Notes under the pieces: model-generated | The model's input: the letters and a program-made list of their open reading frames with translations, nothing else | The model's database searches: none | What the model was told of the DNA's origin: nothing | Shown: positions 1 to 33,866 of the stretch, in pieces | Position numbering within the stretch: the stretch's first letter is position 1 | Layout: the number at the start of each line of letters is the position of its first letter | Position numbers and translations under genes: made by a program | From: a virus | Virus record (IMG/VR): IMGVR_UViG_3300006079_000003 | Coordinates: 1-33,866 of that record | DNA: 33,866 nt | Strand: one strand, 5' to 3'

Positions 1-885
1 CGCTCAAAATTTGGGCAGGATACTATACATGGAAATAAAGAAAATCAGATACTTGTGCCTCGGCACAAGTTTCAGTTCGATCTAAAGATAAATTATGGTG
101 CTGGTACCAATGCTGGAGTTTTAGATACTAAAGAAACAGCAAGTACTGAGAATTTAAGAATATCAAGTGTAGATCTACCAGCACATTCATTCAATGTGGC
201 GACATTTAACGCCTATAATAGAAAGAGATTAGTACAGACGGGTGTAACATACGCTCCTATTACACTTGTGGCATATGACACTGTAGATGGAACAATAGAG
301 AAATTCCTACAATTATATAGTAATTATTACTATGGCGACGGTACGATGACAGTTGTTGATGAAAAATTTAAGGGCGGAGACTTTACATCTACTAGTAGCC
401 AAGATAATAAACCAGGGTTTAGGGCACCTGCTAAGATTAATGGTATAGGAGATGAACGATACTTCATTACTGAATTTGTGATTACTCGAAGTACCTCACC
501 GGAGGATAAAAACGAGTTTACATTATTTAATCCATTAATAACTAACATTAATGCTGATAAATTGGCATATGCTGATAGTGGTCTGATTGAATATCAGATA
601 CAACTTCAGTATGAAGGATATCATGTCGACAATAGTTATACAGCTAAAAATTCGGCTGGAGAAACAATATTAGATAATAGTAAATATAATAATCCAAACG
701 AGTCGACAGGGCCAAGCTCGCCCGTACCTAAAAATTCGGCTGGAGAAACATTCATTGATACTTGGAAATATAATAATCCAGACGAGTCGATCGGAACAGA
801 GGCCGGAATCATAGACGCAGCTGGCGCAGGCTCTTTAGATAATTTTTTATGGGATAACCCAAATGATCCAAATATTGTTATCTAG
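1..885 (+). CDS. Tail tube / baseplate tube family protein (gp19/gp54-like), 5' truncated
   Basis: This is a structural protein of the contractile tail. The frame is open from base 1 and enters the window without a start, so the gene begins upstream and 294 residues are visible. The GTG at 55 lies inside the conserved part and is unlikely to be the start. The core is beta-rich. The segments AYNRKRLVQTG, YDTVD and LIEYQIQLQYEGY resemble tail-tube or baseplate tube-initiator proteins of marine T4-like phages. After the core, a C-terminal extension (from about base 644) holds two close copies and one weak copy of a roughly 28-residue unit with NSAGET and KYNNP motifs. A head completion gene follows after 5 bases. 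The tube-family call is fairly firm; which tube protein it is (gp54, gp48 or gp19) is not settled. Confidence 0.6.
   Translation, partial: RSKFGQDTIHGNKENQILVPRHKFQFDLKINYGAGTNAGVLDTKETASTENLRISSVDLPAHSFNVATFNAYNRKRLVQTGVTYAPITLVAYDTVDGTIEKFLQLYSNYYYGDGTMTVVDEKFKGGDFTSTSSQDNKPGFRAPAKINGIGDERYFITEFVITRSTSPEDKNEFTLFNPLITNINADKLAYADSGLIEYQIQLQYEGYHVDNSYTAKNSAGETILDNSKYNNPNESTGPSSPVPKNSAGETFIDTWKYNNPDESIGTEAGIIDAAGAGSLDNFLWDNPNDPNIVI
644..750 (+). repeat. In-frame direct repeat in the tail protein C-terminus
   Basis: A 23-bp stretch occurs identically at 644-666 and 728-750, with a period of 84 bp (28 codons). Both copies encode the KNSAGET motif in the C-terminal extension of the truncated tail protein. 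Confidence 0.85.
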
Positions 886-890
886 ATAAC

Positions 891-1334
891 ATGCCTAAGT
901 TTATTCAAGGTGTATACACTCCAAAACATCCTAAAAAATACCTAGGAAAAGGAATGCCGAGATATAGAAGTGGCTGGGAATTAGCAGTTTTTAGAATGTG
1001 TGATAATCATCCTTCAATTTTAGGATGGGGTAGCGAAACACATCGTATACCGTATCAGCATCCAATCAAGGGAAAAATGTCAACATATGTTCCTGATTTA
1101 TTAATGGTATATAAAGATAGAAATGGAAAAAACCATGCTGAAATGGTTGAGATAAAACCAGCAAGTCAAACACTAAATGAGGCAAAATCACAGGCCGACA
1201 AAACACAGGCAGTAATCAATCATTATAAATGGAAAGCAGCAACCGCATGGTGCAAAGAAAAGGGGATAGGATTTCGAGTTATTACAGAACATGAGATTTT
1301 TAACAAGCCAAAGAAAAGGCGTAAACGGAAGTAG
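891..1334 (+). CDS. 4: Head completion protein gp4, nuclease-like
   Basis: In T4, gp4 (also called gp50/65) finishes the filled head before the tail joins. The family has a nuclease-like fold related to TnsA-type endonucleases. The 147 residues contain the family pattern in order: YRSGWELAVFRMCD near the N-terminus, then WGSETHRIPY, then a metal-site-like VPDLL, then EIKP. The C-terminus is very basic (KPKKRRKRK). The length matches the family. The gene sits 5 bases after the tail protein and 3 bases before the terminase small subunit, within a head/tail morphogenesis run. Conservation of the D and E-x-K positions suggests a PD-(D/E)XK-like active site; that is inference. Confidence 0.8.
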   Translation: MPKFIQGVYTPKHPKKYLGKGMPRYRSGWELAVFRMCDNHPSILGWGSETHRIPYQHPIKGKMSTYVPDLLMVYKDRNGKNHAEMVEIKPASQTLNEAKSQADKTQAVINHYKWKAATAWCKEKGIGFRVITEHEIFNKPKKRRKRK

Positions 1335-1337
1335 ATT

Positions 1338-1877
1338 ATGACTAAACGATTGGAAGAAGAATTTAATTTAGAATCAATTGATGAGATTATGCGAGATCCA
1401 TTGAATACAAAAGAACATAAAGAAGAACGTTCATTGGATACAATTAAGCATGAAATATCAGAATATGAAGATCAAGTTGTGATTTCTGAAAGAATAGATG
1501 GGGCATTGCCTGCGGTACATGGATTAGACCAAGTAGATATCGAATTAAATGGATATGCCAATAAAGCAATGGAAACTTTTGATGAACTTGTAGATTTAGG
1601 CAGGAATGTAGAAGATAGACATGCTGCTGCTGTATATGATAGTGCTAGTAAAATGTTACAATCAGCACTTCAAGCAAAACAAAGCATTTTGGATAAAAAA
1701 TTGAAGATGGTAGAACTACAAATGAGAAAGGCCAAGCTTGATTTAGATGAGAAAAAGGCGAATGCTAGTTTAGATATTCGTGATCCAAATTCACCTGAAG
1801 CAGAAGGCGTAATAATTGGAGATAGAGCCAGTTTACTCAGCGAGATTATGGGTAAAATAAAAGATGTAGATAAATAA
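1338..1877 (+). CDS. 16: Terminase small subunit gp16
   Basis: This is the DNA-recognition and regulatory subunit of the packaging motor, partner of gp17. The 179-residue protein has an acidic N-terminal arm. A helical core follows, in which LDQVDIELNGYANKAMETFD and LVDLGRNVEDRHAAAVYDSA match the central coiled-coil domain of T4-like small terminases. It ends in the charged helix SILDKKLKMVELQMRKAKLD. Length and motif order fit the family. The gene follows gp4 after 3 bases. Its stop codon overlaps a GATAAATA late-promoter-like box (1869-1876), so the next gene can be transcribed separately. The large subunit lies about 2.7 kb downstream, separated by three unknown genes. Confidence 0.85.
   Translation: MTKRLEEEFNLESIDEIMRDPLNTKEHKEERSLDTIKHEISEYEDQVVISERIDGALPAVHGLDQVDIELNGYANKAMETFDELVDLGRNVEDRHAAAVYDSASKMLQSALQAKQSILDKKLKMVELQMRKAKLDLDEKKANASLDIRDPNSPEAEGVIIGDRASLLSEIMGKIKDVDK
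1869..1876 (+). promoter_or_regulatory. Late-promoter-like box GATAAATA
   Basis: The box resembles the T4 late consensus TATAAATA. It overlaps the gp16 stop codon and lies 28 bases before the ATG at 1905. Confidence 0.5.
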
Positions 1878-1904
1878 TATTATACGATAAACTACAAAAT
1901 TATT

Positions 1905-2453
1905 ATGAAATCATTCAAGCAATATTTAAAAGAAAGCGAAGCTATATATACTTTTAGAATTAAAGCAGCCAGGGAACTTACAGACGACGAGTTGACTAAA
2001 ATAGAGAATCATTTAGTTAAATATGATGTCCAAACATTTAGTTCACCTAAAAAATTAATGCTACAAACTACACCATATGATTTCCCTCAATTGAGAGGAT
2101 ACGAGATTTATGTTATTGAGTTTTCTACTAGTTTGCCAGCAAGTGCTTACCAGATACAGACAGAAATAACAAATTTAATACCAATTACTGATGGTCATTT
2201 AAAAGTAAGATCTGACAACGAACCATTAGAAAAACGAGAGCAGGAAATTTTAAATGCGGTAGATAGCGAGATCGGTTCATTATTAGGCGATCCGAAGTAT
2301 GGAGAAGCAGATGATGTCAACGGTGAAGATTATTACGGTGACAAATATAATACTACATTTGTACAAGAGCTTTTGAAAATGAGAAAGAATTCAGAACCGC
2401 AGCAGGTACCTGAAATTATGAATGAAGCAGATGACACACGTCCAGAAGACTAA
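1905..2453 (+). CDS. Putative head-internal protein with capsid-targeting-like N-terminus
   Basis: I do not recognise the mature part of this 182-residue protein. Its N-terminus, MKSFKQYLKE|S, closely resembles the T4 capsid-targeting sequence of internal proteins (MKTYQEFIAE|A). In T4 that sequence directs proteins into the prohead core and is removed by protease gp21 after an (L/I)-x-E site. The rest is a mixed alpha/beta segment with a C-terminal acidic tail. A late-promoter-like box lies 28 bases upstream and the next gene follows after 15 bases. The sequence-level resemblance is direct; packaging in the head is inferred. It could instead be a non-packaged virion protein. Confidence 0.55.
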   Translation: MKSFKQYLKESEAIYTFRIKAARELTDDELTKIENHLVKYDVQTFSSPKKLMLQTTPYDFPQLRGYEIYVIEFSTSLPASAYQIQTEITNLIPITDGHLKVRSDNEPLEKREQEILNAVDSEIGSLLGDPKYGEADDVNGEDYYGDKYNTTFVQELLKMRKNSEPQQVPEIMNEADDTRPED

Positions 2454-2468
2454 CGTTAGGAGAATAAC

Positions 2469-4187
2469 ATGAACGAATTAGACAGACTTAAACAGTTAGC
2501 AGGCCTTGAGACTTCTAGCACATCTATATTACGGGAAGATGAATGGGATCAAAAGTTGCGAGCAGCAGGTGACACTCAACGAATGATGCATCAGGACTAC
2601 GAAGTAGATCAATTTAGTGATAGAGAAGATGTGGCGGCAGCAACCGCTCTAGCAGGTCAACAAGATCGAGAATTAAGTGATATGCTTGGCGCTGCTGATG
2701 ACACTCAACGAATGATGCATCAGGACTACGAAGTAGATCAAGAACCAACGTTGGCTGGATTACAATCAAACAATCAACAACAGAATCAAGATCAAGTAGT
2801 ACAAGCAATACAAAAAGGTGATGACGAAATTGCACAAGCAGAAGTTAAAGCTGGTGAAAAGGTAGTAGGTGTACAACAGGCACAAGCAGATGCTGATGTA
2901 CAAATTAAGAAGATTGAAGCAGATGCGGTTGATCAAGCTACGAAAGTTGGCATGAATAAAGATGTCAATGTAGCAGCGGCAATTGATGGGCCATCGGCCG
3001 ATTTAGATCAACTCGCTGTAGATACTGATCCTAATGCATTCGGTAGAATGGGAGAAGAAGAGTTTGAGGAGTTTGTTTCAAATCAAGTGACTGAATTAAT
3101 GATACAATATAGTGGTGTTGATGACGACGACGCGTGGGAAGATGAGATATATGATGACGCATGGCATAAAACTTCTGATGATATAGATCAACTGTATGCA
3201 GAGCGTGCCAAACAACAAGGCAATATACAATGGTTAGACGCACATAATGCTGCATCTGATACTGACGATTTTGGTAATCCATTACAAGATACAGATGACT
3301 TTGGTAATTACGGTTACGATGAACGTGTTGAAAGAACAAATCGTCGTTTGGATCATCCTAATCGACTATTCCAAGACGATGAACAACTATGGAATCCGTC
3401 TTTTGAATCAGTAAATAAATGGTTAAGTGGTATGTTTGATGATTCACAAATATCAGTGATAAATGAGAAATTAAATGAATCTCCGGACTATGCGGATGTC
3501 ATTAAGACTATGAGAAATGCAGGGTTATCACATGATCTTGTTATAGCTAGAATTACCGAATGGGCAAATACTCCAGATGGCGTTGGTGAAGTTGAACCTA
3601 GAGAACATGGTGATGCTTATGATATGGCTCAAGGTGTAAATTTAAGTCTTAAGCGATATTTGAATGCTGAAGATATGAAAGTGACCGTTACTGAGCATAG
3701 TGTAGAACGTATGCATGCGTTATATGAGAACTTTAAAAAAAAAAAAGTAACTGAGACAATTAGAGATGGTGATGTATTCGATGAGATACAGGCCATTGCA
3801 TATTTTAAGAACGAACGTAGTGACTTTGAATCTTCCGACTTGGTAAAATTTAAAAACACCGGCGGCGAAGTAGTCGATCACTGGCAGGATAAAGAAACTG
3901 GTGAATTAATACAGGCTGCTGAACAGACAGAATTGGCCGCCAATCGAGATCGATATACTGTATTAGCAAATAATGATGATTATGAATTTTTGAAGGACAC
4001 TCTTGAAGATGTCAATTATGTCACATACAAGGGCCAAGTCATTGCCACCGGCGATTTTGATTACGGTGCTGATGGTTGGTGGTTAAATATTACTGATGCT
4101 AACGACAATGACAGCACTAATCAAGAGTTCTTCGGTGATGCGGCAAACGTCGTTGATTACTTTGCCAAGCATAACATAACGGGGTAA
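2469..4187 (+). CDS. Large acidic putative virion protein with internal repeats
   Basis: No known family was recognised in this 572-residue, strongly acidic and Gln/Asp-rich protein. It starts at ATG 2469 behind a good AGGAG site. The N-terminus (MNELDRLKQLAGLE) is a short amphipathic helix of a type common in T4-like head proteins. Two nearly identical copies of DTQRMMHQDYEVDQ follow, encoded by a perfect 43-bp DNA repeat, then a Gln/Ala-rich probable coiled coil and a second short repeat (DTDDFGN twice). At residues 423-426 four lysines are encoded by a run of twelve A. Beyond it lies a compact C-terminal domain of about 145 residues. Context between the two terminase genes suggests a head or packaging role, by inference only. 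Confidence 0.55.
   Translation: MNELDRLKQLAGLETSSTSILREDEWDQKLRAAGDTQRMMHQDYEVDQFSDREDVAAATALAGQQDRELSDMLGAADDTQRMMHQDYEVDQEPTLAGLQSNNQQQNQDQVVQAIQKGDDEIAQAEVKAGEKVVGVQQAQADADVQIKKIEADAVDQATKVGMNKDVNVAAAIDGPSADLDQLAVDTDPNAFGRMGEEEFEEFVSNQVTELMIQYSGVDDDDAWEDEIYDDAWHKTSDDIDQLYAERAKQQGNIQWLDAHNAASDTDDFGNPLQDTDDFGNYGYDERVERTNRRLDHPNRLFQDDEQLWNPSFESVNKWLSGMFDDSQISVINEKLNESPDYADVIKTMRNAGLSHDLVIARITEWANTPDGVGEVEPREHGDAYDMAQGVNLSLKRYLNAEDMKVTVTEHSVERMHALYENFKKKKVTETIRDGDVFDEIQAIAYFKNERSDFESSDLVKFKNTGGEVVDHWQDKETGELIQAAEQTELAANRDRYTVLANNDDYEFLKDTLEDVNYVTYKGQVIATGDFDYGADGWWLNITDANDNDSTNQEFFGDAANVVDYFAKHNITG
2570..2741 (+). repeat. Perfect 43-bp direct repeat, in frame
   Basis: Bases 2570-2612 and 2699-2741 are identical over 43 bp, offset by 129 bp (43 codons). 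Both encode DTQRMMHQDYEVDQ. Identity including third positions points to a recent duplication or gene conversion. Confidence 0.9.
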
Positions 4188-4189
4188 TT

Positions 4190-4501
4190 ATGCGTATAAC
4201 AGATATTATACCTGCAGATATTATACCTGAAGGATTTATTAATGATATTAGTAAAATACTTTTACCAAAGGCATGGGTTCATAAATTCAAACGAGCAGTT
4301 CATGCTAAAAAATATCAACAGGCGTTGAAACTGTATCATCAAATGATACTACATTACAACCGTAATCCAGAGGCACAATCAATGCCAGGCGTATTTGTCG
4401 CTAATCCAAAGGGATTGGCATTATCAAAAGCTGCACAGATGGTTGGTATTTCGACAAAAGAATTAAAAAAAGTACTAGATAGAGATACCCGCTATACATA
4501 A
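4190..4501 (+). CDS. Small unknown protein upstream of terminase
   Basis: Hypothetical protein of 103 residues, starting 2 bases after the previous stop. The N-terminus reads MRITDIIPADIIPEG: the DIIP unit is doubled by a tandem 15-bp DNA duplication (14 identical bases at 4201-4214 and 4216-4229). It ends in an I-P-E|G sequence that fits a prohead-protease-type site. The remainder is basic and helical (HKFKRAVHAKKYQQALKLYHQMILHY), and its C-terminal part looks like a small helix-turn-helix (SKAAQMVGISTKELKKVLD). It might be a head-packaged DNA-binding protein or a packaging accessory. Neither is shown by the sequence alone. Confidence 0.6.
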   Translation: MRITDIIPADIIPEGFINDISKILLPKAWVHKFKRAVHAKKYQQALKLYHQMILHYNRNPEAQSMPGVFVANPKGLALSKAAQMVGISTKELKKVLDRDTRYT

Positions 4502-4526
4502 AATCAAGTTCTGCTGTCTGAATTTA

Positions 4527-4534
4527 ACTAAATA
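4527..4534 (+). promoter_or_regulatory. Late-promoter-like box ACTAAATA before terminase
   Basis: The TAAATA core ends 5 bases before the gp17 ATG at 4540, so a T4-like late start site would fall at or next to the A of ATG. No Shine-Dalgarno sequence is visible here. Confidence 0.35.
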
Positions 4535-4539
4535 ATTTT

Positions 4540-6102
4540 ATGCCAGCAGATACTAAATTAGTAAAAACCCCACACCAACAAGAAGAATATACAGAAGCCC
4601 AATTGATTGAGTTAGCCACATGCGCTACTGATCCTAAATACTTTCTGACTGAATTTTGTTGGATTCAACATCCAACTCAGGGTAGAATAAAGTTTGATCT
4701 TTATGATTTCCAACGGGATTTGATAGACACTTATCATGATAATAGATATAGTATCTCTATGTTGGCTAGACAAACTGGAAAATCAACATGTGCAGCTGGA
4801 TATCTGTTATGGTATGCTATGTTTAATCCTGATCAAACAATACTCATTGCAGCTCATAAATATTCAGGTGCTCAAGAGATTATGCAGCGTATTCGATTTG
4901 CGTATGAAACATTACCAGATTATATTAGAGCAGGCGCCACATCATATAATAAAGGAAGTTTGGAATTTGATAATGGTAGTCGAATAATAGCACAAGCAAC
5001 TACTGAAAATACAGGACGTGGTTTATCCATTTCATTGGCATATTTAGATGAGTTTGCGTTTGTTAGACCTACCATCGCCAGAGAGTTTTGGACTTCATTA
5101 TCACCGACATTAAGTACAGGTGGTAAGTGTATTATTACTAGCACGCCAAATCAAGATGATGACCAATTCTCGCATATTTGGCGAGAGGCAAGAAAAACTG
5201 TTGATGAGTTTGGTAATGAAAATGATACCGGCGTAGGCATGAATGGATTTGCGTCATCACTAGCAACTTGGTCAGCTCACCCAGACCGAGATGATGAATG
5301 GGCTCACCTTGAACAACAAAAGATTGGTGAGGAACGATTCCGTAGAGAACACAATTGTGAGTTTATTGCTTTTGACGAAACGCTAATTAATAGTATAAAA
5401 TTACATAGTATGCGAGCCAGAGACCCATATGCTGTCATGGGGCAGGTTAGATGGTATAAACCAGTTGAGCCTGATAAGATATATGTTATTGGATTAGATC
5501 CAAGTCTTGGCACCGGTGGCGATGCTTCAGCAATACAAGTATATGAATTACCTGGAATGAAGCAGGTTGCTGAGTGGCAACATAATAGAACTCCAGTACA
5601 ACAACAGGTTAAAATATTACAACAGATAAGCAAGTATATAGATAATGAAGCTGACGGTGAAAGTGAGATATATTATAGTGTTGAAAATAATACATTAGGT
5701 GAAGCCGCATTGGTTGTAATTCAAGAGATTGGCGAAGAGATGATACCAGGTACATTTCTAACAGAGCCAAAAAAGAGGGGAAATAAAATAGGTAGACGAG
5801 GCTTTACAACTACACACAAAACAAAGATAGCTTCATGTGCTAAACTTAAACAATGGGTAGAAAGTGAAAAAATAGAAGTAGCAAGTAATAATTTATTACG
5901 TGAGTTGAAAACATTTATTTCAAGAGGAAACAGTTTCTCAGCTAAGGAAGGAGAGCATGATGATCTAGTCATGTCACTGATATTAGTTATACGCATATCA
6001 CAAGAGATAATGAAGTATGAAGAGTCAGCGTATGAGTACTTACAAGATACCTACGAAGACGGCGACGACGGCATTGAACCAATGCCCTTCAGCTTTTTAT
6101 AA
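4540..6102 (+). CDS. 17: Terminase large subunit gp17
   Basis: This is the ATPase-nuclease motor that packages DNA and cuts concatemers. The 520 residues show the expected order. The N-terminal ATPase has Walker A ARQTGKST (76-83), Walker B LAYLDEFAF (about 166-174) with the catalytic glutamate, and the coupling motif TSTPN (about 200-204). The RNase H-like nuclease has D320 in VIGLDPSLG, E382 in VENNTLGEA and the D474-D475 pair in GEHDDLVMSL, which are the three acidic positions of the T4 gp17 nuclease. Length is slightly shorter than T4 gp17 but complete. The gene starts 38 bases after the preceding gene, behind a TAAATA box and without a clear ribosome binding site. Confidence 0.95.
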   Translation: MPADTKLVKTPHQQEEYTEAQLIELATCATDPKYFLTEFCWIQHPTQGRIKFDLYDFQRDLIDTYHDNRYSISMLARQTGKSTCAAGYLLWYAMFNPDQTILIAAHKYSGAQEIMQRIRFAYETLPDYIRAGATSYNKGSLEFDNGSRIIAQATTENTGRGLSISLAYLDEFAFVRPTIAREFWTSLSPTLSTGGKCIITSTPNQDDDQFSHIWREARKTVDEFGNENDTGVGMNGFASSLATWSAHPDRDDEWAHLEQQKIGEERFRREHNCEFIAFDETLINSIKLHSMRARDPYAVMGQVRWYKPVEPDKIYVIGLDPSLGTGGDASAIQVYELPGMKQVAEWQHNRTPVQQQVKILQQISKYIDNEADGESEIYYSVENNTLGEAALVVIQEIGEEMIPGTFLTEPKKRGNKIGRRGFTTTHKTKIASCAKLKQWVESEKIEVASNNLLRELKTFISRGNSFSAKEGEHDDLVMSLILVIRISQEIMKYEESAYEYLQDTYEDGDDGIEPMPFSFL

Positions 6103-6108
6103 TATATA

Positions 6109-6116
6109 GATAAATA
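6109..6116 (+). promoter_or_regulatory. Late-promoter-like box GATAAATA
   Basis: The box lies in the short gap after gp17, 25 bases before the ATG at 6142. Confidence 0.5.
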
Positions 6117-6141
6117 GTTGACAACAACTATACTAGTAATT

Positions 6142-7896
6142 ATGGACGAAATATCTCAAGAAATATTTAATTTGTTAAAGGGTGCTAACTATAAACTACG
6201 GTTATTCACACAAGATGGTCACAAAACATTAGAACCATCTGAAGCTTCAAGATTTTATGTCTTTGAAAAGGATCTAATGGTAACAGTGCGGCAGGATGAT
6301 GGTAGTTATGAAGTAGTAATACAAGCAGGCAACGGCTTTAATATTTCAGATCACTTAGATTTGATGGATAGTCTAAAGAAGATTGTACATTCACATTTAG
6401 GTAATTTTTCTGTTAGAAAATTTGATAAAACATTAGAACCTAAAGACTTTAAACATCAAAATGTACAAGAGAGTCAGGTATTCAGCCGTCCGTTTGGTAC
6501 AATTAAGACCAGCTATGTCAAAGCCCCAAATAGAACAAAGTTAATAGTAAAGCACTCAAAACGTGTTGATGAAGAAAAGCGCGGATCACGAAGTAGACAT
6601 ATTCACAAGATTTTTATTGAAAATAAAAAAGGTGAAAAGTTTTCTTTCCCTTATCCATATGTAACTGGCGCCAAGGCTATGACACGACATGTATCGGAAG
6701 GCGGAACACCATACGATAACAGAGGTATGACTATTTTACAGATGTGTGAAGATTTATTCGTTATGAAAAATATGTTAAAAGGTGTCAGACATGGCAAGTT
6801 AATTAATGAGGAGAACGCTGGCACCGTTGAACACATTAAGGAAACAATCTCACTTATACAAAAAGGCTTGCGTAATTCGATATCGAAAAGTGGATATAAT
6901 AATGTTCAGGAAAATATTTTAGAAAGATATCTTGACAACGATGGTAATCACGTGTATAATGTAACAACTAAGGAGATGTTAGAAGAAGATGAACATCAAT
7001 GGTATAATAAAGTTAGATCCGCCATTGACCGTACTTTTAATTGGGGTAAAATTGTGCCACCTGATTCAATTGCCAATCGTAGGCAACAATCTACAGATGT
7101 GACACCGGCAACTACAGATGTAACGCCGGTTGTAACACCGGTAACAAGATCGACTGAAGTCATCGATAATGCGCCATTGCCAATTGTAGGATACTCAGAC
7201 ATACCTCTAGACTTTCCAGTTCATTTGGATAAGAGAGATCCATTTTACAAAGAGAGACTTCAATCTTGGATGATACAGAATGTAATGTCTAATCAATATG
7301 ACACGTTTTTAGAAAAAGAAGAGTTGTATAGAAAGGCTACAGAGGATAGATATAAAAAAAATGGTATTAGTATAACGGATGTAAAAGCCAGAATCAGATA
7401 TGAAGCGGAACAATTACGCATTTTGCGGGCAAAACAACGAGAAATACAGAGAGAGAAATTTAGATCTAAAATAGGAGAAGCTATGGGTAACACAGAAGAT
7501 ACAACGAGGGAACATTTTCAAACTAGATTAGTATCAGCGATGCTGGAATTGTTTAAAGATCGTGCAAATTTAAAAATGGAGATTGATCCAAACGATCCAG
7601 AACATCCTAATAATGAAGATCCAGGAAAGTACGCAAGTGCAATGGGTGAAGTAGCTAAATTGAGTTCTTTACTTTCATTCCTCGCAATGCGTACAAAGAA
7701 TGATGAAGCATTCGGTGTATTAACTGAACTAAGTGAGAGAATACACGATATGGAACCTGAGGCTATGGTAATGGTATATAAGATGGCACATGCTATGGAT
7801 AAGTCAGCACAGGCAAGTCCTACGAAGACAGAAGAATCAACAATGGTATCAATTGAAGAGAGTATAATTAATACATTGACAGCAGTGATACGTTAA
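6142..7896 (+). CDS. Conserved T4-like putative virion protein
   Basis: No enzymatic function was recognised in this 584-residue protein. The segment with RGSRSRHIHKIFIENKKGE, FPYPYVTGAKAMTRHV and GGTPYD is like a conserved protein of marine T4-like phages that I remember as virion-associated; this is from memory only. A Thr/Pro-rich linker (about residues 315-340, TDVTP repeats) separates that part from a charged helical C-terminal half. The ATG at 6142 is preferred over an in-frame TTG at 6118 because the TTG lies just behind a late-promoter-like box and lacks a ribosome site. A perfect sigma70-type promoter sequence lies inside the gene at 6932-6960. Confidence 0.6.
   Translation: MDEISQEIFNLLKGANYKLRLFTQDGHKTLEPSEASRFYVFEKDLMVTVRQDDGSYEVVIQAGNGFNISDHLDLMDSLKKIVHSHLGNFSVRKFDKTLEPKDFKHQNVQESQVFSRPFGTIKTSYVKAPNRTKLIVKHSKRVDEEKRGSRSRHIHKIFIENKKGEKFSFPYPYVTGAKAMTRHVSEGGTPYDNRGMTILQMCEDLFVMKNMLKGVRHGKLINEENAGTVEHIKETISLIQKGLRNSISKSGYNNVQENILERYLDNDGNHVYNVTTKEMLEEDEHQWYNKVRSAIDRTFNWGKIVPPDSIANRRQQSTDVTPATTDVTPVVTPVTRSTEVIDNAPLPIVGYSDIPLDFPVHLDKRDPFYKERLQSWMIQNVMSNQYDTFLEKEELYRKATEDRYKKNGISITDVKARIRYEAEQLRILRAKQREIQREKFRSKIGEAMGNTEDTTREHFQTRLVSAMLELFKDRANLKMEIDPNDPEHPNNEDPGKYASAMGEVAKLSSLLSFLAMRTKNDEAFGVLTELSERIHDMEPEAMVMVYKMAHAMDKSAQASPTKTEESTMVSIEESIINTLTAVIR
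6932..6960 (+). promoter_or_regulatory. Intragenic sigma70-type promoter sequence
   Basis: TTGACA at 6932-6937, a 17-bp spacer and TATAAT at 6955-6960 form a full consensus match inside the 6142-7896 gene, sense orientation, about 1.2 kb before gp32. Confidence 0.5.
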
Positions 7897-7935
7897 TTTA
7901 ACGACGCGATATTGATGAAAATCAAAAAGAAAAAG

Positions 7936-7943
7936 TATAAATA
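7936..7943 (+). promoter_or_regulatory. Late-promoter-like box TATAAATA upstream of gp32
   Basis: An exact match to the T4 late consensus in the 234-base intergenic region before gp32. It suggests late as well as early expression of gp32. Confidence 0.55.
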
Positions 7944-7961
7944 CACAAACTAAAAGGTTTA

Positions 7962-7990
7962 TTGATTTTTTCCTATTATTATGTTATAAT
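7962..7990 (+). promoter_or_regulatory. Sigma70-type promoter 1 of gp32
   Basis: TTGATT at 7962-7967, a 17-bp spacer and a perfect TATAAT at 7985-7990. The -10 and following bases (TATAATATGCATA) are identical to those of the promoter at 11107-11135. Confidence 0.65.
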
Positions 7991-8033
7991 ATGCATAAGA
8001 TAAAAAAAATCTAAAAAAATGTATAAGATGGTA

Positions 8034-8062
8034 TTGACAAACAATGAAATACCGTATATACT
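8034..8062 (+). promoter_or_regulatory. Sigma70-type promoter 2 of gp32
   Basis: TTGACA at 8034-8039, a 17-bp spacer and TATACT at 8057-8062. The predicted start near 8069 gives a leader of about 62 nt that is A-rich and looks unstructured, ending in AGGAGA before the ATG at 8131. T4 gp32 represses its own translation by binding such a leader, so an autoregulatory operator is plausible. Confidence 0.75.
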
Positions 8063-8130
8063 ACTAAGGCAAAGGCAATTTTTAGAAATAAAAAATAAAA
8101 TAAAACAAAGGCTATTATAGGAGAAATAAT

Positions 8131-9189
8131 ATGGCAACACTAGCAGAGATCAGAGCGAAGCTTCTCGCACAAGAAACAAGAACTACATCAACATATTCTT
8201 CAACCGGAGATAACGCGATTTTCGCACACTGGAACATTCCAGAAGGTACAACAACAACTTTAAGATTCCTACCAGACGGTGATGATACTAATACATTCTT
8301 TTGGCGTGAACGTCAGATGATGAGATTTCAATTCCCCGGCGTAAAAGGACAAGATGAGAACAAGCAAGTAACAGTACAAGTACCATGTGTAGAAATGTGG
8401 GGAGATACATGTCCCGTACATGCTGAAATTAGACCATGGTTCAAAGATCCTTCTTTAGAAGATATGGCACGTAAATATTGGAAAAAGCGTAGTTATGTTT
8501 TCCAAGGATACGTAGTTGATTCAGAATTGGTAGAAGATACAAAACCAGAAAACCCAATTCGTAGATTTGTAATTAGTCCACAGATTTATAAGATTATTTC
8601 AGCAGCTTTAATGGATCCAGATTTCCAAGAAATCCCAACAGATTATGAGTTAGGCACTGACTTTAAGGTAACAAAATCTACAAAAGGACAATATGCTGAT
8701 TATTCAACAAGTAATTGGGCAAGACGTGAACGTGGCCTTGATCAACCGGAAAGAGACGCAATTAATACAAATGGTCTATTTACGTTAAATGACTACTTAC
8801 CAAAGAAACCTTCAGCAGAAGAATTAGCCATTATTTACGAAATGTTTGAAGCAAGTGTTGACGGTCAGTTATATGATCCAGAACGTTTTGGTGATTACTA
8901 CCGTCCATACGGTGTAGACGCTCCAGGCAAACGAAATGTAGCGGCATCAGCTGTTACGACTACTACAACAACAGCTACTCCAGTAGCAGCCCCAGCAGTT
9001 GAAGCAGCTCCAGTAGCAGCAGCTCCGGTGGTTGAAGCAGCTCCGGCAGCAGCTCCGGTAGCAGCAGCTCCGGTAGCAGCAGCTCCGGTGGTTGAAGCAG
9101 CTCCGGTAGCAGCTCCAGTAGCGGAGACCTCTGACAAGGCAAGCGCACAGGATATCTTAGCAATGATTCGTCAACGCAAAGAAGCTTAA
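8131..9189 (+). CDS. 32: Single-stranded DNA binding protein gp32
   Basis: It coats single-stranded DNA in replication and recombination and recruits UvsX/UvsY and the replisome. The 352 residues include the N-terminal cooperativity segment, the OB-fold core (LRFLPDGDDTNTFFWRERQ) and a zinc-site-like loop with C86, C94 and H97 (VPCVEMWGDTCPVHAEIR). T4 uses H-C-C-C, so the ligand set here looks altered or a fourth ligand lies elsewhere. Residues 270 to about 335 form a low-complexity Thr then Ala/Pro/Val linker made of near-identical units. The last 20 residues (from SDKASAQDILAM) are helical and not the acidic tail of T4 gp32. A strong AGGAGA site precedes the ATG, and promoters of both classes lie upstream. 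Confidence 0.95.
   Translation: MATLAEIRAKLLAQETRTTSTYSSTGDNAIFAHWNIPEGTTTTLRFLPDGDDTNTFFWRERQMMRFQFPGVKGQDENKQVTVQVPCVEMWGDTCPVHAEIRPWFKDPSLEDMARKYWKKRSYVFQGYVVDSELVEDTKPENPIRRFVISPQIYKIISAALMDPDFQEIPTDYELGTDFKVTKSTKGQYADYSTSNWARRERGLDQPERDAINTNGLFTLNDYLPKKPSAEELAIIYEMFEASVDGQLYDPERFGDYYRPYGVDAPGKRNVAASAVTTTTTTATPVAAPAVEAAPVAAAPVVEAAPAAAPVAAAPVAAAPVVEAAPVAAPVAETSDKASAQDILAMIRQRKEA
8980..9122 (+). repeat. Ala/Pro/Val low-complexity linker repeats in gp32
   Basis: Units built on GCAGCTCCGGT-like DNA encode EAAPVAAAP motifs linking the DNA-binding core to the conserved C-terminal helix. The open frame seen here on the opposite strand is a shadow of this composition. Confidence 0.8.
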
Positions 9190-9197
9190 TATTTAAG

Positions 9198-9225
9198 TTG
9201 GGGAGTAATCCCCAATTATTTTATT
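9198..9225 (+). terminator. Rho-independent terminator between gp32 and uvsX
   Basis: A 6-bp stem TTGGGG (9198-9203) / CCCCAA (9210-9215) with a 6-base loop is followed by a T-rich tail. No separate promoter was found before uvsX, so this probably attenuates rather than ends the transcript. Confidence 0.7.
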
Positions 9226-9238
9226 GTTGTAGGAGGTT

Positions 9239-10324
9239 ATGATGGCACGACCATTTGACGTAAGTAAATTTAGAAAAGGAATAACAAAATCTGTTCCTGG
9301 GCTAAGTGTTGGATTTAATGATCCTGATACCTGGATTTCTACAGGTAATTACACACTAAACAAATTAATTAGTGATGACTTTAATAGAGGAATTCCATTA
9401 GGAAAAGTATCAGTATTGGCTGGAGAGTCAGGCTCTGGTAAATCATTTATTGCCGCAGGTAACATTGTGCGCGAAGCACAAGGTCAAGGTATTTTTGTAG
9501 TATTAATTGACAGTGAAAACGCATTGGATGAAAAATGGCTACATGCTTTAAATGTAGATACTAGTGATGATAAGTTATTAAAACTTAACATGGCTATGAT
9601 TGATGATGTTGCTAAGGTAATTAGTGATTTTATGAAAGCATATAAAGTAGACTATGTTGACATGGATGAAGAAGAAAGACCAAAGGTACTATTTGTGGTT
9701 GATTCTTTAGGAATGTTAATGACACCAACAGATCTCGATCAGTTTAATAGAGGTGATTTGAAGGGTGATATGGGACGTAAACCAAAAGCTCTAACTGCTC
9801 TTGTAAGAAACTGTGTCAATATGTTTGGTGAATATAATGTTGGATTGTTGGCAACAAACCATACATATGCTTCTCAAGATATGTTTGATCCAGATGCTAA
9901 GATTAGTGGAGGACAAGGATTCATCTATGCTTCAAGTATTGTAATTGCGATGCGCAAACTTAAATTGAAAGTAGATGCTGACGGCGTAAAAACTTCAAAG
10001 GTTCATGGAATTAGAGCGGCATGCAAGGTGATGAAAACACGATATGCTAAACCGTTTGAAGATGTACAATTAGAAATTCCATATGAAACTGGTATGAGTC
10101 CATATAGTGGACTTGTTGAGTTTTTTGAAGCAAAAGGCACACTTCAAAAGAAAGGTAATAGGTTAGAGTATACTAGTGTTGTCACTGGTGAAATAATAAT
10201 CCAGTTTAGAAAGGTTTGGGCTAAAAACGAAAACAATTGTTTGGATTTGGTAATGGAAGAATTTGATAAGACTTCAGAGAAATTAGAAGTTGTAACAGAG
10301 ATAGAGGAGACAGTAAATGATTGA
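9239..10324 (+). CDS. uvsX: UvsX recombinase (RecA-like)
   Basis: This is the phage RecA/Rad51 homologue. It forms filaments on single-stranded DNA and performs strand exchange for recombination-dependent replication, with gp32 and UvsY as partners. The 361 residues show Walker A GESGSGKS (62-69), Walker B KVLFVVDSLGML (about 149-160) and the RecA-type loop segment ISGGQGFIYASSIV. Length is close to T4 UvsX. A near-perfect AGGAGGT ribosome site precedes tandem ATGs at 9239 and 9242; either could start. It is separated from gp32 by a terminator hairpin, and its 3' end overlaps the next gene by 8 bases. Confidence 0.95.
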   Translation: MMARPFDVSKFRKGITKSVPGLSVGFNDPDTWISTGNYTLNKLISDDFNRGIPLGKVSVLAGESGSGKSFIAAGNIVREAQGQGIFVVLIDSENALDEKWLHALNVDTSDDKLLKLNMAMIDDVAKVISDFMKAYKVDYVDMDEEERPKVLFVVDSLGMLMTPTDLDQFNRGDLKGDMGRKPKALTALVRNCVNMFGEYNVGLLATNHTYASQDMFDPDAKISGGQGFIYASSIVIAMRKLKLKVDADGVKTSKVHGIRAACKVMKTRYAKPFEDVQLEIPYETGMSPYSGLVEFFEAKGTLQKKGNRLEYTSVVTGEIIIQFRKVWAKNENNCLDLVMEEFDKTSEKLEVVTEIEETVND

Positions 10325-10553
10325 GTGTGATGTAGAATTTTTAGTTGCGATGTATGACTCGTCGGTGACATATATAAAAACAACTGATAGACAAAAGTTT
10401 GCGGGTGATTTTATTGCGATGATATCCGATCATGAAATGGACACTGGTGATATTTATGAAGAATTATCAGACCATGATGGTTATTTAGAAATCGCCATAG
10501 ATAATACTGTAGAAGACGAGTATGACGAAGAAGATGACGACGACGAGTTTTAA
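10317..10553 (+). CDS. Small acidic protein between uvsX and uvsY
   Basis: Unrecognised protein of 78 residues. Its ATG overlaps the end of uvsX by 8 bases, indicating translational coupling. The first 50 residues look like a small alpha/beta domain (EFLVAMYDSSVTYIKTTDRQKF). The last 15 residues are almost all Asp/Glu and end in Phe (DEEDDDDEF). Such acidic tails occur in proteins that mimic DNA or bind gp32-type or clamp partners. Its place inside the UvsX-UvsY pair suggests a recombination accessory, by inference only. Confidence 0.65.
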   Translation: MIECDVEFLVAMYDSSVTYIKTTDRQKFAGDFIAMISDHEMDTGDIYEELSDHDGYLEIAIDNTVEDEYDEEDDDDEF

Positions 10554-10556
10554 TTA

Positions 10557-11015
10557 ATGAGTATATGGTTTAGAAAAGTAGTCAATAATCTCGGTAATAT
10601 TATCGATGCGGTAACTCATTTTGAAAAAGAGATAGCAGAAGCGAGGTTTTCTTGCAGTATGAAAGGAAATTTAGAAAAGCAAAGTTCTGAAATGCCGGGG
10701 ATTGTTGAACACCGATTTAATCAACTTCAGGAAGTAGAAGCAATCCTTGAACATTTAAATATTGAAATGAGAAGAACACGCAGTAAGTTCTTTCGTAAGT
10801 ATTTAGAAAATTATAATAGACAGTTAAGCAGTCGAGACGTTGAAAAATTTGTCGATGGCGAAGAAGAGGTAGTAGCATTGCAGTTGTTGATTAATGAATT
10901 TAGCTTAGTTAGAAATAGATTCATGGGAATAATTAAAGCCTTAGAGGCCAAGCAATTCCAAATCAATAACATAGTGAAATTACGCGCCGCAGGACTTGAA
11001 GATATATCGTTATAA
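10557..11015 (+). CDS. uvsY: UvsY recombination mediator
   Basis: UvsY loads UvsX onto gp32-coated single-stranded DNA. The 152-residue protein is helical and basic. The segment KYLENYNRQLSSRDVEKFVDGE followed by VVALQLLINEFSLVRNRFMGIIKAL matches the core of UvsY in T4-like phages. Length is close to T4 UvsY (137 residues). It starts 3 bases after the small acidic gene and is the last gene of the unit: a strong terminator follows 21 bases after the stop. The order gp32, uvsX, uvsY supports the call. Confidence 0.85.
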   Translation: MSIWFRKVVNNLGNIIDAVTHFEKEIAEARFSCSMKGNLEKQSSEMPGIVEHRFNQLQEVEAILEHLNIEMRRTRSKFFRKYLENYNRQLSSRDVEKFVDGEEEVVALQLLINEFSLVRNRFMGIIKALEAKQFQINNIVKLRAAGLEDISL

Positions 11016-11036
11016 TTAATAAATGATTCACAAATT

Positions 11037-11057
11037 AGGCCGCTTGCGGCCTTTTTT
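11037..11057 (+). terminator. Strong rho-independent terminator after uvsY
   Basis: GC-rich inverted repeat AGGCCGC (11037-11043) / GCGGCCT (11046-11052), forming a tight stem with a CTTG-type loop, followed by six T. It separates the recombination unit from the AAA+/uvsW unit. Confidence 0.9.
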
Positions 11058-11072
11058 GTATGTGACAAATAA

Positions 11073-11126
11073 GTAAGACATCTTGTTAAATATCTGAAAT
11101 AAAAGGTTGACAGGTAAGACGTCTTA
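11073..11126. promoter_or_regulatory. Putative operator pair (AAGACGTCTT palindromes)
   Basis: TAAGACGTCTTA at 11115-11126 is a perfect 12-bp palindrome lying between the -35 and -10 of the promoter. A near copy, TAAGACATCTTG at 11074-11085, lies 41 bp upstream, close to four helical turns. The spacing and position are those of a repressor site with a cooperative partner. The binding protein is unknown. Confidence 0.5.
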
Positions 11127-11135
11127 TGCTATAAT
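11107..11135 (+). promoter_or_regulatory. Consensus sigma70-type promoter of the AAA+ gene
   Basis: Perfect TTGACA (11107-11112), 17-bp spacer and perfect TATAAT (11130-11135). The predicted start near 11142 gives a leader of about 32 nt with an AAGGGG ribosome site before the ATG at 11174. Confidence 0.85.
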
Positions 11136-11173
11136 ATGCATATATTAAATAATAAAGCTAAGGGGCAAAAGAT

Positions 11174-12019
11174 ATGACAACAAAGAGAAAATATAAAACG
11201 AAAAAATCATTAATTGAAACGGTTGATGTACCAAAGAAAAAGTTAGTGGAAACTGACGAGCAAATTGGAGAACGTTTAGCAGAAAGATTTCAAATATTAG
11301 ATGACATGACACAAGCTAGTGTCAACGGTGTTGTTCGTGGCATGGTAGTTACAGGTCCTCCTGGTGTAGGTAAATCATATGGTGTTGAAAAGATATTAGA
11401 TCAAAACAATATGTTTGATAAAATCGCCGGAAATAAATTAAGATATGCGGTTGAGAAAGGAGCAGCATCAGCAGTTGGTTTATATAAATTACTTTATAAC
11501 TATTCAGAGAAGAATAATGTATTAGTACTTGATGATTGTGACACTGTATTATATGATGAAACATCATTAAATTTATTAAAGGCAGCATTGGATTCAGGTA
11601 AGAAGAGACGCATTAGTTGGAATACAGACAGTGCTCTTTTGCGACGTGAAGGCATTCCTGGAAGTTTTGAATTTAAAGGTAGTGTTATTTTTATTACTAA
11701 TCTTAAATTTGATAGTGTCCGTGGCAAATTAAAAGATCACTTGGCGGCGCTTATGTCAAGATGTCACTATTTAGATTTAACTCTTGACACTGTTCGTGAA
11801 AAACTTATTCGTTGTAGACAAATTGTAGATGCGGGTATGTTGGAAGAGTACGGATTTACAAAGGAAGAAGAATATGAAGTTTTGAATTATGTTATTGATA
11901 ACCAAACTCGCATGCGTGAGATTAGTTTAAGAATGATAACCAAGGTTGCTGATCTTAAGCAAAGTATGCCAGAAAAATGGGAACGCATGGTAGAGTGTAC
12001 GTGTATGAAGCGAGTATAA
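11174..12019 (+). CDS. AAA+ ATPase of unknown role
   Basis: A 281-residue P-loop ATPase. A basic N-terminal tail (KRKYKTKK) precedes the AAA core with Walker A GPPGVGKS (61-68), Walker B VLVLDDCD (116-123), a sensor-1-like stretch VIFITNLKF and a C-terminal helical lid. It lacks the features I would expect of clamp loader gp44, and its Walker B is D-D-C-D rather than D-E-x-x. Proteins of this kind occur in marine T4-like phages, to my memory without an assigned function. It is the first gene behind a consensus promoter with a putative operator and is followed by uvsW, suggesting an early replication or host-takeover role. An ATPase is clear; its substrate is not. Confidence 0.8.
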   Translation: MTTKRKYKTKKSLIETVDVPKKKLVETDEQIGERLAERFQILDDMTQASVNGVVRGMVVTGPPGVGKSYGVEKILDQNNMFDKIAGNKLRYAVEKGAASAVGLYKLLYNYSEKNNVLVLDDCDTVLYDETSLNLLKAALDSGKKRRISWNTDSALLRREGIPGSFEFKGSVIFITNLKFDSVRGKLKDHLAALMSRCHYLDLTLDTVREKLIRCRQIVDAGMLEEYGFTKEEEYEVLNYVIDNQTRMREISLRMITKVADLKQSMPEKWERMVECTCMKRV

Positions 12020-12036
12020 AAAAAGTAGGTATTATA

Positions 12037-12065
12037 TTGACAAACCACACGTTATCAAGTATAAT
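12037..12065 (+). promoter_or_regulatory. Consensus promoter placing +1 on the uvsW ATG
   Basis: Perfect TTGACA (12037-12042), 17-bp spacer, perfect TATAAT (12060-12065). The uvsW ATG begins after exactly 6 more bases, at the usual +1 position. No ribosome binding site precedes it. Confidence 0.8.
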
Positions 12066-12071
12066 TGTAAT

Positions 12072-13520
12072 ATGAATTGCACTATAACATTAAAAGACGA
12101 AGTCAATTGTAAAATTGAAGGGGTTGGATTAACTACTCGCAGAAAGTTAGAAAACGAAGTAAAGTTTTTCTTACCACATGCGTTTCATGTTCCATCTTAT
12201 AAGTTAGGAAGATGGGACGGATGTGTCAGGTATTGTACTGTTGGCGGAGTCACATATATTAGTTTATTAGATCGACTTTTGCCAATACTTATTGAGGATG
12301 GATATTCTATTGAGGTAGATGATAGAAGAGACCAACATCAATTCGAATTTACTGCGGTTGATGAGGAAACATTTGCTCACAAGTCCTGGCCAGCAGGCCA
12401 CGTAGTAGAAGGGCAACCTGTAGTCTTGCGAGATTACCAGATTTCCATTGTAAATAAGTTCTTAGAAAATCCACAATGTATTCAAGAAATTGCTACGGGT
12501 GCTGGTAAGACATTAGTCACAGCCGCATTGAGTAATACTGTTGAACAGTACGGCAGAAGTATTGTAATAGTACCAAACAAGGACCTTGTACGTCAGACGT
12601 ATGAAGATTATTTGAATCTCGGGTTAGATGTTGGTGTTTATTATGGTGACAAAAAAGAACTAGGAAAAACCCACACCATTTGTACATGGCAGAGTCTTAA
12701 TAGTATTAAGAAGCGATTTAAAGAAGCTAAGAGTGATATGAGCTTGCGAGAGTTTGCTGAAGATGTTGTATGTGTTATTGTCGATGAGGTACACCAAGCA
12801 AAGGCTGATGTGCTAAAGGATATATTAACTAAAGATTTCTCAAATGTACCTCTTCGTTGGGGATTAACTGGAACTATTCCAAAAGCAGATCATGAAAAGA
12901 TAGGATTGCATGTAAGTCTCGGTGATGTAGTTAATAAGTTAGCGGCAAGTGAGTTACAAGATATGGGCGTGTTGTCCAATTGTCATGTTAATATTGTACA
13001 GTTAAAGGAAACGGCGATATATGCTAATTATCAAAGCGAGTTAAGTTATTTAACGACAGATGATAAGAGGATAGATTATATTAGCGGACTAATTGATTCT
13101 ATATCTGACTCTGGCAATACATTGGTACTTGTTGATAGAATTAAAGCAGGTCAAAAGATTGTTGAAAATATCGAAAAGGCAGTGTTTGTTAGCGGTATAA
13201 CAAAAGCAGCAGATAGGAAAGAACAGTATGATGATATTAATACTGGCACTAACAATGTTTTAGTAGCAACATATGGGGTAGCGTCAGTTGGTATTAATAT
13301 TCCACGTATATTTAATCTTGTTTTATTGGAACCAGGAAAGAGCTTTGTACGAGTTATACAGAGTATTGGTAGAGGTGTTAGAAAGGCAAACGATAAAGAA
13401 CACGTTGAAATATGGGATATAGCAAGTACAGCCAAATATAGTAAGAAACATTTAACAGAAAGAAAACGGTTTTATAAAGAAGCCAATTATCCATTTACAT
13501 TAGAAAAGGTAGATTATTAG
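12072..13520 (+). CDS. uvsW: UvsW helicase
   Basis: A superfamily 2 helicase that in T4 unwinds R-loops and branched DNA and switches replication from origin to recombination mode. The 482 residues start with the UvsW N-terminal domain (the YKLGRWDGCVRY segment). Walker A ATGAGKT (141-147), the DEVH box (238-241), a GLTGTIP motif (about 268-274) and the motif VI region QSIGRGVRK follow. Length is near T4 UvsW. The ATG lies 6 bases after a perfect -10 hexamer and has no ribosome site, so the mRNA from this promoter should be leaderless. Readthrough from the AAA+ gene would give a leadered form. The next gene begins 1 base after the stop. Confidence 0.92.
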   Translation: MNCTITLKDEVNCKIEGVGLTTRRKLENEVKFFLPHAFHVPSYKLGRWDGCVRYCTVGGVTYISLLDRLLPILIEDGYSIEVDDRRDQHQFEFTAVDEETFAHKSWPAGHVVEGQPVVLRDYQISIVNKFLENPQCIQEIATGAGKTLVTAALSNTVEQYGRSIVIVPNKDLVRQTYEDYLNLGLDVGVYYGDKKELGKTHTICTWQSLNSIKKRFKEAKSDMSLREFAEDVVCVIVDEVHQAKADVLKDILTKDFSNVPLRWGLTGTIPKADHEKIGLHVSLGDVVNKLAASELQDMGVLSNCHVNIVQLKETAIYANYQSELSYLTTDDKRIDYISGLIDSISDSGNTLVLVDRIKAGQKIVENIEKAVFVSGITKAADRKEQYDDINTGTNNVLVATYGVASVGINIPRIFNLVLLEPGKSFVRVIQSIGRGVRKANDKEHVEIWDIASTAKYSKKHLTERKRFYKEANYPFTLEKVDY

Positions 13521-13521
13521 A

Positions 13522-14022
13522 ATGAGAATATTAAAAGTAGAAGACGAATCATATGATTTAGATAAAATCCCAGATGTTATTGATGATTTGCGATATGGGA
13601 TTTTAGATTATTCAGATCCAAAGTCGGTAGATTATTATTTTATTCCGTTAGTTTTCTTAGAAACATTTTACGCACCGGCGGCTGTATTGCAAGTTGGTGA
13701 TGATCACATCAATGTTCCGTTAGATTGGAGTATTGTAATATGTGATCCAGAAGCTGGAGAACCTGAGGTTATTAATATTATGAGTTTAAACGATAGAGGG
13801 TTTACCGCATTTACGTTCAATCCACTAAGTGGATATATGCCCGAGTACAAACAATTAGCTGTACAGAATGTACATGCTGATGTTAAGTGGTATGCTCCCA
13901 AGTTAAAGTTTGGACATCTATTATGTGTACCATTAACCGAAGGAAAAAATCCAAAGTGTGTACTTTTAGTTAAGGAAGCGAAGAAGATTCCTGAGGTTTT
14001 AGATCTTGGAGAGATCTGGTAA
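13522..14022 (+). CDS. Conserved phage protein of unknown function
   Basis: Unrecognised protein of 166 residues, starting 1 base after uvsW and ending directly against the next ATG, so it is probably co-expressed with both. The sequence is beta-rich, with no membrane segment, signal or catalytic motif seen. Notable stretches are VDYYFIPLVFLETFYAPAAV and a C-terminal LCVPLTEGKNPKCVLLVKEA. Its place between UvsW and a gp62-like candidate suggests a replication or late-transcription accessory; this rests on context only. It does not look like sigma factor gp55 or coactivator gp33. Confidence 0.6.
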   Translation: MRILKVEDESYDLDKIPDVIDDLRYGILDYSDPKSVDYYFIPLVFLETFYAPAAVLQVGDDHINVPLDWSIVICDPEAGEPEVINIMSLNDRGFTAFTFNPLSGYMPEYKQLAVQNVHADVKWYAPKLKFGHLLCVPLTEGKNPKCVLLVKEAKKIPEVLDLGEIW

Positions 14023-14475
14023 ATGGGTTTATCTATTAAAGAAGAAATGAAGGCTATTGATACAAAGGATCGTTCCTGGTATGATGAATTAACTGATGAA
14101 GAAAGAAAAAAGGTAGGCATATGGGTACTAATGCGTTATACGTGTTCGTTAAATCACAATATTAAGGATTTTGAGGAACATTATCTTGAGTGGACAAATG
14201 AATTAGTAAATGTGCACCACAACACGCTTAGACATCACCCACAGTTACAGTTTCAATTATTACAAGCAGTTGGTCTCGGTAAGTCAATGTTTCATCCTTG
14301 GATAGCCCCAGGTAAGAAAAAGAAACAGAACAAGTTTATAAATTATTTAACCGATCAATTAACACATTTGAATGATGATGAGATTTTCTTATATGAAGGT
14401 TTAATAGAAAACAAACGGAGTTATTTAGAGGAATGTGGATTGGATAAAAAACAGATAAAAGAATTATTGAAATAA
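14023..14475 (+). CDS. Possible clamp loader small subunit (gp62-like)
   Basis: The 150-residue helical protein has the layout I associate with gp62-type proteins of marine T4-like phages. SWYDELTDEERKKVGIWVLMRY is near the N-terminus, followed by VNVHHNTLRHHPQLQFQLLQ and a short basic segment (PGKKKKQNKF). In T4, gp62 joins gp44 to load the sliding clamp gp45. The match is to remembered patterns and not to residues of known function, and gp44 and gp45 are not in this window, so the call is tentative. The gene abuts the preceding one with no gap and precedes a zinc-finger gene by 3 bases. Confidence 0.4.
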   Translation: MGLSIKEEMKAIDTKDRSWYDELTDEERKKVGIWVLMRYTCSLNHNIKDFEEHYLEWTNELVNVHHNTLRHHPQLQFQLLQAVGLGKSMFHPWIAPGKKKKQNKFINYLTDQLTHLNDDEIFLYEGLIENKRSYLEECGLDKKQIKELLK

Positions 14476-14478
14476 TAG

Positions 14479-15153
14479 ATGCTATTTAAATGCGAGTATT
14501 GTAAAAAACAGTTTAAGCGAGAAAATACTCTGGTAGTACATATGTGTCAAAAAAAGAGACGGCATATGGAAAAGGATGAACCAAATATTAGGTTAGGATT
14601 TCGTACATATCAGTTATTTTATAAATTAGGCACAGCCGCAAAAAATGCAAAATCATATGATGATTTTGTTAATAGTCAGTATTATATGGCGTTTGTTAAG
14701 TTTGGAAAATATTGCCTTGATTTAAAAATTAATGATGTTGAAGGATACGCAACATGGTTGATTAAAAATGGAACACGGTTAGATGATTGGACAAGTGATA
14801 GGGTATTTAATAAATGGATTAAGACTCGTCTAAAAGATGAGACACCAGAACGTGCGGTTGAAAGAACAATTTTATTTATGACAGCTTGGGCTGAGGAAAC
14901 AGATAACAATTGGGTTGACTATTTTGATAAAGTACCAACAAACCTAATAGTATTTCATATATGTAGCGGAAAGATATCACCGTGGGTAATATATTCAAGC
15001 AATAAGGCACAGAATCTAATAGATAAGATGAATGACGAACAACTTAAACTGATTTCAGACTATATAGATCCACAATTTTGGCAAGTACGCCTTGCTCGAA
15101 AAGCAGCAGATTTTAATTGGACCAAACAAATAGTAACACAGGCAGGATTTTAA
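14479..15153 (+). CDS. Zinc-finger protein of unknown function
   Basis: The 224-residue protein opens with a zinc-finger-like motif: C5 and C8 in FKCEYCKKQFKRENTLVVHMC with H21 and C23, a C2HC variant of a C2H2 finger. The remaining 190 residues are a helical domain with SQYYMAFVKFGKYC, GTRLDDW and KISPWVIYSS. I remember a similar conserved protein in marine T4-like phages without assigned function. Its stop overlaps the ATG of the DnaE-like gene by one base (TAATG), so the two are translationally coupled and may act together on DNA. DNA or RNA binding is inferred from the finger. Confidence 0.65.
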   Translation: MLFKCEYCKKQFKRENTLVVHMCQKKRRHMEKDEPNIRLGFRTYQLFYKLGTAAKNAKSYDDFVNSQYYMAFVKFGKYCLDLKINDVEGYATWLIKNGTRLDDWTSDRVFNKWIKTRLKDETPERAVERTILFMTAWAEETDNNWVDYFDKVPTNLIVFHICSGKISPWVIYSSNKAQNLIDKMNDEQLKLISDYIDPQFWQVRLARKAADFNWTKQIVTQAGF

Positions 15154-15737
15154 TGATAGTAAATACTGATGTTGATATCGACATTGCTGATCGTAGTAAG
15201 ATATTAAAGATAATCAAACATACGCCAGCAATGATTTCGGATAAGAAAGGACAGAGGAAACATAATACTGGAGTATATTTTCATGAAATGCCAGAGAATC
15301 CTTTTACTGGCATTTCAACTATTGATCATAAAGAAGCAGAAGTAAAAGGATTCTTTAAAATAGATTTGTTGAATGTGAATATTTATGAAGGTATAAAATC
15401 ACAAGATGAATTAGAACAGCTTATTGAAGTTGAACCGAATTGGGAGTTATTAAACCATTCGGATATCGTAAAGAAGCTATTTCATATTCATGGGCATTTT
15501 GATATTGTTAGCAAGTTAACACCTACCTCGGTTGAACAGCTTGCGGCGGTCCTTGCTATTATTAGACCAGCGAAACGCTATTTACTTGACAAAGATTGGA
15601 ATACTATTATGTCTGAAGTTTGGAAGAAACCAAAGAATGATGAATACTTTTTCAAACAAGCACATGCTATAGCGTATTCTATGGCGATTGTATTACAAAT
15701 GAATATGTTGGTTAGAGATTATTCTTTAGTAGATTAA
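15153..15737 (+). CDS. Miniature DnaE-like (C-family polymerase motif) protein
   Basis: At 194 residues this protein carries, in DnaE order, motifs that resemble bacterial Pol III alpha. They are DVDIDIADR (residues 6-14; DnaE palm PDxDxDF), GFFKIDLLNVNIYEGI (66-81; DnaE GLVKFDFLGL, with the third catalytic Asp matching D71), a KLTPTSVEQLAAVLAIIRPAKR stretch (121-142; LKP..FEDLVAL.ALYRPGP) and FFKQAHAIAYSM (166-177; FNKSHAAAYAL). The PHP, thumb, clamp-binding and most finger sequences are absent. DnaE is about six times longer. I recall related small proteins in cyanophages. Activity is doubtful; a relic, DNA-binding factor or polymerase partner is possible. The start at 15153 is set by coupling to the upstream stop; an upstream in-frame start at 15117 would overlap that gene. 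Confidence 0.65.
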   Translation: MIVNTDVDIDIADRSKILKIIKHTPAMISDKKGQRKHNTGVYFHEMPENPFTGISTIDHKEAEVKGFFKIDLLNVNIYEGIKSQDELEQLIEVEPNWELLNHSDIVKKLFHIHGHFDIVSKLTPTSVEQLAAVLAIIRPAKRYLLDKDWNTIMSEVWKKPKNDEYFFKQAHAIAYSMAIVLQMNMLVRDYSLVD

Positions 15738-16083
15738 TAGAACGACGCTTGATGCGTTTTGTGATCTGGTCGTTAAGTTTTACTTCTGGTCCTGCGACTA
15801 TTGTCATTTGTTTTACACTAAAACTTTGACACGTATATGTAAATGGCCAACGATTGATTAATGCTATATTAATTGGTAATTTTCGATTAGTCTCCCACCA
15901 CCATTCTTCACCAAGTGATAAGAATAATTTTCGATCTTCAGCATCATGAATTCGATCATAGGCATATAAGCTTGCTATATGGCTGTCGATATTTTGAATG
16001 ATTCCAATATACTCATTGTCGGCATAACCGACAATCGTTAAGAATGGAAATTTATCTAACATAGTTAAGTGAAGGTCGCGCAT
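15712..16083 (-). CDS. Lone minus-strand conserved phage protein
   Basis: A 123-residue protein that is the only convincing minus-strand gene. It fills an otherwise empty 420-base interval, overlaps the convergent DnaE-like gene by 26 bases and has a composition unlike shadow frames. The sequence (HLTMLDKFPFLTIVGYADNEYIGIIQN, then LGEEWWWETNRKLPINIALI) is beta-rich and resembles, from memory, a small conserved protein of marine T4-like phages without known function. The C-terminus is basic. A minus-strand AATAAATA box (16090-16097) ends 6 bases before its ATG and no ribosome site is visible, so its late transcript would be leaderless or nearly so. Confidence 0.65.
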   Translation of the reverse strand: MRDLHLTMLDKFPFLTIVGYADNEYIGIIQNIDSHIASLYAYDRIHDAEDRKLFLSLGEEWWWETNRKLPINIALINRWPFTYTCQSFSVKQMTIVAGPEVKLNDQITKRIKRRSINLLKNNL

Positions 16084-16089
16084 TACATC

Positions 16090-16097
16090 TATTTATT
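16090..16097 (-). promoter_or_regulatory. Minus-strand late-promoter-like box AATAAATA
   Basis: Read on the minus strand, the box ends 6 bases before the ATG at 16083 of the only minus-strand gene. Confidence 0.45.
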
Positions 16098-16127
16098 AAA
16101 TAATAATTTCAGTTTGCGTGAGTTTCG

Positions 16128-16135
16128 GATAAATA
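16128..16135 (+). promoter_or_regulatory. Late-promoter-like box GATAAATA
   Basis: It lies 24 bases before the ATG at 16160 and diverges from the minus-strand box at 16090-16097, forming a divergent late promoter region. Confidence 0.5.
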
Positions 16136-16159
16136 CTAATAATAACATGGATTTTTTGT

Positions 16160-16981
16160 ATGAGTAATTATGGTACTAGTTATAACGTAAATCAGACATC
16201 TGATTTATACACAACACAAGGAACAACACTATCGACTGGGATGGATAATTATACCAGTTCACACGGTACTACGGTAAATGCTCCGGTGAATTATCGTAAA
16301 TTAAAAGTATTTAAGAATTTCGATAATGAGTTTTTCTTTTTTATAAAGAATCAAGATCGAAAGAATATACACTTGGGTGGATTAACAATAAATGCCAGTT
16401 TTATTGATAGACAGACAAAAAGCATACTTTTTACTAAAAAATGTATAAATCTTGACCAAACACAAGGTAGTGTTAAGTTGGTGATAGATATTCATGATAC
16501 ACCAAACATCGAACCGGGACTATATGATATTGTACTTAGTTATACAACATCTGATGGTTTAACAATACCGTTATACGTTGATTTGAATTTACGTCCTGCG
16601 TTCACCGTAGAGGTAAGTGATGAAGCAACAGCGGCACCGTTACGCACACAGGTAACAGATGGGTTTACAATAAACGCAGGGTTCGGCTATAGTTCAATAA
16701 TTAATGGACCTGCCTTTTATGGAAAGCCAGGCGGACTAATTACATTTGGTGTATATACTACTGGTTACACTGGACAATTTTATTTACAAGGTACAACAGA
16801 AACATCACCATCAGATAATGATTGGTTTGATTTAGATATAGGCGTAATGTCACAATATCATCAATTCGTAGTAACTACAGGCATCGAGCCATTTACAATA
16901 ACATCTAATCTACGCCATTTAAGAGCAAAGTTTGAAGATACAAGTGTCGGAACAGTTGACAAACTAGTCGTTCGAGTGTAG
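16160..16981 (+). CDS. Putative virion structural protein, beta-rich
   Basis: No specific family was recognised in this 273-residue protein. After a Ser/Thr/Tyr/Asn-rich N-terminus of about 40 residues, two beta-sandwich-like parts follow: KVFKNFDNEFFFFIKNQDRKN with DIHDTPNIEPGLYDIVLSY, then a C-terminal half with SSIINGPAFYGKPGG and a TTETSPSDNDWFDLD segment. These read like tail or baseplate adhesin domains. A late-promoter-like box upstream supports a structural role. The last codons and stop double as the -35 to -10 region of the primase promoter, so this gene and the next are linked by overlapping signals. Confidence 0.55.
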   Translation: MSNYGTSYNVNQTSDLYTTQGTTLSTGMDNYTSSHGTTVNAPVNYRKLKVFKNFDNEFFFFIKNQDRKNIHLGGLTINASFIDRQTKSILFTKKCINLDQTQGSVKLVIDIHDTPNIEPGLYDIVLSYTTSDGLTIPLYVDLNLRPAFTVEVSDEATAAPLRTQVTDGFTINAGFGYSSIINGPAFYGKPGGLITFGVYTTGYTGQFYLQGTTETSPSDNDWFDLDIGVMSQYHQFVVTTGIEPFTITSNLRHLRAKFEDTSVGTVDKLVVRV

Positions 16982-16984
16982 AAT
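16956..16984 (+). promoter_or_regulatory. Sigma70-type promoter placing +1 on the gp61 ATG
   Basis: Perfect TTGACA (16956-16961), 17-bp spacer, TAGAAT (16979-16984). The first three bases of the -10 are the stop codon of the upstream gene. The primase ATG begins after exactly 6 bases. Confidence 0.7.
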
Positions 16985-16990
16985 ATAGGT

Positions 16991-18001
16991 ATGTCCTTAT
17001 TAATTGATTACACGAAAAGTCTGATACCTGTGAACTGGAAGTCAAGCCCAAGCGGTTGGATTTCTGGTAACTGTCCGATGTGCGTAGTTAATGGAGAAGG
17101 ACGACCAGATACAAAGGGTAGAGGTGGATTTCACATTGACGGTGATAAATTACAATATAATTGTTTTAATTGTGGATATAAAGCCGGATGGTCAACTGGT
17201 AGCAAGTTAACCAGAAACATGAAAAAACTGTTAATGAGATTAGGAGCAGATGAGGCATCAATACAGCGTATTCAGCTAAACTTGCTACAGGATAGTAGTA
17301 TATCAGATTTATTACCAACAAAGAAGAAAGAAGCAGTTAAGTTAGAATGGCCTGAAATGCAATTACCACCCGATACTCAAGTGATTTGCAAATATGATGA
17401 TATACCACCACCCAAGTTTTTAGATATATGCAATTATATTAACGGCAGAGGATTTAATTTAGACAATAGTATTTTTATGTATTCGCCAAGTACAATGCCG
17501 GCAAGGATGAAAAATAGATTTATAATACCGTTTACATATAAAGGAAAGATAGTAGGATATACAGCACGTTGGGCAGGTCCGCCACCCAAAGGTATACCAA
17601 AATACTACACCCAACAACCCAAGCGTAATTTTGTTTTTGGGTTAGATCAACAAACAAAAAATAAACAGGTCGTAATAGTGACAGAAGGACAATTAGATGC
17701 TATAATAACAGATGGTGTCGCAATTGGGAGTAATAATTGTAATAGTGAACAGGCTGATATCATAGATAGCCTAAATAAGTCAATTATAGTTGTTCCTGAT
17801 AAGGACCCGGCAAGTATTTCATTAGTAAGTACTGCTGTAGACAGAGGTTGGAAAGTTTCGTTTCCTGAATGGACAGATTGTAAAGATGTTGGAGATGCTG
17901 TAATGAAATACGGTAGATTAGCAACTATACAAAGTATATTAACAAACGCCATAGATAATCGAGTAAAGATTCAAGTTATGGCAAAAAAATATTGTAGGTA
18001 G
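16991..18001 (+). CDS. 61: DNA primase gp61
   Basis: It makes RNA primers for the lagging strand and works as a primosome with gp41. The 336 residues show an N-terminal zinc ribbon (C28, C31, C58, C61; CPMC and CFNC), a middle domain, and a TOPRIM core with TEGQLDA (231-237) and the acidic pair in VVPDKD (about 267-272). Length is close to T4 gp61 (342). The ATG is 6 bases after a -10 hexamer and no well-spaced ribosome site precedes it, so a leaderless message is likely. The helicase gene follows after 5 bases. Confidence 0.93.
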   Translation: MSLLIDYTKSLIPVNWKSSPSGWISGNCPMCVVNGEGRPDTKGRGGFHIDGDKLQYNCFNCGYKAGWSTGSKLTRNMKKLLMRLGADEASIQRIQLNLLQDSSISDLLPTKKKEAVKLEWPEMQLPPDTQVICKYDDIPPPKFLDICNYINGRGFNLDNSIFMYSPSTMPARMKNRFIIPFTYKGKIVGYTARWAGPPPKGIPKYYTQQPKRNFVFGLDQQTKNKQVVIVTEGQLDAIITDGVAIGSNNCNSEQADIIDSLNKSIIVVPDKDPASISLVSTAVDRGWKVSFPEWTDCKDVGDAVMKYGRLATIQSILTNAIDNRVKIQVMAKKYCR

Positions 18002-18006
18002 AAAAT

Positions 18007-19383
18007 ATGAATGAGTACTCTTTAGATTTGCAGAAAATATTTGTAGAATTTTTATCACATGATCATGAATCGTTTGTTCGAGTAAACGGTATTTTGGATA
18101 GTATGTTCTTTGATCGATCATTGCGTTCGACGATAGAATTCATACAAGAACACGCTTCTGAATATGGAGCAGTACCAACACCAGCACAAATCAAGGCAAA
18201 AACTGGCATACAGTTAGAAGGACTTGAAAGTATAGATGAACGCCACCAAAACTGGTTTATTGATGAATTTGAACAGTTTGCTAAACATAAAGCGTTAGAG
18301 GCTGCGATATTGTCAAGTGCTGATTTGTTAGAAAAGAATGAGTACGGCGCCGTTGAAAAGTTAATTAAGGATGCGGTACAAATTGGCCTAGCGAAGGATA
18401 TGGGAACCGATTATTGGGAGTCACCAGCAGAGCGTATAGAGCGAGTTAGAAATAATAGAGGCGGTGTGAGTACTGGTTGGAAAGATGTAGACAGTAAGTT
18501 ATTCGGTGGATTTAATAGAGGCGAGCTAAACATATTTGCAGCCGCATCAGGTGGTGGTAAAAGTTTATTCTTACAGAATTTAGCATTAAATTGGGCATTG
18601 GCTGGTTTGAATGTAGTGTATGTTAGTTTAGAATTATCTGAAGAGTTATGTAGTTTGCGATTGGATAGTATGTTAACTGGTTATAGTACTACGGATGTAT
18701 TTAAGAATGCGAGCGATGTAGATTTGAAGGTTAGAATGCAAGCAAAAGGGTCAGGAGCATTACAAATTGTACAATTGAGGAATGGTATTACGGTTAATGA
18801 TTTGACAAGTTATGTTAAAGAGCTTGAAGTTAAATCTAACACGAAGATAGATGCAATATTAGTTGATTATTTAGACTTAATGATGCCAGCACAACGTAAA
18901 GTACCACCAAGTGATTTGTTTATTAAGGATAAGTTTGTATCTGAAGAATTAAGAAACTTTGCTATTGATCATGATATATTATTAGCTACAGCATCACAGT
19001 TGAATAGAGGAGCAGTTGAAGAGATAGAGTTTGATCACAGCCACATTAGTGGTGGCCTCAGTAAAATTCAAACAGCAGATAATGTAATTGGTATTTTCAC
19101 AAGTCAAGCAATGCGTGAACACGGAAAATATCAAGTACAATTTATGAAGACACGAAGTAGTAGTGGCGTAGGGCATAAAGTTGAATTAGCATTTGACATT
19201 GCTGGCTTACGTATCACTGATATGGATCCAGAAGAAGCGTCTACAGTGAATACAAACATGTTTCAAAACTTAAAGAAGAAAACATCAGTAATCCCACCGA
19301 AAAATACACAGACGGCTGGTGAGTTACAAAATACTATCATGGCCACTGATAGATTGCGATCAATACTCAAAAAGCAAGATTAA
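18007..19383 (+). CDS. 41: Replicative helicase gp41 (DnaB-like)
   Basis: Hexameric 5'-3' helicase of the phage replisome. The 458 residues have a helical N-terminal domain (about 1-135) and a RecA-like motor with Walker A AASGGGKS (179-186), an LELSEELC segment after it and Walker B IDAILVDYLDLM (about 281-292). Near the end of the motor are SQLNRGAVEE and HISGGLSKIQTADNVIGI, typical of DnaB-family helicases. Length is close to T4 gp41 (475). It is co-transcribed with primase gp61, 5 bases upstream, which is its known partner. Confidence 0.93.
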   Translation: MNEYSLDLQKIFVEFLSHDHESFVRVNGILDSMFFDRSLRSTIEFIQEHASEYGAVPTPAQIKAKTGIQLEGLESIDERHQNWFIDEFEQFAKHKALEAAILSSADLLEKNEYGAVEKLIKDAVQIGLAKDMGTDYWESPAERIERVRNNRGGVSTGWKDVDSKLFGGFNRGELNIFAAASGGGKSLFLQNLALNWALAGLNVVYVSLELSEELCSLRLDSMLTGYSTTDVFKNASDVDLKVRMQAKGSGALQIVQLRNGITVNDLTSYVKELEVKSNTKIDAILVDYLDLMMPAQRKVPPSDLFIKDKFVSEELRNFAIDHDILLATASQLNRGAVEEIEFDHSHISGGLSKIQTADNVIGIFTSQAMREHGKYQVQFMKTRSSSGVGHKVELAFDIAGLRITDMDPEEASTVNTNMFQNLKKKTSVIPPKNTQTAGELQNTIMATDRLRSILKKQD

Positions 19384-19399
19384 TCTAAATAAAGATCTT

Positions 19400-19407
19400 G
19401 ATAAATA
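19400..19407 (+). promoter_or_regulatory. Late-promoter-like box GATAAATA
   Basis: It lies after gp41 and 25 bases before the ATG at 19433, marking the switch from replication genes to a structural run. Confidence 0.5.
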
Positions 19408-19432
19408 TTATTTATTATGCCATACATGAATC

Positions 19433-19681
19433 ATGAAGAAAAGAACTCGTTCGTTACTTGAAGAAATTAATAGCATTGCTCCAGTAAAGGACAAGGTACA
19501 GATTCTTGAGAATCGAGGAAATAACGCTATCAGTTCTATTATTAATCTTTTAGAAATGATAGAGAATGATTATTCACCTGAAATTCAACAAGATTTAACA
19601 AAGCGAATAATGTTAAGCATCAAGAACCGAGATAATGATAGGTTTATGCGTGGATTAAAGAAAATAAAAAAATCTAAATAG
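19433..19681 (+). CDS. Small conserved head-region protein
   Basis: Hypothetical protein of 82 residues, basic at both ends (MKKRTRSLLEEI; LKKIKKSK) and helical throughout. It resembles, from memory, small conserved proteins in cyanophage structural regions (the core NNAISSIINLLEMI). The LLEE segment near the N-terminus could be a prohead-protease-type site. It stands first in a late run of small genes behind a GATAAATA box. No function is assigned. Confidence 0.6.
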   Translation: MKKRTRSLLEEINSIAPVKDKVQILENRGNNAISSIINLLEMIENDYSPEIQQDLTKRIMLSIKNRDNDRFMRGLKKIKKSK

Positions 19682-19688
19682 GATAGTT

Positions 19689-20369
19689 ATGGAGTTTATT
19701 AAAGATTTATCAGAAGCGAAGATGTTTAAAACTCGCAGTCAAGTATCAAAAGAAGGAGTACAGTCTTTGACTGATCACTTATTTGTTGGACTTATGAGTT
19801 TGTATGCTATGAGTAATAGTTATCAGTACGCTCCAGTTGCAAGTGAATATGCTCGCAAAACATTAATGTTTGGTAACTTTAAGAATGTCAGTCCTAGTGG
19901 CACTGATTTATATCAAATGATCCACAGCTTAGGAAATCCAGGAGGTTTATTTTCTAAACCAAAGGACACTATGTTGAGTAGTAAAATTAATATAGATGAG
20001 AGAAAAATAAAACAGTTTATGTTGAGAATATCAACTGGAAAACTATCAACAGGACAAGCACAACAATTCTTTTTAAGACTTGAAAAGGATTTAGGAATTC
20101 AAAATCCAAAACTTGTCGCATCACGAAGATTAGTACAAGACTGGAAAAAACTTAATACAAACCAACGACAGTTGGCCACAACGCACATGATGAAGCATTA
20201 TCGTCTTAATGGTAGACGTAGTGATTTAATGCCACTTTTTAGTAATTTTGCCCATGATGATAATTTGGTTATAGGTAGCAAGAAGAAGCACAAAATAGCC
20301 AAAGCGATTGCTACTGGTGTAGCTGCATTTGCTGGTGGGTATGCGTTAGGATCGATGTCAAAACTATAA
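19689..20369 (+). CDS. Putative head-internal protein with protease-type site
   Basis: The 226-residue protein begins MEFIKDLSE|A, like the T4 capsid-targeting sequence: a short amphipathic helix ending in an L-x-E|A site as cleaved by prohead protease gp21. The body is basic and helical. The C-terminal 24 residues are a glycine/alanine-rich hydrophobic segment (IAKAIATGVAAFAGGYALG) that could insert in a membrane. That combination would suit a protein carried in the head and delivered with DNA; this is inference. A weak AGGA site precedes the ATG. Its stop shares one base with the next ATG. Confidence 0.55.
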   Translation: MEFIKDLSEAKMFKTRSQVSKEGVQSLTDHLFVGLMSLYAMSNSYQYAPVASEYARKTLMFGNFKNVSPSGTDLYQMIHSLGNPGGLFSKPKDTMLSSKINIDERKIKQFMLRISTGKLSTGQAQQFFLRLEKDLGIQNPKLVASRRLVQDWKKLNTNQRQLATTHMMKHYRLNGRRSDLMPLFSNFAHDDNLVIGSKKKHKIAKAIATGVAAFAGGYALGSMSKL

Positions 20370-20806
20370 TGCAAGAGAATAACTCTGGTGAGTTAGTAAG
20401 TATATACACACTCGTTGATATAACACACACTAAAGATAATAATCCCAAGGGTACTACTCATTCGTTCAAACAAGAACAAAATTTCAATACAATATTACAA
20501 GTTATGAGTCTCCGAACACAGGTAGTGGTTGAGAGTTTAGATCATTATACTACAGAGTCAATACAGTTCTATGAGTTTGGATCAAACTACAAAGGACTAC
20601 ATGATGTATGGATTTTAAAGATCAAAAGTGAGACTACTGATATATGGAAGGATAACAGTGATTCGTTGTTTTATGCATCGCATGATTGTGACGGAGTACC
20701 AATATATACTGGATTGGGTGAAACCGTAGATATGCTACCGTTGATAAGTGTATATGACATTAATCAGAAGAATATGTATTTTAAATTAGGTGACAAAAAT
20801 ACATAA
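20369..20806 (+). CDS. Conserved T4-like protein, probable structural
   Basis: A 145-residue beta-rich protein with VSIYTLVDITHTK at the start, FNTILQVMSLRTQ in the middle and DCDGVPIYTGLGETVDMLPLISVYD near the end. Proteins with this layout occur in many T4-like phages, to my memory without a proven role. The ATG overlaps the preceding stop by one base. A CATAAATA box overlaps its end and serves the next gene. Confidence 0.55.
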   Translation: MQENNSGELVSIYTLVDITHTKDNNPKGTTHSFKQEQNFNTILQVMSLRTQVVVESLDHYTTESIQFYEFGSNYKGLHDVWILKIKSETTDIWKDNSDSLFYASHDCDGVPIYTGLGETVDMLPLISVYDINQKNMYFKLGDKNT

Positions 20807-20809
20807 ATA
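20802..20809 (+). promoter_or_regulatory. Late-promoter-like box CATAAATA
   Basis: The box overlaps the stop region of the 20369 gene and lies 28 bases before the TTG start at 20838. Confidence 0.4.
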
Positions 20810-20837
20810 CATGTAGAACTTTATCAGGAGAAATCGT

Positions 20838-21089
20838 TTGGCTATATCTAGGTTGGAACGTGAGAATTTAGAAGCACATGTTGATTTATGTGCTGAGAGA
20901 TATCGAGTGTTAGAAGATAAATTAAATAGACTAGATGGTAAATTCGACGCGGTATCGAAACAAATATCCGAGATTGCAGAAGATTCTTTAAAAGAGAAGG
21001 CATCTAATAATAGAATGGTTTTAGGAGCGGTTGGTACAATTATGGCTGGTTTGGTTTCTACCATTGTAATTCTACTAACACAATCATAA
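20838..21089 (+). CDS. Small membrane protein with coiled coil, holin-like
   Basis: The 83-residue protein has a charged coiled coil (about residues 5-55, RLERENLEAHVDLCAERYRV) followed by one transmembrane helix (about 60-80, MVLGAVGTIMAGLVSTIVIL) at the C-terminus. This architecture resembles XhlA-type haemolysin/holin accessory proteins and small conserved T4-like phage proteins. The start is TTG, chosen because AGGAG lies 7 bases upstream and no ATG fits. Role in lysis or in the membrane is inferred. No endolysin is nearby, which weakens the holin reading. Its stop shares a base with the next ATG. Confidence 0.5.
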   Translation: MAISRLERENLEAHVDLCAERYRVLEDKLNRLDGKFDAVSKQISEIAEDSLKEKASNNRMVLGAVGTIMAGLVSTIVILLTQS

Positions 21090-21376
21090 TGTCACGTTTA
21101 GAACACTATGATGCTATGATTTCCGAAGCAAAGGTAGTATTTGCTAGGAGAGGAAATAAAGTAGTTAGGAAGTTTAGATGTACGGTTGGAAAGCGTAAGG
21201 GTAGAGTTGTAGCGACTCCACAACAATGTGCTGCTCCAATAGATCTTAAGAAGCGATTCGTGTTAAAGAGAACAAAAGGAATGAAAGGAGTTAGGATGGC
21301 TAAGAAGTCCAACCGCACGAAGCGTACTAATCCAGCAAGTAAAATAATAACACGATTAAACAAGGCGACACGATGA
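21089..21376 (+). CDS. Very basic small protein, putative head-packaged DNA-binding protein
   Basis: The 95-residue protein is packed with Lys and Arg after residue 17 (for example VGKRKGRVVATPQQC, KKSNRTKRTNPASK). The acidic/neutral N-terminus MSRLEHYDAMISE|A ends in an I-x-E|A site that matches the T4 prohead protease rule. T4 packages comparable basic internal proteins with its DNA. Head packaging and DNA binding are inferred from charge, N-terminus and the late, structural context. It overlaps both neighbours by 1-4 bases. Confidence 0.55.
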   Translation: MSRLEHYDAMISEAKVVFARRGNKVVRKFRCTVGKRKGRVVATPQQCAAPIDLKKRFVLKRTKGMKGVRMAKKSNRTKRTNPASKIITRLNKATR

Positions 21377-21891
21377 ATATACAAAATAATAGTATTATAG
21401 ATTCAATTATTGAATATGCAAATGTTAAGTTTGGCATGGAATTGGACCAGGAAAAGGTTAGTGCACAGATTAAATTACTACATTTTTCAGATATATTAGA
21501 GTTATCAAATGCTATCAATAATGATGATGATGATACATTTTCCAGGATTATAGATTTAAGTGCGTTGAATGAAGGATATGGAACTGCTGGAACATTGCGG
21601 CCTAGTGCTGCATCTACTAGAAAACAAGGAACAATAAACGCCAACGCAGGCCGCCGCAATGATAATATATCAATGAAAAATAGTAGATATAATGGAAATA
21701 GGTCAGTTGCTGGTGGAAACAAGCAGGCGACAGGGAGAGGAGCAAGTAGGTCAAGCGGCGGCCCTGGAAATATAGAGGCGACCGGCCAACAAAATGCTCA
21801 ACAAAGCCAACAAAACGCACAACGTACAGATAGTAATGCCCAACAGATACAACAGCTTCATGACATGATTAGTCAGATGAGAGGAAAATAG
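21373..21891 (+). CDS. Two-part unknown protein: acidic domain plus low-complexity tail
   Basis: The 172-residue protein has an acidic helical domain (residues 1-65, with NNDDDDTF). A disordered tail follows, rich in Gly, Asn, Ser, Arg and then Gln (GPGNIEATGQQNAQQSQQNAQR). It ends in a short amphipathic helix (LHDMISQMRGK). It overlaps the basic protein upstream by 4 bases and its stop shares a base with the next start. Such acidic-then-disordered proteins can serve as scaffold or core components in proheads. No family was recognised. Confidence 0.55.
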   Translation: MNIQNNSIIDSIIEYANVKFGMELDQEKVSAQIKLLHFSDILELSNAINNDDDDTFSRIIDLSALNEGYGTAGTLRPSAASTRKQGTINANAGRRNDNISMKNSRYNGNRSVAGGNKQATGRGASRSSGGPGNIEATGQQNAQQSQQNAQRTDSNAQQIQQLHDMISQMRGK

Positions 21892-22100
21892 TGAGAACTA
21901 TTGAGACACCTGGAGGAATACCAGTGATAGTCAGCGGCGTAGAATATTCTCTTTTTAAACGAATTGGAAAGAAAGTAAAAAAAGATGATTTGACAGATCG
22001 TGAGAAATATATTGCCCAGCAGTTAATAGATAAAAATATTTTAAGAAAAGCAGTTCACAACGACGAAACATATTATATCAGAAAACGAGGAAGTTTATAA
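21891..22100 (+). CDS. Small winged-helix-like protein
   Basis: The 69-residue protein starts at GTG 21891, overlapping the previous stop by one base; the stop likewise overlaps the next ATG. The pattern (SLFKRIGKKVKKDDLTDREKYIAQQLIDKNILRK followed by ETYYIRKRG) reads like a small winged helix-turn-helix: helix, helix, recognition helix, then a beta hairpin. I recall similar small proteins in marine T4-like phages. It could bind DNA as a regulator or be a head component. Both are inference. Confidence 0.5.
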   Translation: MRTIETPGGIPVIVSGVEYSLFKRIGKKVKKDDLTDREKYIAQQLIDKNILRKAVHNDETYYIRKRGSL

Positions 22101-22732
22101 TGCCAACACCAGATGAAGTACGGAGTATGAAGGATATTTTAGCTAAGATGGCATTAATAGAATCAGGTAAAGATTCATCAATATCAGATCAAGACACTAC
22201 TGATAATCAAACTACGCCTAATGTCTCGGTTGAGTCAAGAGAGATGTGGAATATATTAAATAGATTGAAGAATGCTACCAATAATGCTAATCAGATGTTA
22301 ACTGAAGAGGCAAAACAAGGCAGCGATTCAATAATAGTTAGAAAAGATACAAAACAGTCTTCGAAGTTTAATGTTGGTGGATACAGCATTATTCTTGAGA
22401 AGAAAAAATTATCAAATATATATACGAAAACATATTATACTATAGTTAAAGGCAATGTTCGTGAGTATGAGAATTTGGCATTATTTGAGACAGCAATGGC
22501 GATTACAAAGCAGTTATTATTTACTCCTGATGAAGAAAAACTTCAAACATTAGTGGATCTTGATAAGCTGTATGATCGTTATTTGAATGAGGCAGCTGAA
22601 CACAAAGCTCATCTTTATAGAATAGATGAAGGCAATAACAGTGGAGTACAGTATGATGTCCAAAATGCCAAACGATCTAGCGTAATATCTAAGATGAAAA
22701 GAATTAAGAATCAGATAAAAACTATACTATAG
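22100..22732 (+). CDS. Unknown protein of the late structural run
   Basis: A 210-residue protein. An N-terminal helix (DEVRSMKDILAKMALIESG) is followed by a Ser/Thr/Asp-rich linker, a compact beta domain (FNVGGYSIILEKKKLSNIYTK; YYTIVKGNVREYENLALFE) and a helical, basic C-terminus (SVISKMKRIKNQIKTIL). The first part contains an L-I-E|S sequence that could be a prohead-protease site. No known family was recognised. The ATG overlaps the previous stop; a GATAAATA box follows the stop. Confidence 0.55.
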   Translation: MPTPDEVRSMKDILAKMALIESGKDSSISDQDTTDNQTTPNVSVESREMWNILNRLKNATNNANQMLTEEAKQGSDSIIVRKDTKQSSKFNVGGYSIILEKKKLSNIYTKTYYTIVKGNVREYENLALFETAMAITKQLLFTPDEEKLQTLVDLDKLYDRYLNEAAEHKAHLYRIDEGNNSGVQYDVQNAKRSSVISKMKRIKNQIKTIL

Positions 22733-22740
22733 GATAAATA
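22733..22740 (+). promoter_or_regulatory. Late-promoter-like box GATAAATA
   Basis: It directly follows the 22100 gene and lies 30 bases before the ATG at 22771. Confidence 0.5.
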
Positions 22741-22770
22741 CATTATATATAAATCTTCAGGAAAAGTGTT

Positions 22771-23850
22771 ATGGAATTAGAACAGTTACAAGAAAAGAAT
22801 AAGTTTACAAAACTAAATCGTGTGTTAAGGGAAGTATTTGATATTGAATTTAATTTTAAAACAAGCCCTGAACAGTTAGTAAGTATTCAAGAAGCGACAA
22901 ATCGTCGTATTTTAAAACTACAAGAAAGTGGAATAGAAGTATCAGATAGGAATTATCAAAAACTGATGCTTATAGCAGAAGGCATCTCAATGATTCTTGA
23001 GATAGCACCTAAACGTAAAGGAAAAAAAGTGAGAGTAAAAGAAAGTCAAGATTTAGACCAAGCAGAGGTATTATTAGCAGCGAAACAACTTGCTGATGAT
23101 TTACAGAAAATGGCTGAAAACTTAGCAAGTATGCAAGTTGAAGAGTTAATGAGTATTAGAAACGCGATGAAAGAAGAAATTGGAATGGCAGAAGCAGATG
23201 CATTTAATGCGACAGCAGAAGCTGCAATTTCATCGGCTTTAGAAGCGGTTAAGATGGCTAATGATCAAGTTAGTACAGCGGTACTACAAGCACAAGGAAT
23301 GGCACCACCGTCAGACATGGATCCAATGGCACAGGCTCCAATGCCTGGTGGCGATATTGAGTCAGATATACTAGGTATGGATGATGAATTTGCTGGAGCA
23401 GATACTGCGTCCATGGAAACAGATATTGAAGGTAGAGAGATGAAAGAAGATGCGTATTTGAATGCACTTAGAATGATTAAAGAAGCACAATCAGACGGAA
23501 AGGTAAGTTCTGCTATGTTACAAAAGGCATTTAATGTTATGAAACTTTCGGAACATAATGTAGATGAGGGTCTTGGTGGTGCATTAGGAGCCGCATTCGG
23601 TAAAATATCAAATATGTTTAAGAAAACAAAACCAAAGAAAACGGCCAATCCAGATCATCCATCCAACGCTAACGCATTGGAAGATCCAGCACTGCAAAAA
23701 CAAATTGATGACATGATGCCTGATACTACAATCCCACATGATGACTTAGGTGGCGACTTAATTGGACAGCAACTTAAACACGCTGGAAGAACTAACAAGG
23801 CATCAAAAAAGACATCTCTTAATCATAACCCTAACAAAAAGAAAAAATAG
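22771..23850 (+). CDS. Alanine-rich helical putative head/core protein
   Basis: The 359-residue protein is mostly long amphipathic helices. The central part (DDLQKMAENLASMQVEELMS, then EADAFNATAEAAISSALEAV) resembles conserved Ala-rich structural proteins of marine T4-like phages. A Met/Asp/Pro-rich linker (about 180-210) and a Lys/Asn-rich disordered C-terminus follow. A weak AGGA site and a late-promoter-like box precede the ATG. A scaffold or head-core role is plausible from composition. It is too short on diagnostic motifs to equate with T4 gp22 or gp67. Confidence 0.55.
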   Translation: MELEQLQEKNKFTKLNRVLREVFDIEFNFKTSPEQLVSIQEATNRRILKLQESGIEVSDRNYQKLMLIAEGISMILEIAPKRKGKKVRVKESQDLDQAEVLLAAKQLADDLQKMAENLASMQVEELMSIRNAMKEEIGMAEADAFNATAEAAISSALEAVKMANDQVSTAVLQAQGMAPPSDMDPMAQAPMPGGDIESDILGMDDEFAGADTASMETDIEGREMKEDAYLNALRMIKEAQSDGKVSSAMLQKAFNVMKLSEHNVDEGLGGALGAAFGKISNMFKKTKPKKTANPDHPSNANALEDPALQKQIDDMMPDTTIPHDDLGGDLIGQQLKHAGRTNKASKKTSLNHNPNKKKK

Positions 23851-23854
23851 GCTA

Positions 23855-24190
23855 ATGCGTATTAGTGATATCATTAATGAATCTGTAGACGAAGTATATG
23901 ACAGTGTATTAGATTTAATTACAGTAATGGCAGGAGAGGGGTTACAATCAATGGCCATAGATACGATTATAATGGAATTAGCTAATGGTGGGATAGATGT
24001 AGACGAAGCGTCATTGTTTGATTTATTATCTAGTATTGATATAGTAGATAATATTAAGGATGATATAGTTTATTTTAATACAGATAGTGAGGCATTCGGC
24101 AACTACTCTACACAAGCACCTGATCCTGAGAAACAGAATAAGACTGTTGATAGGATGGCAAGAAAACAAGTTGATAAAGAGATAAATTAG
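23855..24190 (+). CDS. Small acidic protein with head-targeting-like N-terminus
   Basis: An acidic, helical protein of 111 residues. It starts at ATG 23855, 4 bases after the preceding stop; a longer in-frame start at 23762 would lie inside the upstream gene. The N-terminus MRISDIINE|S parallels the MRITDII start of the 4190 gene and ends in an I-x-E|S prohead-protease-type site. The body repeats Leu/Ile/Asp-rich helices (LFDLLSSIDIVDNIKDDI). No family was recognised. A head-internal role is inferred. Confidence 0.55.
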   Translation: MRISDIINESVDEVYDSVLDLITVMAGEGLQSMAIDTIIMELANGGIDVDEASLFDLLSSIDIVDNIKDDIVYFNTDSEAFGNYSTQAPDPEKQNKTVDRMARKQVDKEIN

Positions 24191-24192
24191 AT

Positions 24193-24810
24193 ATGAATAT
24201 AGGGTTAAATGCGTCACAGGCTAGAGCAAAAAGTTCACAAGACATGATAGTGTTTGATGAATGTCAGTCAATTATGCGATCTATTATCACTGCTAGTGGC
24301 ATTGGTAATTATGAAATATCTGTAGCAGACGATACACATATGACAACATCAACACCATTTGTTACAACAATCGGCACAGTCAATACTCCAGTAGTAGTTT
24401 CTGGAGATACGTTTATTATTAACGGAGTAACGATCGCCTTAGCGAATATAGATCCTAGTTTAGACGGTGTAGTTACTGATATCAATAATGCCAATGTACC
24501 AGGAGTAATAGCATCTAACGATAGTGGTTACTTGGTACTATCAATTGAAATACCAGCATCTACTACTTGGGCATATGAGATAGGTAGTGGGACAGCAAAC
24601 GCTGCACTAGGTTTTTCTGCTGGTGTTTTTACTGTGACAAATCCAGAAAGCGTTGATTACTTTACTACTTGGCAAGGTACTTATTATAATCGTTCATTAG
24701 ATTCTCAAATGGCACAGGTTCTGGATTATTTCAGAAACTTGGGATATAAAATAGATAGAATTTCAAACACACAGACTGGGAAAACCTTTTCTTGGTATCT
24801 TTATTGGTAA
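24193..24810 (+). CDS. Virion protein with inserted flagellin-IN-like domain
   Basis: A 205-residue protein that seems to be a small conserved virion protein split by an insert. The N-terminal part (MNIGLNASQARAKSSQDMI... to about residue 54) and the C-terminal part (from YFTTWQGTYYNRSLDSQMAQ to TFSWYLYW) match the two ends of a structural protein I recall from marine T4-like phages. Between them, GDTFIINGVTIAL... VVTDINNANVPGVIA...GYLVLSI has the layout of the flagellin hook IN motif. The gene begins 2 bases after the previous one. The exact virion location is unknown. Confidence 0.6.
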   Translation: MNIGLNASQARAKSSQDMIVFDECQSIMRSIITASGIGNYEISVADDTHMTTSTPFVTTIGTVNTPVVVSGDTFIINGVTIALANIDPSLDGVVTDINNANVPGVIASNDSGYLVLSIEIPASTTWAYEIGSGTANAALGFSAGVFTVTNPESVDYFTTWQGTYYNRSLDSQMAQVLDYFRNLGYKIDRISNTQTGKTFSWYLYW

Positions 24811-24825
24811 AATGTTAAATATTAC

Positions 24826-24854
24826 TTGACATACGAGTAGACTTAGTGTACTAT
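24826..24854 (+). promoter_or_regulatory. Sigma70-type promoter placing +1 on the exonuclease ATG
   Basis: Perfect TTGACA (24826-24831), 17-bp spacer, TACTAT (24849-24854). The ATG at 24861 begins after exactly 6 bases, with no ribosome site. An upstream in-frame GTG at 24846 overlaps the -10 and cannot be on this transcript. Confidence 0.7.
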
Positions 24855-24860
24855 TGCACT

Positions 24861-25541
24861 ATGGTTAATATTACAAGTCCTTTCCCTTATCGGGAACTAA
24901 AAAGAAAAAATGTAGACGGAAAACGTCTTTATACCAATCCATATGGTGGACCGGTACCTAGCGTAACAACTGTCTTAGATAAAACAAAATCTCGAGAAAA
25001 GCGAGAAGCTCTTGCTAATTGGAAGAAGCGGGTTGGCAAAGAAACAGCACAACAAATAACAACCGAAGCCGCCAATGTAGGCACTGTCATGCACAGTATT
25101 CTAGAACATTATGTTGGAAATAGCGAATATAATCCTGGCAATAATTTAATACATCAACAAGCTAAAATGATGGCCGGTGTGGTCATAGAAAACATCAATG
25201 ATGATTTAGATGAAGTATGGGGCGCCGAAGTAAATTTATGTTATCCTGAATTATATGCTGGTACGACAGATTTAGTTGGTGTATATAAAGGCAAGCCTAC
25301 TATTATGGATTTTAAACAAACAAATAGACCTAAGAAGCGAGAGTGGATCGATGACTATTTCTTACAAGGCGCCGCTTATGCTTTGGCACATAATGAAATG
25401 TATGAAACAAAGATTGAAAACATAGCAATCTTTATGTGTAGTAGGGCTGGTGAATGGCAACTGTTTGAAGTAGCCGCTGATGAATTTGAAGAATATTCTA
25501 AGCTATGGTCTATTCGACTTGCGAAATTTTATAATATTTGA
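24861..25541 (+). CDS. PD-(D/E)XK exonuclease (RecB/Cas4-like)
   Basis: A nuclease of 226 residues. Motifs in order: H78 in GTVMHSILEHY, E123 in GAEV, D137 in GTTDLVG, D150-x-K152 in IMDFKQTN, and QGAAYALA (Q169, Y173; the QxxxY motif IV). This is the RecB-family active-site set, so a DNA exonuclease is likely, probably acting in recombination or host DNA breakdown. It does not resemble T4 gp46/gp47 or DexA in motif layout. The start is ATG 24861, at the predicted +1 of its own promoter. It is flanked by late structural genes, so it is regulated independently of its neighbours. Confidence 0.82.
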   Translation: MVNITSPFPYRELKRKNVDGKRLYTNPYGGPVPSVTTVLDKTKSREKREALANWKKRVGKETAQQITTEAANVGTVMHSILEHYVGNSEYNPGNNLIHQQAKMMAGVVIENINDDLDEVWGAEVNLCYPELYAGTTDLVGVYKGKPTIMDFKQTNRPKKREWIDDYFLQGAAYALAHNEMYETKIENIAIFMCSRAGEWQLFEVAADEFEEYSKLWSIRLAKFYNI

Positions 25542-25542
25542 T

Positions 25543-25562
25543 ACTAAATACACTTATAAATA
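25543..25562 (+). promoter_or_regulatory. Tandem late-promoter-like boxes (ACTAAATA, TATAAATA)
   Basis: ACTAAATA at 25543-25550 is followed by a perfect TATAAATA at 25555-25562, 18 bases before the ATG at 25581. Confidence 0.55.
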
Positions 25563-25580
25563 TGTTTAGGATATAAAATT

Positions 25581-26276
25581 ATGAGTGCTAAAAAGATTAT
25601 TCAAAGACGCGGCCTGATGCAACATCTACCAATTTTATCATCTGGTGAAATAGGATATGCTACAGACAGTCGTAGAATGTTCATCGGTAACGATATAATT
25701 ACGTTGACTGGTTCAGTTGATCCAGAGTTCGTATATGATTTTAACATTCCATTACAGTCAATGACTAGTAATTTGTATTCTATATTCATTAACGATCAAC
25801 AGCAGCAGGATTTGGTTGATTATGTGGTCTTATCTACAGGCGGCATAAAATTTACAGTATTAGATCCACCATTAACAACAGCCGATAGTGTTCATTTGTA
25901 TTACAATACAGAAATACCGATAAAGGAGAGTATTACCACTAACGAATCAATATTGGTAGAATTAGACGGCAATACTAGTGTGTCTACCCCGATACCAGAA
26001 ACTGCCACGCTCGTAGATGCCCGCAATAATTTCAATTTTCATTATACAATATCTAATGCATCCGGCTTTAGGAAAGGTATATTATCAGTCAGTACTAGTG
26101 ACACCAATGTAATTTTAGATGATTCATTCTCAATCAATGCTACTACCAATAAATTAAATCATATTTTCTCTGGAGCAGTGGCGAATAGTACGTTTGTATT
26201 ATCATACATCACGACCGATACAGAATCTGTGAATTTTTCTTATATGATTGCTGAAGAATATCATCACCAAACCTAA
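25581..26276 (+). CDS. Tail-fibre-type protein with Mtd-like N-terminal domain
   Basis: The 231-residue protein starts with KKIIQRRGLMQHLPILSSGEIGYATDSRRMFIGND. This is the repeat unit seen at the N-terminus of phage fibre and major tropism determinant (Mtd)-type proteins (GE-x-A/G-Y ... FIGND). The remaining 190 residues are beta-rich, with Thr/Ser-rich strands. The collagen-like fibre at 32296 begins with a related unit (HGELAVNTFDGKLWVGD). A perfect TATAAATA and an AGGAT site precede the ATG. A role as a short fibre or baseplate adhesin is inferred. Confidence 0.6.
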   Translation: MSAKKIIQRRGLMQHLPILSSGEIGYATDSRRMFIGNDIITLTGSVDPEFVYDFNIPLQSMTSNLYSIFINDQQQQDLVDYVVLSTGGIKFTVLDPPLTTADSVHLYYNTEIPIKESITTNESILVELDGNTSVSTPIPETATLVDARNNFNFHYTISNASGFRKGILSVSTSDTNVILDDSFSINATTNKLNHIFSGAVANSTFVLSYITTDTESVNFSYMIAEEYHHQT

Positions 26277-26289
26277 TTAGTACTGTTAT

Positions 26290-26736
26290 ATGCCGATAGC
26301 TGAAATACAGGAGTCTGATCCAACGTATCGCCTGTCCCTTTGGCGAAAGTTTAGAGATATTGATGAACACATTGATATTGAAGATTTATGCACATACGTA
26401 GTAGAATGGTGGAAACATGCGCCATTAATTGATAATGTAATAGATCCATATGATGATGCTAAATGGCCTACACCATGGCAGCTATTATATGATGGTAGAT
26501 TTGATGAGAATGCTGTTACTTTGGGAATGGCGTATACATTCCATTTAATGGGATATGATTGCAAAATATTAACAATACAAGAAGTAGAAAAAAACTTTGT
26601 AGGTATGGTGTTAACTGTTGACAATTGTCATGTTTTAAGTTATACTTATGGTATAGTTGAAAGTATAGATGTATTAGATAGTGTGAGTATTATCAATACA
26701 TGGAAAATAGACAATTGTAAAATTATTAAAGCATAA
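26290..26736 (+). CDS. Conserved unknown protein upstream of nrdA
   Basis: The 148-residue protein is rich in aromatic residues. Distinctive stretches are SLWRKFRDIDEHIDIEDLC, YVVEWWKHAPLI, YDDAKWPTPWQLLYDGRFDE and LGMAYTFHLMGYDCKI. I remember similar proteins in T4-like phages without a known role. The Cys-containing alpha then beta layout could fit a transglutaminase- or papain-like fold, but no complete catalytic triad is evident. Near its 3' end lies a consensus sigma70-type promoter (26618-26646) that probably serves nrdA. Confidence 0.55.
   Translation: MPIAEIQESDPTYRLSLWRKFRDIDEHIDIEDLCTYVVEWWKHAPLIDNVIDPYDDAKWPTPWQLLYDGRFDENAVTLGMAYTFHLMGYDCKILTIQEVEKNFVGMVLTVDNCHVLSYTYGIVESIDVLDSVSIINTWKIDNCKIIKA
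26618..26646 (+). promoter_or_regulatory. Intragenic sigma70-type promoter for nrdAB
   Basis: TTGACA (26618-26623), 17-bp spacer, TATACT (26641-26646), inside the preceding gene and about 115 bases before the nrdA ATG. A weaker match (TTGTAA 26715-26720, 17 bp, TATTAT 26738-26743) lies closer to nrdA. Confidence 0.6.
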
Positions 26737-26759
26737 TTATTATAACATATTAAAAAAAA

Positions 26760-29054
26760 ATGAATAGAGATATTAATGTTACTAAACGTAATGGTCAGAC
26801 TGAACCGTTGAATTTAGACAAACTACATAAGGTTGTATTTTACGCAACCGAAAATATTGCTGGTGTTAGTGCTAGTCAGATAGAATTAAAAAGCCACATC
26901 CAATTTTATAATGGTATTACTACTACAGAGATACAGGAAACTTTAATTAAAGCTACTGCTGATCTTATTAGTGAGGAAACACCGAATTATCAATGGGTAG
27001 CTGGTAGATTAGTTAATTATCATTTGAACAAACTAGCATATGGTAACTTTGTTGCTCCACCACTAATTGATATAGTAAATCGCAATATAGAGTTGGGATA
27101 TTATGATTCAAACATATTAGAATTGTATACTGTTGAAGAAATTAATCAACTGGATCGATATATCAAACATAATAGAGATGAGAACATATCATACGTTGGT
27201 ATGGAACAATTCAGAGGCAAATACTTAGTACAAAATAGAGTAACTGGTGATATTTTTGAGACACCACAGATTGCTTATATGTTAATCGCCGCCACCTTAT
27301 TTTCAAGTTATACTAACGATCGATTAAAATGGGTTAAAGATTTTTATGATGCCATTAGTAATTTCGATATAAGTTTACCAACCCCAATTATGGCAGGAGT
27401 TCGAACTCCACAGCGCCAGTTTAGTAGTTGTGTATTAATTGAGACTGATGATAGTTTAGATAGTATTAATGCTACTAGTTCAGCAGTTGTTAAGTATGTA
27501 AGTCAGAAGTCTGGTATTGGTATTGGAGCTGGAAGAATTAGAGCAATCGGGTCTCCAGTAAGAAACGGAGATACTAGTCACACTGGTGTAATACCGTTTT
27601 TTAAATTATTTCAAGCATCAGTTAAATCTTGCTCTCAAGGCGGTGTACGTGGCGGCGCGGCAACATTATATTATCCAATATGGCATTTAGAGATTGAAGA
27701 TATGCTAGTCCTTAAAAATAATAAAGGGACTGAAAATAATAGAGTTAGACATTTGGACTATGGCGTTCAATTCAATAAATTATTTTATGAAAGATTAATG
27801 GAAGGTGGAGATATTACATTATTCTCACCATCTGATGTTGATGGATTGTATGAATCATTTTTTAATGATTATGATAAATTTAAAGAGTTATATGAAGCGG
27901 CAGAAAAAGACACTAAAATTCGTAAAAAGGTAGTAACAGCTATTGAGTTATTTTCTTCTTTTATGGAAGAGAGAAAAAATACTGGTCGAATATATCTTAT
28001 GAATGTAGATCATGCGAATTCACATAGTAGCTTTGATGAGAAGGTAGCCCCTATTCGCCAAAGTAATTTATGTTGTGAAATTAATCTACCAACAAAGCCT
28101 TTAAGTAGTTTCCATGATGAAGAAGGAGAAATATCATTATGTACATTGGCTGCAATTAATTGGGGGAATGTAAAAGGACCTGATGAATTTGAGAAACCAT
28201 GTACATTAGCGGTAAGAGCACTTGACGCACTTTTAGATTATCAGAATTATCCAGTATTATGTGCTGAACTAAGCACAATGAAACGTAGACCATTGGGGGT
28301 AGGAATAATTAACTTTGCTTATTGGCTTGCTAAACATGGTGAAACATATCAAGACATAGATGAATGTGGATTAGACTTGGTTGATGAATACGCTGAGGCG
28401 TGGAGTTATTATCTTATTAAAGCAAGTGCTGATTTAGCGGCAGAAAAAGGAGCAATTCCTGGAAATAAAGAAACAAAGTATGGAGATGGCATAACACCAA
28501 ATCAAACATATAAAAAAGAGGTCGATGAATTAGTAAAACCAATTGAAAGAATGGATTGGACATCACTTCGAGAGCAGTTGAAAGATACAGGCATACGAAA
28601 TTCGACCTTAATGGCTTTAATGCCAGCAGAAACATCAGCACAAATTAGTAACAGCACTAACGGTATTGAACCACCGAGAGCATTTGTAAGCATTAAACAA
28701 AGTAAGCATGGAGTATTAAAGCAGGTAGTACCTGGTTACCCTCGATTAAAGAATAAGTATGACCTGTTGTGGACACAAAAGAGTCCACTTGGTTATATAA
28801 AGATTATGGCAGTATTACAAAAATATATTGATCAAGGTATATCTGTTAATACTAGTTATAATCCAGAATTTTATGATGAGGATAAAATACCAATGAGTGA
28901 GATGCTACAACATTTATTAGTTTTTTACAGATATGGTGGAAAACAAATGTATTATTTTAACACATATGACGGTCAAGGTGAGATTGTATTTGAAGGAAGA
29001 TCGGAAGATGATCCAGAATCAAAAGATGATCATTGTGACAGTTGTGTACTATAG
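26760..29054 (+). CDS. nrdA: Ribonucleoside-diphosphate reductase large subunit NrdA
   Basis: It reduces ribonucleotides to deoxyribonucleotides (class Ia) with NrdB. The 764 residues include an N-terminal ATP-cone-like allosteric domain (VTKRNGQTEPLNLDKLHKVV) and the catalytic barrel with FSSCVLIE (first redox Cys), NLCCEINLP (Asn, thiyl Cys and Glu of the active site) and ISLCTLAAIN (second redox Cys). PAETSAQISNSTNGIEP and the radical-transfer YYFN region follow, with a C-terminal CDSC tail for re-reduction. All key residues are present. The ATG is the last A of a nine-A run with no clear ribosome site. NrdB follows 8 bases later. Confidence 0.96.
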   Translation: MNRDINVTKRNGQTEPLNLDKLHKVVFYATENIAGVSASQIELKSHIQFYNGITTTEIQETLIKATADLISEETPNYQWVAGRLVNYHLNKLAYGNFVAPPLIDIVNRNIELGYYDSNILELYTVEEINQLDRYIKHNRDENISYVGMEQFRGKYLVQNRVTGDIFETPQIAYMLIAATLFSSYTNDRLKWVKDFYDAISNFDISLPTPIMAGVRTPQRQFSSCVLIETDDSLDSINATSSAVVKYVSQKSGIGIGAGRIRAIGSPVRNGDTSHTGVIPFFKLFQASVKSCSQGGVRGGAATLYYPIWHLEIEDMLVLKNNKGTENNRVRHLDYGVQFNKLFYERLMEGGDITLFSPSDVDGLYESFFNDYDKFKELYEAAEKDTKIRKKVVTAIELFSSFMEERKNTGRIYLMNVDHANSHSSFDEKVAPIRQSNLCCEINLPTKPLSSFHDEEGEISLCTLAAINWGNVKGPDEFEKPCTLAVRALDALLDYQNYPVLCAELSTMKRRPLGVGIINFAYWLAKHGETYQDIDECGLDLVDEYAEAWSYYLIKASADLAAEKGAIPGNKETKYGDGITPNQTYKKEVDELVKPIERMDWTSLREQLKDTGIRNSTLMALMPAETSAQISNSTNGIEPPRAFVSIKQSKHGVLKQVVPGYPRLKNKYDLLWTQKSPLGYIKIMAVLQKYIDQGISVNTSYNPEFYDEDKIPMSEMLQHLLVFYRYGGKQMYYFNTYDGQGEIVFEGRSEDDPESKDDHCDSCVL

Positions 29055-29062
29055 GAGAGTCT

Positions 29063-30211
29063 ATGACAGTATTAAATGTAAATAGAAAAACGCACCATAC
29101 GCAAGATATGGCGTTCTTAGGCGATGATTTGGGCATGCAGCGTTTCGATGTGTTAAAGTATAAACAATTAGATAAACTCACTGATAAGCAATTAGGATTC
29201 TTTTGGAGACCTGAAGAAGTAGATATTGGCGGAGACAGCACCGATTTTAAATCATTGACATCTCATGAGCAACATATTTTTACTAGTAACTTGAAAAGAC
29301 AGATTGTATTAGATTCAGTACAGGGTCGCAGTCCAAATTTAGCGTTTTTGCCAATAGTATCTCTTCCTGAGTTAGAAACATGGGTTGAAACTTGGTCATT
29401 CTCTGAAACTATTCACTCACGGTCTTATACCCATATTATTAGAAATATTTATAGTGACCCGAGTGTTGTATTTGATTCAATTGCTGACATCAGTGAAATT
29501 GTAGATTGTTCAAATGATATTACAAAATACTATGATGATTTGATTAAAGCTGTTGGAATATATCAATTATTAGGAGAAGGTAGTTGGACATGCATAAAGA
29601 GTTCGGATGCTGACCACACTGTTCCGTTATCTGTAACAAAGCGTGAGTTAAAGAAGAAAATATGGCTAGCATTGAACAGTGTTAATATTTTAGAAGGTGT
29701 TCGTTTTTATGTTTCATTTGCCTGTTCATGGGCATTCGCAGAACTTAAGAAGATGGAAGGCAACGCAAAGATTATCAAATTCATTGCTCGTGACGAGAAT
29801 GTTCACCTTGCAAGTACACAGTATCTTTTGACGAGAGTGTTACCTAAGGAAGATCCGGAATTTGCTGAGATTGCTAAAGAATGTGAAGAAGAGGTAATAC
29901 AAATGTTTGTGGACGCGGTTGAACAAGAAAAAGAATGGGCTGAATACTTATTTAAAGATGGTAGCATGATTGGATTAAATGCTCAGTTATTATGTGAATA
30001 TATTGAATGGATTACTAGTAAAAGGATGCATTCAATTGGTTTAAAATGTCCATGGCATACATCTTTTGCAAATCCATTACCATGGACACAAAAATGGATT
30101 TCAGGAGCAGAAGTACAAGTTGCTCCACAAGAAACTGAGATATCATCATACATTATTGGCGGTGTCAACCAAGATGTAGATAATGATACATTTAAAGGCT
30201 TTACGTTGTAG
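29063..30211 (+). CDS. nrdB: Ribonucleoside-diphosphate reductase small subunit NrdB
   Basis: It carries the di-iron centre and tyrosyl radical for NrdA. The 382-residue protein shows SNLKRQIVLDSVQGR, then SETIHSRSYTHI with the E-xx-H-xxx-Y spacing of iron ligands Glu and His and the radical Tyr. A later KFIARDENVHLASTQ supplies the second E-xx-H ligand set. The start is ATG 29063 behind an AGGAGAG site; an earlier TTG at 29042 would overlap nrdA. NrdA and NrdB are adjacent and co-expressed, and the glutaredoxin gene follows after 71 bases. Confidence 0.96.
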   Translation: MTVLNVNRKTHHTQDMAFLGDDLGMQRFDVLKYKQLDKLTDKQLGFFWRPEEVDIGGDSTDFKSLTSHEQHIFTSNLKRQIVLDSVQGRSPNLAFLPIVSLPELETWVETWSFSETIHSRSYTHIIRNIYSDPSVVFDSIADISEIVDCSNDITKYYDDLIKAVGIYQLLGEGSWTCIKSSDADHTVPLSVTKRELKKKIWLALNSVNILEGVRFYVSFACSWAFAELKKMEGNAKIIKFIARDENVHLASTQYLLTRVLPKEDPEFAEIAKECEEEVIQMFVDAVEQEKEWAEYLFKDGSMIGLNAQLLCEYIEWITSKRMHSIGLKCPWHTSFANPLPWTQKWISGAEVQVAPQETEISSYIIGGVNQDVDNDTFKGFTL

Positions 30212-30226
30212 ATCACGAATGTGATT

Positions 30227-30234
30227 AATAAATA
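30227..30234 (+). promoter_or_regulatory. Late-promoter-like box AATAAATA
   Basis: It lies in the gap between nrdB and the glutaredoxin gene, 48 bases before the GTG at 30283. It could drive the glutaredoxin-Sm-PAAR-tail run late. Confidence 0.4.
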
Positions 30235-30282
30235 CGAAATCGGGAGTATGTATATCTTTAATTTTAATAAGCGAGGAAAAAC

Positions 30283-30516
30283 GTGAAAAATATTACAATG
30301 TATTCAAAAATAGACTGTGTTCAATGCGACCAAGCAAAAGAACTTTTTTCAAATTATGATGTAGAATTGAATGTAGAGTATGTCGGAGAGGACATAACTC
30401 GAGAGCAACTCTTAGACATAGTACCAAACGCCAGATCAGTACCACAAATCTTTATCGACGGTAAATATGTTGGTGGACTGGCAGAACTTAAAACCTATAT
30501 TAAAGAAGGAGTATAA
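30283..30516 (+). CDS. Glutaredoxin (NrdC-like)
   Basis: Small thiol-disulphide oxidoreductase, likely electron donor to the NrdAB reductase. The 77 residues form one thioredoxin-fold domain with the redox pair C12-x-x-C15 (IDCVQCD), the cis-proline region SVPQIFIDG and a Gly-Gly pair (YVGGLAELK). All are typical of glutaredoxins. The start is GTG with GAGGA upstream. The stop overlaps the ATG of the next gene by one base, linking it to the following structural genes as well as to nrdB. Confidence 0.9.
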   Translation: MKNITMYSKIDCVQCDQAKELFSNYDVELNVEYVGEDITREQLLDIVPNARSVPQIFIDGKYVGGLAELKTYIKEGV

Positions 30517-30803
30517 TGTTATTAGAAGAAACATACAAAAGTGGTGATACTATTAGTATCAAACTTTCAAGCGGAGAGGAACTAGTTGCTAAATTAGATT
30601 CTGAAACTAAAGATTCGATGATCATTGAAAAACCAATGATTTTAATGGCAACACAGCAAGGCGCCGGTCTTGCTCCATTCATGTTTACTATAAGTCCAGA
30701 TACAAAGGTGACTATTAGAAATAAGAATGTTATTTGTACTGTAAAAACTGCTAAAGACGCAGAGGACATGTATATCCAAAGCACCACTGGAATTCAACTC
30801 TAA
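30516..30803 (+). CDS. Sm-like (Hfq/LSm-type fold) small protein
   Basis: The 95-residue protein opens with YKSGDTISIKLSSGEELVAKLD, which reads as the first strands of an Sm/SH3-like barrel (turn SGEE, then V-A-K-L). A Met/Pro-rich central stretch and VTIRNKNVICTV follow, like the second Sm motif. I recall that an Sm-like protein of cyanophage origin has been described structurally. Whether this is that family needs a profile search. Sm rings bind RNA, but phage homologues could be structural. It overlaps the glutaredoxin stop and the PAAR start by one base each. Confidence 0.5.
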   Translation: MLLEETYKSGDTISIKLSSGEELVAKLDSETKDSMIIEKPMILMATQQGAGLAPFMFTISPDTKVTIRNKNVICTVKTAKDAEDMYIQSTTGIQL

Positions 30804-31102
30804 TGGCACAAGTTCACCGCGACGGAGATGGCAGATCATGTGGAGCATCCACAACAGTATCTGGCAATTCGTCTGTATTTGTTAATGAAAAGTTAGCAAG
30901 CGTACAAGGGGATCCTAATTCCCATGGTGGCGGTGAACTACATGCCAGTGTTAATCCAGGCACAGTGTTTGTTAATAATAAACCACTAGTGGTAACTGGA
31001 TCTTCAGCAAGTTCAGATTCATCATGTCCAGAACCAGGCGGGGCACATTGTAACCCTACAAGTACTTCTGGATCACCAAATGTAAATGCGTTTGGTGGGT
31101 AG
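30803..31102 (+). CDS. PAAR-repeat baseplate spike tip protein
   Basis: The protein caps the central spike of a contractile tail (T4 gp5.4 type) and helps pierce the cell envelope. The 99-residue sequence is short, Gly/Ser/His/Cys-rich and repetitive: GDGRSCGASTTVSGNSSVFVNEKLASVQGD, then GTVFVNNKPLVVTGSS, as in PAAR proteins. Its Cys and His residues (HGGGELH, CPEPGGAHC) may bind the metal at the tip. It overlaps the previous gene by one base and is followed 2 bases later by a large probable tail protein. This fits a baseplate hub context. Confidence 0.85.
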   Translation: MAQVHRDGDGRSCGASTTVSGNSSVFVNEKLASVQGDPNSHGGGELHASVNPGTVFVNNKPLVVTGSSASSDSSCPEPGGAHCNPTSTSGSPNVNAFGG

Positions 31103-31104
31103 TC

Positions 31105-32274
31105 ATGTCAGATATTGATAAAATAATAAATTCGGCAAATGGATATTTAGATTCAACTGTTGATATACCTTCGAGTTTATCATTTGATGATACTGGTACA
31201 GTAACTGCAACTACTAGTAGCTATAGTCTCCGAGAGATAATATGTGCACTGATGTCAGGTAGTGGCGTAAAATTGCCAAACTTTCAAATGTGCTTAGAGA
31301 TTAATATAGGAAGATTAATTCCTATGATACCGATAGCACTCGGCGATTTAAGAAATGCTTTAATTGATGTACATATGGCGTTAGATGCGTTTATTGATCA
31401 TACCGGTCTTGATAACGTGTTAAATAGAATGAATTCTCTAATATCAGAGTTCGCAGCTATAGCCAATATGATAGATTTTTGTGGAACACCAGTAAATCCT
31501 CGTCCTATACCAAATGTATTGCGTGATGCTAATCACAGTTTAACTGGCGGCGGCATGGATTTATTAAACACCCTTGGTGAAATATCATCACACAATATAG
31601 GTGGATGTATTGATATGTCTACTGGTAATTTCAATGCAAGTATATTTACGAGTGGAATCTTAGGACAGTTAGCTGCGAATATAGATGATTTGGCTAACTT
31701 GCCAGATAGTATTATGGATCAAATTACTCGAGATCTTCATAGAGTATCCGATGATATGCACGATATGATTCGTTCCGAGAATAATTTCAAAGGCACCGAA
31801 GATAACGGTGGGTCTACGTTTGCCCCGGTCAATGAAGAATCACATGATAGTGTTGGTGTATTATTAGATATTGATGGCATGTCCGTAGATGACGCAAGTA
31901 AAATGGCATCAAAACTACAAGGAGCATACGATCAGTTGAGTGGGTATTCTGTTGATGATGATGGAAATAATATATTTCATTATATGTTGAATCCGGAGTT
32001 ATTGAATAAGTTACAAAATAAAGAAGATCCTTTTATAGCGTCTTCTGACAGGGTTGAGATATTAGATTATTGTGGCATGCCAACTGGTGAATTTGAACAG
32101 ACACATCCAGCTACGGAGAGAGTAAGTACCGGATTGCCAGCAGAACGACCACTTCAGCCTGGTATTGAAGGGATAGAAGAAAGTGGGGTTACTGATGCTG
32201 TTACGGGGACAAGTACAAGTACTGACGGAACAGTAATATCAACATCTGATACTATCGATGGTGGATCATTTTAG
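31105..32274 (+). CDS. Large putative tail/baseplate protein
   Basis: No family was recognised for this 389-residue protein. The N-terminal half is helical and partly hydrophobic (LREIICALMSGSGVKLPNFQ, RLIPMIPIALGDLRNALIDV), and the C-terminal 60 residues are disordered, with Thr/Ser repeats (TGTSTSTDGTVISTSD). It starts 2 bases after the PAAR gene and precedes the fibre genes, so a baseplate or spike-associated role is likely by context. No enzymatic motif was seen. Confidence 0.55.
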   Translation: MSDIDKIINSANGYLDSTVDIPSSLSFDDTGTVTATTSSYSLREIICALMSGSGVKLPNFQMCLEINIGRLIPMIPIALGDLRNALIDVHMALDAFIDHTGLDNVLNRMNSLISEFAAIANMIDFCGTPVNPRPIPNVLRDANHSLTGGGMDLLNTLGEISSHNIGGCIDMSTGNFNASIFTSGILGQLAANIDDLANLPDSIMDQITRDLHRVSDDMHDMIRSENNFKGTEDNGGSTFAPVNEESHDSVGVLLDIDGMSVDDASKMASKLQGAYDQLSGYSVDDDGNNIFHYMLNPELLNKLQNKEDPFIASSDRVEILDYCGMPTGEFEQTHPATERVSTGLPAERPLQPGIEGIEESGVTDAVTGTSTSTDGTVISTSDTIDGGSF

Positions 32275-32295
32275 TAAAATAACAAGGAGTATACA

Positions 32296-33207
32296 ATGTC
32301 TCAAATTATATTAATTAAAAAGAGTTCAGTAGGGGATAATGTACCACCAGAATTATCATTAACACATGGTGAATTGGCCGTAAATACGTTTGATGGTAAA
32401 TTATGGGTCGGAGATTTACAAGGTAGTCCAATATTATTGGTCAATGGACCAGAAAATATAGGTGCAACAGGACCACAAGGACCACAGGGCGAAACTGGTC
32501 TACAAGGACTACAAGGCAGGATTGGCGCTGATGGTGTCACTGGTACACAGGGCGAGATTGGCATACAAGGCGAAACTGGTCTACAAGGCGAAACTGGTCT
32601 ACAAGGTATTATTGGCGCTGATGGTGCCACTGGTACACAGGGCGAGATTGGCATACAAGGCGAGATTGGCATACAAGGCGAGATTGGCATACAAGGCGAA
32701 ACTGGTCTACAAGGCGAAACTGGTCTACAAGGCGAAACTGGTCTACAAGGCGAAACTGGTCCGGTTGATTGGGTCGAGGTTGACTTACGAATAGGTGATT
32801 CAGCAGTTTCAACTGTAAGTATAGCACAGTTAGCTCTTGATGCTGAGGTTTCAGCGATTAATGTAACTTTCGCCGAACAATTAGAACAATTAAATGATAG
32901 ATATACTAAATCAGAAACTGATATCAAGATTGTAGAATTAAGCCCTCCTGCTACTAAAGCGCATGTTGATTCATTGGGTATTGATGCAGATACATTAACG
33001 GGTACACCACTTGCAAGTGTTGCGTATGTTGATGCTAAAATAGCTGCATTGATCGGAGATGCTCCGGCAAGTATGGATACCCTCGCAGAGATTGGAGACG
33101 CCTTAGGCGATGATCCTAATTATGCTGCCAATTTAGATATTACATCTATGACCACCGCAGCTGCAATTATTGATTTACAAGATAGATATATAATTGAACA
33201 CCCATGA
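32296..33207 (+). CDS. Collagen-like tail fibre protein
   Basis: The 303-residue protein has three parts. An Mtd/fibre-type N-terminal unit (HGELAVNTFDGKLWVGD) comes first, then an uninterrupted collagen-like stretch of 34 Gly-X-Y triplets (residues 56-157), then a fibre segment ending with APASMDTLAEIGDALGDD and a short helical C-terminus. Collagen-like repeats form trimeric stalks in phage fibres. A strong AAGGAG site precedes the ATG. The C-terminus stops soon after the APAxxDTL module without an obvious receptor-binding domain, so the receptor-binding part is probably in the next gene. Confidence 0.8.
   Translation: MSQIILIKKSSVGDNVPPELSLTHGELAVNTFDGKLWVGDLQGSPILLVNGPENIGATGPQGPQGETGLQGLQGRIGADGVTGTQGEIGIQGETGLQGETGLQGIIGADGATGTQGEIGIQGEIGIQGEIGIQGETGLQGETGLQGETGLQGETGPVDWVEVDLRIGDSAVSTVSIAQLALDAEVSAINVTFAEQLEQLNDRYTKSETDIKIVELSPPATKAHVDSLGIDADTLTGTPLASVAYVDAKIAALIGDAPASMDTLAEIGDALGDDPNYAANLDITSMTTAAAIIDLQDRYIIEHP
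32461..32766 (+). repeat. Collagen-coding array of 18-bp units
   Basis: 306 bp encode 34 Gly-X-Y triplets. They are largely made of two interleaved 18-bp units, GGCGAAACTGGTCTACAA and GGCGAGATTGGCATACAA, present in near-identical copies. This favours length change by slippage or recombination. Confidence 0.9.
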
Positions 33208-33212
33208 TCACG

Positions 33213-33220
33213 TATAAATA
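33213..33220 (+). promoter_or_regulatory. Late-promoter-like box TATAAATA
   Basis: A perfect T4 late consensus 25 bases before the ATG at 33246 of the following fibre gene. Confidence 0.55.
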
Positions 33221-33245
33221 CACACATATATTAAAGGAATAAGAT

Positions 33246-33866
33246 ATGCCAACAATTCAAGAAGCATTAGATGACTTAGTAAATAACACCACCTCATTAA
33301 CGGTAACAGTCTCAGGTAGAATTACTGATATGGATGGTAAAATTGCATCGGCAGACGCTGCGAAGGTAGCTGCTGAAGCAGCTAAGGCTTTAGCAGAAAT
33401 TGCAAAGAGTGGCGCCGAGACAGCTAACACAGATGCACAAACTGCCCAAACATTAGCTGAAAGTGCTAAAGATGCAGCTGAGGCTGCCCAGGGTATTGCA
33501 ACAACTGCTAAGACAGATGCGTTACTAGCTAAAAGTGTTTCAGAATCTGCCAGGAATGCAGCATTAGTTGCTCAAGCAGGTGCTGCAACATCTGCAGCTA
33601 ATGCAGCAACATCTGAAGCTAATGCAGCAACATCTGAAGCTAATGCTGCCGCGTCAGCCGTAGCTGCTGCTTTAGACAACGCTAATGCTGCGGTTACGGT
33701 AACAAATGCAATTACTGCGGTAATTGATACTGCTCCGGCAAACCTAGATACATTAAATGAATTAGCCGCAGCATTGGGTGATGACTCCAACTTTGCTACA
33801 ACTATAACTACACAACTCGCAGAAGCGGCAACACTCGCTACTGCCAACGCGACAATTGCGAAAGAC
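33246..33866 (+). CDS. Fibre protein, 3' truncated by the window end
   Basis: An open frame from ATG 33246 (AAAGGAA site 7 bases upstream) runs to the window end without a stop; 207 residues are visible. After a short N-terminal segment (IQEALDDLVNNTTSLTVTVS) comes a long Ala-rich heptad-like region with repeated AAxxAxxA and near-perfect AATSEAN units, predicted to form a trimeric coiled coil. A TAPANLDTLNELAAALGDD module follows that is shared with the collagen fibre upstream. This is typical of tail fibre shafts. The receptor-binding end lies outside the window. Confidence 0.75.
   Translation, partial: MPTIQEALDDLVNNTTSLTVTVSGRITDMDGKIASADAAKVAAEAAKALAEIAKSGAETANTDAQTAQTLAESAKDAAEAAQGIATTAKTDALLAKSVSESARNAALVAQAGAATSAANAATSEANAATSEANAAASAVAAALDNANAAVTVTNAITAVIDTAPANLDTLNELAAALGDDSNFATTITTQLAEAATLATANATIAKD

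Follow-up and report, generated by a model that had tools for sequence, protein, structure and literature searches.

The gene at positions 15153–15737 of the window, a 33,866-base (34-kb) fragment of an uncultured virus that makes up its whole record, encodes the C-terminal half (C-half) of a split DNA polymerase III alpha (Pol III alpha) without PHP and thumb domains. Its product is probably one of the two chains of a C-family DNA polymerase, with an accessory role beside a family-B replicase. In PHROGs it belongs to phrog_11778, annotated “DNA polymerase” (E 7.8e-65). A split, minimal Pol III alpha has already been described, as a prediction, in group 2.2 jumbo phages (Iyer et al., 2021, Viruses 13:63, PMC7824862); this is the only paper found describing the pair, and it gives no biochemistry. 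As with the group 2.2 enzyme (phrog_11778 plus phrog_11127), the C-terminal Mg2+/template-binding part has a small gene of its own, and the relatives of the window carry both a distant gene for the N-terminal, NTP-binding part (N-half) and a family-B polymerase in the same genomes. Unlike the group 2.2 phages, the window is an uncultured 34-kb fragment, its C-half reaches at most 49% identity to the nearest named phages among the matches listed, and the N-half was not captured. We regard the window protein as a new, distant member of a known split polymerase, of an apparently untested kind; no biochemical or experimental study of the pair was found in the literature searched, with subscription papers and preprints outside its scope.

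The open reading frame (ORF), which codes for 194 residues, is real: its ATG at 15153 overlaps, in the string TAATG, the TAA that ends the gene before it. An ORF resembling this upstream gene also precedes the C-half in contig L074, and the convergent overlap at the 3′ end is repeated in most relatives. The window carries a T4-like replication block in which the C-half is flanked by recombination genes on one side and by primase and DnaB-type helicase genes, then NrdA/NrdB, on the other; the relatives show a similar gene order, with the C-half between the UvsW helicase and the primase/DnaB helicase genes. No polymerase match was obtained among the other ORFs scanned in the window. The features are given below, with the matching residues of E. 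coli MG1655 DnaE.

8131–13520, plus strand: upstream replication/recombination block of gp32-type SSB, UvsX, UvsY, phrog_1250 and UvsW-type helicase, in similar order in relatives
14479–15153, plus strand: upstream gene (phrog_11058) with a C2H2-like N-terminus bearing a CxxC motif, its stop overlapping the C-half ATG
15153–15737, plus strand: C-half of the split DNA polymerase III alpha (phrog_11778), without PHP or thumb, 194 aa
15168–15182, plus strand: DVDID, matching the DnaE PDFDVDF motif, with D6/D8/D10 at D401/D403/D405 and invariant in 99/99 homologues
15258–15272, plus strand: KHNTG, matching DnaE KHAGG (510–514), with K36-H37..G40 at K510-H511..G514
15357–15371, plus strand: KIDLL, matching DnaE KFDFL (553–557), with K69/D71 at K553/D555
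15519–15572, plus strand: fingers stretch ending in IIRPA, matching DnaE LQPDCFEDMIALVALFRPG, with R138-P139 at R639-P640
15648–15680, plus strand: FFKQAHAIAYS, matching DnaE GFNKSHSAAYA, with H171 at H760
15712–16083, minus strand: convergent gene (phrog_11637) overlapping the C-half 3′ end
16991–18001, plus strand: DNA primase (phrog_47), a downstream neighbour conserved by synteny in relatives
18007–19383, plus strand: DnaB-like replicative helicase (phrog_19), likewise conserved downstream by synteny in relatives

The four DnaE motifs named in the original prediction were all found at their places and in DnaE order, and KHxxG is a fifth that it had missed. Its further claim, that all three acidic positions are retained, also stood: the catalytic triad of the C-half consists of D6, D8 and D71, which align with D401, D403 and D555 of E. 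coli. The DxDxD run holds three Asp, of which D6 and D8 correspond to catalytic residues and D10 to D405. Thirteen positions (D6, D8, D10, H37, G40, K69, D71, P124, R138, P139, K141, H171 and Y175) are invariant in 99/99 C-half homologues. The window protein has Q169 at a site occupied by K in at least 90% of its relatives.

What surrounds these motifs has been cut down severely. About 27 residues separate DxDxD from KHxxG, versus about 106 in DnaE, so that some 79 are missing; the gap between D10 and H37 roughly equals in length the thumb of E. coli DnaE (residues 433–510). The fingers region spans about 120 residues versus about 220. Only five residues precede DxDxD, which leaves this chain without a PHP domain and without the initial palm segment that carries GRGS; at the other end it stops at about E. 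coli residue 781, with no OB/tau-binding C-terminus. With a thumb-sized gap and this early end, the 194-residue protein does lack the PHP, thumb and clamp-binding parts, as the original prediction had stated.

A Pfam search with the single C-half sequence gave no DnaE match, and therefore the likeness to DnaE is remote. The same search gave a sub-threshold match to Imm26 (E 0.014, below cut-off), which was judged spurious. When family profiles were compared with 177,635 PDB sequences at E ≤ 10, 8 of 9 matches of profile A1 and 7 of 7 of profile A3 were Pol III alpha, with the motifs in order. Each match by itself is weak (E 0.035 at best), and the evidence lies in how selective the list is, nearly every entry being Pol III alpha. 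Aligned by hhalign with E. coli DnaE alone, the family gave E 8e-4 over 508–642. It is the fold that decides the matter. A model built with AlphaFold2 from 80 window and viral-contig sequences (mean pLDDT 90) was superposed with VIA-align on 13 Pol III alpha/PolC chains, where 179–191 of its 194 residues aligned at Z 6.0–9.6 (184–191 on the best Pol III alpha chains), covering E. coli residues 397/399–781. All other folds reached Z 3.5 or less, and Foldseek ranks agree; the FosB/glyoxalase and METTL15 folds gave partial, weak matches within that range and were set aside. DnaE profile matches and a Pol III alpha palm/fingers fold were thus both obtained in the checks that the original prediction had proposed, and together with the motif order they confirm its central observation, a C-family relative whose likeness to DnaE goes beyond chance.

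The idea of a self-contained miniature, on the other hand, had to be given up, as the C-half is the C-terminal part of a two-gene polymerase whose N-half has a separate, distant gene in related genomes. When 16 related genomes and contigs were searched with Pfam PF07733, the C-half went unreported, save for a 10-bit partial match in one (G003), but 14 contained a second short gene at another locus. This gene, phrog_11127, encodes about 175 residues, among which R100, E104 and GRGS are invariant in 95/95 sequences; the GRGS nucleotide-binding motif, absent from the window protein, is thus borne by a separate chain in the relatives. The N-half profile matched nine PDB sequences, all of them Pol III alpha, hhalign gave E 3e-9 against E. 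coli DnaE over 203–393, and the predicted N-half structure (pLDDT 89) superposes on E. coli 279–395 at Z 10–12. The N-half nearly always ends with E-F-[LI]-x, which corresponds to DnaE FERFLN (388–393), with no residue left in 81 of 95 sequences, and its stop falls just before the start of the DnaE homology in the window protein; most C-half ORFs have their Met 1–5 residues before DxDxD. With the N-half covering 279–395 and the C-half 397/399–781, the two therefore tile DnaE as one palm plus fingers, broken at 395/397. None of the 99 C-half and 95 N-half ORFs examined is a fusion of the two. The gp44-type clamp loader gene follows the N-half gene at a distance of about 1 kb in GAP32 and Paride. 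In one 117-kb contig (L208) the N-half occurs twice, once on each strand and with equal scores (G021:22499-23005 and 94662-95168), which may reflect a palindromic assembly or an inverted repeat.

Relatives of the C-half occur in 63 phage records, with 32–49% identity among the matches listed, and in at least 593 IMG/VR stretches. Carriers include the jumbo phages PA5oct, Paride, Atu_ph07, Phosso, XacN1, SCTP-2, RaK2, PBECO4 and GAP32, as well as two 141-kb Alishewanella phages. Both halves were present in 13/13 named phages first searched, in Stenotrophomonas phages RAS14 and CM1 (about 14 kb apart), and in 5/5 tested virus contigs larger than 228 kb. Alishewanella phage Slicko01 (L014/L020, 141 kb), well below jumbo size, also has both, so the split enzyme reaches beyond jumbo phages. 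The N-half was not found in the 34-kb window with two profiles and Pfam PF07733, nor in its closest large relative (G004/L051), a 221-kb linear fragment in which the C-half and a family-B polymerase are present. Across 99 close C-half pairs the median dN/dS is 0.066, a value that indicates purifying selection on the coding sequence. That the lineage is T4-like with a B-family polymerase, as had been supposed, agrees with the genomes: a family-B gene occurs in the named phages that were searched and also in large relatives, G004 and G001 among them, and its motifs A and C are intact where read whole, in most genomes. In several genomes this polymerase is split into two ORFs (L046, Atu_ph07; L040, Slicko01; G014:197657-200284).

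In the enzyme that we propose, the C-half would supply the acidic triad of a Pol-beta-like palm together with the shortened fingers, and phrog_11127 would supply the first part of the palm, including GRGS, which holds the phosphates of the incoming nucleotide. A single active site would arise only on binding of the two chains, and the assembled product would be without PHP and thumb, with neither chain bearing clamp-binding, tau-binding or OB parts. Its role would most likely be that of an accessory polymerase next to the family-B replicase, either in repair or at the phage fork, for the synthesis of short primers or of the lagging strand. This reading is backed by the homology and fold, the invariant triad, halves that complement each other and co-occur in relatives, purifying selection and the replisome genes nearby; on it, the phage from which the window derives would also encode an N-half, and the pair would assemble and carry out DNA-templated synthesis. 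Two points speak against a two-chain polymerase: the N-half is missing from the window and from the 221-kb contig of the closest large relative, both of them fragments, and a thumb-less enzyme would grip DNA poorly and have low processivity, unless another protein helps.

The same deletions bear on a different reading, in which the halves assemble into a nucleotidyltransferase other than a templated DNA polymerase, for example an end-adding or modification enzyme. Pol-beta-like palms are used in many nucleotidyl-transfer reactions, which speaks for it, as do the thumb-sized loss of about 79 residues and the cut of the fingers from about 220 to about 120. But the C-family fingers motifs (IRP, FKKSH) are among the most conserved residues, and the neighbours are primase, helicase and clamp loader genes; we consider this reading rather unlikely. 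There is also a small chance that the C-half of the window clade has lost its N-half and been reused with another partner, be it a single-chain DnaE-like protein such as marine phage contigs encode, the family-B polymerase or host Pol III alpha.

The original prediction had raised, among its options, a mimic of host Pol III alpha and a relic, and both are disfavoured on present evidence. A non-catalytic mimic or inhibitor, with a structural or regulatory role in binding primer ends, the phage replicase or host Pol III alpha, would fit the small size of the protein, its lack of the GRGS half of the active site and the missing N-half in the 221-kb fragment, the nearest large contig. The acidic positions and K69, however, are invariant in 99/99 homologues and would not be needed by a pure mimic, and the co-occurring N-half keeps its nucleotide-binding motif, which leaves such a factor quite improbable. 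Decay of a captured host dnaE would account for the missing domains, yet hardly for catalytic residues held invariant in 99/99 sequences under a dN/dS of 0.066, for size and motifs alike in 99 homologues, or for a conserved gene order, and we give this origin next to no weight. The two-chain polymerase remains the reading that we prefer.

In genome papers of earlier date, one of the halves appears as a Pol III alpha described as truncated or predicted (PMC5259590; PMC6102473). Phage CBB, for instance, was given a “truncated Pol III alpha” of 172 aa (PMC5259590), which we take to be the N-half because a CBB gene annotated “DNA polymerase III alpha” contains an N-half match with 97% coverage. 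This analysis adds the position of the split to the residue, models whose folds together tile DnaE, the loss of a thumb-sized segment, a census in which fusions are absent, evidence of purifying selection and carriers smaller than jumbo phages. If the chains work together, a replicative-type active site would be distributed across two genes, with the triphosphate-binding motif in one and the metal-binding acids in the other. Such an enzyme would rank with the most compact C-family polymerase cores and offer a natural way to ask what the PHP and thumb domains do. The retention of bacterial-type polymerase fragments, annotated as “truncated,” in phages that have a complete family-B replicase would be explained as well. 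The C-half gene is carried by hundreds of phage contigs.

Compared with bacterial DnaE/PolC, the pair shares the palm/fingers fold, the motif order and the catalytic triad, but is made of about 194 plus 175 residues in two chains rather than 1,160 in one, and the PHP, thumb and OB/tau-binding parts are absent. In cyanobacteria, split-intein DnaE is likewise encoded in two genes. The phage halves differ from it in their split point and in keeping the core only; since the N-half stops at the FLN motif and the C-half starts just before DxDxD, there is no room for an intein at either terminus.

Five long single-chain phage ORFs that were considered as natural fusions of the halves are instead a different single-chain DnaE. 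Marine phage contigs L070, L074, L086, L098 and L110 encode a single-chain, PHP-less DnaE of about 566 aa (L074:16085-17809; L110:15127-16818). It resembles the split pair in being a short PHP-less C-family core, and is encoded about 5 kb downstream of the C-half gene; unlike the pair, it is a single chain in which PF07733 and PF17657 are nearly complete, and its gene is a separate neighbour of the C-half gene, not a fusion of the halves. An endonuclease-III-like ORF (L074:15382-16065) lies beside it, and soon after the replication genes of the same contig come ORFs resembling a branched-chain amino acid/urea ABC transporter, with substrate-binding protein and permease (L074:17989-20169).
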